Below are positions 1 to 43,970 of a stretch of 43,970 nucleotides of DNA, piece by piece. Both the position numbers and the translations under genes were made by a program. Below the pieces are notes generated by a model. That model did no database searches. It worked only from the letters and a program-made list of their open reading frames with translations, and was not told the DNA's origin. This DNA is from a virus. The stretch lies in the IMG/VR virus record IMGVR_UViG_3300017726_000013, positions 1-43,970 of that record. One strand, written 5' to 3'. The stretch's first letter is position 1. The number at the start of each line of letters is the position of its first letter.

Positions 1-317
1 TCAATGATGATGACTTTGTGTTTTGCAGTTGAAGAAAGCGAGACGGTCGAAGCGAAATTCTTCGCAGTATTTCTGACGGTATCGAGGAATCGTCCTTCAT
101 CGGATCCATTGATGACATAAAAATCTACTCCTAATTCATTGCAGAGTGCTTTTGCTACCGTAGTCTTTCCACACCCAGCAGGACCTGCAAGGAGCATATT
201 TGGTATCTCACCTTTATCTAGGAAGTCTTGGAAAGTCTTCTTAATATTTGTTGGTAAAATACAATCTTCAATTGTCTTGGGTCGATACTTCTCAACCCAC
301 AAAAATTCATCACGCAT
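1..317 (-). CDS. 44: gp44 sliding-clamp loader subunit, partial (C-terminus outside window)
   Basis: AAA+ ATPase of the T4-type clamp loader. With gp62 it opens the gp45 clamp and places it on primed DNA. Only the first 105 codons are present. The start reads MRDEFLWVEKYRPKTIEDCI, and the WVEKYRP motif is the standard opening of replication-factor-C-type loaders. A Walker A site GPAGCGKT lies at about residues 45-52. The reading frame is open to the window edge. The ATG at 315-317 overlaps the end of the preceding AbrB-like gene by 8 bases, so translation is probably coupled. In T4 the gene directly follows gp45; here about 2 kb of accessory genes separate the two. Identity is secure from the two motifs and the gene neighbourhood. 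The ATPase Walker B and the arginine finger cannot be checked here. Confidence 0.93.
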   Translation of the reverse strand, partial: MRDEFLWVEKYRPKTIEDCILPTNIKKTFQDFLDKGEIPNMLLAGPAGCGKTTVAKALCNELGVDFYVINGSDEGRFLDTVRNTAKNFASTVSLSSTAKHKVIII

Positions 318-459
318 TTTCTATTTTCACCAAGGTAAACGAACCATCATCATTAGGGTTCCATTCTAGCACATCACCCTCAATCCATCCAAGTTCCTCC
401 ATAAGTTCATCAGGGAAGGTTAGAATCCCATTTTCATCAACTGTCAAAGTAGTTTTCAT
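310..459 (-). CDS. Small AbrB/MazE-like (SpoVT-AbrB fold) protein, 49 aa
   Basis: A 49-residue product that reads like one swapped-hairpin DNA-binding unit: a beta strand (TLTVDENGILTFP), a short helix (DELMEELGW), a turn with the family's typical GD (IEGDVLEW), and a last strand (FTLVKIE). AbrB/MazE proteins dimerise and bind DNA as transition-state regulators or antitoxins. No toxin gene lies beside it, so an antitoxin role is not supported. The ATG at 457-459 overlaps the speD stop (ATGA), and its own end overlaps the gp44 start. It therefore belongs to the same transcript and could regulate phage or host promoters, which is inference. The fold call rests on pattern only. Confidence 0.72.
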   Translation of the reverse strand: MKTTLTVDENGILTFPDELMEELGWIEGDVLEWNPNDDGSFTLVKIENA

Positions 460-791
460 TCTAAAGGTCTTGTAAAAGTTTCAGTCTCATGACTGGTTGC
501 ACCAAGTGCATTGTACATATAACTAGCGGCAGATTCAGGGATAGTATGATCTCCACAAGTAAAGACATCACAGACTGCCATACCTTTCTCAGGCCAAGTA
601 TGTACGCTAATATGACTCTCAGCAAGGAGAGCAACAGCAGTTACACCTTGAGGATCAAACTTATGTGATTGAATCCCAAGGAGAGTGCTTTCAGACAGTG
701 TAGCAGCATTCACAAGGACATTGTGTATGTGTGCCTCATCATCTAGTAGTCCGTGTGGACATCCCTTAAGTGTGAAGAGGATATGTTTCAT
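456..791 (-). CDS. speD: S-adenosylmethionine decarboxylase proenzyme (SpeD)
   Basis: Predicted to decarboxylate S-adenosylmethionine to the aminopropyl donor used for spermidine synthesis. The 111-residue length fits the short prokaryotic class. The self-cleavage region LAESHISVHTWPE is present. Cleavage between Glu58 and Ser59 would make Ser59 the pyruvoyl group. His64 and Cys79 lie 5 and 15 residues further on, the spacing I know from the Thermotoga enzyme (Ser63, His68, Cys83). All catalytic residues are intact, so an active enzyme is likely. speD is a known cyanophage auxiliary metabolic gene; supplying polyamines for DNA packaging or host metabolism is a proposed role, not shown here. 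It overlaps DUF4385 upstream and the AbrB-like gene downstream by 4 bases each. Confidence 0.93.
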   Translation of the reverse strand: MKHILFTLKGCPHGLLDDEAHIHNVLVNAATLSESTLLGIQSHKFDPQGVTAVALLAESHISVHTWPEKGMAVCDVFTCGDHTIPESAASYMYNALGATSHETETFTRPLE

Positions 792-1252
792 TCAGATGCT
801 CTCCACTCTTTTCTCATTTTAACATACTCTACATCATATGCAGCTTTGTCTCGCACTTCCTTAAAAATAGTAGCACTTTTTGCTTTTGTATTTGTTCTCC
901 AATCGTGCTCTTGGGGTCTGACTTTACCAGACATTTTATCGTACTTCCTTCCACTGGAATGATTAGCATAGCGACGTGCTCGCGTAAAACCCATCTCCAG
1001 GAATTTCCGTGCCATGTCCATACCAATGAAGTCGCGTTCAGTCTTAAATCTACAGAACATTTGGTATATCGTATCAGCAGATTTGCGAGCAGTAGGTTCA
1101 TCTACAAATCTCCAATTAGCACATATATCGTTAGTGTAAGGGCGTACCAGTAGCACTCCTTGTTCTCCCCTTCCAATACGATAAAGTTTACGAGTCTCTG
1201 CATCTGTGAAGTCAAGCGACTTGTAATCGAGTTCATAATCAAATTCTTTCAT
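788..1252 (-). CDS. DUF4385-type conserved protein
   Basis: 154 residues with the pattern I associate with DUF4385: an N-terminal FDYELDYKSLDF, the signature RIGRGEQGVLLVRPY at about residues 26-40, a central DFIGMDMARKFLEMGFTRARRYANH at about residues 74-98, and GRKYDK. The biochemical role of the family is not known to me. The protein is mixed, with a basic, Trp-containing C-terminal half (VRPQEHDWRTNTKAKSA) that could contact nucleic acid, which is speculative. The family occurs in bacteria and in cyanophages. The gene overlaps speD by 4 bases and starts 14 bases after the 68-residue gene, so it is part of the accessory run between gp45 and gp44. It appears intact. Confidence 0.82.
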   Translation of the reverse strand: MKEFDYELDYKSLDFTDAETRKLYRIGRGEQGVLLVRPYTNDICANWRFVDEPTARKSADTIYQMFCRFKTERDFIGMDMARKFLEMGFTRARRYANHSSGRKYDKMSGKVRPQEHDWRTNTKAKSATIFKEVRDKAAYDVEYVKMRKEWRASE

Positions 1253-1266
1253 TGTGCAAAATTGGG

Positions 1267-1473
1267 TTACTTGAATCCTTTTGTTTTGTCAATGACTTCG
1301 ATGTGTGAGAGGAATGCTTTTTTATTCCACCATATAATAGCAGCATCCTGCCAGTTATCTACTACAACGTGGTCACCTGTCTTACTGAACACTTTATAGT
1401 GGTGGCGATCATAAAGTTTGTCAGAGGATACCTCAAAGTACTGAGGGTCTGTCTTTTCAATTAGGGCAGTCAT
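1267..1473 (-). CDS. Hypothetical protein, 68 aa
   Basis: I do not recognise a family. The product (starting MTALIEKTDPQYFEVSSD) is soluble-looking, with no membrane segment and no cysteine pair. It has two Trp residues in a short stretch (DNWQDAAIIWWNKK) and a beta-like centre (HYKVFSKTGDHVVVDNW), so a small alpha/beta domain is possible. The ATG at 1471-1473 overlaps the stop of the 53-residue gene (ATGA), and 14 bases separate its end from DUF4385. Coding status rests on this tight packing in the same strand and block. Confidence 0.7.
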   Translation of the reverse strand: MTALIEKTDPQYFEVSSDKLYDRHHYKVFSKTGDHVVVDNWQDAAIIWWNKKAFLSHIEVIDKTKGFK

Positions 1474-1631
1474 TTCCAGTGAATTCGATTACGATAGTTT
1501 TTGAACTTTTTAATAAGTTCTTTATGAAGAATTCCAGGATGATCAATCTGTTCACTCCTGGATATAGTGTAACTTGAAGTTCTTTCCAAGCAAGTAATGA
1601 TGTGGTCAACTTCTTGTGGGGTCAAATTCAT
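1470..1631 (-). CDS. Hypothetical protein, 53 aa
   Basis: A small gene filling the space between the oxygenase and the 68-residue gene exactly, with 4-base ATGA overlaps at both ends. The product starts MNLTPQEVDHIITCLERTSS and ends in a basic helix (KELIKKFKNYRNRIHWK). It is predicted to be largely helical and basic at the C-terminus. No family is recognised. Coding is supported by the perfect stop-start overlaps on both sides rather than by similarity. Confidence 0.68.
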   Translation of the reverse strand: MNLTPQEVDHIITCLERTSSYTISRSEQIDHPGILHKELIKKFKNYRNRIHWK

Positions 1632-2302
1632 TTACGTTTTCCTGCTTCTACTTTACTCCAGGGGGCATAGAGAGGTCCATCATAGTCTCTCTTTTTAACA
1701 CCTCTATAGTTAGTGTTAATTAATATTCTAACAGGATATTCTCTGGGACACATGCCAGTATGAACATGATTACCAGGAAAAACTACTAGTTTATTTTCTT
1801 TTGGTATTACTTGTTGTTTTTCTGTGAGAACAATGTCTTTTGGAATTTCTCCACAGAACCTCTTTTCATTATAGATGATAGTAGGAGCATCACTATCAGT
1901 AATATAAAAAATTGATGTGGTGTGTTCTCTATCACAATCAATATGAGGACCAAAGGTAATTTCCTTATCCCCACGATATGTGGTCATATCCAATCTACAT
2001 CGAATTACTTCTTTTAGATTGAATTGATGTTTGATTTTTTCATTTAGATACTTTACTTGAGAGATGTGCGATCCTTCATTAGAAAGATATGCTTCTGGTC
2101 CGTCTTCTTCATCAACAACACCAGAGGAGAATCCATAGTAAATTCTAGGATCTCCTTCACTCTCTACAGATATTCCTTTAGTAAATCCCCAAGAGTTGCT
2201 GTTTATAACTTCTCTTTGAAGAACCTTAAATTCAGATTCCTCTAAGAAATTATCAACTACAATTATCTCCTCTACCTTGGGTGTATTAAAAGGAAACATC
2301 AA
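1628..2302 (-). CDS. 2-oxoglutarate/Fe(II)-dependent oxygenase (prolyl-4-hydroxylase-like)
   Basis: Double-stranded beta-helix dioxygenase that would use iron, oxygen and 2-oxoglutarate to hydroxylate an unknown substrate. The iron triad is visible as His120-x-Asp122 (FGPHIDCDREH) and His181 (GNHVHTG). Arg192 in EYPVRILINTNY is the probable 2-oxoglutarate ligand. The spacing suits the family, and the 224-residue length is normal for a single domain. Such oxygenases are frequent in T4-like cyanophages, where substrates (protein, peptide or nucleobase) are mostly unknown. The start at 2302 overlaps the gp45 stop (ATGA), so it is coupled to the clamp gene, and its end overlaps the 53-residue gene. 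The catalytic set is complete, and activity is inferred. Confidence 0.88.
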   Translation of the reverse strand: MMFPFNTPKVEEIIVVDNFLEESEFKVLQREVINSNSWGFTKGISVESEGDPRIYYGFSSGVVDEEDGPEAYLSNEGSHISQVKYLNEKIKHQFNLKEVIRCRLDMTTYRGDKEITFGPHIDCDREHTTSIFYITDSDAPTIIYNEKRFCGEIPKDIVLTEKQQVIPKENKLVVFPGNHVHTGMCPREYPVRILINTNYRGVKKRDYDGPLYAPWSKVEAGKRK

Positions 2303-2985
2303 CCAAAAGTCGAATCAGGTTCCAAAGCAATGAAATACTTCAGATCATAGTCTTTACTAGTAAAGCGAGAGAGAAGTTTCTGTGAGACTACGACTTCATA
2401 AGTTCCAGGAATAACTTTGATGTTTTCGACTTTGAAGTTAAAGCAGAAAGTATTGGTAGTTTCACCAACAACTGCAGCATAGTCATTAGAAGTATCGTTC
2501 TTCTTATCACGAACAACCAGTTTGACAACACCGTTCTCACCAACGGCAGAGAAGTCTGGCAGTTGATAGACTGCTGCTGCTTTAAGAAGTTTGTCCAGTT
2601 GCTGAGTAGTAAGTTCAAAGCACACGTCTTCAGTGGGAAGAGTGATATCCTTGTCAGGCGGAGTCACAATGACATTAGGATCTGCAAAGAAATATTTGGA
2701 ACGAGAACGACCTTCCTTGATAACAACATATCCGTTGTTTGCAAAGTCAAGGTCAGGTTTCTGGTGCAAAGACAAACCGTTAAGAAACTGGTTTAGATCA
2801 TAGATACCAAAGTCCTGGGGAATATCTTCGTTGATGGTTGCTTCAGCAAGAATATTCTTCATCACACTGATTGTGCGAAGACTATTACCCTCTTTGAAAA
2901 GGATAGACTGATTGATCGTGCTAAAGTTCTTCAGCAGGTTAAGAGTTGAATCAGACAGGTTCATAGTGTGTGGTTTCAGTTTCAT
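2299..2985 (-). CDS. 45: gp45 sliding clamp (DNA polymerase processivity factor)
   Basis: Trimeric ring clamp that tethers the phage polymerase and, in T4, couples replication to late transcription through gp55 and gp33. The N-terminus (STLNLLKNFSTINQSILFKE) matches T4 gp45 (TTALLKNFATINSGIMLK) closely. IYDLNQFLNGLSL matches IYDLNGFLGILSL, and the end FIALEPDST matches VVALEADST. The 228 residues equal the T4 length. The first ATG at 2983-2985 overlaps the stop of the upstream gene (ATGA). The second ATG at 2962-2964 fits the T4 N-terminus better, so the first seven residues may not be translated. The clamp is expected to act with gp44/gp62 at forks and at the late promoters listed here. Confidence 0.95.
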   Translation of the reverse strand: MKLKPHTMNLSDSTLNLLKNFSTINQSILFKEGNSLRTISVMKNILAEATINEDIPQDFGIYDLNQFLNGLSLHQKPDLDFANNGYVVIKEGRSRSKYFFADPNVIVTPPDKDITLPTEDVCFELTTQQLDKLLKAAAVYQLPDFSAVGENGVVKLVVRDKKNDTSNDYAAVVGETTNTFCFNFKVENIKVIPGTYEVVVSQKLLSRFTSKDYDLKYFIALEPDSTFG

Positions 2986-3377
2986 TGGGGATAAGTTTCG
3001 CGTTTTGCATTCCTATCATTGAAATGCATTAGAAGAACAGCATAGTGCAAAATCTTCATAATGTCACGCCGTGCAGTGCCTTTCTTATCATAGCGAGAGG
3101 CATACTTGAGGATATTGGAGCGGCAGAATGCTTCTCCATCTCCACATGCTTCAATCAGGTCAAGTGTTTGAATCTTATTATCACCAGCAGAGTAGTGAGC
3201 ATTGTATGTGCCAGAGATATAATCTTGCAATTCCTTGAGGATTGTATCCTCGTCATATTTGTATCTATTGGGATCGTTGTTCATAAGAGTTTTGATCAAA
3301 AATTCATAACCGAAGTCACTATCTTGTTTATCCATTTTTAGGATTTCGTCGTAAAGCATGGACCAAGCGTTTGTCAT
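2982..3377 (-). CDS. DUF3310-like protein
   Basis: 131 residues from the ATG at 3375-3377, chosen because it starts 7 bases after the CobS-like gene. A start at 3476 would overlap that gene by 92 bases. The C-terminal half (HYSAGDNKIQTLDLIEACGDG, then AFCRSNILKYASRYDKKGTARRDIMKILHYAVLL) has the DUF3310 pattern: HY..G, IEAC, FC..N.LKY..RY.KKG...D..K..HY. In other phages this domain is sometimes labelled a nucleotide-kinase-associated domain; I do not know a proven function. The N-terminal 60 residues are acidic and helical. The gene precedes gp45 with an ATGA overlap, so it is co-translated with the clamp. Confidence 0.75.
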   Translation of the reverse strand: MTNAWSMLYDEILKMDKQDSDFGYEFLIKTLMNNDPNRYKYDEDTILKELQDYISGTYNAHYSAGDNKIQTLDLIEACGDGEAFCRSNILKYASRYDKKGTARRDIMKILHYAVLLMHFNDRNAKRETYPQ

Positions 3378-3384
3378 AATTATA

Positions 3385-4476
3385 TCAGTTCTGTGCTTCC
3401 TCGTCAATTGGCATTTGGAAATCAGCATCCACCTTATCATAGAGTTCCATGAATGCTTGCTTGGTGTCATCATCAAAACGATTCACACAGACTTCCATTG
3501 CCATCTCTTTCTTACCAAAGATTTTGAATGCACGGATGATATGAACCAGACGACGGGTGCTGATGATCTCATCTACACCACCATCATAGAAGGTCTTACG
3601 GATGATATCCGCCCAGTCCACAAGACGTTTGCAGAACTCAGGGGCAACTACATTAAGGTCGCGTGCTACACCTTCCAGGATCTTCAACTCCGTGGATGGC
3701 GTGGGGTACGCCTGCTCGAAGGTGACTGGAAATCGCTCAAGGAAGGCTTCGTTGAGCACGTTAGTTCCAATGAATCGTCCATCGTCTGAACCTTTACCTT
3801 TAGTGTTTGCGGTTGCGATGACATTGAAACCTGCACTGGGATGGACAAACTGTCCAATCTTTTTAAGGAAGACTCCATTTCCTTCAAGGATAGACTGGAG
3901 ACAGAGAATTTTATTAGAGGCAAGGTCGATCTCGTCAAGGAGCAGGACAGCTCCTCGCTGGAGTGCTTCAATGACTGGTCCATTATGCCAGACGGTTGCA
4001 CCATTGACAAGGCGGAAACCGCCAATAAGATCATCTTCATCAGTTTCGATTGTAATGTTTACACGGATAAGTTCTCGTCCGAGTTGGGCACACGCTTGTT
4101 CGACAGAAAGCGTTTTACCATTGCCCGAGAGACCCGTGATAAACGTAGGGTAGAAGAGACGGGACTGAATAATTTTTTTAATAGAGCCGAAATTGCCAAA
4201 CTGGACGAAGGTATCATCTTTTTTAGGGATAAGGTTCTGTTCAATAGCAGGCATTGCTGCAGGAGCACTATAAGTTACTTCTAGTTCCTTGACTGTTCCT
4301 TTCGTTACTTCCAAGTTCCACTTACCGCGACCAACTTTGTAATCGATGAGTTTGTTAGTGGCAGTTTGATATGCACAGTCGTTCATCGTACACCAAGCAC
4401 GAACGTCTGCAGCAGTGAACTCAGTACCGTAAAGATTTTGAAGTGAACTGATGATACCGCTTTTAGACAGACCCAT
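3385..4476 (-). CDS. cobS: CobS-like MoxR-family AAA+ ATPase
   Basis: 363-residue AAA+ ATPase of the CobS/MoxR type, usually annotated in cyanophages as a porphyrin or cobaltochelatase subunit. Residues 1-100 hold a helical domain. The Walker A site GLSGNGKT is at about 115-122, followed by the MoxR-type segment DEDDLIGGFRLV and GPVIEAL, Walker B LLLDEIDLAS at about 178-187, sensor 1 (IATANTKGKG), and an arginine-finger region (NEAFLERF). A sensor-2-like STRRLVHIIRAF follows. Host CobS works with CobT and CobN to insert cobalt; no CobN is present here. The upstream unit encodes a CobT-like VWA protein, so the pair may form a MoxR-VWA remodelling complex. A terminator and a TATAAT box separate the two genes, suggesting independent dosage. 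Cobalamin synthesis is possible but not shown. Confidence 0.85.
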   Translation of the reverse strand: MGLSKSGIISSLQNLYGTEFTAADVRAWCTMNDCAYQTATNKLIDYKVGRGKWNLEVTKGTVKELEVTYSAPAAMPAIEQNLIPKKDDTFVQFGNFGSIKKIIQSRLFYPTFITGLSGNGKTLSVEQACAQLGRELIRVNITIETDEDDLIGGFRLVNGATVWHNGPVIEALQRGAVLLLDEIDLASNKILCLQSILEGNGVFLKKIGQFVHPSAGFNVIATANTKGKGSDDGRFIGTNVLNEAFLERFPVTFEQAYPTPSTELKILEGVARDLNVVAPEFCKRLVDWADIIRKTFYDGGVDEIISTRRLVHIIRAFKIFGKKEMAMEVCVNRFDDDTKQAFMELYDKVDADFQMPIDEEAQN

Positions 4477-4496
4477 TTGATTTATTTGAACTGTAG

Positions 4497-4504
4497 TTAT
4501 TATA
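4497..4504 (-). promoter_or_regulatory. TATAAT-type promoter element upstream of the cobS-like gene
   Basis: The minus strand reads TATAATAA, a perfect -10 hexamer, 20 bases before the cobS-like ATG and just after the terminator at 4512-4534. No TTGACA-like -35 is visible at 16-18 bases, where the terminator stem lies, so this may need an activator or be a weak or middle-type promoter. The placement after a terminator supports it as the start of a new transcript. Confidence 0.45.
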
Positions 4505-4511
4505 AAGCAGA

Positions 4512-4534
4512 AAGGGGGACCATCGGACCCCCTT
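4512..4534 (-). terminator. Rho-independent-type hairpin after the 51-aa gene
   Basis: Inverted repeat with arms AAGGGGGACC (4512-4521) and GGACCCCCTT (4525-4534) around a 3-base loop. Nine of ten pairs match, with one A-A mismatch. On the minus strand it is followed by TTTCTGCTTTA, a weak U-tract. It sits between the 51-residue gene and the cobS-like gene and probably attenuates read-through. Confidence 0.65.
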
Positions 4535-4545
4535 GTGACAGATAT

Positions 4546-4701
4546 TCATGTGATTCCTCTAATCTTCTTCCATTTGTGAAACATAGCTTGCAAATGCCAT
4601 GACTGTGCCAAACTTTTTGCGCCCTCTTCCAAACGTTGAAGATCTCTCTTATCACTTGTAAACTGTTTATAATCTTCGCGCCAATTAATTTCTTTAGTCA
4701 T
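4546..4701 (-). CDS. Hypothetical protein, 51 aa
   Basis: Small gene between the CobT-like gene and the terminator. Its ATG at 4699-4701 overlaps the CobT-like stop (ATGA), and the stop is at 4546-4548. The product (MTKEINWREDYKQFTSDKRD at the start, then a helix with WHLQAMFHKWKK) is highly charged and probably all-helical. Because it is coupled to the VWA protein and ends just before the terminator, it may be a partner or adaptor of that complex, which is inference. No family is recognised. Confidence 0.65.
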   Translation of the reverse strand: MTKEINWREDYKQFTSDKRDLQRLEEGAKSLAQSWHLQAMFHKWKKIRGIT

Positions 4702-6800
4702 GCAATCAACCCTACGAACTCACCCAGAACTTTCTTATTTAGTTTCTTAGTCTTCAAAGATTTAATGAAAGCAGACTTAATCTTTGCCTTTGTAGCACCT
4801 TCATCAACATCAAACTCAGGGTCTGCTGCTAGTGATGTTGCAGACATTGCAAAGTATGCATCATACCCAGAAGTTTTAATTGTAAAACTACGATGCTTCT
4901 TCCACTCTTTCATAGTTTTAATATAATTTTCATTGTGCTCATCATTATTATGCATCTTAATAAAGGAGCTAGCGTCCCTACCCTCAAGGATACGAATACC
5001 AATAAAGTTTGTATTGGGAAAACGATCTTTCAAGTTAGTCAACAAAGTATTAGTGAACTGAAACCAACGATATCCGATGCTATAGGTTGCTCCAAGTTTA
5101 CGATCACGGATAAAAGTATTTGAACGAAGATTATTACGTCCAATATATTCTTCCTCCTCCCAAGGGCGTTTGACAACAACATGATAAGGAATATGATTTG
5201 CTTCACCATCAGTCAACACAATACACTGAACTTTTTGAATATTATGTTCTTTTTGGAAGGAGGGAAGAATCTGATGAAGAGAGATCAATGCTTCATTCAA
5301 AGGAGTGCCAGAGAGACCTAACTTCCTGGGTGTTGTCATAGTATAGGGATAACATGAATAAAATGATTCAACAACTCTCCAAAGATTAAGCATTTGCTTA
5401 TCAATATCCTTAACTTTGCTGCTTAAGAGATTCATCATAGAGAAGTCAGGGGAAACCGAAAGAAGACCCACTTCTGCCATATAGTGAGGTGGATGTTCAA
5501 CCAACTTACCATAATCACTCCAAGCAGTCTCATTCCACTCATTAGTGAATGCATACACTTCAAATGGGATATTGATTTTATTACAGAACCAAATCAAATT
5601 AAAAAGTTGTTTAATGGTGTCTTTCATAACATACCCCATTGAACCAGACCAGTCCAAAACAAATACAAGACCATGATTTTTACCATCTGCAAGGGTGGTT
5701 ACTTTCTTAAAGAGGTCTTCATTGTATTTGTATGTGTGCAGTTTAGAGCAGTCCAAAACACCAGTGCGTGAAGTAGTAGCACGAGCATAGGAATCTGCTG
5801 CCTTACGGCATTCAAACTCTTTCACCAGATAGTTCACTTCCTTTTGAGCGGACCTTTTGAAATCGATAAACCTAGATTCATCAACAGGTCCAACCTTTTC
5901 CACATACTTAGCATAAGACTCATTAATCAAGTTGTGAATATCTTCATTCTTTACAACAACAGTTTTAAGATTCACCTTTGGAATCTCAACATAATAATTT
6001 GGGCTTTGATTATCTGTGACCAAATCTTTGAGTTTACTCTGAAGAAGTTCATCAGTGGTAACTGAGGGATCTTCTACTTCCACCTCTCCAATCTCACTAC
6101 GAGATTGAACTTTCTCAGATTTTTCCTCGTATGAATCTTGCTTCTCTACTTCAGCGGTTCCCTCACCCAGGTCAGGAGACTCCTCCTTAACATCTTCACT
6201 CTGCTGTCCACCCTCAGTAGTAGGGTTAGGGGGGCAGAATACTTCTGCTTCTTTTTCCTTCTTCTCTTTACAGAACTCATACAGAACCCTAGCAGCATCT
6301 ACAGCATCGCTGAAAGTCTCAGCAGCAGAAATCATATCAATGATTTGACGTTCAGCAAAATTGAACTCAATATTATGGAAGTTACCAATCTTAAAATAAA
6401 GGTTTGCCTTATCAGCAAGATTCATCTTATCAATATCAACCTCTTCAAGTTCAAAGAAGTCGTCACTATTAAGTTCTTTATATCCACGAAAGAAAGTCTT
6501 TGACATTCCAGCATACTTACACTTCATCAACTTTTCAATACGTGCATCTTCGGTCACGTTGATAAATTGGTGAGGAACATCTTGTGGGGGATCCTCATTA
6601 GGCGTATACAGGGCATGTCCTACCTCGTGTCCGACAAGCATATCATATACAAAGTTACTTGCTTTATCCCACATAGGGAGAGTCAACACACGAGTCTTAA
6701 CGTTAAACTGTGCAGTCTCAATATTCTTGTGCTCAACCATCAGGTCCTCAGTAGCAAGCAGTTTAGCAAGTTGCGACTTGATTTCGTAGTTGACTGCCAT
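4698..6800 (-). CDS. CobT-like VWA-domain protein with N-terminal HExxH motif ('peptidase' of cyanophages)
   Basis: A 700-residue protein in three parts. The N-terminal domain carries GHEVGHALYTP at about residues 57-67, a zincin-type HExxH. NVTEDARIEKLM follows at about 81-92, where Glu84 could be the third zinc ligand; this stretch also resembles the CobT N-terminal region. Residues 180-270 are an acidic, low-complexity linker rich in E, D and S. The C-terminal VWA domain has the MIDAS motif DWSGSM at about residue 385 and VLTDGEANH near 528. CobT-type VWA proteins pair with MoxR/CobS ATPases. Here the pair is encoded in adjacent units, suggesting an ATP-driven remodelling complex; proteolysis would need the HExxH to be functional. 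A TATAAT box lies just upstream. Not recognised as truncated. Confidence 0.8.
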   Translation of the reverse strand: MAVNYEIKSQLAKLLATEDLMVEHKNIETAQFNVKTRVLTLPMWDKASNFVYDMLVGHEVGHALYTPNEDPPQDVPHQFINVTEDARIEKLMKCKYAGMSKTFFRGYKELNSDDFFELEEVDIDKMNLADKANLYFKIGNFHNIEFNFAERQIIDMISAAETFSDAVDAARVLYEFCKEKKEKEAEVFCPPNPTTEGGQQSEDVKEESPDLGEGTAEVEKQDSYEEKSEKVQSRSEIGEVEVEDPSVTTDELLQSKLKDLVTDNQSPNYYVEIPKVNLKTVVVKNEDIHNLINESYAKYVEKVGPVDESRFIDFKRSAQKEVNYLVKEFECRKAADSYARATTSRTGVLDCSKLHTYKYNEDLFKKVTTLADGKNHGLVFVLDWSGSMGYVMKDTIKQLFNLIWFCNKINIPFEVYAFTNEWNETAWSDYGKLVEHPPHYMAEVGLLSVSPDFSMMNLLSSKVKDIDKQMLNLWRVVESFYSCYPYTMTTPRKLGLSGTPLNEALISLHQILPSFQKEHNIQKVQCIVLTDGEANHIPYHVVVKRPWEEEEYIGRNNLRSNTFIRDRKLGATYSIGYRWFQFTNTLLTNLKDRFPNTNFIGIRILEGRDASSFIKMHNNDEHNENYIKTMKEWKKHRSFTIKTSGYDAYFAMSATSLAADPEFDVDEGATKAKIKSAFIKSLKTKKLNKKVLGEFVGLIA

Positions 6801-6822
6801 GTGTTCTCTTGTCTATGAGACC

Positions 6823-6828
6823 ATTATA
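6823..6828 (-). promoter_or_regulatory. TATAAT -10 element upstream of the CobT-like gene
   Basis: The minus strand reads CGTATAATGG, a perfect -10, 22 bases before the ATG at 6798-6800. It lies immediately after the T-run of the terminator at 6831-6854. A consensus -35 is not visible; the hexamer 17 bases upstream is GTGGAG, inside the hairpin. This is the same arrangement as at the cobS-like gene, which supports a shared type of early or middle promoter. Confidence 0.5.
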
Positions 6829-6830
6829 CG

Positions 6831-6854
6831 AAAAAACCCTGTGTCTCCACAGGG
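6831..6854 (-). terminator. Rho-independent terminator closing the small-gene island
   Basis: Perfect 7-bp stem, CCCTGTG (6837-6843) and CACAGGG (6848-6854), with a 4-base loop. On the minus strand it is followed by six T residues (6831-6836). A classic intrinsic terminator after the 50-residue gene, insulating the five small genes upstream from the CobT-like gene downstream. Confidence 0.85.
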
Positions 6855-6883
6855 CATTGTGCCACTAATCATGCTGTCTCCAG

Positions 6884-7036
6884 TCATTTTTTCTTTTGGT
6901 TGTATTCAATTACAATTTTTTCGTGAGTTGTAAATTTGTCAGTGCAAGTATAATGACTTGCTTCACCACCCAATATTCTGCATATGTTATCTAGTTGCAT
7001 TTCAAGTGCAAAGTTTTTGTCATTTTCAAACTTCAT
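6884..7036 (-). CDS. Hypothetical protein, 50 aa
   Basis: Last gene of the small-gene island, ending 30 bases before the terminator hairpin. The ATG at 7034-7036 overlaps the stop of the 73-residue gene (ATGA). The product starts MKFENDKNFALEMQLDNICR, contains two Cys residues (NICRILGG and HYTCTDK) and ends in a basic tail (YNQKKK). It is predicted helical. No family is recognised. Coding is supported by the overlap and the fit to the terminator. Confidence 0.62.
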   Translation of the reverse strand: MKFENDKNFALEMQLDNICRILGGEASHYTCTDKFTTHEKIVIEYNQKKK

Positions 7037-7254
7037 AGATCGATCTCAAGTTGTAGTTTACGTTCTTCTTCTATTCTATTGTGCTCTGCCCACATCTCAG
7101 CAACCATATCTACTGCTGGTGGTGTTTGGTAATGTGCTGGTGGTTTTGACTGCCACTCATCAATTACTTCCTGTGTAGGGATAGAAATTCGGAAAGGAAT
7201 ATTATCCTCTTCAAACTCTTTATTCATATCAATGTATGTCTGAGGCGTAATCAC
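7033..7254 (-). CDS. Hypothetical protein, 73 aa (GTG start)
   Basis: Starts with GTG at 7252-7254, forming a GTGA overlap with the stop of the preceding gene. A strong ribosome-binding sequence AGAGAGGA lies 4 bases upstream and decides this start. The product begins MITPQTYIDMNKEFEEDNIP, has a Pro-rich middle (SKPPAHYQTPPAVD) and an acidic C-terminal helix (AEHNRIEEERKLQLEIDL). No family is recognised. Its place in a late-promoter unit suggests a role in morphogenesis or lysis, but nothing in the sequence shows which. Confidence 0.65.
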   Translation of the reverse strand: MITPQTYIDMNKEFEEDNIPFRISIPTQEVIDEWQSKPPAHYQTPPAVDMVAEMWAEHNRIEEERKLQLEIDL

Positions 7255-7538
7255 AGGGTCCTCTCTAATCTATTTTCTGCTTGGTCTGGGAAATCTCTTG
7301 GTCTACTATCAGTGGCATTATCTGTTCTAGCAGAACCTTCATTCGCCTTCATCGTATGCTGATAGTTTGGTCGTGGATATCTGATACGAAATGGATCAGG
7401 CATCCAATATGTTACCTGCCATTCTTGATCGGGATTTAACTCTAGGTGCTTCTCTACACTATGACAGAAACTACCTAATTGAATATACCCGTCATGACTG
7501 ATGCATCTACCGTTGCCAGCATCAACCAAGAACATCAT
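7251..7538 (-). CDS. Hypothetical protein, 95 aa
   Basis: The frame can be opened by a TTG at 7563-7565, but that would overlap the upstream gene by 19 bases. I prefer the ATG at 7536-7538, giving 95 residues that begin MMFLVDAGNGRCISHDGYIQ and starting 8 bases after the upstream stop. The N-terminal half looks beta-rich (EWQVTYWMPDPFRIRYPRP). The C-terminal half is polar and probably disordered (ANEGSARTDNATDSRPRDFP). No known family is recognised. It overlaps the 73-residue gene by 4 bases. Confidence 0.6.
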   Translation of the reverse strand: MMFLVDAGNGRCISHDGYIQLGSFCHSVEKHLELNPDQEWQVTYWMPDPFRIRYPRPNYQHTMKANEGSARTDNATDSRPRDFPDQAENRLERTL

Positions 7539-7546
7539 CTTGCTAC

Positions 7547-7858
7547 TCAATCTCTTTGTCTCCAATCATCGGGTTTATCCTGTTGAAACCAATCTTTAAT
7601 ATCGTCAGCACTGTCGAAACCCCTTTTATGATTAGATGGATCGGGGTCTCCTAGTCCCATCCTATTCAAAAAATCGTCAGCACTACCCTCTTCAATTCCT
7701 TTAGATTGGCGGCGGGCTTTACGCAACCACTCCCTAGCAGTTGTATTTGCCTTGGACAGTTTCTCTGCCCAGATCATATCTTCTAATTTTACTTCTTCAT
7801 TGTTAGCAATACATTTACAGATAAACTCTAGTCTGAGACGGTATTGAGTAGATAGCAT
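7547..7858 (-). CDS. Hypothetical protein, 103 aa
   Basis: ATG at 7856-7858, one base after the end of the 65-residue gene. The N-terminal 60 residues are predicted helical and basic (LRLEFICKCIANNEEVKLED, then ARRQSKGIEEG). The C-terminal part is acidic and Asp/Trp-containing (SADDIKDWFQQDKPDDWRQRD). I believe small proteins of this kind recur in cyanophages near gp46, but I know no function. It lies in the late-promoter island. Confidence 0.65.
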   Translation of the reverse strand: MLSTQYRLRLEFICKCIANNEEVKLEDMIWAEKLSKANTTAREWLRKARRQSKGIEEGSADDFLNRMGLGDPDPSNHKRGFDSADDIKDWFQQDKPDDWRQRD

Positions 7859-7859
7859 G

Positions 7860-8057
7860 TTAATTATGTTTGAGTTTGTCTTTTAGATCAAGAACCTTGT
7901 TAACCTCAGCAACCGCACTAGACATTCTAGCACTTAAAATATCCATAATATCTTCATAGATTACTTCGTTGTCTACGTAGTTATCGAAGTATAAGTCTAG
8001 TGACTCTTTAAGGTATCTTTTACGATGCCACTCAGGTGAGTATGGTTTGTATTCCAT
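7860..8057 (-). CDS. Hypothetical protein, 65 aa (first gene of the small-gene island)
   Basis: First gene after the TCTAAATA late-type element at 8082-8089. ATG at 8055-8057, 24 bases downstream of that element. The product starts MEYKPYSPEWHRKRYLKESL, continues with an acidic Tyr-rich stretch (DLYFDNYVDNEVIYEDIMD) and ends in a helix (VAEVNKVLDLKDKLKHN). It is predicted all-helical. No family is recognised. Confidence 0.68.
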   Translation of the reverse strand: MEYKPYSPEWHRKRYLKESLDLYFDNYVDNEVIYEDIMDILSARMSSAVAEVNKVLDLKDKLKHN

Positions 8058-8081
8058 GATGTAAATTTCAGAGAGTAAAAT

Positions 8082-8089
8082 TATTTAGA
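8082..8089 (-). promoter_or_regulatory. Late-type promoter (TCTAAATA) inside the gp46 stop
   Basis: The minus strand reads TCTAAATA, the T4-like late promoter form (gp55-dependent in T4), 24 bases before the 65-residue gene. Its TAA is the gp46 stop codon. It would start a five-gene transcript ending at the 6831-6854 terminator. Confidence 0.6.
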
Positions 8090-9794
8090 CCAGTAAACTG
8101 AATCCTTTTACTTTTTCAAAACGTAAAACGTTTTCAAATTTGTCTTCCATTCCGGTCTTGTGCGAGATTACAAATATATTAGCATCCTTAACTACATATC
8201 GAATGATCTTAAGAAATTCTTCTGTTCCTTGTCCATCAAGTGAACTATCAAAGACTTCATCCAAAATCATAAGATTTGTTGAAATTGAATTTTTGAATCT
8301 GGCAACTTCCCTCCAGGTGAAGAGAAGTGCTAGGTCAATTCTTTGTTTTTCACCTTCACTAAAAGAAGCATATGAAAAGTCTTCATGGATTGGTGACTGG
8401 ATGGTTTCATTAAACTCCTCATCAAGAGTAAAGTTTATGTAGAAGTCCATCATCTGTAGATAACGGTTTACTTGCTGATTTATCAGCGGTAGATACTTCT
8501 TAATGATTTTAGTCTTAACTCCACCATCCTTCAACAGTCCATAAGTAAAGTCATAATAATTGATTTGATCCTTGTAAGTGACTAATTCGTCATAAGTTCT
8601 TTGGAGATCCTCTTTGAAGGTTTCTAACTTGTCATGCTCAATATTTCTATTTGCAAGTTGATCGGTAATTCTTTGAATTTCCGATTCCAGATCTCTGACT
8701 TGTCGTTGACATCCAGTGATCCTAGTATTGTTTTTAGAAATGTCATTATTGAGTTTTGTAATCTCCTTCGATAGAGCAATGAATTGACGCTCTCGCTCTT
8801 CTTCTTCTTCAATTGCCTCCTCTAGTTCTTTATAACCAGATTGCAACTCCTTTGCCTTAGTTTGAGCGTCGTTAATCTTATTTATTCTAAACTCTTCGTC
8901 AATAGATTGCGTGCAAGTGGGACAAACCATATTTTCTGTAAAGAACTTATGCTCTTTAGTAATAGTAGATACTTTCTGCGAGATTTTTCCTTTTAGATTT
9001 CCTAACTTACGGAGTTTATCAGTAGCACCAGTAACATACTCTTGTTCTTTAATATATCCAAAGACACTCTCTTCAAGGAAAGATGTTTCCTTAACATAAA
9101 CATCTACTTCTTTGACAAGTTGAGTTGCTTTTTTCTTATTGTCCTCAATTTTTTCTTTACCAGTATTCTCTAACTGCTCAATAAAGTTTTTCTGCATCTC
9201 AAGTTTTTCATTGAGATTATCTTTCTTAAGATTTAAAACTTTGATTGAATCTTTAGTTTGACGAATCTTATCTTTAATAATTGTGTTCATTGAAGAGAAG
9301 ATTTTAATATCCAAGAGATCTTCAATCACCTCTCTACGATTCGATGCTGTAAGTTGCATGAAAGGCACAAAGGTGCTGCTCCCAAGAATCACAATTTGAG
9401 TAAAAGATTTATAGTTCATCTTTAGAACATTCTGTTCCAACCATTTCTGTTGGTCGTTAGTTGCTGCAGATTGATCTAAAAGTTTATCGCCTCTATGAAT
9501 TTCAAAAACATTCGGTTTAATTCCCCGACACACTTTCCAATTAGTGTTATTAATTGAAAACTCAACTTCAACTCTACAGTCTCTCTCATTAGTAGAGTTT
9601 GGAAGTTGTGGTTTATTAATTTTACGAAATGGTTTTCCAAATAGAGCAAAGGTCAGCGCATCTAACACTGTGCTTTTACCTGCACCGTTGCTACCAACAA
9701 TCAAAGTAGTTGAACTTTTTTGAAAATCAATTTCAGAGAATTGATTGCCGGTGCTTAAAAAGTTTTTCCAACGAATCTTTTCAAATAAAATCAT
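8085..9794 (-). CDS. 46: gp46 recombination endonuclease subunit (Rad50-like)
   Basis: SMC/Rad50-type ATPase that with gp47 resects DNA ends for recombination-dependent replication and helps degrade host DNA. Visible features in order: Walker A GSNGAGKST at about residues 34-42; long coiled-coil arms; a zinc-hook CPTC near residue 290 at the arm tip; the ABC signature region FSEGEKQRIDLALLF near 480; Walker B LMILDEVFDSS near 508; and the H-loop VISHK near the C-terminus. The 569 residues match the T4 protein (560). It overlaps the DUF3110-like gene by 14 bases, and that gene in turn overlaps gp47, so all three are co-translated. Complete and probably active. Confidence 0.96.
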   Translation of the reverse strand: MILFEKIRWKNFLSTGNQFSEIDFQKSSTTLIVGSNGAGKSTVLDALTFALFGKPFRKINKPQLPNSTNERDCRVEVEFSINNTNWKVCRGIKPNVFEIHRGDKLLDQSAATNDQQKWLEQNVLKMNYKSFTQIVILGSSTFVPFMQLTASNRREVIEDLLDIKIFSSMNTIIKDKIRQTKDSIKVLNLKKDNLNEKLEMQKNFIEQLENTGKEKIEDNKKKATQLVKEVDVYVKETSFLEESVFGYIKEQEYVTGATDKLRKLGNLKGKISQKVSTITKEHKFFTENMVCPTCTQSIDEEFRINKINDAQTKAKELQSGYKELEEAIEEEEERERQFIALSKEITKLNNDISKNNTRITGCQRQVRDLESEIQRITDQLANRNIEHDKLETFKEDLQRTYDELVTYKDQINYYDFTYGLLKDGGVKTKIIKKYLPLINQQVNRYLQMMDFYINFTLDEEFNETIQSPIHEDFSYASFSEGEKQRIDLALLFTWREVARFKNSISTNLMILDEVFDSSLDGQGTEEFLKIIRYVVKDANIFVISHKTGMEDKFENVLRFEKVKGFSLLV

Positions 9795-10059
9795 GCTCAG
9801 TTTTTGGCGGAATTACAATGTCATTAGGTGATATCACCGTGTATTCATATCCGTGTGATTCACAGATAGTCATCATCATCTCATCATCTACTTCTATGAT
9901 GTGCATTTCAGGATAGTCACCATCCTCTTCTAACATCATAGCATATCTTGTTGCATCATCTGCATCTTCAAAGAGATATAATATCTGATCTCCCTCTTCA
10001 TTCTGCACGGAGTATGCTCCTTCGTCCTCCCTCCCAAGTTTCGTTAGAATAAACATCAA
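9781..10059 (-). CDS. DUF3110-like protein, 92 aa
   Basis: Resembles the short DUF3110 proteins of cyanobacteria and plastids: an N-terminal strand (MMFILTKLG), then EGAYSVQ, then the characteristic FEDADDATRYAMMLEEDGDY, and a last part with VDDEMMMTICESHGYEY. The function of the family is unknown to me. It sits between gp47 and gp46, overlapping both (4 and 14 bases), in a place where T4 has other small genes. The family's cyanobacterial distribution makes host acquisition plausible, which is inference. The acidic surface could make it a DNA mimic or a protein-binding adaptor for the gp46/47 nuclease; this is speculative. Confidence 0.75.
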   Translation of the reverse strand: MMFILTKLGREDEGAYSVQNEEGDQILYLFEDADDATRYAMMLEEDGDYPEMHIIEVDDEMMMTICESHGYEYTVISPNDIVIPPKTEHDFI

Positions 10060-11096
10060 ACCATCTCACATGCTTCCTGATATACTTCTTGAACTATCCG
10101 TTGGATGGTAGATTTTTCAAGGTTTATCTCAGACTCTTCAATATATCTATTTAAAATAGAAAGAGTGTCTTCAGATTCAAATGCTTCAAACTCTTCACTT
10201 TCTTGGAACTGAAAGTTCTCAACAACCTTTAGTTCAAATACACCAGAAGCATAGAGTTTATCAATAAACTTTTCAAACTTTTTAAGGTCAGACTTTTTGC
10301 GAACAATAACTTTTACAATCTTGTTCTCATACTCACGAGTATCAAATGTCTGATAGTTTGTATCCTCATAGTAAATGTTGTAGAACATTCTATTAGGATT
10401 ATTAACGTACTCCCACTTTAAAGTATCAGTATCAAAGATTGTAAATCCACGCTTGTCATTGGCATCATTCCAAAACATTTCATATGGATTACCTAAGTAG
10501 TAGATTCTTCCGTCGTCGCTCCGTGTATGGAAGTGTCCTGAAAACACTTTGTCGAACTTCTCAAATAAGTCGCACGCCAGACCTTCTTCCATGACGTGTC
10601 CACGATGCGCTCTGAATCCGTTGAGCTCAAGGTGCCCCATCGCACATATGCTATCAGTAGTTTTGACAACCTTGACAGTATCTTCAAAATTTTCTGCATT
10701 GATCCAAGGAATAAACAACACCTTTAGTTTATCTAGGAGAACCTCTTCACACTTGGAATACACCTTTACGTTATTATACTCACGAAGCAGTAAGTCTACA
10801 GCATTTACTTCATTTGTATTTTTATAGTATGCAGTGTGATTACCAACAATAGTATGAACAGTAACTCCCATATCACGGAGTCTGTCATAGTAGTTGTTCT
10901 TTGCCCAGGATAAAGCAGAAAAGTCAATACCCTTTCTACTATCAAAGGTGTCACCCATATCCACTACGGTAGTGATACCTTCTTCCTCTAGTCTGGGAAA
11001 GAATACTTCATTATAGAACTTCAGAAAATAATCATGGAACAACTTTGAGTTTTTTCTTGCTCCAAAATGTTGATCCGTGATAATTGCAACTTTCAT
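10056..11096 (-). CDS. 47: gp47 recombination nuclease subunit (Mre11-like)
   Basis: Calcineurin-type metallophosphoesterase, the nuclease partner of gp46. Metal-binding motifs appear in order: IITDQH (Asp8, His10), DMGDTFDSR (Asp49), VGNHT (Asn86, His87), AMGHLELNG, and SGHFHTRS. The C-terminal 100 residues form the gp46-binding and capping region. At 346 residues it matches T4 gp47 (339). The ATG at 11094-11096 overlaps the stop of the 48-residue gene. Acts in end resection and recombination-dependent replication with gp46 and UvsY/UvsX. Confidence 0.96.
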   Translation of the reverse strand: MKVAIITDQHFGARKNSKLFHDYFLKFYNEVFFPRLEEEGITTVVDMGDTFDSRKGIDFSALSWAKNNYYDRLRDMGVTVHTIVGNHTAYYKNTNEVNAVDLLLREYNNVKVYSKCEEVLLDKLKVLFIPWINAENFEDTVKVVKTTDSICAMGHLELNGFRAHRGHVMEEGLACDLFEKFDKVFSGHFHTRSDDGRIYYLGNPYEMFWNDANDKRGFTIFDTDTLKWEYVNNPNRMFYNIYYEDTNYQTFDTREYENKIVKVIVRKKSDLKKFEKFIDKLYASGVFELKVVENFQFQESEEFEAFESEDTLSILNRYIEESEINLEKSTIQRIVQEVYQEACEMV

Positions 11097-11239
11097 TCTT
11101 CTTCTAAAGTCTTGTTATAAACGATAACTCTTTTCCCGTCATGGGTGAACACTAGTTCATCATCATGACCCCAGCAGAGTTCTTCAAAAAGCGAATTCAG
11201 TTTCGCCATATCATCAAATAGTGAGTCAGGATCAGACAT
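11093..11239 (-). CDS. Hypothetical acidic protein, 48 aa
   Basis: Short gene between the 91-residue gene and gp47. ATG at 11237-11239; stop overlapping the gp47 start (ATGA). The product starts MSDPDSLFDDMAKLNSLFEE, is strongly acidic, has a short beta-hairpin-like middle (LVFTHDGKRVIVYNK) and ends EEE. No family is recognised. Coding is supported by the overlap with gp47 and by filling the gap. Confidence 0.62.
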   Translation of the reverse strand: MSDPDSLFDDMAKLNSLFEELCWGHDDELVFTHDGKRVIVYNKTLEEE

Positions 11240-11264
11240 GAGGTTACTTCAATTCAGGGTTTGG

Positions 11265-11540
11265 TTAAGAGGGGGACAAAGGGGTATATGGGTGTTGAGG
11301 TTTGTGCTCTCTATCCATAGGTTGAGACTTGGTGTCATCATTCCTGGATAGATTTTTCAATACAATGAAGGCATCCTTATTGTATTTGCGATGTCCAAGT
11401 GGTGATGACCACTTCTTATTGTAACCTTCTGGTTGATCAATACCACTCACTTGAGTGCCACCAATCTCTACAGCGATGTTGTCACCCTCTTGCCATCCTA
11501 GGTTCTCTAAAGCAATGGCAAGTTCTTTTGTTAATTTCAT
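11265..11540 (-). CDS. Hypothetical protein, 91 aa
   Basis: ATG at 11538-11540 overlaps the gp55 stop (ATGA). The first 60 residues look like a small beta-containing domain (ELAIALENLGWQEGDNIAVE, then AFIVLKNLS), with a GD turn reminiscent of AbrB-like swapped hairpins but not enough to assign. The C-terminal 30 residues are polar and Pro-rich (REHKPQHPYTPLSPS) and probably disordered. I do not recognise a family. It is co-transcribed with gp55. Confidence 0.65.
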   Translation of the reverse strand: MKLTKELAIALENLGWQEGDNIAVEIGGTQVSGIDQPEGYNKKWSSPLGHRKYNKDAFIVLKNLSRNDDTKSQPMDREHKPQHPYTPLSPS

Positions 11541-12013
11541 CCGCGCAATTTGCTGTGAACATTATCCTTAATTTGATTATAGTCGGAATACCCCATTCCG
11601 TCAACGCCATCGTCATAGAACACTTCACTATAACCTGACTTTTCAAGGATCTTGTTTTTAATTTCTAATTGACGCTTCTCTCTTTGGATCCTGCGGAGAA
11701 ACGCATAATGAATGATCTGCGTAAAGTAAGCAAAAGGATTTTGGGATTTCTGAGGATTAAAATTATGAATGTACTGAACGCAATTTTCGATTCCATCCGA
11801 GATCATGTCCTCCTTGAACATGTAATTCACAAAATTAGGTTTGAAGGACAAGTGATTTGCAATCTTCAGAAAACACTCCCCAATGTAGCGGGGGATGACA
11901 GGTTTTACCTTTCCTTGAATCTGTGCAATTTCAACATCTTCACGGTACTTGATAAGTGCAGCCAAAAACTCTTTGTTGTTTACATAATGTTCCGACCTCT
12001 TTCTTTTTGCCAT
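11537..12013 (-). CDS. 55: gp55 late-transcription sigma factor
   Basis: Small sigma-70-family factor that directs host RNA polymerase to late promoters; in T4 it needs gp33 and the gp45 clamp for full activity. The N-terminus HYVNNKEFLAALIKYREDVE matches T4 gp55 (NYVNNKELLQAIIDWKTEL). The core MFKEDMISDGIENCVQYIHN followed by FAYFTQIIHYAFLRRIQREK matches the T4 EMIADGIEA.../AYITQACFNAFVQRIKKE region. I start it at the second ATG (12011-12013, MAKRKRSEHY, 158 residues); an ATG at 12023-12025 would add four residues. It sits first behind a strong sigma-70 promoter, as expected for an early gene that later switches on the NNTAAATA promoters in this window. Confidence 0.92.
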   Translation of the reverse strand: MAKRKRSEHYVNNKEFLAALIKYREDVEIAQIQGKVKPVIPRYIGECFLKIANHLSFKPNFVNYMFKEDMISDGIENCVQYIHNFNPQKSQNPFAYFTQIIHYAFLRRIQREKRQLEIKNKILEKSGYSEVFYDDGVDGMGYSDYNQIKDNVHSKLRG

Positions 12014-12049
12014 TGGTCTTATCATAAGTTTATCTCATAATATGTATGA

Positions 12050-12078
12050 ATTATATCATCTTACTCTGTATTTGACAA
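12050..12078 (-). promoter_or_regulatory. Sigma-70-type promoter upstream of gp55
   Basis: The minus strand has a -35 TTGTCA (12073-12078, 5 of 6 consensus), a 17-base spacer and a perfect -10 TATAAT (12050-12055), with the gp55 ATG about 37 bases downstream. This is the best bacterial-type promoter in the window and would drive gp55, the small genes, gp47 and gp46 early in infection by the host polymerase. Confidence 0.85.
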
Positions 12079-12091
12079 GGTGCTTGACAAG
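12072..12091 (-). repeat. Direct repeat CTTGTCAA x2 overlapping the gp55 promoter -35
   Basis: Two copies of CTTGTCAA (plus strand TTGACAAG at 12072-12079 and 12084-12091), 12 bases apart. The promoter-proximal copy contains the -35. The spacing is close to one helical turn, so it could be a regulator-binding site or a fallback -35. Confidence 0.45.
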
Positions 12092-12147
12092 TCCTTGAAA
12101 TTTATGTACAATATCCTTTGTGAGGGTTCATAGGGAAGGCTTAACTT

Positions 12148-12543
12148 CTATAAGTCTTTATAAATTTTCTCTAGTATCTCTTTAGCATCATTGACTGTTG
12201 ATATAAATCCCATCTTCTTACTTAGTTTAGGTTGACCAATCTTATCTGCATGTGAGTCTCTAACAAAAGATTGATACATGATAATCATATCTATGTCGGA
12301 TGATTCAGACATTGTTAGAACATCATCTAACTTAAGCATGAACATATCATCTTTAGTAGTCTTTAACCAAGGTTCTATCTTATATCCAACAACACCAATA
12401 CGTGATTTAATCTCATTAACAATAACAGGATTAGTAACGATCAATATAGTTCTATCCTCTTCTTCAGACGCTGCTACCTTGGCAAAGATCTCTTCACCAG
12501 AGTTTAGTTTAATTGTTGCGTAAAAGTCCTCTTCAATTCCCAT
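12148..12543 (-). CDS. Sm-like (LSm/Hfq-type) protein, candidate
   Basis: 131 residues. The first 70 read as a small beta-barrel: EEDFYATIKLNSGEEIFAKV resembles an Sm1 motif (strand, G-E, strand), then RTILIVTNPVIVNE. The segment DDMFMLKLDDVLTMSESSDI follows. A novel Sm-like protein of probable cyanophage origin has been described structurally, and this gene type next to UvsW is what I recall, but I cannot verify the link. The remaining C-terminus is helical. If correct, it could bind phage or host RNA or form a ring scaffold. It overlaps uvsW by 11 bases. Between its end and gp55 there are about 120 bases holding the gp55 promoter. Confidence 0.55.
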   Translation of the reverse strand: MGIEEDFYATIKLNSGEEIFAKVAASEEEDRTILIVTNPVIVNEIKSRIGVVGYKIEPWLKTTKDDMFMLKLDDVLTMSESSDIDMIIMYQSFVRDSHADKIGQPKLSKKMGFISTVNDAKEILEKIYKDL

Positions 12544-14017
12544 GTTTTCCTAGTTGTATTGTAATTATCTCATAATTAAAATTTTCTTCGTTATAGATTT
12601 TAATTCTTTCGATTAGATGATTAAGTGTATAGTTTCTTCTATTTTTTGTTGAACAGTCGTCAGCAATATCATAAAGGATTGCTTTTACCTTGTCTTTTCC
12701 TTTTCTAAGAACTCTTCCAATACTTTGAAGATTTCTGATCCTGGACTTACTTGGAGAAGAAAAGATAACATTATGGAGATTTTTAATATTGATGCCTGTA
12801 GAAAAAGTTCCATAAGAAGCTACAATGATTGCATTCTTCTCTTTTTCCGTTATTTCTCTTACTAACTCTCTCTCTTCAGCATCTATACCGCCATGTATAA
12901 AAAATACCTTACGGTCATCTCGCTTGTTATTATTTATCTTATCATAGAGCACTGCTCCATGTGCTTCGACTCTGCTGTAAAGAACAAGAGAGTTGCCTTT
13001 AAGATCTAATGCTAGATTAGTAATAAATTTATTTCTTTGTTCATGGGAGATAAGATATTCAATCTCATCATTGTATGCTTCAAACGTTTGTGGTTTATGT
13101 TTAAGTACAAGACACTGAATATCAAGTTGTGATAGGTGTCCTTGCCGCATTAATTCATCTGTCCTAGTCACCTTGTATGATGGACCAAACAGTCCCTCTA
13201 AGACCCACTTATGCGTCTGTGTGCCGTCTAATGTACCAGTAAATCCAAATCTATATTTTGCATGGTGTAATTTTGTCATTATAGATATTAAAGACTTACT
13301 CTTAAACAAATGTGCTTCATCACCAATTACAACGTTATATTCTTCAAAGAAAGATCTGTCTAACTTGTAGACAGACTGCCACGTTGTGATTGTCACAGGA
13401 GCATCATTACTCTTTTCTCTACCAGAATAGATACGGTGACAATATGACTCAACATTCCAACCATAATCCTCAAAATCCTTATACATCTGCTCTACAAGAG
13501 ATGTCGTTGGAACGATTAAGAGTATTTTTTGCCCTTTGTCAACGTAATATCTTACGAGGGAGTAAATCATCAGAGATTTGCCGCTGGCAGTGGGGCTTAT
13601 CAATAGTTTTCTATTGTGCTTTAGAGCACCGAATACTCCCTCAACTTGATACTTCCTTGGTTGGTGAGAGCAGATAGACTGCATATAATCTTTAACACCC
13701 TCATATGAGATATGTTCGTTCTCCTCATATGGGGTTCCGTAATACTTATTATCTTCAAACTTATAACTGTATCCGTAGTTCTCACAGAACTGCACAATCT
13801 TATCTAATAGACCCACATAGATCTGCTTAGATCTTATATCGTAAAGGTGTATCTCACCATTCCAATACTTATTTCTATACTGAGGCATAAATTTTGCCCC
13901 ATCTACTTCAAATTTAAAGTGATCTCTTAACTCATAATCAATATGAGGTTCAGTATTAATTTTTAAAAATACTTCGTTTGATTTAGATATAACAAGATTG
14001 GCAGTCGTATCAATCAC
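12533..14017 (-). CDS. uvsW: UvsW helicase (SF2, RNA-DNA/DNA-DNA)
   Basis: Superfamily-2 helicase that in T4 unwinds R-loops and branched DNA and switches replication from origin-dependent to recombination-dependent mode. Features in order: an N-terminal domain aligned with T4 UvsW (ELRDHFKFEVDGAKFMPQYR), Walker A SPTASGKS near residue 142, GTWQ-like TITTWQSVYK, DEAH (VIGDEAH) near 232, SGS-like FTGTLDG, motif V ASYGTFSTGINIKN, and motif VI QSIGRVLRKG. The start is a GTG at 14015-14017; no in-frame ATG exists between it and the upstream stop. A late-type promoter AATAAATA sits 21 bases upstream, matching the late expression of uvsW in T4. Length 494 versus 503 in T4. Confidence 0.95.
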   Translation of the reverse strand: MIDTTANLVISKSNEVFLKINTEPHIDYELRDHFKFEVDGAKFMPQYRNKYWNGEIHLYDIRSKQIYVGLLDKIVQFCENYGYSYKFEDNKYYGTPYEENEHISYEGVKDYMQSICSHQPRKYQVEGVFGALKHNRKLLISPTASGKSLMIYSLVRYYVDKGQKILLIVPTTSLVEQMYKDFEDYGWNVESYCHRIYSGREKSNDAPVTITTWQSVYKLDRSFFEEYNVVIGDEAHLFKSKSLISIMTKLHHAKYRFGFTGTLDGTQTHKWVLEGLFGPSYKVTRTDELMRQGHLSQLDIQCLVLKHKPQTFEAYNDEIEYLISHEQRNKFITNLALDLKGNSLVLYSRVEAHGAVLYDKINNNKRDDRKVFFIHGGIDAEERELVREITEKEKNAIIVASYGTFSTGINIKNLHNVIFSSPSKSRIRNLQSIGRVLRKGKDKVKAILYDIADDCSTKNRRNYTLNHLIERIKIYNEENFNYEIITIQLGKHGN

Positions 14018-14038
14018 GTAGATCCATTCATCTAATAA

Positions 14039-14046
14039 TATTTATT
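14039..14046 (-). promoter_or_regulatory. Late-type promoter (AATAAATA) upstream of uvsW
   Basis: The minus strand reads TAATAAATA, 21 bases before the uvsW GTG. The second TAA of the tandem stop of the 69-residue gene lies within it. Late control of uvsW is known in T4. Confidence 0.65.
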
Positions 14047-14254
14047 ACATATTTTCAAACTTATATTCTAATACCATTCTATACAACGAATCTCTTAAGT
14101 ACCAAAGATGCTGCTGTTCCATTGGATGTCTGGCAGGAGCTCCTTCCCAATTTTCAATCCTCTTCAAAACACAGTGATGTAAGAGGTGAATATCCTCTAT
14201 TGTCAAACTAACTGTATAATCAAATTCTTGACTTGGTTCAAACTCTTCGTTCAT
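14045..14254 (-). CDS. Hypothetical protein, 69 aa
   Basis: Sits between uvsY and uvsW; its ATG overlaps the uvsY stop by one base (TAATG). The product starts MNEEFEPSQEFDYTVSLTIE and then is helical (IHLLHHCVLKRIENWEG, then LWYLRDSLYRMVLEYKFENM), with several His and Trp residues. No family is recognised, though its fixed place among recombination genes suggests a role in recombination or replication, which is inference. Confidence 0.7.
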   Translation of the reverse strand: MNEEFEPSQEFDYTVSLTIEDIHLLHHCVLKRIENWEGAPARHPMEQQHLWYLRDSLYRMVLEYKFENM

Positions 14255-14691
14255 TATCCTAATCCTGCGTTGAATTTCATAAACTCAATAGCATTTTTAA
14301 TTTGGAAAGTGCGATTGTTTATTTGTTTTAAAATGCTTTCTATGTATACTAACATAGTATCATAATAATCAATCTTAAGTGATGCGTTCGACAATTTAGC
14401 ATCAGCATCAAGATACTTCTGCATGGTATCCTTATCTCTAATCTTCTTTGGAAAGGGATTTCCTATGTATACATCAGGGTCTGCTTTACCGCTGAAGTAT
14501 TCGTATCTTTCGTGCCTAATGTTTTTTCTTTGTTGTTCTGCTTTCTTTCTTAGCAGAAAGATTGTATTATATAATTCAAAGTATTTTGCATGTAATGTAG
14601 GAATATTCAAAGATTCGTTGTGTAGATTATCTGGGTCTAACTTTGCATCCTTTTCCCACATTCCTTGAATACTATCAAGATCAATACTCAT
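14254..14691 (-). CDS. uvsY: UvsY recombination mediator
   Basis: Mediator that loads the UvsX recombinase onto gp32-covered single-stranded DNA. The 145 residues are almost entirely helical, as in T4 UvsY (137). Matching segments: HAKYFELYNTIFLLRKKAEQ with the T4 SKWLNKHSSIKKEMLRIEAQ region, RYEYFSGKADPD with RLDYYSGRGDGD, and the end FQIKNAIEFMKFNAG with FAIKHIQDMRAFEAG. The RHERYEYFSGKADPD stretch is the conserved UvsY core and carries the basic DNA-binding residues. It overlaps the following gene by 1 base and the tail-tube-like gene by 4. Confidence 0.92.
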   Translation of the reverse strand: MSIDLDSIQGMWEKDAKLDPDNLHNESLNIPTLHAKYFELYNTIFLLRKKAEQQRKNIRHERYEYFSGKADPDVYIGNPFPKKIRDKDTMQKYLDADAKLSNASLKIDYYDTMLVYIESILKQINNRTFQIKNAIEFMKFNAGLG

Positions 14692-15236
14692 AACTCCTTG
14701 TTTTTCATATCAGTCACATTATAGATAGTATACTTGAATTCGACACTAGCTGTAAAGTACTGAATGTCAGTATCAGTAGCATCAAAAGTAAGTGTCGTTA
14801 AAGATGTTGGAAATAAATCTTTGAAGTTTACCTGAAACTTTGGAACTAAGTTATTGCTGAGAATTTGTAAGGTTCCGTCTGAGTATATATTTTGCCTATC
14901 TTTTACGTATGGTCCTTTGACGATGCCGCTGGCAGCGAGATCTCTAAACTCTTGCACTTCTTCTGGGTATCCTAGTCCACGAATCCAGTTTTGGATTTCC
15001 ATGTAGTTTGATAAATCTTCATCAACAAGAAATCTTAATGATAGATCACCAAATTCTATCTTATCTCCAGGAGTTGGAATATCCCTTAAGTAGTTTGCTT
15101 GTATAGCAACACCAAGATTTAAATCTGGGATATTTGCCTCATTACAGAAAAAGGCAACTTTTGGACTCCTCTTTAAATTAAATCGAAACCCAGTAGGAGC
15201 AAGAAAATTACGATTTTCTATTTGTGATCTTGCCAT
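14688..15236 (-). CDS. Tail-tube-fold virion protein in the gp3 position (tail completion candidate)
   Basis: 182 residues, beta-rich, beginning after a short polar N-terminus with FLAPTGFRFNLKRSPKVAFF. The segment DKIEFGDLSLRFLVDEDLSNYMEIQNWI resembles the core of tail-tube-like proteins, and the end (FTASVEFKYTIYNV) is a beta strand. Tube paralogs in T4-like phages cap or initiate the tail. In cyanophages the gene between gp23 and uvsY is, as I recall, often annotated as gp3, the tail completion and sheath stabiliser protein (176 residues in T4). I see a structural tail protein but cannot prove gp3 identity. It begins 13 bases after a late promoter and ends by overlapping uvsY. Confidence 0.6.
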   Translation of the reverse strand: MARSQIENRNFLAPTGFRFNLKRSPKVAFFCNEANIPDLNLGVAIQANYLRDIPTPGDKIEFGDLSLRFLVDEDLSNYMEIQNWIRGLGYPEEVQEFRDLAASGIVKGPYVKDRQNIYSDGTLQILSNNLVPKFQVNFKDLFPTSLTTLTFDATDTDIQYFTASVEFKYTIYNVTDMKNKEL

Positions 15237-15248
15237 CGTTTTTCTAAG

Positions 15249-15256
15249 TATTTAGA
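15249..15256 (-). promoter_or_regulatory. Late-type promoter (TCTAAATA) after the gp23 terminator
   Basis: The minus strand reads TTTTTTTATCTAAATAC. The octamer directly follows the U-tract of the gp23 terminator and ends 12 bases before the ATG of the 182-residue gene, a short leader. Confidence 0.6.
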
Positions 15257-15286
15257 TAAAAAAAGAGGGGTCCGAAGACCCCCCTT
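15256..15286 (-). terminator. Strong rho-independent terminator with UUCG loop after gp23
   Basis: Stem arms 15263-15272 and 15277-15286 pair over 10 bp, including one G-T. The loop reads TTCG on the minus strand, a very stable tetraloop common in T4-type terminators. It is followed by seven T residues (15257-15263). It closes the gp23 transcript 30 bases after the stop. Confidence 0.93.
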
Positions 15287-15315
15287 GCACTTCCTTCACA
15301 CGTAAGGAAATTATA

Positions 15316-16746
15316 TCACATGAGGTTCTTAACCGCAACTCTTCTGTAGTAACGGTTCTGGTTAACGTTGAGTGAACCCATGCCTTGGTCGGTTCCTTGA
15401 GCGAAGGGGTTGGAAACAAGACCATAACGGGTCTTGAAGCCAATTTTCGGCTGGAAGGAGTTCTCACCAACGGCACGAACCATCTGCAGAGGAACGTAAG
15501 GGCAGTAGAACAGACCTGCGTCATAGGGGGAAGAACCCTTATAACCACAGACGTAATACTGGTTGCCGTTTGCAGTGTTGTTAGCACTGAGGTTTGCAGA
15601 ATAAGGATCGATGTATACACGATACTTACCTTGCAGAACACCAGCGAAGGTGTTACCCGTGTCATCAACGGTAAGATTAGCGTTGAGTGCAGGGGTGTAG
15701 TCAAGCACACCAGCCATGGTCAGTGCAGAAGCAACGTCTGCAGAGCACATGATAATGTTGCCCTTTCCGCGACGAGTTCTTTGTGCGATTGCGTTTGCAT
15801 CACGCTCGATTTGGAACAGGAGACCCTTGAACTTCTCAACAGACCAACGTCCGTTGGAGTCAATGTCAAGGTCAAATACACCAGCGGTAGCGGTGTTTTG
15901 TACAGCACCTTGCTCAGCAACCTTATAGATGGTTCTGATGACTTCTCTGTTGATCTCAGCGAGGATCTCAGTGGAGAGAATGTTAGCAAGTTCTGCTTCT
16001 GCATTCAGACCGTGAATTGCCTTCAGGTCTTGTGCGAGTTCTAAGCTGTACTCTGCTTTCAGTGCTCTGGACTTAGCAGTAACAGTGACCTTCTCGATGG
16101 AGAAGTTCATCTGACCGAAAGCACCGTCAGGACCAGCACCATCTAATCCTTCAGCCACGTCGGTACGCATACCCTGACCAACGTCATAGGAGGTAGAAGT
16201 ACCAGTGGAGACGGGGTTCAGAACTGCAGGGTTAGTGCCGGACTGAGTGGTAGTACCCATACCTGAGTTAACTGCCGTAGCGCCGTCGAGCTCGTTTCTA
16301 AATGCGTCCTGACCGGAGAATGCCGAATCGGGCTCATTGTAGAATGCCTCATCGCCAGTAGTACGGTTAGTACCATAGCGGGAGCGCATTGCGAAGATCA
16401 GTCCAGTAGGACCGTTCATTGGTTGTACGCCAGCCAGGTCATATGCGACCAGGTTAGGCATGGAGCGTCTGATCAAGGAGATCAGAACGGGGTCGAAACC
16501 TGCAACAGGACCGGTAGCGGTTGCATTAGCAGAGAAACCTGCATTAGAACCAGAACCAGTGTTCATGGTTGGGGTTTCAGACAGCATTCCTCCGTGCTCG
16601 AATGAGGATTGCTCTCTTAAAAATCTTTCTTGGTTTTCAAGCAGGACAGCAGTAACAGCTCTACGATGGGGATCTTTGATCTGATCGCAACCCTCATGAT
16701 TGAGGAGAGGTGCCCACTTTTCCTGCAACTGTTCGGATTGGAACAT
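15316..16746 (-). CDS. 23: gp23 major capsid protein
   Basis: HK97-fold capsid subunit, 476 residues (T4 521). The N-terminal segment LQEKWAPLLNHEGCDQIKD matches the T4 precursor (LLNKWKPLLEGEG), and PNLVAYDLAGVQPMNGPTGL matches PNLIAFDICGVQPMNSPTGQ. A probable gp21 processing site MLSE-TPT lies at Glu57/Thr58, in the same place as FLTE-AEI of T4, so about 57 residues would be removed. The rest is beta-rich with the typical C-terminal VVTRYG-type segment (FKTRYGLVSNPFA). A 50-base gap separates it from gp22, with AAAGGT as ribosome-binding site and no late promoter consensus in the gap. It probably depends on read-through from upstream. The UUCG terminator follows. Confidence 0.97.
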   Translation of the reverse strand: MFQSEQLQEKWAPLLNHEGCDQIKDPHRRAVTAVLLENQERFLREQSSFEHGGMLSETPTMNTGSGSNAGFSANATATGPVAGFDPVLISLIRRSMPNLVAYDLAGVQPMNGPTGLIFAMRSRYGTNRTTGDEAFYNEPDSAFSGQDAFRNELDGATAVNSGMGTTTQSGTNPAVLNPVSTGTSTSYDVGQGMRTDVAEGLDGAGPDGAFGQMNFSIEKVTVTAKSRALKAEYSLELAQDLKAIHGLNAEAELANILSTEILAEINREVIRTIYKVAEQGAVQNTATAGVFDLDIDSNGRWSVEKFKGLLFQIERDANAIAQRTRRGKGNIIMCSADVASALTMAGVLDYTPALNANLTVDDTGNTFAGVLQGKYRVYIDPYSANLSANNTANGNQYYVCGYKGSSPYDAGLFYCPYVPLQMVRAVGENSFQPKIGFKTRYGLVSNPFAQGTDQGMGSLNVNQNRYYRRVAVKNLM

Positions 16747-16796
16747 TTGCTTTTACCTTTAGTGGATGTTTACGTTTGAAATAATCTAAAATTCAA

Positions 16797-17876
16797 TTAC
16801 TTACCAAAAGAACTCAAGGTCTTCAGATATGCGTTCATCGAACCAGAGTGGAACTCAGGTGATGAATCTACACCTTCAGAGAGAGTTTCGGTTTTGGTTG
16901 CAGTTGAAGTTTTCTCTGTGAAGTATGATTCCTTCAGCATCTCCAACTTTTCACGATATTGCTCTTCACTTTCAAACTCAACACTTTCGGAAAGTGATGC
17001 GAGTTTCTCCTTCTGGGTCGTTGCGAGCCCTTCAGAGACCTTATCAAGAATACCGTCAGCAGTTGCCTCAGAAAGGCGACCGTTCAAACTGATGTTCTTC
17101 TCAATCTGCTCGTTGAGTTTTGCTTCCATATCATCAAGTTTTTCTACCATGCTCTCAAGCACATCATATTTGTCTTCAGGGATTGTTACATAATGTTCTT
17201 CAAAAAGACCCTTCATTCCTTCAAGGAACGATTCGGTCATCTCAGTTTTGAGACCATGCTCAACAACGAGAGCGTTCTCAGCGAACCACTCGTCAGAAAC
17301 ATATTCTAAGTAAGAATCAACACGCTCAGCGAGTGATTCTTTTGCTTCTGCAACTTGCTCTTCAAGTGCAGCAGCATATTGTGCCTCTAATTGTTCTTTA
17401 ACCATAGCAACCTTGGCATTGATTGCTGCTTCAAAGATGGTCTTTGCCTTTTCTTTGAATTCTTCGGAGAGTTCTTCGCCACCGAGGAGAGCATTGACAT
17501 CTTCTTCGACATCATACTCTTCTACAGTTTCTTCGGTCTCCTCTTCTACAACCTCATCGACGATCTCTTGATCCTCTTCGATTGTATCTTCTGTGGAGAG
17601 TTCTTCTTCTTCTTTTGCCATGCCTTTTGCTGCTTCTGCGGGTTTTGCGCCTTTGGTTACAACATCCTTAACTTGTTTAAGGGTTCCACCAGGAGTCTTC
17701 AGCTTTGCTGAATTGTCATCTGGTTTGTAGTTCTCGGGAGTAGGACCCCCAAGATCTTCATAAGAACCAGCAACTGACGTATCCATAGGATCGGCTGCTT
17801 TTGCACTAGCATTAACAGCGGATTTAGATTGCTGTGTCTTTACTTCCATTTCTTGTAATTTTTTGCCACGAGACAT
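16797..17876 (-). CDS. 22: gp22 prohead core scaffold protein
   Basis: Main internal scaffold, assembled inside the prohead and later degraded by gp21. 359 residues (T4 269). The extra length is a polar N-terminal part of about 90 residues (starting MSRGKKLQEMEVKTQQSKSA), then a very acidic stretch (EEDQEIVDEVVEEETEETVE) and then the conserved helical core: LLGGEELSEEFKEKAKTIFE, then FLEGMKGLFEEHYVTIPEDK. Numerous (I/L)xE tripeptides (for example LSE, ALE, KLE) offer gp21 cut sites, fitting complete digestion. Tandem late-type promoters lie 33-44 bases upstream. It precedes gp23 as in T4. Confidence 0.93.
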   Translation of the reverse strand: MSRGKKLQEMEVKTQQSKSAVNASAKAADPMDTSVAGSYEDLGGPTPENYKPDDNSAKLKTPGGTLKQVKDVVTKGAKPAEAAKGMAKEEEELSTEDTIEEDQEIVDEVVEEETEETVEEYDVEEDVNALLGGEELSEEFKEKAKTIFEAAINAKVAMVKEQLEAQYAAALEEQVAEAKESLAERVDSYLEYVSDEWFAENALVVEHGLKTEMTESFLEGMKGLFEEHYVTIPEDKYDVLESMVEKLDDMEAKLNEQIEKNISLNGRLSEATADGILDKVSEGLATTQKEKLASLSESVEFESEEQYREKLEMLKESYFTEKTSTATKTETLSEGVDSSPEFHSGSMNAYLKTLSSFGK

Positions 17877-17908
17877 TTGAACTCTCCGATTTACCTGTAT
17901 TAAATCTA

Positions 17909-17920
17909 TATTTATTTATA
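17909..17920 (-). promoter_or_regulatory. Tandem late-type promoters upstream of gp22
   Basis: The minus strand reads TATAAATAAATA, two overlapping copies of the late octamer (17913-17920 and 17909-17916) in an A/T-rich gap 33 bases before the gp22 ATG. Two start points 4 bases apart may boost the gp22-gp23 transcript. Confidence 0.65.
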
Positions 17921-17944
17921 AATTAAAATATTTAATGTATCAAA

Positions 17945-18595
17945 TTAGATACTATTTAAGAAATCATTGAACAGATTCAATTTCTGCTCATCTAATTTCT
18001 TTTGATCAACTAAAGTATTGATATGCTTATAGGTCTTTTCTGCATATTTTTCACGGAGGATGCCACCATCCCAGACCCAATCTTTTCCTTCCATAATACC
18101 TTCAACAAAAGCATCAGGTGCAGAAGGATCAGCAACGATATCAGCAGCAGTTGCCAACATAAAATCATCGCCAACGATGTTTACCCCCTCACGGGTCATT
18201 TTAAGTGAACCAATACCACGAGAAGAAACGCCGAGTTTTACCCCTTCTTCTACAAGAGAAGAAGCAATCTTGCCCATGGGGGTGTTCAGAAGTTTTGCTT
18301 TACCGATAAAATTAGAACCACTCTCTTTTAAAGAGACGATTTTATGAGAAACTCTGTCAAGGTTGACGGTTGGACCATCAGGGTGACCGAGTTCGCCAAG
18401 TGCTCTACCCGCTTGAATATGGTTTTCGTTGTATCTACCGACTTCCTTACGGAGAGTCTCCATAGGATACATACGACCATTACGGTTTTTAATGTTGCCT
18501 TGAAGGAAAACTCCTTCAATATACATTGATTTCCTGCCGTTCTTCTGTTCGACAAGAAACTCTACGGATTCAATTTCTTCTCTAATTAGTTTCAT
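17945..18595 (-). CDS. 21: gp21 prohead core protease
   Basis: Serine protease that matures the T4-type prohead by cutting after (I/L)xE. Visible elements: IEGVFLQGNIKNRNGRMYP near the N-terminus, a probable catalytic His in ELGHPDGPTVNLDRVSHKI (about residues 68-86), and a probable catalytic Ser in VKLGVSSRGIGSL (about 118-130). The 216 residues match T4 gp21 (212). The gene lies between the unassigned 189-residue gene and gp22. Probable local targets are gp22, gp23, gp67 and perhaps the 144- and 580-residue proteins described below. All motifs are intact. Confidence 0.95.
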   Translation of the reverse strand: MKLIREEIESVEFLVEQKNGRKSMYIEGVFLQGNIKNRNGRMYPMETLRKEVGRYNENHIQAGRALGELGHPDGPTVNLDRVSHKIVSLKESGSNFIGKAKLLNTPMGKIASSLVEEGVKLGVSSRGIGSLKMTREGVNIVGDDFMLATAADIVADPSAPDAFVEGIMEGKDWVWDGGILREKYAEKTYKHINTLVDQKKLDEQKLNLFNDFLNSI

Positions 18596-18603
18596 GTCTT
18601 TCC

Positions 18604-19173
18604 TTAGTTTCTTTGTACTTGTTGAAAATAAACTGTCGCTGCTGCGCCTTCTGTCAAAGCAGAAAGTTTGACAGATCTTCTCAAAGTTGAATCGGCACTG
18701 TGGAATGCAGTAAGAATTCCTGCAGTGTTTGCGTTAACTGTGATAGAAGTTTGGAAGTTACCATCAAAACCAGCACTAGTATTAACTGAGGTTACTTCGA
18801 CGTGATTAATTGCAGTAGTGTAGTCACCAAGATTTGCTGAAGAAAGAGTAACTCTATCCCCAACACCAAATGGCATTTGAGTTCCCTCGGGGCAGGTGAG
18901 AATTGTAGTAGTACCAGTGGTGATACCAACTACTCTTTGAGATGCCTTATTAAGGCGAATCTCTTCTGGTTCTCCGGTAATCACCAGAAAACTAGATCTG
19001 CTAGCTCCTCCTGATGCTACATCAACTGGTTCTGCATCAACATTAACAAAAATACTATCACCTTGGGCTACAACACGAATAGTATCACTCTGTACGGTGA
19101 ACGCTGCAGAAGTATTAGCTACTCCAATAGCCAATGCAAGAGAAGACCCTGCTCCAATAGTTCTTAGTGCCAT
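18604..19173 (-). CDS. Beta-rich virion protein of unknown function between gp67 and gp21
   Basis: 189 residues, rich in Ser, Thr, Val and Gly, poor in charge, and predicted to be almost all beta strands (TIRVVAQGDSIFVNVDAEPV, then TILTCPEGTQM). It begins MALRTIGAGSSLALAIGVAN, which is hydrophobic but not a convincing signal peptide in a head-gene operon. The composition is that of capsid or tail decoration proteins. T4 has gp68 here, which is acidic and helical, so this is not a homolog. A head decoration or vertex role is plausible from context only. It starts 31 bases after a late promoter and ends 8 bases before gp21. Confidence 0.68.
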   Translation of the reverse strand: MALRTIGAGSSLALAIGVANTSAAFTVQSDTIRVVAQGDSIFVNVDAEPVDVASGGASRSSFLVITGEPEEIRLNKASQRVVGITTGTTTILTCPEGTQMPFGVGDRVTLSSANLGDYTTAINHVEVTSVNTSAGFDGNFQTSITVNANTAGILTAFHSADSTLRRSVKLSALTEGAAATVYFQQVQRN

Positions 19174-19204
19174 TATTTTTTATTAATAGTTCATTTGCTA
19201 GTGT

Positions 19205-19212
19205 TATTTATA
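19205..19212 (-). promoter_or_regulatory. Late-type promoter (TATAAATA) upstream of the 189-aa gene
   Basis: Perfect TATAAATA on the minus strand, 31 bases before the ATG of the 189-residue gene and immediately after the gp67-like stop codon. Confidence 0.68.
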
Positions 19213-19440
19213 TTATTCTTCTTCCTCTTCTTCTACTTCATCATCAAGTTGATCGACAATTTCAGTATCATCTTCGATTTCATCTTCGATTTCGGCATCG
19301 TCACCGAATAAAGAGTTTGCTACAACTGGGCGGAATGCATCAACTCTTTCTGCTGTTTTTGAATACAGCATGTCTTTGATCGTATCGCTGATTTGAGATG
19401 GAGACTCATCACTCACCATCATATCCATTAGTTCATCCAT
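19213..19440 (-). CDS. 67: gp67-like prohead core protein
   Basis: 75 residues with a helical N-terminal half (PSQISDTIKDMLYSKTAERV, then DAFRPVVANSLFGDD) and a strongly acidic tail ending in six glutamates. T4 gp67 has the same plan (helical N-terminus, poly-acidic C-terminus, about 80 residues) and the same place directly after the portal gene. It is an internal scaffold component, digested by gp21 to internal peptides. Sequence similarity to T4 is low, so the assignment rests on plan and position. Late promoter 25 bases upstream. Confidence 0.82.
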   Translation of the reverse strand: MDELMDMMVSDESPSQISDTIKDMLYSKTAERVDAFRPVVANSLFGDDAEIEDEIEDDTEIVDQLDDEVEEEEEE

Positions 19441-19465
19441 TGTTTATATACTAAATGATCGTTTT

Positions 19466-19473
19466 TATTTATA
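19466..19473 (-). promoter_or_regulatory. Late-type promoter (TATAAATA) containing the gp20 stop
   Basis: The minus strand reads GAAATATAAATAAAA; the TAA inside TATAAATA is the gp20 stop codon. It lies 25 bases before the gp67-like ATG. Confidence 0.68.
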
Positions 19474-21139
19474 TTTCTCCACCCTTGGGAAGTTCTGGTG
19501 CTTCTGTTGCAGACCCATCAATTTCAGGTTCCATTTGAGTTTGACCTAAATCCATACCTGCGGCAGAATCAAAAGGTAACCCAGTTGTAGGATCAATTGT
19601 TGCAGGATCTGGGATGGTGCCATCCTTAATTTCTTTTTCAATCAGTTTGTCTTGTTCAATAATTTCCATGTCAGTTTGACGTAAAATGGTACGTCTTACA
19701 TAGTCTTGTGAGTAGTATTTTCCAACATATGGTTCTGCAGTTTGAAGAAGAGCAAGTCTTTCATTCATCAACTCAGTTTCCTTAAGTTCGGAGAAGTGAT
19801 TATCATAGAGGAAATCATATTGAATATGCTCACTCATTTTCTCCCAATCTTCTGGGGTAATGATGTTCTTAAGGATCAGTTGAGTCTTCAACATATCATT
19901 GAACATGTTGGAGAATCTCTTTCTCAAACGACCAACAAACTTGGTAAATTTGAGTTCATCTCTTAAGATCTCAGAAGATCTCCCCAAGTTAAACCCACCT
20001 TCTCCATCCATTCTCGATGGAGGGACGTTAAGTGAACGGTAGAGTTTCTTTTTAAAATACTCAATATCAGTGATTTCACCCAAGTTTTGTCCGCCAGGGA
20101 GAGTGGTGATTTCAGTTCCTCTTCCACCCTCACGCCTGGGAAGCCAGAAGTCCTCAAGCATTGCCATGTACTTTTTGTCATCACGGATCTCCCCGGTGTC
20201 AGCATTGTATACAAGTTTGTTACGATAACGCATCATCACATCACGCAGATATTGTTCTGCCTTGACCTTTGGAAGATTGCCAACGTCAATGTAGAAAATT
20301 CTACGCTCAGGTGCGCGAGATAATCTATAGATGACAAGAGAATCCTCAATCATTCTCAGTTGATTAAGTGACTTGATTGCTTTGTGAAGATAAGAAAGAT
20401 TATTACCTTTGTTTCTATCTACAAGACCTGAGGTACAATAAACAACAGAATCTTTTGTCATTTTGATTCCCGTACCCTGTCCGCTTTGGGTTGGATTTGC
20501 CGTGGGGAATTGTATTTTTGGATTATAGATGAAATACTCTTCTAATTCAGGGAAACTATAATCTAACGGATTATCTCTCTGTAAGTTATTAAGTTGTCTA
20601 ATTTGAATTGCTTTATCACCTGGTTTCTTTTTCTCTTGCCTAACATAACGCATTTTCATTGCGTCAATATAACGTAACTCTTGAATACCTTCTTGTGGAT
20701 TCTTCAGGTCAATAATTTTATGATAGAAAATACGACCATCAACATACCAATTGCGATAAATTTCATGTGCTTTTTTATCGAAATCTAGCAGGTCAAGGAT
20801 GTATTTGAATTCTTTACGAATTTTAGTTTTGATGCCATCGCTAGCATTTAGATGTGACAGTTCAATTTCTACTGGACTATCATTACTATCTGATACGACT
20901 GCTTCATTTACAATATCTTCAATGGCACTATCAACCTCAGGATGAAGTGCCATCTCACGATAGCGTTTGATTAATTCAAACTCAGTTTTGTATACGCCTT
21001 CTAAATCAACATAAGAACCAAAAAAACCACTACTAGCATAGTGGTCAGACCCATCCTCGTTGTTAGGAGGAATGGGTGAGACCGCACCGGTAGATAGTGG
21101 TTCAGTGTCCTCTATCGAGAACCCAAATAATTTGGACAT
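19469..21139 (-). CDS. 20: gp20 portal vertex protein
   Basis: Dodecameric portal at the unique vertex, through which DNA is packaged and ejected; it initiates head assembly and joins the neck. 556 residues (T4 524). Typical portal segments are visible: EGVYKTEFELIKRYREMALH with HPEVDSAIEDIVNEA near the N-terminus, FDKKAHEIYRNWYVDGRIFY, YLHKAIKSLNQLRMIEDSLV, YRLSRAPERRIFYIDVGNLP, and LNVPPSRMDGEGGFNLGRSSE. The C-terminal 60 residues are acidic and Pro-rich. A late promoter precedes it. gp20 is the common marker gene for marine cyanomyoviruses. Complete. Confidence 0.97.
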   Translation of the reverse strand: MSKLFGFSIEDTEPLSTGAVSPIPPNNEDGSDHYASSGFFGSYVDLEGVYKTEFELIKRYREMALHPEVDSAIEDIVNEAVVSDSNDSPVEIELSHLNASDGIKTKIRKEFKYILDLLDFDKKAHEIYRNWYVDGRIFYHKIIDLKNPQEGIQELRYIDAMKMRYVRQEKKKPGDKAIQIRQLNNLQRDNPLDYSFPELEEYFIYNPKIQFPTANPTQSGQGTGIKMTKDSVVYCTSGLVDRNKGNNLSYLHKAIKSLNQLRMIEDSLVIYRLSRAPERRIFYIDVGNLPKVKAEQYLRDVMMRYRNKLVYNADTGEIRDDKKYMAMLEDFWLPRREGGRGTEITTLPGGQNLGEITDIEYFKKKLYRSLNVPPSRMDGEGGFNLGRSSEILRDELKFTKFVGRLRKRFSNMFNDMLKTQLILKNIITPEDWEKMSEHIQYDFLYDNHFSELKETELMNERLALLQTAEPYVGKYYSQDYVRRTILRQTDMEIIEQDKLIEKEIKDGTIPDPATIDPTTGLPFDSAAGMDLGQTQMEPEIDGSATEAPELPKGGEI

Positions 21140-21165
21140 AATTTATTACTGGTTTATCTTTCTAC

Positions 21166-21173
21166 TATTTATC
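21166..21173 (-). promoter_or_regulatory. Late-type promoter (GATAAATA) upstream of gp20
   Basis: The minus strand reads TGATAAATAG, 26 bases before the gp20 ATG. The gp19 stop TGA and a second in-frame TAA overlap it. Confidence 0.62.
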
Positions 21174-21762
21174 AACCGTTAGGACCGCCTGCATCGACAG
21201 CTCTAAATGTCTGTACTTGGAATTCTACAGTGAATTCTTCAATTGTATCGGTGCTATCATAGGAAACATCGATCTGTGAGACATTAGTTGGGAAAATGTC
21301 TACGAATTCATACTCTTTCAGAACAGAATTTCTGTCACCTTGGTTGGTTACGCTACCAGCACTCGCTCCTCTACCGAGTTGGAATACCTTAGCATTAACC
21401 ATGTATGCAGATGGATCAGTTGCGCCAAGATTGTTATCCAATCTAGCAATCAAATCTGACCACTGTTCAAATGCATTACGGAGAGCAAACGTTTCATCGT
21501 TGATAACTGTTACCGTCCAAGTATCAATGGTTCTGTCTCCAGCAACCTTGAAAGTACGACCTCTGAAGGGAACATCGATGTTAGCGATGTTTTGAGCAGG
21601 AAGTGCTGCTGCCTTACAGAGAAATCTGAAACTGTCTGCGTCCCAAGCAATACCATTTGGTAAAAGCGGCATTTCTACTTCAAATAGATTGGGGCGTGCG
21701 CCACCCCCAATCAGTGCTGATTTAAATTGAGAAATAGTCTTGTTTTCTCTTGAAGTTGCCAT
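21172..21762 (-). CDS. 19: gp19 tail tube protein
   Basis: Subunit of the rigid inner tube of the contractile tail. 196 residues (T4 163). Matching features: the N-terminal SQFKSALIGGGARPNLFEVE, the core FRFLCKAAALPAQNIANIDV, PFRGRTFKVAGDRT, the strand TWTVTVINDETFALRNAFEQ, and the C-terminal FVDIFPTNVSQIDVSYDSTD. A very strong ribosome-binding site and a late promoter precede it, as expected for a protein made in more than 100 copies per particle. It lies between gp18 and gp20 as in T4. Confidence 0.97.
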   Translation of the reverse strand: MATSRENKTISQFKSALIGGGARPNLFEVEMPLLPNGIAWDADSFRFLCKAAALPAQNIANIDVPFRGRTFKVAGDRTIDTWTVTVINDETFALRNAFEQWSDLIARLDNNLGATDPSAYMVNAKVFQLGRGASAGSVTNQGDRNSVLKEYEFVDIFPTNVSQIDVSYDSTDTIEEFTVEFQVQTFRAVDAGGPNG

Positions 21763-21769
21763 TGTTTAA

Positions 21770-21778
21770 TCCTCCTTT
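21770..21778 (-). promoter_or_regulatory. Strong ribosome-binding site for gp19
   Basis: The minus strand reads AAAGGAGGA 7 bases before the gp19 ATG, a near-perfect match to the 16S rRNA tail and clearly stronger than most sites in the window. Matches the need for high output of tube protein. Confidence 0.75.
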
Positions 21779-21781
21779 TGT

Positions 21782-21789
21782 TATTTAGA
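21782..21789 (-). promoter_or_regulatory. Late-type promoter (TCTAAATA) upstream of gp19
   Basis: The minus strand reads ATATCTAAATAAC, 19 bases before the gp19 ATG and directly upstream of its ribosome-binding site, just after the gp18 stop. Confidence 0.65.
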
Positions 21790-21797
21790 TATTTTTA

Positions 21798-24026
21798 TCA
21801 AACTCTGCCTGCTACTTCTTCAAAACTGACGCCAGTTCTGGTAGCAACAAAGGTAAGAGTGATGTAGTTAATCGATTTGGCAGGTTTTAAGAAGATGTCT
21901 GCTCTAAATTCATTATTATCAATAACATCGGGAGTGTTATTTGATGTGTCGCAAACAACAAGGAATCCGTAAACTCCTCGCTTCGCTTCAACATCTCTCA
22001 AGTAAGGTTCGACGATGTTTCTAAAGTTTGCTCTTGTTAACTCATCATTGAGTTCAAAGAGTTGTGCTTCTGCTGCACTTTCGAGTGCTTGCTCAACAGT
22101 AAGGAACAAGCGACGAACGTTGATCCTATCAAATGCAGATGCGTGACCAAGTGCAGTTTTATCACCGAAGAGGAGTGTTCCAACACCTGGTTTAGTAATC
22201 ATAGAGTTGATTCTCAGAGGATAAAGTTGATCTCTCTGTGTTTTAGTTGGGTTGTATGCCAACTTAACAACGTTGTTAAGAACACCACGTTGCTGACCAG
22301 CAGGTGAGAACCAAGGATATGCGTTAATCGCTGTCCTTACCATCAATCCGGCAACGTCTCCGTTTGTTGGGACGAAACGGAACTCATTGTTGAATCTGTC
22401 ATACTTATAAGCATAACCAGAATCAAACACACCGTAGGAGGTTGATTGTAATGGACTGAAGAAATCAATCAAATTGTTTGTCTGGGTTGTAGATTCAGTG
22501 ACACCTACAAGGTCCGCTCTGTGGGGACCAATGACAGCCATACAATCTTTTCTTGCTGTAGCGATAGTAAGCAACTTACCTGCTTTTGCTTGAGATTCAG
22601 ATTTGCTTCCCAAACCAGGACCCATGATTAAGAAGTCAACTGCTTCTTCATCTTTGTTGGATATTTTATCAATTGCAGTGTTGAGATTGCCAAGTGTGGC
22701 AGTCATACCACCGTTTATGTATTCTCCGTAGGCAGGAACACCAGCAGCATAGTCCTCACCACCTTTGAGGGTGTAAGTTACATTACCAATTCCGTTGAAG
22801 TTCGTATCTTGTGCATTTTGACCCCAGAGACCACCACCAGTTGTTACCTTGGTGAAGTCTGTTGAGAATCCAAGTGCTGTTGGTGTGGTTCCGTGGAAAG
22901 CATCAGCAGCACTAGCAGGACTCTTACCTGCGTAGATGTTAGCAGAACCGTCTGCAATGAACTCTTTATAGTAGATCTTGTCTGGTGCATTTACAGCAGA
23001 GATAGCGTCTGCTGCCTTAGAAAGATTGATATGCTTCTCAATGATATTACCTCTAATACCAGTGATTCCACCATTATCATCTACAACGGCAACGTGAATA
23101 CCATCGTTCTTACCGTTTCTGTCAGAGACATACACGTTTGTGCTAGGTCTTGGCGCAACTTCTTTCCAATAAATAGTTGCGTTTTGAAGACCCAGAGTTT
23201 GCTGGTCATACCAGTCAAGGACAGATGCTGGAGTATGACTATCAACCGGATTAACACCAGTGGTATGCACACCAGAGTTGTTTATGAATCTGAGTGAATC
23301 TGAGGTGTCAAACGCCGCAAATGCAGTTCCCTGCTGATAACTAATCTTAGTTTCTGATCCAGCAGTATTAACCCTAGATACAACCTTAACAACAATCTCG
23401 CTGTTTCCGTTCGTTGCATCCGTGGTAACACCAGTGACGATACCTTTTAAGAATCCAGTAAATGCTGTGGTCGAACCGCTTCCTGGAATGGTGACAGCAG
23501 CTAAAGGAGCGGTGACTCCGAAACCAATCTGTGCGCCAGTTGCAAGAACATTGGTGGTTCCGATACCGATGATCTGATCGCCAAAATCATCAATTTGGCA
23601 AATCTTCAGTTCGTTACCCCAAGAACCTGGGTTCTTAGCAGCATAAGTAAAATCTTGTGCGTTGGTGTGGTTGTTCTGATAATCATCATAGTTCAGAACC
23701 TGCAGAGCATCAGTAGATGCCATACCAACACCAGCGTTAGCATTGTTCAGGTCATCATCGCTTGCTCTGATTACCTTAAGGACTCCTCCATAAGAAAGGA
23801 AGGATGCTGCACTCATCCAATACTCGTACTGACTATCAGTAGAAAGTGGTTTACCAAAAACGTTAATTAAATCTGTTTCGTTGGTAACCAGAATTGGTTC
23901 ATTAACTGGTCCAAGTGGGAAAGGACCCGCAATTGCACCAATGTTATCTAGAACATTATCTGCTCTTCCTACTGTTAAGTCAACCTCCCTAACAAGTACT
24001 CCAGGAGATAATTGTGGAGTCGCCAT
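21798..24026 (-). CDS. 18: gp18 contractile tail sheath protein
   Basis: Sheath subunit that contracts during infection. 742 residues (T4 659). The N-terminus SPGVLVREVDLTVGRADNVL and the C-terminal part (ARTGVSFEEVAGRV, RINVRRLFLTVEQALESAAE, FELNDELTRANFRNIVEPYL) are diagnostic of contractile sheath proteins. The middle third (about residues 170-420) carries the variable, surface-exposed insertion that makes it longer than T4. Ribosome-binding site CGGAGAAAAAC and a late promoter lie upstream. Intact. Confidence 0.97.
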   Translation of the reverse strand: MATPQLSPGVLVREVDLTVGRADNVLDNIGAIAGPFPLGPVNEPILVTNETDLINVFGKPLSTDSQYEYWMSAASFLSYGGVLKVIRASDDDLNNANAGVGMASTDALQVLNYDDYQNNHTNAQDFTYAAKNPGSWGNELKICQIDDFGDQIIGIGTTNVLATGAQIGFGVTAPLAAVTIPGSGSTTAFTGFLKGIVTGVTTDATNGNSEIVVKVVSRVNTAGSETKISYQQGTAFAAFDTSDSLRFINNSGVHTTGVNPVDSHTPASVLDWYDQQTLGLQNATIYWKEVAPRPSTNVYVSDRNGKNDGIHVAVVDDNGGITGIRGNIIEKHINLSKAADAISAVNAPDKIYYKEFIADGSANIYAGKSPASAADAFHGTTPTALGFSTDFTKVTTGGGLWGQNAQDTNFNGIGNVTYTLKGGEDYAAGVPAYGEYINGGMTATLGNLNTAIDKISNKDEEAVDFLIMGPGLGSKSESQAKAGKLLTIATARKDCMAVIGPHRADLVGVTESTTQTNNLIDFFSPLQSTSYGVFDSGYAYKYDRFNNEFRFVPTNGDVAGLMVRTAINAYPWFSPAGQQRGVLNNVVKLAYNPTKTQRDQLYPLRINSMITKPGVGTLLFGDKTALGHASAFDRINVRRLFLTVEQALESAAEAQLFELNDELTRANFRNIVEPYLRDVEAKRGVYGFLVVCDTSNNTPDVIDNNEFRADIFLKPAKSINYITLTFVATRTGVSFEEVAGRV

Positions 24027-24059
24027 GTTTTTCTCCGTGATCTCGATTTATCTAAGAAT

Positions 24060-24067
24060 TATTTAGA
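24060..24067 (-). promoter_or_regulatory. Late-type promoter (TCTAAATA) upstream of gp18
   Basis: The minus strand reads AATTCTAAATAATTC, 33 bases before the gp18 ATG, in the 77-base gap after the zinc-knuckle gene. Confidence 0.65.
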
Positions 24068-24103
24068 ATTATGAGCACTTTCAGGGGGGAAACGTGACGT
24101 GAA

Positions 24104-24328
24104 TTACCAATCTGGGTATTCCCACCGTAAGTCAGACTTGGTTTTTGATTTTGTTATTCTTTTAATCGTGCATTCTTTACACTCATATGAGAATGAAGAT
24201 GCTACTGGTCCTCTATCCTTTCTAGTTCTATAAAATCCATCGACTAAATTCTTTGTCTGTCCACAGACTCTACACTTTCTTTCAGTAAGCAGTAAGTGTC
24301 CTAACTTAATCTGCTTATCAAATTCCAT
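24104..24328 (-). CDS. Small zinc-knuckle protein, 74 aa
   Basis: I start it at the ATG at 24326-24328, which overlaps the gp17 stop by one base (TAATG); a start at 24343 would run into gp17. The product begins MEFDKQIKLGHLLLTERKCR. It has two Cys pairs, CRVCGQTK and CKEC, about 30 residues apart, giving a four-cysteine zinc site. The rest is basic (KRITKSKTKSDLRW). Such CxxC/CxxC proteins are often nucleic-acid binders or remnants of HNH-type nucleases, but no HNH catalytic His is visible. Its place between terminase and sheath suggests a packaging or structural accessory. Confidence 0.7.
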   Translation of the reverse strand: MEFDKQIKLGHLLLTERKCRVCGQTKNLVDGFYRTRKDRGPVASSFSYECKECTIKRITKSKTKSDLRWEYPDW

Positions 24329-25977
24329 TAGTGATATTCCCACATAAAAGATCTATCACCATATTCATCTGCTTTGAACCACCTATCACCGTCATTATCT
24401 ACAAAACTGTTATCGTCTAATCCATCAGACATAAACCCAAATGGTGCCATGTCCTGTTCGATTTGATTCTTCTGTTCTTCATATAATCTCTTTCTAATGT
24501 CCTGGTCTGTGAGTTCTTTAAAGTAGTCTTGTTGAACTAACCAGGCATAGATGACAAGACACATTGCTAAGTCATCGTTACATCCCTCCTCTGCCTCAAA
24601 AGAATTACTCTTTGAAATAAAAGTTGTTAACTCTGAAATGATTTCATAATCACTGAATAATAGTTTACTTTCCTCAATCATGGTTTTAAGATTGAGAGAA
24701 CCAACTTTTTTGACAGTCTTACTCATCTTCACGCCAAGTTGCGTTTTCTTGCCAGAGAATCCCTGTCCTACAATTTGACCTGCTCTACCACGCATTGAAC
24801 ACATGAGCAAGTTTTGATACTCAAGGTCATAGTTTAAGATTGAAGCAACTTGATCTCCAATATCATTTACCTCACATAAAACGAATGCATTATTATACTT
24901 CTTTGCTATCTCCCAAATAATATTGGGGAACAACATTGGTTTGATATCATTGTTTCTATACTTTGCAACAACCTTGTGTGGAAACTCTGTTATATCAACC
25001 ACAACAAAAGCAGAGTAATCTTCACCAACTCCTCTTGCAACGTCAACAGTTATTACATAGTCGTGTTTTTGATCTGGATCTACATATACATCCAAACCAG
25101 CATTACTGATCTGTGGATTTTCATATACAAGAGTTCGTAATTTGCTTGGAGCAATGAGCGTGTCAATAGATCCAAGAAATTCACACTCAAACTCAATTTT
25201 AAATTGCTGCTCTGATGTATTAGCAATTGTCTGACGTTTCCATTTTTCGTCTCTACCTGGAACTTCTGACCAGTGAACATCAGTTGGGATATATTCATTT
25301 TTATCCTTTTCGGCATCATGCCACAGACGGTAGAAATGATTCATACCATGTGGAGTGGATACAATAATTACCTTGGTACTTTTACCAGAAGTAATAGTAG
25401 GATAAACAGAGGCAAAGAACGAGTCAGCAACGTGATTTGGGACGAAGGCGAACTCGTCGAGAAAGAGAATATTAAACGACATACCTCGGACAGCACTTGC
25501 AGACGTAGATGCTGCCAATATCTTGCTGCCATTTTCTAATTCGATGTTTCCTTTATTCCATGCAATAATACCCTGTTGCATCCATTTGGGCAAGTTTTCA
25601 TATGCAGTTGCTAATCTTCCTAACAATTCTCTAGCAGTCGCTGCCTTGTTAGCAAGAATACCAATGTTCACGCTATCATTAAAAATTAAATAGTGTAAAA
25701 GATAAGATACGCAAGTTGTAGACTTACCAGTCTGACGTGGCATCTTACAAATATTAAATCTATTCTCGTGAAATCTTCTTATTAATTTCTCTTGAAAATC
25801 ATAGGGTTTAAAGGGAACCAATCCTTCATCAAGAGAAACGATTTTTACGTAATTGCTTGAGAAGTAAACAGGGTCATCTTTACATCTTAAGAATTCACGG
25901 ATTTGATCTTCCGTGAATTCTATGGGTGTATTTGCTTTTTTTAAATTGGGATTGCCAAGGTATACATTATCAGACAT
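24328..25977 (-). CDS. 17: gp17 terminase large subunit
   Basis: Packaging motor with ATPase and headful nuclease. 549 residues (T4 610). The ATPase domain has Walker A CKMPRQTGKST near residue 78 and Walker B ILFLDEFAFVP near 170, with the catalytic Glu next to Asp. The C-terminal RNase H-like nuclease domain shows VITVDVARGVGEDYSAFVVV (first Asp near 310), CEVNDIGDQ, and CNDDLAMCLVIYAW near 466. Binds gp20 portal and, through its N-terminus, the small subunit gp16. In T4 gp16 and gp17 overlap; here 4 kb and three genes separate them. Seven bases lie between it and the 580-residue gene. Confidence 0.97.
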   Translation of the reverse strand: MSDNVYLGNPNLKKANTPIEFTEDQIREFLRCKDDPVYFSSNYVKIVSLDEGLVPFKPYDFQEKLIRRFHENRFNICKMPRQTGKSTTCVSYLLHYLIFNDSVNIGILANKAATARELLGRLATAYENLPKWMQQGIIAWNKGNIELENGSKILAASTSASAVRGMSFNILFLDEFAFVPNHVADSFFASVYPTITSGKSTKVIIVSTPHGMNHFYRLWHDAEKDKNEYIPTDVHWSEVPGRDEKWKRQTIANTSEQQFKIEFECEFLGSIDTLIAPSKLRTLVYENPQISNAGLDVYVDPDQKHDYVITVDVARGVGEDYSAFVVVDITEFPHKVVAKYRNNDIKPMLFPNIIWEIAKKYNNAFVLCEVNDIGDQVASILNYDLEYQNLLMCSMRGRAGQIVGQGFSGKKTQLGVKMSKTVKKVGSLNLKTMIEESKLLFSDYEIISELTTFISKSNSFEAEEGCNDDLAMCLVIYAWLVQQDYFKELTDQDIRKRLYEEQKNQIEQDMAPFGFMSDGLDDNSFVDNDGDRWFKADEYGDRSFMWEYH

Positions 25978-25984
25978 ATATTAA

Positions 25985-27727
25985 TCAGCAGTTCCAGGCT
26001 CTTAATGATTTATTGATTCTGCTATCTGGGTCATTAGCAGTTTTAGCAGAAGTCAATTTTTTCTTCATTCCTTTCATACGCGCACAAAAGCTCTTTCTAC
26101 GAGGGTTTCCAGCTTTCTTTGAAGGTCTCTTAAGATCGCTTCCTGGATTCTGACGTTCATAACTCTTTCTTCCTTTTTCATTCAATCCACCCTCTGGGTT
26201 TTTACCGGACTTCTTTTGCCAGTCTTCAGTATGTAGGAGAGGTTCTCCTGGTTCAAAATCAGAAACTTGGAATGAGAGAAGTCTTGCACCTGGGTAGACT
26301 TTTTCAACTTGAGATTGAACGTCTGCTTTATTGGGAACAGAAGTTTGTGGGAAGAACATCTTCAGAGAGATGTAGTTACTTCTAAATCTAAAGTAAGCAT
26401 TTACAATGTTACCAGTCTTTGCTGGAACTCTCACTGCTTCTTCAATTGCTGGGCATTCTTTGTTACCATGTACCGGACACTCTTCACCTTTGTGATTGTG
26501 CATACAACCTTTCTTTTCATCAATATATTCTACCTCTTCTTTTTTGGTCTTTTTGACACAGTTTGGATATCTCTTTCCAAACATAGTCTTCATACCTTTC
26601 TTTTCATATCCCTTCCAGCACTTTTCATCGAGTTCTGTTCTCCAATCTGAGATCTCAAACTCTTCTTTCTTTGTTTTAGATTTATTACCCCAGTTGGCAG
26701 CACCAACCTTACGACACTTAACCAAAGCACCTGAGGCATATGCAGAAGGCCATACAGAATAACGAGACTTGACCTTATGGTAACAAGCATCTTTGGTCCC
26801 TGCTTTTTCCTGGATTTGTGCTGATTCTTTCATTTTCTTTGGTTTGTCAGTTGAAACGTAAGTTGGTTTTGCTGCTCCTGTTTTTTGTGGTTGACCTGGA
26901 TCAGCAGATCTCTTCCTTCTTTGAGCAGATTTTCTTTCAGATTTGCTCATGCTTGATCTCTTTGCAGATGACACACACTTAGGTGTTGACTTCTGCCCTG
27001 GTTGGCGAGCACAGGGTTTACCTGATACAACTTGAACCCAACCTTTCTTACCATCTTTTGATTTGGACTTACCAAACCAATCACGGAGACCTTCTTCACT
27101 TATACCATTACCACCGTTTCCGTTACCATTACCACCATTACCATTACCATTACCGTTTCCATTGCCGTTACCATTTTTCTTGGTATCATCAACGGAATGA
27201 CCATTCTCTTTACGAAGATAACCAGAGCGTCCAACCATTTTAAATCCTTTGGGGATTGGTTTACACTTCTTATCGGTGTAACAATAATATTGTCCCTCAG
27301 GGCAACGACCATTCTTTTTTTCTTCGTTTACATCACCAGAAGTATCCTTCTTATGAAGACTCTTATAGAGATGTTTATGAAGAGGTTTTGCTCTATTCAT
27401 AATCTTATCTTTTTCAGAATAATCTTGCGCTTCATTCATTTTTTTGGTCTTCTTCTTCATTGAGTTGATGAATTTTCTATAGACCGCTGCTTCTGAAGTC
27501 TTACCCATTTCTCTTGCTCTCTGTTCCATAGCAACTGCTGCCTGGATTTTGTGAGCATGAGATCTTGATGAATTGCGAATCTTAGAAACAGATGCTTTAG
27601 CGGTTGCAACGTCCTTGAATCCAAGTCCATGAATCGTGCCTTTTGGATTTTCATCCGTATAAAGGTCCGAGTGCTTTTTGGAGTTTGCTGGTTGACCAGA
27701 TTTTCTTGGAATACGTGGGTTACTCAT
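25985..27727 (-). CDS. Multi-module basic Cys-containing protein, possible internal head polyprotein
   Basis: 580 residues, strongly basic, made of short distinct blocks: 28-95 Ala/Lys-rich helical (TIHGLGFKDVATAKASVSKI); 141-175 Cys-containing (CPEGQYYCYTDKKCKPIPKG); 185-208 pure Asn/Gly repeat; 212-297 (WFGKSKSKDGKKGWVQVV, CARQPGQKSTPKC); 311-340 (KDACYHKVKSRYSVWPSAYA); 369-393 (KCWKGYEKKGMKTMFGKRYP); 408-426 (CMHNHKGEECPVHGNKEC), Cys/His-rich; 435-500 a globular beta part; 513-580 (RRKSFCARMKGMKKK, TANDPDSRINKSLRAWNC). Several blocks resemble small domains of unknown function (DUF5824/5872/6321-like, from memory) known separately in phages and giant viruses. (I/L)xE motifs, the gp21 cut pattern, fall at the block joints. 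Position between gp16 and gp17 suggests a DNA-packaged or head protein. Function unknown. Confidence 0.75.
   Translation of the reverse strand: MSNPRIPRKSGQPANSKKHSDLYTDENPKGTIHGLGFKDVATAKASVSKIRNSSRSHAHKIQAAVAMEQRAREMGKTSEAAVYRKFINSMKKKTKKMNEAQDYSEKDKIMNRAKPLHKHLYKSLHKKDTSGDVNEEKKNGRCPEGQYYCYTDKKCKPIPKGFKMVGRSGYLRKENGHSVDDTKKNGNGNGNGNGNGNGGNGNGNGGNGISEEGLRDWFGKSKSKDGKKGWVQVVSGKPCARQPGQKSTPKCVSSAKRSSMSKSERKSAQRRKRSADPGQPQKTGAAKPTYVSTDKPKKMKESAQIQEKAGTKDACYHKVKSRYSVWPSAYASGALVKCRKVGAANWGNKSKTKKEEFEISDWRTELDEKCWKGYEKKGMKTMFGKRYPNCVKKTKKEEVEYIDEKKGCMHNHKGEECPVHGNKECPAIEEAVRVPAKTGNIVNAYFRFRSNYISLKMFFPQTSVPNKADVQSQVEKVYPGARLLSFQVSDFEPGEPLLHTEDWQKKSGKNPEGGLNEKGRKSYERQNPGSDLKRPSKKAGNPRRKSFCARMKGMKKKLTSAKTANDPDSRINKSLRAWNC
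27104..27175 (-). repeat. Asn-Gly codon repeat tract in the 580-aa gene
   Basis: A hexamer-based tract (plus strand ACCATT and variants) coding (NG)n with a few GG steps, residues 185-208. Simple repeats of this type can change length by slippage, so the linker may vary between strains. Silent variation between copies shows it is not freshly expanded. Confidence 0.85.
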
Positions 27728-28158
27728 TTCTTTTTACGACCCGCACAGTGCGCTCTTTGGGAAAATCCCTTAGGATTAGAGCAATCAATACTCTTTTTAT
27801 ATTTATTACTCCAACCTTCTTGGAATTGACCAAAAGTTTTTCTAACCCTTTGATAGTTATTTTCGTCCATCCTATCTACAAACATCTTGGATGCTGCGAC
27901 CATACTATCAATAGATGGACCATCGCTTGATTTACTCAAAGACAACTTCATAACGGGATAGACATTGGAAAATCTCCACTTTGCCTCTCCAGATTCTGCC
28001 GGAGTTTGATAGTCCTGTGATAAGTCATCAATGTCTGCAGGAAACAATCTGGGATCTGCTCCTGCCACTGGACCAGAAACATCAGCGGCGTTTGAATATC
28101 CATCACTTCCAACACTATTTGTGGGTTGTTCTGATAAGAACTGCTTAAAAGATTTCAT
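27724..28158 (-). CDS. Putative internal head protein with capsid-targeting-like N-terminus
   Basis: 144 residues. The first ten, MKSFKQFLSE, follow the plan of the T4 capsid-targeting sequence (MKTYQEFIAE in the internal proteins): Met-Lys, aromatic, basic/acidic pair, Phe-(I/L)-x-Glu, with a predicted gp21 cut after Glu10. The LSE tripeptide also occurs at the probable processing site of this phage's gp23. The body is polar (SVGSDGYSNAADVSGPVAGA), has a helical part (IDSMVAASKMFVDRMDENNY), and ends basic with two Cys (DCSNPKGFSQRAHCAGRKKK). If the reading is right, it is packaged in the head and may be injected with DNA. It overlaps both neighbours by 4 bases. No known family is assigned. 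Confidence 0.7.
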   Translation of the reverse strand: MKSFKQFLSEQPTNSVGSDGYSNAADVSGPVAGADPRLFPADIDDLSQDYQTPAESGEAKWRFSNVYPVMKLSLSKSSDGPSIDSMVAASKMFVDRMDENNYQRVRKTFGQFQEGWSNKYKKSIDCSNPKGFSQRAHCAGRKKK

Positions 28159-30095
28159 ACTTTTGTTAGCGTCTTTGAAATTTTAAATATCGTTGATGAA
28201 CTAGAACTTGGAGTTGCTCTAACTCTCACATTACCAGAGTTAATGTCTGCATCAAATGTTGCAAGAGAACTAGATGTTGTTTTTATTGTCCCAAATTCTG
28301 ACAGATAAACATTAGTTCCGTCGTGCAAAACGTTTAGTGTTGTCACCTGATATGATGTTCCTTGCGTTATTTGAATTTGATATTGTGCAGATCTAAAGAT
28401 ACTTGCACTAAAAGTATCTATATTAGACTCAGATGTAGTAGTAGTTGTCGCTGTTGCAGCTTCAAGTTTTATTATTGTGGTCTGACTACCAGCACCAATT
28501 TCTAAACCACTTCTAGCAGTGGCAATACCAATTGAATCAACATAAGTTACATCATCATAAGTTATTGTTCCACCAACACTCAGATTTCCAGTAAGAGTAA
28601 GACTAACTCCGGTTGCACCATCTGCTAATACTGTTGCTTCTCCAGTACCAGAAAGTGCTGTGCTTGCAATTCCAACCCACTTTGATCCGTTATAGATTAA
28701 AAGTTTATCTGTACCTATTCCTGTATCAAAACTTACATCATCAAGGTCTTTGATGAATCCAGCACCACCGCCACCAATGGTATAAAGTTGCTGTTGAATT
28801 CTATTGATGAATAACTTGTAGTGCTTCGCTAGATCTTCATGTGTAGCAAAGTTTTGATCAGTTGGAGTTAGGGGGTCAATATTAGACTCACTAGGATCAG
28901 GTTGAATAGGTCTGCTATTGATCTCTTCTTTTAAGACCTCTTGTTTACCCCTAATCTCTTCAACTATAATTTTTAAGGATCTGAGTCCATCTTTAAATTC
29001 ATCTCTTACATCACTAATTTGTTTATCATAATATTTTACTTCAGGTAATTCTGAGATTTCCTTCTTTAAATCATTAAAATATCCCAGAAGCAGTTCATCA
29101 GTTTTTACACTTTCTCTGTTTACTTCTTTAAGATCTTTCTTAAGTGTCTGTTTAAGAAGATTATACTCACCGAGTAGTTGCTTCTTTAATTTTCTATCAT
29201 CATCTTTAAACTCTTTATGATGACCCCACATACGCATGGAGGTCTCTTTGATTTCTTTCCAAATCTTTTCTTTTTCTGTATCAAACCTAGTATTGATACT
29301 TTCTCTTAATTCATTAAACTCAGTTCTAGTTTCAAATTCTTTTTTATCAAAGTGTTCTTCAATTCTATCCAGGTCATATTCAACCTTACCTCTCAGTCCC
29401 TCAACAGCATCATGGACTTTAACAAAATCATCATCGATGACACTGAAGGTCTTTCCAATCCATGAGAAATCAGGGACTTCATTTACCTCATTGACCCACT
29501 TGGGGAATGTAGGAATTTGATCTTGTACTTCTTGAACTGCTATTCTAAGAGACTGAATATCTTCTTCATAATATTTTGGTTCAGGTAATTCCTCAATATT
29601 CTGATTTACCTGCTCAAGGCGTTGTTCTAATATACTGATTTGATCGTCATAATATTTTATTTCTGGTATATCTGCAGCATTCTTTTCTATTACTTCTTTT
29701 ACAAGATCAATCTGTTTACAGATTGCCTCTATCTCTGTTTCATAGTATCTAACCTCAGGTATCTCATCTCTTACCTGATTAATTTGTTCTGTTAGATTTT
29801 CTAATTCTTTATCGTAATACTTTATTTCCGGGATGTCTGGGATGTCTTTTCTAACATCGTTAATCAGACGAATTAATTCTGGGAATGGTGGAATTATATC
29901 TTTTACTTCCGCAAAAGTATTTCCATCAGCATCCTCTATAGTTTGAACTGCTTCTTCTATCTCTTCTTCTTCAATATAATCCTCAACAGAAGGTAATTCC
30001 GTTTTAACTTCTTCTGCTAAGTAATCTTCGACTGACGGTAAATCATTTAGATCTACAATATAATCATCAATTGAAGGTAAATCCTCTTTTGACAT
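28155..30095 (-). CDS. Coiled-coil fibre-like virion protein with repeated LPSVEDY and PEIKYYD motifs
   Basis: 646 residues in three zones. Residues 6-41 carry three copies of an acidic LPS(I/V)(D/E)DY motif (LPSIDDYI, LPSVEDYL, LPSVEDYI). Residues 84-357 hold five copies of PE(I/V/P)(K/R)YY(D/E) at about 89, 113, 144, 171 and 351, alternating with amphipathic helices that read as coiled coil (EQINQVRDEIPE, ISILEQRLEQVNQNIEE). Residues 400-646 are Gly/Ser/Thr-rich beta structure, with a C-terminal block (IFRSAQYQIQITQGTSYQVT) that I recall at the ends of other cyanophage virion proteins. The plan (anchor, long stalk, beta head) suits a fibre or whisker. It starts 42 bases after a late-type element and lies between gp16 and the 144-residue gene. 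Function inferred. Confidence 0.72.
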   Translation of the reverse strand: MSKEDLPSIDDYIVDLNDLPSVEDYLAEEVKTELPSVEDYIEEEEIEEAVQTIEDADGNTFAEVKDIIPPFPELIRLINDVRKDIPDIPEIKYYDKELENLTEQINQVRDEIPEVRYYETEIEAICKQIDLVKEVIEKNAADIPEIKYYDDQISILEQRLEQVNQNIEELPEPKYYEEDIQSLRIAVQEVQDQIPTFPKWVNEVNEVPDFSWIGKTFSVIDDDFVKVHDAVEGLRGKVEYDLDRIEEHFDKKEFETRTEFNELRESINTRFDTEKEKIWKEIKETSMRMWGHHKEFKDDDRKLKKQLLGEYNLLKQTLKKDLKEVNRESVKTDELLLGYFNDLKKEISELPEVKYYDKQISDVRDEFKDGLRSLKIIVEEIRGKQEVLKEEINSRPIQPDPSESNIDPLTPTDQNFATHEDLAKHYKLFINRIQQQLYTIGGGGAGFIKDLDDVSFDTGIGTDKLLIYNGSKWVGIASTALSGTGEATVLADGATGVSLTLTGNLSVGGTITYDDVTYVDSIGIATARSGLEIGAGSQTTIIKLEAATATTTTTSESNIDTFSASIFRSAQYQIQITQGTSYQVTTLNVLHDGTNVYLSEFGTIKTTSSSLATFDADINSGNVRVRATPSSSSSTIFKISKTLTKV

Positions 30096-30136
30096 TGTAT
30101 TAGTAACCTTGGTACTTTGGGATTTCTCTCCCCAGA

Positions 30137-30562
30137 TTATTTATTGTCCTTTTGACTTTCACTCTTTAATAATTTTGCAAGATCTGCTGTAGATCCTACA
30201 AATAGAGCGTTGGTTACATTCGTTGGTCCCTTGGCGGATTCTTCATTGACATCCTTAAGTTCTTTCTGTAACTTCATTAACTTATCAGTTGCATCAGCGA
30301 CGTTTTTAATTAACTGACCAGCAACTTCATATGCTCTTGGCATTTCACTTTCTTGCGCTAACTCTAAGATACCATTGAGTGCCTCTTGTCCTTTCTCAAT
30401 GATACTGTAAAGATTACCACGAGTGTACTCATAATCTTTTTTTACATCATCTACAGATTCTCTCACCTTTTCAATTTTGTCTTTAACAACTTCAGATTGA
30501 ACAACATCTGCTGAGACATTGAACTCATCATTTAATTCGTTAAATTGCTTTGTCATTTTCAT
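30137..30562 (-). CDS. 16: gp16 terminase small subunit
   Basis: Recognises phage DNA and stimulates the gp17 ATPase. 141 residues (T4 164). The central part DYEYTRGNLYSIIEKGQEAL, then ELAQESEMPRAYEVAGQLIK, then KLMKLQKELKDV, aligns with the T4 gp16 helical core (DYGVVRRNMHFQQQ, AKNADSPRHMEVF, EILKLHKDMKDI). The C-terminal VTNALFVGSTADLAKLL matches IQNATVFMGSPTELM. It overlaps gp15 by 4 bases (ATGA), as part of the neck/packaging run. The gene is complete. The spacing from gp17 is unusual (see findings). Confidence 0.9.
   Translation of the reverse strand: MKMTKQFNELNDEFNVSADVVQSEVVKDKIEKVRESVDDVKKDYEYTRGNLYSIIEKGQEALNGILELAQESEMPRAYEVAGQLIKNVADATDKLMKLQKELKDVNEESAKGPTNVTNALFVGSTADLAKLLKSESQKDNK
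30138..30145 (-). promoter_or_regulatory. Late-type promoter (AATAAATA) at the gp16 stop
   Basis: The minus strand reads GACAATAAATAAT. The octamer overlaps the gp16 stop and lies 42 bases before the 646-residue gene, a little farther than the others. Confidence 0.5.
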
Positions 30563-31560
30563 TCTATAATTCCATCAAATCCAAAATCATCTCCCATTGG
30601 GATCAGATCATCATCAGCATCAGTAATTGAAAGAACGGCAGCACCTCTAACATGGTCTTCGATGGGTGTTCCATCTTGTCCTCTCTCAACTGTAATTTTT
30701 TTGCCATTAATTGATTTTACAAATAGTTGCTCATTGTCAATATCAATGTATGTCTTAGCGGTAATCCCGGATGCACTCTCAACCTCAAACACAGTGTCTG
30801 CAATAACAACATCTGTTGAAAGGTTAGTAAGGACATTTCCTGTATAATTTTTGATTGCCCTTGGAGTAACTCTGTATGTAATATCTCTGTCTGTGTTTGT
30901 AGTATCTGTTCCAGCAAGATAACTGATCCTGGAAGAACGAACGATATTTTTCGTTGCATCTGAAACTGGTCCAAACAAATATGTTTTTGCAGTAAATCTT
31001 AAAGTATAAAGTAAGACCCTACGTGTTTTAAAGTCTCCTTCATAATCATCTTGCATTGTTATGTTTTCTAATACAATAGGAATATCTCTTTTCTCGTTTA
31101 TTGATCCAACTAAATTAACGGTGAGATTATATGCTGGTTGAAAATATGGTAAAATTTGCTCTACAATCTGTAAAGCATCATCATTTAATTTTGCCATGAC
31201 ACTCAGTTCAAATGCCATATTGTATGGAACTGGCATATAATTCTTTTTAGTATTGCTTTCTGACGTTGGATCCTTTACGGTAAACTGTTGTGTTGTAGTT
31301 ACCTTTCTAGTGGGATCATAAGTCAATCCAGTAAATTCAAATGACATCCTGGGTAGAGACATCGCTGTAGATTTATTTAAATCTGCTGTCTGTTCGAGAC
31401 GTGCCAAAAACTTTTGAGTAGGTCCATAAGCAAGAGGAACTTTGACAATACTTGTTGTATTATCAGATGAGTCTTTTTGCTGAATTTCTAAACCATTGAA
31501 AAGAGTACCAAAAGAAATAATGGTCTTTCTCAATATTTCGTTATAAAAATACTCAAACAT
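30559..31560 (-). CDS. 15: gp15 tail sheath stabiliser / tail completion protein
   Basis: Hexameric cap that ends the tail and joins it to the head. The start MFEYFYNEILRKTIISFGTL matches T4 MFGYFYNSSFRRYATLMGDL. VPLAYGPTQKFLARL matches VPITYASKEHFMMKL, and the long match DALQIVEQILPYFQPAYN equals T4 DMFQIVEQILPYFQPHFN. 333 residues (T4 272); about 60 extra residues at the C-terminus hold a beta domain (VFEVESASGITAKTYIDIDN). Late promoter upstream; ends by overlapping gp16. Confidence 0.95.
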   Translation of the reverse strand: MFEYFYNEILRKTIISFGTLFNGLEIQQKDSSDNTTSIVKVPLAYGPTQKFLARLEQTADLNKSTAMSLPRMSFEFTGLTYDPTRKVTTTQQFTVKDPTSESNTKKNYMPVPYNMAFELSVMAKLNDDALQIVEQILPYFQPAYNLTVNLVGSINEKRDIPIVLENITMQDDYEGDFKTRRVLLYTLRFTAKTYLFGPVSDATKNIVRSSRISYLAGTDTTNTDRDITYRVTPRAIKNYTGNVLTNLSTDVVIADTVFEVESASGITAKTYIDIDNEQLFVKSINGKKITVERGQDGTPIEDHVRGAAVLSITDADDDLIPMGDDFGFDGIIE

Positions 31561-31581
31561 TTTGGTTACCTTCTATACCTG

Positions 31582-31589
31582 TATTTATG
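31582..31589 (-). promoter_or_regulatory. Late-type promoter (CATAAATA) containing the gp14 stop
   Basis: The minus strand reads CGCCATAAATAC; the TAA is the gp14 stop. It lies 22 bases before the gp15 ATG. Confidence 0.62.
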
Positions 31590-33021
31590 GCGTACCAAAA
31601 GGATTTGATTCTGAGAAGTCTAATATTGCATCTGCCTCTAATTCAAAATTATCATTATCAGCATATCCATCATCAGCGGGACTAGTTGATGTTTCTAAAA
31701 TCAGGTTAGTTGCGCCAGATGTTGCACCCGTGATAGTTTCTCCTTTGAGGAATATTCCATCAACATCATAGATATCCAATTCTCTAACTGAAGAATCCCA
31801 TTTTCTAACTCTTGCAGTCGCACCAGAAGTTCCACCTGTAACAGTTTCGTTAAAACTGAAGTTTCCACTTCCTGACGATCCTGGTGATGCAATACTGATT
31901 GTTGGTGCTAATGTATATCCAAGACCAGTATTGGTAATATAGATCGCAGAGATGGTCCCTGCTGCGCTTATAACAGCGGTTGCAGCAGCAGAGACAGTAG
32001 ATATACCTGTGAAGGTAATTGTAGGCGATGTAGTGTAACCTGAACCGCCTGAGGTGAGTGTTACAATACCGATAGCGCCCTCTGTACTAAGGACTGATGT
32101 TCCTGCTGCACCTGATCCTGTTCCATCTGCATTATTAGTGAAGAACTGAATTTTAGGTGCAACAGTATAACCTGAACCAGGGTTTATTAATGGTACACTT
32201 TGAGCAACCACTTGATTACCGTCAGGGCTTGCAGCACCCGTGCATACAATAACTCCTCCACGAGTAAACACTGTTGCAATACCAGTGACACCACTTGATG
32301 GCGCTGAAGATATCGCAACTCTTGGAGGAACAATATAATTAGATCCTCTATTTGTAATACCTATGCGTCTGATTGCACCAGTGACAATACCAGTTATAGC
32401 AGTTGCCTGAGATGCAGTTCCAACCAAGGTGAGTTTCTGAATACCCACACCTTGGAAAATAGTATCTCCATCAGCACCTTCAATTCCCTCAAGGGTGTCA
32501 TCAATTTCATCTACACCTGTATCAATAATTTCATTTTCAATACGGAAGAGTTCGCATCTCAACTCATACACATAGTTTTTCTGTAGTTGATAAAATGGTT
32601 TCTCATGCTCAACATATTTAATTTCAAACAGACGATCTCCTAAGGGAAAATAAATTAAATCTCCCTCTTTTGGTCTTGTTGATAATTTAATATTTTCTTC
32701 GTTCTTTATCAAAGGAGAAATATAACTTTCAAACCTTTCCTTTGAAATAATGAGAGTTATCTCATTTGTTTGCTGTATTCCAAACTTAGACAACAACGTT
32801 GGACTATCTCCATATCCATCAAAATTTTCAACGTATGCTTCTATGGGATATGCATCATCAAACTTAGATTCAATTACCTCTCTTATAATACTATTTTCTG
32901 TAATATATTTTCTTGGCATGAAGTGAACTTCCACTCCATACATTCTTAATTGCTCGTTGATTAAGTCCTGAACAAGACTCTGTTCACCGCGAGAACCCTG
33001 TTGAAAAAATGGATTTAACAT
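31585..33021 (-). CDS. 14: gp14 neck protein with a large repeat insertion
   Basis: Neck protein that with gp13 completes the head for tail joining. The N-terminal 165 residues (starting MLNPFFQQGSRGEQSLVQDL, then KEGDLIYFPLGDRLFEIKYV, then FYQLQKNYVYELRCELF) are typical gp14. T4 gp14 has 256 residues, this one 478. The excess is at about 190-440: four copies of a (N/G)xGSGYT-like unit (at about 224, 280, 324 and 364) with beta strands between, then two SGAT units (about 398 and 434). The C-terminus DAILDFSESNPFGTP is again of gp14 type. The inserted beta module also occurs in gp8 and the 2529-residue protein. Five bases separate it from gp13. Confidence 0.9.
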   Translation of the reverse strand: MLNPFFQQGSRGEQSLVQDLINEQLRMYGVEVHFMPRKYITENSIIREVIESKFDDAYPIEAYVENFDGYGDSPTLLSKFGIQQTNEITLIISKERFESYISPLIKNEENIKLSTRPKEGDLIYFPLGDRLFEIKYVEHEKPFYQLQKNYVYELRCELFRIENEIIDTGVDEIDDTLEGIEGADGDTIFQGVGIQKLTLVGTASQATAITGIVTGAIRRIGITNRGSNYIVPPRVAISSAPSSGVTGIATVFTRGGVIVCTGAASPDGNQVVAQSVPLINPGSGYTVAPKIQFFTNNADGTGSGAAGTSVLSTEGAIGIVTLTSGGSGYTTSPTITFTGISTVSAAATAVISAAGTISAIYITNTGLGYTLAPTISIASPGSSGSGNFSFNETVTGGTSGATARVRKWDSSVRELDIYDVDGIFLKGETITGATSGATNLILETSTSPADDGYADNDNFELEADAILDFSESNPFGTP

Positions 33022-33026
33022 GATAA

Positions 33027-33872
33027 TTAACCAATAAAGTCAAGGGGAGGAATTTCATAAGTGTTGGACATTTGCTCCCTAATAATTTCTAATTCTTTTT
33101 CTGCATCATCATACAACTGCCTTCCATTCAACTCAACACCACCAGGTAATTTAACACCTTGGAACTTGATTAAATTTTGACCCCACTGACGCTTCATCAA
33201 TGCAGTAAGATATTTTTTCACAAAGAAGTCGTTGTATACTCTTGAGAAATCATTTGGATCTAAAAGTCTATAGCAATCAATAACCAGATAATCATCTACA
33301 ATAACACTTGCCCAATCAATATCCAAATACAATCTATCTTGTCTTTGATTAAATCTAATTTGCTTCTCTGTTGTTAATGAAAAATCTAAATCTTCCAAAT
33401 AACTCTTTGTCATTGCATAAGTTAAAATTTCGGTTGAACCGAAATAATACATGTCATTTAAAAACAACTGATACTTGACACTGAACATATTACTAGTTGC
33501 AGTGTTAGCACCGTCAAATCTAAAAATTTTACTTATACCAATAACCGCTGGTGGAATTTGGATATAGTTGCTGTTTTCCTCGTAAGAAAATGTTACCGCA
33601 GTTCCAACAATAGTTGACTCTGCAGTTGTTGTGACAATACCGATAGGATTGGTAGCAGCTTTACCTCTTCCCCTATCAATATCATCTTGTGTTATTTTAT
33701 ATTTTAGGTATGTCTGAATAACGCCATCATAATGTCTTTCGTGGAAATATTGTAAAGCATCATCAACCAAATCTTCTACTTGTTCATCGGCAATATTAAT
33801 CTCCAATACAGGAGCACCTAACTGCCTCTTGCAATAGTTTATGAGTTGTGCCCTGTTAGATGGTTGTGCCAT
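33027..33872 (-). CDS. 13: gp13 neck protein
   Basis: Head-completion protein acting with gp14 at the portal. 281 residues (T4 309). Typical N-terminus RAQLINYCKRQLGAPVLEIN, then QVEDLVDDALQYFHERHYDG, and the core FQLFLNDMYYFGS-like region (FSVKYQLFLNDMYYFGSTEI). The C-terminal part has LIKFQGVKLPGGVELNGRQL and EKELEIIREQMSNTYEIPP, all gp13 hallmarks. A perfect TATAAATA late promoter lies 21 bases upstream. It precedes gp14 in the T4 order. Confidence 0.94.
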   Translation of the reverse strand: MAQPSNRAQLINYCKRQLGAPVLEINIADEQVEDLVDDALQYFHERHYDGVIQTYLKYKITQDDIDRGRGKAATNPIGIVTTTAESTIVGTAVTFSYEENSNYIQIPPAVIGISKIFRFDGANTATSNMFSVKYQLFLNDMYYFGSTEILTYAMTKSYLEDLDFSLTTEKQIRFNQRQDRLYLDIDWASVIVDDYLVIDCYRLLDPNDFSRVYNDFFVKKYLTALMKRQWGQNLIKFQGVKLPGGVELNGRQLYDDAEKELEIIREQMSNTYEIPPLDFIG

Positions 33873-33893
33873 TTATGATATACTATCTTTTAG

Positions 33894-33901
33894 TATTTAT
33901 A
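33894..33901 (-). promoter_or_regulatory. Late-type promoter (TATAAATA) containing the stop of the 130-aa gene
   Basis: The minus strand reads CACTATAAATACT. The TAA inside is the stop of the 130-residue gene, and the octamer ends 21 bases before the gp13 ATG. Confidence 0.7.
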
Positions 33902-34289
33902 GTGTGCTTATAGACGACACCCCTGGTCGAACAAGAATATTACCATTAACTAATGTATATATGGTACTACCAGAACCGACTATAAAATCATAGACGTATC
34001 GACCTTCAGTTAAAGACTGAGTTGTTGTACCCCCAAGAGAAATGCGAACTTTTCCTGCGGCAGCACTAGTAAACCCAACAACAAAGGTTGCTGCAGGAAA
34101 AGAAGTTGATCCAACGGCAGTACTCTTAGTCATTTGTGATGACCCAGAGTAACCTGTAAAATCAAAGGATGTGTTTGAAGTTGTAACTACCTCAAAATCT
34201 CCATTAAAATTTGCTCCACCTAAAATAGTAAAATTAGCAGCTGGTGATGAATCTGCATTTGGATCAAAGGTTATCTTTTTAGTTGCCAT
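33897..34289 (-). CDS. Beta-sandwich virion protein, 130 aa
   Basis: Rich in Gly, Ser, Thr and Phe, and predicted all-beta. The last half, VRISLGGTTTQSLTEGRYVY followed by DFIVGSGSTIYTLVNGNILV, has the pattern of a domain found in many phage minor tail or fibre proteins (L..T..L..G.YVYD......G....L..G.I.V.P.V). I know no specific function. It lies in the position of T4 wac (fibritin), directly before gp13, but has no coiled coil and is not a fibritin homolog. It overlaps the 60-residue gene by 11 bases. A tail, collar or fibre-attached role is inference. Confidence 0.7.
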   Translation of the reverse strand: MATKKITFDPNADSSPAANFTILGGANFNGDFEVVTTSNTSFDFTGYSGSSQMTKSTAVGSTSFPAATFVVGFTSAAAGKVRISLGGTTTQSLTEGRYVYDFIVGSGSTIYTLVNGNILVRPGVSSISTL

Positions 34290-34461
34290 CCGTCAGTCCT
34301 ATGATTTGCATTGTTTCCTGCTGTTTATAATAAAGTTTACAAAAAGACTTTGCAATATTACGGAGTTCTTCACAGTCATCACAACTATCTATCTCTGTTG
34401 CAACTTGAGTATACGCAAAATTTTTGGACAAATTTTTAATTTCAATTTGATCAGGATTCAT
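34279..34461 (-). CDS. Hypothetical protein, 60 aa
   Basis: Small helical protein (starting MNPDQIEIKNLSKNFAYTQV) with an acidic Cys-pair segment (EIDSCDDCEELRNIAKSF) and one more Cys (FCKLYYKQQ), so three Cys in total. Metal binding is possible but incomplete. Its ATG overlaps the stop of the 72-residue gene (ATGA) and its end overlaps the 130-residue gene by 11 bases. No family is recognised. Coding is supported by both overlaps. Confidence 0.66.
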   Translation of the reverse strand: MNPDQIEIKNLSKNFAYTQVATEIDSCDDCEELRNIAKSFCKLYYKQQETMQIIGLTDGN

Positions 34462-34676
34462 TTGATAATCTCCTTTAAGAGCGACTTGATTTCATTTAAA
34501 TCATCTTTGATACATGATAACTCATCTTCAAGATCATGCACTTTTTGAGTTTCACTTTTTTTGATGTTTCTACGAGAAATATACTCCTCGTATTTACTTT
34601 TGTTTGTATTAATGATTGCATTTGTCACAGGATCTCTGACTAAATCAGAATGACCCTCTACTCTTATGTCTTCCAT
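34458..34676 (-). CDS. Small coiled-coil protein, 72 aa
   Basis: Begins MEDIRVEGHSDLVRDPVTNA with IINTNKSKYEEYISRRNIKK after it, a segment I recall from small proteins of marine T4-like phages. It ends in a heptad-type helix (VHDLEDELSCIKDDLNEIKS, LLKEII), so it probably oligomerises. It starts one base after the giant virion gene and overlaps the 60-residue gene (ATGA). A chaperone or connector for the giant protein is a guess from position. Confidence 0.68.
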   Translation of the reverse strand: MEDIRVEGHSDLVRDPVTNAIINTNKSKYEEYISRRNIKKSETQKVHDLEDELSCIKDDLNEIKSLLKEIIK

Positions 34677-34677
34677 A

Positions 34678-37600
34678 TTATGCTAAAGTTATTGTTCTCA
34701 GTTCTTTAATTCTTGGAGCGTATGCCTGATTGGTAGAAGTAGCAATCAACTTAATACGATAAGACTTAAAGGCAGGTAAATTATCAACACTGAACTCATG
34801 CTCTTTGAATGTCAAATCTCTAGATAGGAAACCCTCTGATGCATTCGCTGGAGGAACAACTCTATCTGATGATCCATCATTATTTGAGGTATACCCTGGG
34901 AATGCTTCAAAGATCGGTGTAAATCCTTGATCCTCACCAATTGCATAGAATGCTCTTATATCATTAAATTGATTAATGTGAGCAGTAAGAAGAATCTTAA
35001 TACTTGTCGCAGAAGTTTCTAAAGTATTTTCTCCAGAGATATATTGGAATGCATTGGGATCATCATCAATCGAATTGACCCTATTATCCTCAGCGTAGTT
35101 TGAAATTGGTGCGTCAACTCTGTTTGAAACAAGGATAGCACTCACTCTTTGCGCGTCAATAATTGGACTTAAACGAGAATCAGAAGACTCAAGTGAAATT
35201 GACATGTTGAATGAACGATCACCAGGCAATTGTTGTAAAATCGCACTATTTGTTTCATTTACTCTAGATGCAATAATTCTTGGAGATGAGAAGTAATTTG
35301 TTGCGTTGAGAGTTACATCTTCAGTACCAGCATTGTTAAACGGAACTGGTAAGTTTTGACCAGAACCATTACTAAGGTTTGATCCTGTTGTTGTTCTGAC
35401 TGTTGCGCTAATGGTTGTTCCTGGAACAGTTACGTTTTGAACGGAAGGAACAATGGCCTCAAATGGCATGTTTTGAGTCGCTTTAATATCATATCCACCA
35501 TCAGACTTTGTTTCATTATAGTAAAGCACTGGGAAATTAGTTCCTACACTTCTATTAACTCCATCAGAACTCATATCAACTTTAATTGTATATGAATCAA
35601 ATCCAATTGGATTGGAGAGAGTAGCATCATTCAATACGTGTGTTTTGTTAACTCTTCGTAGAGAAACTCCACCCATTTCATATTTGTATACGGGTGTTCC
35701 TACAACATAATTTTTAGAATTAGATCCTCTAGTAATACCACTAATTGTTCCGGTAGATGTGTCAGTGTAAGTAAGAATTTCATCACCAATTTTTACATAA
35801 CCAGCAGTTGTCGTTCCAACACCAATATTCTCAAATGTGCTAAACTCCGAAGAGTTTTCTACAAGAAGGTCAGCAGTTGAATCTGCACTATATGGTGAGG
35901 TTAATTTAGTTGGTACGACATCACTCTCTACACCAGATATTGTAACTCTATTATTTTCATGGTACATACCATGGTTCTTATGGTCAACAATAAGGTGAAG
36001 ACCATCGTTATTACCAACTGCTCTAATTTCTGTTGGTGTTACATTACCGTTAGCGCCATTCAATGTTACTAAAGAACCAGAACTATTTGTAAACTGTAGA
36101 GTTTTACCTACGCCAACTTCAAAATCTCCCTGAACATTATCAAATATAATTTCGTTTGTGCTAGCAAGTGATACAAGAGAGAATCTTGCATTTCTACCTG
36201 CTGGATTGTTACCAAGACTACTAATGCCAAGAACATCACCGACAACATAACCAGAACCACCGTTAACAACGGTTGCTCCAACAGCAACGCCATTATTAAC
36301 TGAAATATTAGCAGTTAGATTCTGACCAGATCCAGTAATACTCGTCAAAGCAACTCCGGTATAAGTCAGTGCGCCGGAACTTGGAGTGTAACCAATTCCT
36401 GCATTTGTAATTGTCAATGCGCCAGTTCCAGATCCAGCTGATCCCACAAAGTTACCGGTTGCATTTGATCCCTGCTGTGAGAAAGTATTTCCAATTTCAA
36501 GAGCATTACTTCCAAAAACAGTTGTTCCTAAACCAACTCTAATTTTCTTAGAACTGATATTGATGGAGTCAGGTTGGAGAGTTGGAATCTGTCCATTACC
36601 TTCTCCAAGAATTGGGTTATAAACCTCAAGTGAACCATTCTGCACAAAATCTGCGCGACGTATGGTGAACTTAAGATCCTCCCATTGACTTGGTTCCCAT
36701 GTAGAAGCATTCTGTGATTTAAACAGAGATCCAAGGTATGGTTGGTTGGAGATGAATTCATCAGTCAAAAGATCAGATTCTCCAACTCTAGAAATAAACA
36801 CTCTATATTTTGTAGACCAAGAGGCAAGTGTTATTGCATATTCTCCACCACCCTCAAGGTAAACCGGTGCTTTAAAATTAAATGTAGTTGGTACTGTTCC
36901 ATCAGCAGAAATATTGATTTGATCTGGTGTTAAAATAATTTCAGAGAAGGGAAGAATCTTCTGAGTTGGAACACCATTTTGCATGGTACGAATTTGGAAT
37001 GTCATGGGAATATCCATGTCATCCTTGGTCTGGAAGAATACATCGCAACTTGTAACAAATACACCAGTCTCATCTAAGACTTGGAATGATTGCGCTAAGG
37101 GATCATACCACTCAGTGACGGTAGTTTCGGTGGTCACTGAATCAATTACAGTGCTTGCTTTTGATGAACCAAAAAAGTCTCTTCTTGCTTTGCTTTCAGT
37201 TTCATGTCTAATTTGAATCTCAGCATTTCTAACAGAAACAATTTGCTCTTGAACAGTTTCAAGTGTTCCTTTTGCAGTATATTTTTGCTCACCAATGGTA
37301 GATGCAACATTCTGATCATTATTAGAATCATCAACTAATGTGAAAGTTTTATCTCCAGTTTCAAACTTGGGATTCCCTCCAATATTTGGATCTGGAATAT
37401 AAAAACTTCCTATCAAAGTTGAACCCAAGTCTGACATCAATCTTAGACTTGAAATGGTTGCTTGTGCTCCACTGGTCTGACCAACGAGAACCATGTCTTT
37501 AGCGACATATCCAAAGTATTCACCTTGTGCTTGCAAAGAAAGTGCATAAGTATCAACATTCAGAACTGATGATGTTGAAGAATATGTTTCGGGTAACACA

Positions 37601-40600
37601 TTTCCTTGACCTGGAACTTGAACTTGACCAGGAGTTCCTAAGAATGTTTCAACTGCAGTTGGAGAAACTTGGGACAGATATGGATTATTTCTATAGACTT
37701 GAGTAGGAGCATTGAATGGACCTTCTTTATGATTGGCTTGAGCAACTCTAAATCTAATTGCAGGTGTTTTAGATCCTCTGTTTCCTAAACCAGTGCCCTC
37801 CATTTTACCAAAAACTGTCTCTCCAACCTGAAATACACCAGAAGTCATTGTAATTTCTAACAACTTTGGAACACAATACTTACTTACATCTCTAGAGTCA
37901 AAGAATGGATATATTCTAGTAAGAGGTCTTACTTTATTAGCGACAAATTGTATGTTTCTAGAGCGCATTAATGCGATGAGATCTCTACTAATAACTCTGT
38001 CACCCATTGAAGTTTGATCGAATCTCTCAGTAATAAGAGTTTTCTGACCTCTTCTATTATCGGTTCCAATTCTGAATGTATCAGTTATGGTGTCTTGGAA
38101 AGTTGTGGTTGTGGAAGATTCAGTCCAAGTGCGAGTCAACCTTCTTCCTCCACGTCCTTGTTGATGACGTTCTCTAACAACAGTTCTTGCTCCTCCACCA
38201 CCAGGACGAGTCTCTGTTCTAGTTCCACCATCTCTTTGAGTTTGCTCTGTTCCAGTCCATGTGGTTTGCCAAGAATTCCATTGAACAGGGAAGAATCCAG
38301 TTTGTGGATCAGCTTCACCAAATCGTCTTGTGGCTTTTGCCATTTCTTCTGCATAATTACCCTCAGTTTGGACAATTTTTGCTTCAACTCTTGCAGTATC
38401 AACCCATGTATCTGATGAAGGACTTAGTTCAACAGATGCTTGCCAAAAACTAACTAAGAAAGGTGTTATACTTTCAGTTCTTGTGGCAAAGTTTTGCTTC
38501 AACCACTCAATTTCTGTATAATCTAGGGTAATAATATCAGAAGAACGCTTAATATTTTCTCCATCAGGTGCCGTAAATCCAAGATCAGTTTGTGTAGTGA
38601 CACCCTCTACAGGTTCAACTGTTAAGTCAATAGAGTTTGTAAAGTGCCTTGGACGCAATTCTCTGCTTTGAACGTCTAAAGAATTGTTTATTGGAGCATT
38701 GGTATCTTGTGGTAAAAGAGTGGTAAAATCATCAACAAAGAAACCAGACTTAAATCTGTTTAACCCCTCAGAGTCAGCGACAAATAAACTCTCAGTATTA
38801 ACCTCTAATAAAGATAAAGTGGTATAGTATTCTAAACTTCTAATTCTATCCTCAAGTTTTTTGATATCGGACATGCGATATCTCTTATGCTCTAAGAAAG
38901 ATACGGTTGCATCCTCTGTAGAGAGAAGATATGGTTGTAATTTTACTGTAGCAATTTCTAATGCGTCATCTAGTGGAACTGGTCTTTCAAAGTTTTCTGA
39001 TGGAGCACCTTGTTGAACCTGAAGTCTTCCATTTTTTGTCATGAAGATTCTATCATATCTTCCAAGATAGAATGAAAAATCAAGGTTAATTGATTCATCA
39101 GACGCTAAAATATTTGCTACAGAATTACCACTACCATTGTATGATCTTCCTAAGAATTCCAATGGAGATCTAGAACTCTCTGAAACTGTATAATCAGAAA
39201 CTCTTGGTCTAATATCAATTAGATCAGTATTTCTTTCTCCATTGACAGTTTGAATCTCAAGATCATAATCGAATGATTCATAAGAATTTTTGGTGATTAA
39301 ATCTCCATCATCAGTGTCCTCGAAATATGCATTAGCAAAATATACTTTTAATTGTCTAGTTGGTGGTCTCGCATTAGACTTTCTTTTTAAGAAACCTTGA
39401 CCATAGATAGATGATTTCTGTCCAGTATTAAATTCAAAGTGATTTGAAATTGCTCTACTAAGAGTGTTTAATGTCGTCAGAGTTGCAGTGATATTTGACT
39501 CAGAAAAGACTATTGTTTCTCCCTCAGTGAAGTTTATATCAGTTCTAGGAACATATGTAATTTGACTATCAGTTAGTTTTTCTGTATATACTGCTCTAGC
39601 GCCAGATGATTGACCTACTATAAACTCACCAACAATTAAATCTGAAGTTTTACCTGTAAAACCGCTTATAGCAGATAATGTTGCTTGGGGTGCAGATGCT
39701 GCAGATGTATTTGTAGATTCATAAACACCAAGTATTCTGATAATATCTGGTTTGTTCAGAGAAATTCTTTCATCTTCAACTCTAGTACCAAACGGGAAAT
39801 TACCAAAAGTCAAACCATTGTTTAAAGTTGTGCTTCCTGTTCCTGCACCAGAATTGATTGATTTGTCAACAACTAAAGTGTTTACTCTATTCTGTCTTTT
39901 AATTTTTTCTTTTAAACTAGACTTTCTTAAAGTTACAAAAAGAGTTGCTCCAGTATCATTAGCACCTAAGTTATTAATCTGAAGTTCTTTTCCACCATTA
40001 GTGAATGAGAATCTATCTGCGGTTAATTCCTCAGTTGCACCATTAGATCTGATTAATGTATATCTTTCTTCATCAAACGCCAAGAACGTTTCATTTGCAC
40101 CTGCAGTAACTACAGCAGAAAGTTTGTTGGTTGCAATATTGACAGTGAATGTTTTTCTAATTATAATATTAGAAGAAATTAAATCAACATCAGATATAAA
40201 CTGCTTTGGCATTGTTGTGTACAGTGCATTTGCATCAAGATCCTCAGCAGATGCTGATAATTTTGTACCAACAATTTTTAAATCATTAATTGTTCTAGCA
40301 GTTGGTGGGAGATCTCCGTCTAAAACTCCAGTAACTGTAGTAACACCAGTGACAGTAACATCACCGGCATTAACACTAGTAACTCTTGCACCAATTGGAG
40401 TAGCAGAATCAGTAGTTGTGAACTTTAAAATACTTCCAACTTTTACTTTAGATAAAAAATTAGAAGCGGCAGCTGCGGTAATTTTAGGAGAACCAGCACC
40501 AACTGTCGCTGTAATTGAAGATACTCCAACATTTACTAAGGTATCCAGTACAGTATCAGCAGTAAATGTTACCGCAGCACCAATGCCTCCAGGTAAACTT

Positions 40601-42267
40601 GGACCACCGTAGACTGATTTGATATCAGATATTCCAGCAGATGTTATTGCAATAGCAACCCTAGAGTTTTCAATACCATCAAAAATTAGTGGTTCATTGA
40701 GTACAAAATCACCACTTCTTTCATATACTGTTAAAGCTGCTCCAACAGAAACATTTTCTCTTAAAAATGCAGTCGCTCCACTATATTTTCCTTTGACATG
40801 AACCGGAACCGTTAATGTAATTGGTTCATTCAGTGTCATATGAGAGAATGTTTGAATATCATATAGTTGAAGATCCCACTGATTAACATCCGCATTAGTA
40901 GCACTGTATGATCCACTTTCCAGTGCAAAATCATACACTCTAGCTAGACCAATTTCTTTTCCAGATAAAGTCTCTGAACTAGATCCAACTCTCCTATCTC
41001 TTAAACTTAAAATATAAGTATTACCAATTCCTGTTGTCGGTGCACCGAAAACTTTATTTGTTTTAAAAGTTGCTCCAGTATTAAAAATAATTTCTTGTTT
41101 TTCTAGTTTTTTAGTTGTTCTTGGTTTTGATACATCAAGATATGTGGTATTAATTGTTTCTACTTCATATCCTTTTACGAAAGCTTTACCTGGAGAAATT
41201 TCATACAGAGCAAGATCCTCAGATGCTAAAGATCCACCCTGAGTAAATCTTCCTTCTGTATATACCCCATTAGTGCTAACGCCATCGTCTAACGAGTCTC
41301 TAACAGTCACATCAAACGGCATGACGGTATAATCGCCAGACTCTGCATATGTTCTGCGTGCTAGTTCATCAGCAATAATGCTATATTCTGTATTTTTTAC
41401 TTGAGAATCAAGCACACCATCTCTAATGGTTGCTAATTCTATGAAGTCAGAATCATTAAAATCATCTAAAGACTTAATTGTTAAAGAACAACTAATTTTT
41501 AAACGGTCTGCTCCAGGAGAAGCAAAATTATTAAATCCTTTTGAATTATCTGTAAGATTTTCATCAGTATCTGAGTTTACAATTTCCTCTAAAACCTTAA
41601 GACCAACTCTACCACTTGCATTATTTTGATATTGAGATAAAATTAAAGTTTCGTCAGAGACATTTACAAAATTACCTCTAATAAAATAAACACCATTTGA
41701 AATTGAGAACGCTGACCCAGTTGATGTTGCATTCGTGGAAATTGTCGAACAGAAAGATTCTCCAATAGGAATGAATGGATTATTTAATGGACCAGAAATT
41801 ATATCAACGTCAGTAGCTAAGAGTTCACCATCTAAAAATGTTTTTATTTCAGAATCTTGAACACCAGAGGACAAATATGAAAGGTAAAGAGTTAAATTGC
41901 CTCTCTCAGAATTTTCAGACTTTAATATATTTTTTACGTATGCTGTTACACCAGAAGTTAAACCAATTACTTTTCTATCTACTAGTTGATCAATATAAAA
42001 ATCAACAGGAACACCCAAGTGAGTATTATTTAACTCAACTGCTTGATATGACCTAGAATACGCAGTGTTTCCAGGAATAACCTTTGCACCTTCTTTGAAA
42101 AAGTGCTGACCAAATCTTTCAATTTGATTTTGAAGAATAGATTGTAGACCAGTTAGTTCTCTTGCTTGAACTGGATATCCTGGTTTAAACAAGACTCTAT
42201 GATAATTATCATTAGGGTCAAAATCATCAAAATATGGAGATACATTGAGATTGGTTTGTTGAGCCAT
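34678..42267 (-). CDS. Giant virion structural protein (DUF4815-like), baseplate/fibre region
   Basis: 2529 residues, the largest gene here. N-terminus (about 1-110): NLNVSPYFDDFDPNDNYHRV, then RVLFKPGYPVQARELTGLQS, a pattern typical of DUF4815-type proteins in marine T4-like phages. About 1070-1210: LGRYDRIFMTKNGRLQVQQG, then YRMSDIKKLEDRIRSLEYYT. About 1335-1400: a Thr/Arg/Gly-rich linker (RTETRPGGGGARTVVRER, QQGRGGRRLTRTWTESSTTT). About 1960-2010: GSGY-type repeats (NAGIGYTPSSGALTYTG, NGGSGYVVGDVLGI). The rest is beta-rich with scattered SGAT-like units; the C-terminal 110 residues form a separate domain (AHINQFNDIRAFYAIGEDQG). It takes the T4 gp9-gp12 position after gp8, so it probably builds the baseplate periphery or fibre base. 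Not homologous to gp10-gp12 as far as I can see. Confidence 0.8.
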   Translation of the reverse strand: MAQQTNLNVSPYFDDFDPNDNYHRVLFKPGYPVQARELTGLQSILQNQIERFGQHFFKEGAKVIPGNTAYSRSYQAVELNNTHLGVPVDFYIDQLVDRKVIGLTSGVTAYVKNILKSENSERGNLTLYLSYLSSGVQDSEIKTFLDGELLATDVDIISGPLNNPFIPIGESFCSTISTNATSTGSAFSISNGVYFIRGNFVNVSDETLILSQYQNNASGRVGLKVLEEIVNSDTDENLTDNSKGFNNFASPGADRLKISCSLTIKSLDDFNDSDFIELATIRDGVLDSQVKNTEYSIIADELARRTYAESGDYTVMPFDVTVRDSLDDGVSTNGVYTEGRFTQGGSLASEDLALYEISPGKAFVKGYEVETINTTYLDVSKPRTTKKLEKQEIIFNTGATFKTNKVFGAPTTGIGNTYILSLRDRRVGSSSETLSGKEIGLARVYDFALESGSYSATNADVNQWDLQLYDIQTFSHMTLNEPITLTVPVHVKGKYSGATAFLRENVSVGAALTVYERSGDFVLNEPLIFDGIENSRVAIAITSAGISDIKSVYGGPSLPGGIGAAVTFTADTVLDTLVNVGVSSITATVGAGSPKITAAAASNFLSKVKVGSILKFTTTDSATPIGARVTSVNAGDVTVTGVTTVTGVLDGDLPPTARTINDLKIVGTKLSASAEDLDANALYTTMPKQFISDVDLISSNIIIRKTFTVNIATNKLSAVVTAGANETFLAFDEERYTLIRSNGATEELTADRFSFTNGGKELQINNLGANDTGATLFVTLRKSSLKEKIKRQNRVNTLVVDKSINSGAGTGSTTLNNGLTFGNFPFGTRVEDERISLNKPDIIRILGVYESTNTSAASAPQATLSAISGFTGKTSDLIVGEFIVGQSSGARAVYTEKLTDSQITYVPRTDINFTEGETIVFSESNITATLTTLNTLSRAISNHFEFNTGQKSSIYGQGFLKRKSNARPPTRQLKVYFANAYFEDTDDGDLITKNSYESFDYDLEIQTVNGERNTDLIDIRPRVSDYTVSESSRSPLEFLGRSYNGSGNSVANILASDESINLDFSFYLGRYDRIFMTKNGRLQVQQGAPSENFERPVPLDDALEIATVKLQPYLLSTEDATVSFLEHKRYRMSDIKKLEDRIRSLEYYTTLSLLEVNTESLFVADSEGLNRFKSGFFVDDFTTLLPQDTNAPINNSLDVQSRELRPRHFTNSIDLTVEPVEGVTTQTDLGFTAPDGENIKRSSDIITLDYTEIEWLKQNFATRTESITPFLVSFWQASVELSPSSDTWVDTARVEAKIVQTEGNYAEEMAKATRRFGEADPQTGFFPVQWNSWQTTWTGTEQTQRDGGTRTETRPGGGGARTVVRERHQQGRGGRRLTRTWTESSTTTTFQDTITDTFRIGTDNRRGQKTLITERFDQTSMGDRVISRDLIALMRSRNIQFVANKVRPLTRIYPFFDSRDVSKYCVPKLLEITMTSGVFQVGETVFGKMEGTGLGNRGSKTPAIRFRVAQANHKEGPFNAPTQVYRNNPYLSQVSPTAVETFLGTPGQVQVPGQGNVLPETYSSTSSVLNVDTYALSLQAQGEYFGYVAKDMVLVGQTSGAQATISSLRLMSDLGSTLIGSFYIPDPNIGGNPKFETGDKTFTLVDDSNNDQNVASTIGEQKYTAKGTLETVQEQIVSVRNAEIQIRHETESKARRDFFGSSKASTVIDSVTTETTVTEWYDPLAQSFQVLDETGVFVTSCDVFFQTKDDMDIPMTFQIRTMQNGVPTQKILPFSEIILTPDQINISADGTVPTTFNFKAPVYLEGGGEYAITLASWSTKYRVFISRVGESDLLTDEFISNQPYLGSLFKSQNASTWEPSQWEDLKFTIRRADFVQNGSLEVYNPILGEGNGQIPTLQPDSINISSKKIRVGLGTTVFGSNALEIGNTFSQQGSNATGNFVGSAGSGTGALTITNAGIGYTPSSGALTYTGVALTSITGSGQNLTANISVNNGVAVGATVVNGGSGYVVGDVLGISSLGNNPAGRNARFSLVSLASTNEIIFDNVQGDFEVGVGKTLQFTNSSGSLVTLNGANGNVTPTEIRAVGNNDGLHLIVDHKNHGMYHENNRVTISGVESDVVPTKLTSPYSADSTADLLVENSSEFSTFENIGVGTTTAGYVKIGDEILTYTDTSTGTISGITRGSNSKNYVVGTPVYKYEMGGVSLRRVNKTHVLNDATLSNPIGFDSYTIKVDMSSDGVNRSVGTNFPVLYYNETKSDGGYDIKATQNMPFEAIVPSVQNVTVPGTTISATVRTTTGSNLSNGSGQNLPVPFNNAGTEDVTLNATNYFSSPRIIASRVNETNSAILQQLPGDRSFNMSISLESSDSRLSPIIDAQRVSAILVSNRVDAPISNYAEDNRVNSIDDDPNAFQYISGENTLETSATSIKILLTAHINQFNDIRAFYAIGEDQGFTPIFEAFPGYTSNNDGSSDRVVPPANASEGFLSRDLTFKEHEFSVDNLPAFKSYRIKLIATSTNQAYAPRIKELRTITLA

Positions 42268-42273
42268 GGTTGA

Positions 42274-43821
42274 TTAGAATTGCAATATGATTTTGATATC
42301 TTCCTTCTGGTTTGAAGATCTTGTTATGGCAGGTCTGTTGTCAGTGTAGATTATTTCACCTGAAAATTGTTTAACCTCAGGAGTAGATACTCCTCTATTA
42401 AAAGTTTGACCCAGATAATATGTCCTATTATTTATGACCGTTGACAGACCTGAGAAGTCGTCCAGGGTGAGACTTACGCTTCCTCCAGTAATTGTCAATG
42501 CACCGCCAGTATCTGGTGAACCAGAAAATCTGTTTAGATTATAACCAAATGAGGGATTAGTTTGTGCAACTCCAACAGTAGTAAATCCTGCAAAAGTTCT
42601 CTCTTGCCATAGTTTTAAAACACCAGTAACTTGATCATAACTAACAACTTTACCTATGGCAGTAACACCAGTACCAATTGTCTGTTGAACAACAGTATCC
42701 TCTGTAAAAATTGCTGAACTATAACCAACTCCAGTTAATCTGAGAGCATAGACTCCACTTGCTTTATCTAGTGTTAAAATTTGATTACTACCAAATGCCA
42801 AAGGATTTTCTACAATTCCAATTCTAGCAATTTCATTACCCGTGATGAAATCTGGATTTTCCACATCATTCTCAACCCTTGAATATAAAAGAACATTTGT
42901 TGCACCAAGTTCTCTATTGATATCCGCACCATGTCCACCTTTAGGAGGAATAATTACATTTAAAACAGGAAACTCATTAGGAGAGGGAACACCTCCTGCA
43001 ATTAAATCTACATTACCAAAAGTATAACCAGATCCCTGATTTGAAACTACAATACCACCTATTTTTGAATCGTTATTAATTGTTACTGTACACTCTGCCC
43101 CAGAACCATCACCTTTAATGGGAACTTTGGTATAAGTTCTATTTGCAGTTCCTATTCCAACTCCACGATTTTCGATAATTACAGTTTTAAGTCCACCATC
43201 AACAGCGTTATCTCTTACAGCAGCATCATCACTGCTAGTCTCCCAATTTGAGGGAACTGGCATGTAATCAGTGCTGTCAAATCTAACAATGTCTGATGGT
43301 TTGATAGTATACAAATATTTCCAAATATATCCATCACCACTGGTTCCTGCAGCTCTTGGTTCTAAATCAGTAAACCTTGGTTCATCCAGTGATGGTCTTC
43401 CATTTACATTTTCTGGGTCAGTTCCATTCTGAAGACAGATGTAAACTCTATAATCGCTATTTAAAACAAAATAACTTGAGGAATATAATGAAGTTCCGTT
43501 AGAGTTTTTAGGAGTATTGTTTATGCTATAATCATGTCTATAATAATCATAAGTTCTACCAGACGCCCAGACATTTTTTGATACTACTTGTTTAGCATCA
43601 TCTGAGGTAATTTTCTTAAGTGCAATTATAGTATCCCATGTTGAATTTTCATTGGCAAAATTGTCAATAGGTGCCGGAGGATCATTATTCCAATCAGCAT
43701 TAATTATCGTTGGATTTGGAAGTCCGACGAAACTATAATATGCTTTTCCAACCGTATTGAATCCGGCTACAAAATTCTTAGCATTCAATATCCTTATCTG
43801 ATCAGTTATAATGGCAGACAT
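42274..43821 (-). CDS. 8: gp8 baseplate wedge protein with insertion
   Basis: Wedge component of the baseplate. 515 residues (T4 334). Shared features: an N-terminal strand and helix pattern, TSGDGYIWKYLYTIKPSDI at about 160-178 matching T4 GDGYVWEYLFEIPPDV, and a C-terminus FSGEIIYTDNRPAITRSSNQ, then KEDIKIILQF matching HSGEMIYMENRPPIIMAMDQTEEINILFTF. The extra 180 residues lie at about 215-440 and include one GSGYT unit (NQGSGYTF at 261) and SGA-type units. Six bases separate it from the giant gene. A late-type promoter lies upstream, overlapping the stop codons of the preceding gene. Complete. Confidence 0.93.
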   Translation of the reverse strand: MSAIITDQIRILNAKNFVAGFNTVGKAYYSFVGLPNPTIINADWNNDPPAPIDNFANENSTWDTIIALKKITSDDAKQVVSKNVWASGRTYDYYRHDYSINNTPKNSNGTSLYSSSYFVLNSDYRVYICLQNGTDPENVNGRPSLDEPRFTDLEPRAAGTSGDGYIWKYLYTIKPSDIVRFDSTDYMPVPSNWETSSDDAAVRDNAVDGGLKTVIIENRGVGIGTANRTYTKVPIKGDGSGAECTVTINNDSKIGGIVVSNQGSGYTFGNVDLIAGGVPSPNEFPVLNVIIPPKGGHGADINRELGATNVLLYSRVENDVENPDFITGNEIARIGIVENPLAFGSNQILTLDKASGVYALRLTGVGYSSAIFTEDTVVQQTIGTGVTAIGKVVSYDQVTGVLKLWQERTFAGFTTVGVAQTNPSFGYNLNRFSGSPDTGGALTITGGSVSLTLDDFSGLSTVINNRTYYLGQTFNRGVSTPEVKQFSGEIIYTDNRPAITRSSNQKEDIKIILQF

Positions 43822-43838
43822 TTTTGTAATTTTTTAGT

Positions 43839-43846
43839 TATTTATT
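43839..43846 (-). promoter_or_regulatory. Late-type promoter (AATAAATA) upstream of gp8
   Basis: The minus strand reads CCTAATAAATAAC. The second TAA of the tandem stop is inside the octamer, 17 bases before the gp8 ATG. It would drive gp8 and the giant virion gene. Confidence 0.62.
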
Positions 43847-43970
43847 AGGTTACAAACCCAATCGACTTGTATGCGGTTTGTCTTATAATGTATGGTCCAG
43901 TCTTAATTCCAACCACACCATTAGAAGTAATGGCATCATAGGACTTAAATCCAGTTCTCTCACTGAATAA
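43845..43970 (-). CDS. C-terminus of a virion gene, partial (gp7 position)
   Basis: An open frame enters from the right edge and stops at 43845-43847 (TAA, then a second TAA). The last residues read KSYDAITSNGVVGIKTGPYI and then IRQTAYKSIGFVT, a compact beta-type ending. In T4 order the gene before gp8 is gp7, a large wedge protein, so this is the likely identity, but 41 residues are too few to prove it. Expressed from upstream of the window. Confidence 0.55.
   Translation of the reverse strand, partial: LFSERTGFKSYDAITSNGVVGIKTGPYIIRQTAYKSIGFVT

Follow-up and report, generated by a model that had tools for sequence, protein, structure and literature searches.

What does a T4-like phage gain from a gene, set between those for the two terminase subunits, whose product looks like many small proteins strung together? 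Cyanomyoviruses rank among the commonest ocean viruses, and the window analysed here, the whole stretch of 43,970 nucleotides of IMG/VR virus record IMGVR_UViG_3300017726_000013, is T4-like cyanomyovirus DNA; its closest record is Synechococcus phage SynMITS9220M01 (85% over 92%, 16.6-kb stretch), followed by S-SM2 and Bellamy. An earlier note on this DNA had picked out a 580-residue open reading frame at 25985..27727 on the (-) strand as a concatemer of short blocks, and we found the reading frame to be real. Recognisable head genes lie on both sides of it: gp23 (15316-16746), gp22 (16797-17876) and the gp21 prohead protease (17945..18595, (-) strand; Peptidase_S77, E=3.7e-34) on one, and gp16 (30137-30562) on the other. 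The gene for the terminase large subunit, gp17 (24328..25977, (-) strand), follows directly downstream after a gap of 7 bases, and upstream the start of the 580-residue frame overlaps the end of a 144-residue gene, P0002, by 4 bases. The gene thus lies in the interval from terS to terL, and genes for the neck and tail are close by. By position and sequence the protein is an orthologue of the cyanophage T4-GC119 protein, a family located in the gp15-gp17 region of T4-like cyanophages, and tblastn detected relatives in 501 phage records. Pfam covers only its last 71 residues, as DUF6321 (PF19846; residues 508-578; 78.7 bits against a cut-off of 28.5).

We divided the protein, which has a net charge of +66 and 14 Cys, into nine modules, all encoded on the (-) strand. 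M1 (residues 19-97; 27437..27673) is helical and basic, ending in KKKTKKM; M2 (101-133; 27329..27427) is replaceable in relatives; M3 (140-174; 27206..27310) has three invariant Cys and is followed by an NG-repeat linker (residues 186-208, in the region of 27103-27170) that varies in length. Next come the strongly basic M4 (213-300; 26828..27091), with the Cys pair C239/C251, M5 (310-352; 26672..26800), with C315/C338, and M6 (369-394; 26546..26623), with C370/C390. M7 (405-426; 26450..26515) is rich in Cys and His, with three of each; M8 (431-500; 26228..26437) is a beta-beta-alpha-beta domain; and M9 (502-580; 25988..26224), with C548/C580, corresponds to DUF6321. We built HMMs of these nine modules and of a tenth, M10, which occurs in P0002, and ran them on ~20,600 distinct ORFs from the loci collected to that point. 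In relatives, these ten combine into 79 architectures, through loss, duplication (M6-M6) and reordering (M4-M6-M5, M5-M7-M6), and in S-SKS1 they are split into separate genes. As judged by this comparison, the nine blocks are true evolutionary units, and the earlier description as a concatemer was borne out. A DUF192 domain lies between M4 and M5 in 38 of 57 aligned relatives and is absent from the window copy; this place in the chain is an optional cargo slot. M5 was also found at 23 loci in bacterial or archaeal genomes, all of them MAG contigs, most of them marine; we rejected a cellular origin of the module, and these contigs (L433-L455) are probably misbinned phage contigs.

The modules and the stretches that join them differ in predicted structure. 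We used a full-length AlphaFold2 model built with 57 relatives solely for the contrast between beads and linkers, its mean pLDDT being 52. Means over 10-residue blocks reach 60-88 within M1, M3, M4, M6, M8 and M9, and the joints fall in stretches with pLDDT below 50; M5 has no confident fold. Neither fold nor profile pointed to a function. A search with the M8 model (pLDDT 79) returned no PDB match with E<0.5, so nothing about function can be drawn from its fold, and a profile search against PDB sequences matched only DUF192 structures, the domain that the window copy lacks; of the domain search proposed earlier, the Pfam match to DUF6321 at the C-terminal end is the one hit in this copy. In most modules that contain Cys, two of these are invariant and no His matches them, M3 and M7 being the exceptions, and only M7 has enough ligands for the four conserved Cys or His that a zinc site needs. 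Two invariant Cys per module favour disulfides, and the conserved pairs suggest, from sequence, that these are disulfides. Zinc binding by the whole chain was therefore rejected for all modules except M7: of the earlier proposal of small basic or zinc-binding peptides, the basic character stands, and zinc fits residues 405-426 only. Were the chain cut at every site, the predicted fragments would carry charges of -1 to +18, adding up to +66.

We then considered the joints, where a tripeptide resembling the gp21 cleavage pattern recurs. The eight borders between modules carry MNE (residues 97-99; 27431..27439), VNE (133-135; 27323..27331; low pLDDT over 116-138), ISE (209-211; 27095..27103), IQE (305-307; 26807..26815), LDE (366-368; 26624..26632; E368 nearly invariant), IDE (402-404; 26516..26524), IEE before A (428-430; 26438..26446; E430 invariant in 57 relatives) and HTE before DW (499-501; 26225..26233; E501 nearly invariant, with H at P3), all on the (-) strand. 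The six (I/L)xE sites listed by the earlier note, at 209, 305, 366, 402, 428 and 515, are exactly where it placed them, and five are borders; the sixth, LNE at 515-517, lies inside DUF6321. Its statement that the motif stands at every joint was too strong, given this site and the HTE of the last joint, and its list of borders missed MNE and VNE. Strict (L/I)xE occurs at 5 of 8 borders, or 7 of 8 if V or M is allowed. As the note expected, the strict motif is commoner than in composition shuffles (6 observed against 2.1, p=0.0105), and nine sites are found against 4.8 when V and M are also allowed at the first position (p=0.03).

The motif is also kept in homologues, as anticipated. Among 356 internal joints from relatives, counted after removing near-identical windows, [ILVM]xE is present in 82% and strict [IL]xE in 43%, against ~35% and ~19% in shuffled windows; within modules, 7% and 6% of 14-residue windows contain them. 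Because E-rich windows in other proteins of a relative phage hold [ILVM]xE in 64% of cases, the mere presence of the motif is weak evidence, and position and spacing are what count. We therefore rejected simple presence as proof of cut sites and relied on position, column pattern and breakpoints. Relative to the joint glutamate, I/L/V/M reach their maximum at -2 (0.39, background 0.17; other offsets 0.13-0.27), and inside modules the same position gives 0.19 against 0.15. Columns taken at the M8 joint without selection for the motif have ILVM at P3 in 88%, E at P1 in 95% and A at P1' in 88%, with P2 free (2.99 bits of entropy); at the M7 joint, likewise unselected, P3 is ILVM in 85% and P1 is E in 81%. 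For breakpoints, we compared the whole 580-residue protein with all ORFs by BLAST and collected non-redundant alignment starts. Of these, 51% lie within 3 residues of an [ILVM]xE glutamate, whereas 11% of all positions do; with the limit set at 5 residues, none of 559 circular shifts reached the observed count. At the ISE joint alone, 23 alignments start at residue 209 and 11 at 211. Homology breakpoints cluster at the joint glutamates.

As in substrates of a prohead protease, the sites are conserved in relatives and lie outside the predicted folded parts, and the same phage encodes Peptidase_S77. Some features of the joints depart from the established pattern. The T4 rule for gp21 has L or I at P3, whereas many joints have V or M; the phage's own gp23 maturation site, LSE before T (residues 55-57; 16576..16584, (-) strand), keeps LxE in all relatives in which the site is covered (~77), with only L at P3. 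K occupies P1' at the M6 and M7 joints, and the M8/M9 joint is HAE or HTE in the main clade. The literature we found reports no cleaved joint peptides.

Internal proteins of T4 enter the prohead by means of a ten-residue capsid-targeting sequence (CTS), in which residues 4 and 7 target and residues 8 and 10 set the cut (PMC9026906); in the T4 record, IPII and IPIII begin MKTYQEFIAE and are cut before A. No such tag begins the 580-residue protein, which starts MSNPRIPRK, and among ~196 multi-module proteins whose starts are complete a true tag occurs in only one or two. A chain without its own tag would have to be brought in by a bead within it or by a partner, for example P0002. P0002 (27724..28158, (-) strand), the adjacent upstream gene, does begin with a tag, MKSFKQFLSE followed by Q (28129..28158), with Y/F at position 4, F at 7, I/L at 8 and E at 10. 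After the tag comes a stretch that copies the N-arm of mature gp23 (QPTNSVGSDGYSNAADVSGPVAGADPRL; 28045..28128), and the protein ends in M10 (SNKYKKSIDC...HCAGRKKK; 27727..27810). An HMM of 77 gp23 N-arms that included the gp23 cut (LxE) matched P0002 across the cleavage site with E=1e-8, one of 22 matches outside gp23. Several small virus proteins carry such copies (GFsg..A..GPvAGfDP), sometimes with the gp23 cut site, as in the window and at L112:43622-43804 and L457:24743-25633; they are possibly docking mimics for the capsid interior. Further upstream, at 28155-30095, the window encodes a 646-residue fibre-like protein that opens with an acidic LPSVEDYxxE repeat and contains repeated coiled-coil units of the form xPEIKYYD.

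Modules of the polyprotein also occur singly behind such tags. All 68 distinct standalone M8 proteins begin MK[SNT][FY]xxF[ILM]xE; this set is partly biased, since the tag was one of two search patterns, and the exchange of I, L and M at position 8 with an invariant E10 lies outside that bias. Two 91-residue proteins consist of a tag and DUF6321 only, MKTYNDFITE|VAAWQRKEGK in S-CREM1 (138886) and MRSFGQYIKE|VAAWQRKEGK at L348, and the polyprotein of L181 joins its last bead as DINE|VAAWQRREGK, at the same residue at which those tags end. In L181 itself, the tagged M10 gene and the polyprotein form one continuous reading frame. At L134-L137 the tagged neighbour protein contains M1 and M10, a tagged protein at L285 also has M1, and at L355 the tag precedes M4. 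Thus five of the ten modules (M1, M4, M8, M9 and M10) are shared between the bead chains and tagged proteins. Where M10 stands alone, the protein begins MKTFKQFQE, without the processing pattern at positions 8 and 10, and may, to judge from this start, be targeted without being cut.

The same tag is found on enzymes. NMNAT, SAM hydrolase, kinase and Cas9 have been reported in cyanophage virions, with the question of contamination left open by the S-CREM2 authors (PMC10665884). A relaxed tag pattern, written after some of the S-CREM2 sequences had been viewed, was found by six-frame search at five ORF starts in that genome (OR473000; L458/L457): the SAM hydrolase gp6 (MKDFDSFLEE), gp13 (MKDLHSFLTE), the APH kinase gp14 (VKRFDAFLTE), gp136 (MQTFSMFFSE) and the NMNAT gp154 (MKNFSSFLTE). 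All five are among the products detected by mass spectrometry (MS), against 52 of 219 genes overall (p=6e-4). With the strict pattern, fixed earlier, 3 of 3 were detected in S-CREM2 (p=0.013) and 4 of 6 when pooled over three phages with MS lists (p=0.015); S-CREM1, whose record has no MS marks, was left out of the comparison. The MS-detected Cas9 of S-CREM2 (gp12) has a similar stretch, RFASFMAE|A, within residues 17-25. NMNAT is tagged in all three MS-characterised phages (MKSFLQFLKE|A in S-SCSM1, MKNFSSFLTE|A in S-CREM2, MRFRQFIIE|A in S-SZBM1), and most well-aligning NMNAT relatives sampled from cyanophage records match from residue 1, tag included, even at 40% identity.

Virion presence is known only for homologues of the 580-residue protein, from an MS table for S-CREM2 and a record tag for S-SCSM1. 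The S-CREM2 table lists gp137 (4 peptides) and gp160 (7 peptides) (PMC10665884 Table 3). gp137 carries M8 and M9; gp160 has M4-M6-M5 together with a copy of the gp23 N-arm, and its joints are INE, LSE, LEE and ISE. In S-SCSM1, for which 45 MS-detected virion proteins were reported (PMC9602691), the homologue gp029 is annotated 'virion protein'. That record has ~47 such tags, counted by eye; they probably correspond one to one to the MS-detected proteins, which would place gp029 in the virion. gp030 of S-SCSM1 is not among the detected virion proteins, and the tagged M8 and M9 proteins of S-SZBM1 (191 and 192) are absent from its MS list. S-SZBM1_190, an MS-detected 'virion structural protein' encoded between terS and terL and the expected homologue in that phage, proved to belong to a different family.

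We propose that the 580-residue protein is a gp21-processed head polyprotein whose beads travel with the DNA, and we put the probability of this reading at about 0.6. It would belong to the prohead core, as a chain of small Cys-bearing modules, most of them basic. Made with the late head genes and then enclosed in the prohead, it would be cut by gp21 at most joints, on the C-terminal side of the glutamate in a hydrophobic-x-Glu site. Like the internal proteins of T4, the beads so freed would remain with the DNA inside the head, and they would probably be ejected into the host; their role might be DNA neutralisation, or early host take-over or anti-defence. A location in the head is very likely, and cutting at several joints is probable; that the beads act as internal or ejected proteins is a more tentative suggestion, to which we give slightly less than even odds. 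If beads are exchanged rapidly, as happens with the internal proteins of T4, this would be in keeping with anti-defence or host take-over. The earlier note had arrived at a gp21-cut head polyprotein from the sequence of this copy; modularity, the joint signature, homologues in virions and CTS-tagged modules speak for it, and the lack of an N-terminal tag speaks against it. The occurrence of several modules as separate tagged proteins is its strongest support.

The same protein might instead be a modular virion component of the neck, portal or tail that is never cut, its beads held together by acidic linkers and the motif inherited with the modules or as a habit of linkers. The setting between terS and terL, near neck and tail genes, would suit this, as would the annotation of the S-B43 homologue as 'structural protein' and the frequency of the motif in natural E-rich windows. 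Against an uncut protein speak hydrophobic residues that peak mainly at -2 from the joint glutamate, an M8 joint with P2 free and P1 fixed, and modules that also turn up in head-tagged proteins, where the glutamate ready for cutting keeps its place; we consider this reading unlikely. A core or scaffold filler resembling T4 gp67 or gp68, which would enter the prohead, be chopped by gp21 and lose most of its peptides before DNA packaging, would leave the same protease signature, and T4 gp22, gp67 and gp68 are indeed cleaved into several fragments, most of which leave the head (PMC9026906). But homologues are still detectable in CsCl-purified virions, and beads that are predicted to be folded, conserved and Cys-paired are unlike a disposable scaffold; this alternative is more doubtful still. 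Least probable by a wide measure is a late protein made in large amounts, which would work inside the cell and co-purify with particles. The S-CREM2 authors do caution that highly expressed proteins may carry over into virion samples (PMC10665884), yet homologues were detected in more than one phage, and targeting tags are found on the single-bead versions and on the neighbour P0002.

The head-polyprotein reading has partial precedents. CTS, gp21 and internal proteins are known from T4, where IPI, IPII and IPIII are likewise small, basic and cut by gp21 after the tag MKxYxxFIAE; they are encoded by separate genes, each tagged, whereas here the beads share one chain without an N-terminal tag. 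The T4 core proteins gp22, gp67 and gp68 receive several cuts per chain from the same protease, but they are scaffold and their fragments mostly leave, whereas the pieces encoded in the window are conserved, exchangeable domains. In phiKZ and SPN3US, an S77-like protease (gp175/gp245) cuts head and ejection proteins after x-x-E, in some cases several times in one chain; these cuts remove propeptides, and that study does not describe a concatemer of small exchangeable modules (PMC10052503). Cyanophage virion NMNAT, SAM hydrolase and kinase have the CTS-type tag in common with the single beads, and Cas9 a similar stretch, but these virion-associated proteins are enzymes rather than small basic beads. 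T4-GC119 and DUF6321 were previously hypothetical or structural, and in the literature searched we found no modular or processing role for the family, no mention of DUF6321, and a link between capsid targeting and cyanophages in one T4 review only. As far as we found, neither a concatemer built of exchangeable beads nor a tag of this kind on cyanophage enzymes has been described.

Taken more broadly, T4-like cyanophages may possess a general, protease-coupled route for cargo, a generalisation to which we would give even odds. The tag would serve NMNAT, SAM hydrolase, the kinase, single beads and possibly Cas9, and the polyprotein would deliver many more beads at a fixed ratio, freed by gp21 at the hydrophobic-x-Glu joints; beads would pass between the tagged genes and the chain as cassettes, a library of ejected host-takeover peptides. 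To our knowledge, no packaging route for cyanophage virion enzymes has been known; a T4-type tag on most of them offers a concrete and likely one, and from it the exact N-terminus of each mature protein can be predicted. If our reading is correct, the head polyprotein is a new way to load many peptides at a fixed ratio, with relatives in ~500 phage records.

Other proteins of these phages share some of these traits. SynMITS9220M01 (L093:815-1417) and S-SM2 (L103) encode a basic protein of 193-201 residues with the tag MKTFAQFVNE or MKTLGQFLAE and no Pfam match, a candidate for another internal protein on the strength of its start. In P-SSM4 (NC_006884, 153340-156700) the GC119 gene lies beside an NMNAT cluster rather than between gp16 and gp17, with the tag-like starts MLSFKAYLAE and MLSFKSF nearby. 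S-SCSM1 gp089 and gp280 (L112:36858-37829 and 40562-42124) are virion-tagged and consist of other basic modules strung together by joints of the VDE/LDE type; together with S-CREM1_219 (L466:27402-29753) they are modular basic proteins encoded beside the NMNAT gene, with EEVExxDE-type joints, and these three may represent a second set of head polyproteins.

Follow-up and report, generated by a model that had tools for sequence, protein, structure and literature searches.

A small cyanophage protein with a capsid-targeting-like leader and an arm resembling the N-fist of its own phage's gp23

The window analyzed here is the whole 43,970-base virus record IMGVR_UViG_3300017726_000013 (IMG/VR, positions 1 to 43,970). 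An open reading frame on its minus strand, at 27724–28158 with the stop codon included, encodes a 144-aa protein whose first residues are MKSFKQFLSE. The gene shares 4-base overlaps with a fibre-like gene upstream and a 580-aa gene downstream, and the minus-strand order is gp13, gp14, gp15, gp16, the fibre-like gene, the 144-aa gene, the 580-aa DUF6321 gene, gp17, gp18, gp19, gp20, two small genes, gp21, gp22 and gp23. A sequence-only reading had placed the gene beside the terminase; this is loose, as the 580-aa gene separates it from gp17 and, on the other side, the fibre-like gene separates it from gp16. The major capsid protein gp23 is encoded at 15316–16746 (minus strand) and the gp21 prohead protease, the expected processing enzyme, at 17945–18595 (minus strand; Pfam Peptidase_S77, 3.7e-34; phrog_207). 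SSM2_108 of Synechococcus phage S-SM2 is a 70% homologue of the 144-aa protein, syntenic and in the same gene arrangement, and scans of IMG/VR contigs returned about 200 relatives; 110 distinct sequences were examined for leader, cut site and arm. A Pfam search with the protein gave no match and a PDB profile search with its family gave no relative. The AF2 model was mostly extended and of low confidence (mean pLDDT 58, pTM 0.23), and would speak neither for nor against the docking proposed below.

Residues 1–10 (28129–28158, minus strand) match the T4 capsid-targeting sequence (CTS) at all four positions mapped there by mutation. In T4, residues 4 and 7 mainly serve targeting and residues 8 and 10 serve processing, and Asp10 blocks processing while leaving targeting intact (PMC9026906). 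The window leader has F4 and F7 as targeting residues, and L8 and E10 as processing residues. Across 39 distinct MKxF-class leaders, position 4 was F, L or Y, position 7 F or Y, position 8 L, I, V or M, and position 10 E or D, with positions 3, 5, 6 and 9 variable. E10 was present in 38 of the 39; the exception, in contig L145, has D10 and a second site, IMQE, directly before the arm described below. As a T4 control, the leaders of IPII and IPIII are both MKTYQEFIAE, which the sequence-only reading had given as the start of T4 internal proteins in general; IPI starts MKTFKEFTSTTTPVSTITE. The N-terminus of T4 gp24 is MAKINELLRE and the T4 gp23 cut site is FLTE.

The leader was far more frequent than chance would allow. 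When the motif M[KR].[FYLI]..F[ILMVQ].E was counted against shuffled sequence, the complete S-SM2 genome held 3 occurrences vs 0.007 expected, all at the first Met of open reading frames. The motif stood at 83 of 4450 first Met vs 8 of 9098 internal Met. A looser motif occurred once in the window, in the 144-aa protein. A search of cyanophages for other proteins with an MK-aromatic leader, as the earlier reading had proposed, found matches, and one of the three in S-SM2 is the cytidylyltransferase T4-GC190. Its N-termini are MKSFFQFLSE (S-SM2), MKKFSAFLNE (S-SM1), MKNFSSFLTE (S-CREM2) and MKSFLQFLKE (S-SCSM1); it was found in S-SM1 virions (PMC3037559), and its counterparts are virion proteins in S-CREM2 (PMC10665884) and S-SCSM1 (PMC9602691). 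Hence, the same leader is common to unrelated proteins, at least one of them packaged. The match at the four mapped positions, the excess over chance and the occurrence on T4-GC190 support the assignment of MKSFKQFLSE as a putative CTS-like propeptide with a gp21-type site. The MKxFxxFxxE leader was also seen on further unrelated cyanophage proteins (L051:7916-8233, L082:1930-2253, L037:6013-6489 and L283:2522-3103, the last being SSM2_065), which are candidates for packaging.

The predicted gp21 cleavage site is L8-S9-E10 (28129–28137, minus strand), with the cut after E10. FLSE of the 144-aa protein aligns exactly on T4 FLTE65|A66, where cleavage after E65 converts the 521-aa gp23 precursor into the 456-aa mature chain, and the window gp23 has M54-L55-S56-E57 at the same position. 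An [ILVM]xE site lay 0–2 residues from the arm in all 94 leader-bearing relatives (94/94), compared with a background of 7%. That LSE is shared with gp23 had been pointed out from the sequence alone, and this stands; the likeness is not confined to the cut site, however, as about 30 following residues are gp23-like as well. Residues 7–39 of the 144-aa protein align to residues 54–89 of the gp23 of the same phage with 50% identity (BLASTP, E=3e-6). Since FLSE falls on T4 FLTE65, which is cut after E65, the aligned gp23 region is the cleavage site together with the start of the mature chain, gp23*.

We refer to residues 11–39, QPTNSVGSDGYSNAADVSGPVAGADPRLF (28042–28128, minus strand), as the arm. 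Its counterpart is gp23 residues 55–89 (16480–16584, minus strand), identified by alignment to the 144-aa protein and to T4 and comprising the LSE site and the N-fist region at the mature N-terminus. In T4 gp23 the N-fist is residues 66–91 and contacts four subunits, a pair in its own capsomer and a pair in the adjacent one (PMC9958956, PMC7136217). An HMM of the gp23 arm was made from 13 other phages and used to search 4,388 six-frame open reading frames taken from the window, from S-SM2 and from part of T4. Apart from the two gp23s, the inclusion threshold was passed only by the 144-aa protein (E=6e-10) and SSM2_108 (1e-4). The 144-aa protein therefore contains both a gp21 site and gp23* N-fist sequence. 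An HK97-type capsid fold was not found in it: only residues 7–39 align to gp23, and there was no Pfam Gp23 or PDB match. Because some 30 residues past the cut site are gp23-like, the mature protein would be more like a protein bound to the capsid than one that diffuses freely and is injected.

A leader was present in 94 of the 110 distinct relatives, and the remaining 16 start at the arm. These look like a ready-made mature form, and they show that a CTS is not always needed. Unrelated kinds of leader precede the arm (MKxFxxFLxE, MDIxRVIxxIRNLKE, ...KGLKE and ...RGPLPE), and the gene occupies three places across phages, namely before gp17, between gp23 and gp3, and in the cytidylyltransferase-gp61 cluster. 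Cut site, arm and core domain are the constant elements, and the tails are exchangeable. Several further proteins came to light. Another small protein, in which a gp23-like arm comes directly after VSEE or VNEE, lies near gp61/nrdA (L213:6611-6922; similar in L214, L154, L148 and L232), in phages whose own QDYQT protein is without a leader. Two single proteins carry two gp23-like arms with an LKE or LREE site before each (L231:9989-10543, L207:10001-10540), as if to be cut into two armed products. SSM2_167 (L284:40088-40276; 62 aa, MEKRNLEKLISLIRLREE/ATAAPTNNVGGGQIAG..., phrog_3286) resembles the second half of S-SKS1-type relatives.

Residues 40–106 (27841–28041, minus strand) form the family core, QDYQTPxExGxAKWRFSNVYPVxKLSL..DGPSIDxMVxASK in the alignments, predicted at low AF2 confidence to be mostly extended and then a long helix. 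Residues 107–144 (27727–27840, minus strand) bear out the basic, Cys-containing tail of the sequence-only reading: the module is basic and has two Cys, and in many other cyanophages it is a separate protein of 41–56 aa starting MKTFKQFQE (L028-L082). DNA binding by this tail is possible. KTFGQFQE (window 27817–27840, residues 107–114) repeats the leader pattern where the stand-alone tail protein would begin, and a second gp21 cut there is conceivable. The adjacent 580-aa protein (25985–27727, minus strand; DUF6321, T4-GC119 type) combines DUF6321 and a Gly-Asn repeat with a mosaic of small Cys/basic modules; its modules are shuffled and differently fused in other cyanophages, sometimes onto the 144-aa family (L021-L025).

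Arm-bearing proteins have been found in virions. S-CREM2 ORF160 starts MSSLSERKSRIFKDIKEE/MMAAGATGFTGAAAPEGPVAGYDPLM, followed by Cys modules that resemble those in the 580-aa protein of the window, and was detected in virions by seven unique peptides (PMC10665884 Table 3). This fusion of the arm to GC119-type modules, together with the adjacency of the two genes in the window, suggests a role for the arm in tethering the Cys-module protein to the capsid and makes the 580-aa protein a candidate partner. S-SCSM1 ORF97 is annotated as a virion protein (PMC9602691). Its annotated start (L288:6001-6219) is just past the Glu of an in-frame upstream MDKTDRVIQLIRE, and the true gene probably includes this propeptide. 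For T4-GC119 and GC426, we infer virion status in S-SM1, as the published S-SM1 virion list agrees with their GenBank notes ('similar to Synechococcus phage S-SM1 protein'). T4-GC426/phrog_696 proteins share the N-terminal arm with the 144-aa family, lie in the cytidylyltransferase-gp61 cluster and are flagged in GenBank notes for likeness to S-SM1 proteins, but have a different body and are mostly leaderless. RefSeq names them 'major head protein' (S-SM1_197, L292:27806-28354; Syn19_180, L293:3995-4552; S-TIM4, L294:701-1399), although only the N-terminal arm was gp23-like in the examples read. The name is likely a mis-annotation, and the RefSeq/PHROGs label apparently derives from the gp23-like N-terminus alone.

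The arm also tracked the gp23 of its own phage. Scores of own-phage pairs of arm and gp23 arm were compared with those of shuffled partners; for 18 phages with both sequences the values were 1000 vs 738 ± 70 (p = 3e-4), and for T4-GC426/phrog_696 and relatives in 15 named phages 1210 vs 1098 ± 38 (p = 2e-4), the p-values being approximate since the phages in both tests are mutually related. Striking pairs were VGNGGYTSSGGQTVAG / VGNGGYTSAGGQTVAG in S-SM2 and PTNSGGNPQAYSGAATG / PTNSGGNPQAYSNAATG in phage G127, and in P-SSM4 QTTGYT occurs in both the gp23 arm and the T4-GC426-type arm. Clear mismatches were seen in five or more phages (G040, G101, G141, G047, G109). Taken over the closest pairs together with the window, agreement at synonymous codons was at the chance level, 23 observed vs 24.0 expected of 75. 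Recent gene conversion or DNA copying was thereby ruled out as the cause of the arm match, and since the amino acids match while synonymous codons do not exceed chance, the match is kept at the protein level.

We consider it probable that the 144-aa protein is a minor head protein, delivered by its CTS, trimmed by gp21 and bearing a gp23-mimicking anchor that docks at an N-fist site and tethers the basic Cys tail. The leader MKSFKQFLSE would act like the T4 CTS and bring the protein into the core of the prohead, and a gp21 cut after E10 would expose a new N-terminus, QPTNSVG...GPVAGADP, as with the N-fist of gp23*. On head expansion, the arm would fill a site in the gp23 lattice normally held by the gp23 N-fist. 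Vacant sites would be expected at the portal vertex, because no capsomer there faces the neighbouring hexamers. The arm would then tether the protein's helix and its basic, Cys-containing tail to the capsid wall, probably together with the neighbouring 580-aa Cys-module protein. Counting against docking, free sites would be few if gp23 itself fills every N-fist site.

Known T4 head proteins resemble parts of this arrangement. IPII and IPIII are small basic proteins with a 10-residue leader that has an aromatic residue at 4, Phe at 7, Ile/Leu at 8 and Glu at 10, but their sequence past the cut site is unrelated, where the 144-aa protein has the gp23-like arm. With gp23 the protein shares an (F/M)L(S/T)E cut site and, after it, an arm that is homologous along about 30 residues and ends in GPVAGxDPxL; it differs in lacking the HK97 capsid fold and in having a 10-residue CTS-like leader in place of a 57-residue propeptide. 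The T4 vertex protein gp24 likewise has a 10-residue propeptide, ending LRE and cut by gp21, but is a capsid-fold paralogue. Cyanomyoviruses are without gp24 (PMC2984593); a replacement of gp24 by fold was considered for the 144-aa protein and rejected, as it has no capsid-fold domain.

A less probable reading, though the best placed of the alternatives, is an ordinary T4-type internal protein that is delivered by its CTS, trimmed, left free among the DNA and injected, with a tail that binds DNA or blocks defence and an arm that is a passive spacer. The T4-like leader and basic tail fit this, as does the sharing of the leader with the cytidylyltransferase, a protein that the phage is proposed to carry into the host (PMC9602691). 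Were the arm a passive spacer, however, one would expect no gp23 match along some 30 residues, no tracking of its own phage's gp23 and no persistence in leaderless relatives. The sequence-only reading had proposed an encapsidated, possibly injected protein, perhaps with an anti-defence function. Encapsidation gains from the same leader on a known virion protein and from arm-bearing relatives in virions, whereas a free, injected form leaves the gp23-like arm unexplained; anti-defence found no backing, as the searches made gave no defence or anti-defence match for the 144-aa protein.

It is improbable that the arm is a maturation signal, one whose binding partner before expansion would be the scaffold, gp21 or the inner surface of the prohead and whose job would be over once cleavage has occurred. 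In its favour, the N-terminal region of gp23 lies inside and is disordered in proheads (PMC9958956), and arm and cut site occur nearly always together; yet a propeptide that could be cut is absent from the 16 arm-starting relatives and from most of the T4-GC426 proteins seen, and T4 gp24, IPII and IPIII are cut despite quite different residues past the site. That the arm is a functionless by-product of recombination between gp23 and neighbouring genes is quite unlikely. The three genome positions of the gene are in keeping with it, and so is contig L245, which joins the gp23 N-terminus to a protein of the 144-aa family, but the arm recurs on different proteins, and in the closest pairs amino acids match with synonymous codons at chance. 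The L245 frame itself (L245:4439-5317) joins gp23 propeptide, arm and family core in one open reading frame; the order of genes on its contig, gp20-gp21-gp22-chimera-gp17, points to a chimera produced in assembly at the shared arm, and the frame was set aside as evidence. Finally, a chance likeness of the leader on a non-virion protein is scarcely credible given the excess of the motif in S-SM2 and at first Met.

CTS-tagged head proteins are already known; in the main texts of open PubMed Central papers, we found no description of a CTS or of gp23-arm/N-fist mimicry in cyanophages. More tentatively than for the docked, CTS-delivered 144-aa protein itself, the gp23 N-fist may serve as a general plug, such that several unrelated cyanophage proteins are trimmed by gp23's protease, expose a copy of their own phage's N-fist and insert it into vacant lattice sites, for instance around the portal, fixing accessory proteins to the capsid and perhaps replacing missing vertex or decoration proteins. 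If true, this would allow head-targeted and capsid-anchored proteins to be recognized by a sequence rule in T4-like cyanophages, a group with many unassigned virion proteins, and would account for databases calling non-capsid proteins "major head protein". It would also offer a mechanism for fixing accessory proteins to the T4-type head in phages without gp24, and would make it testable whether other proteins share the N-fist sites of T4-type heads.
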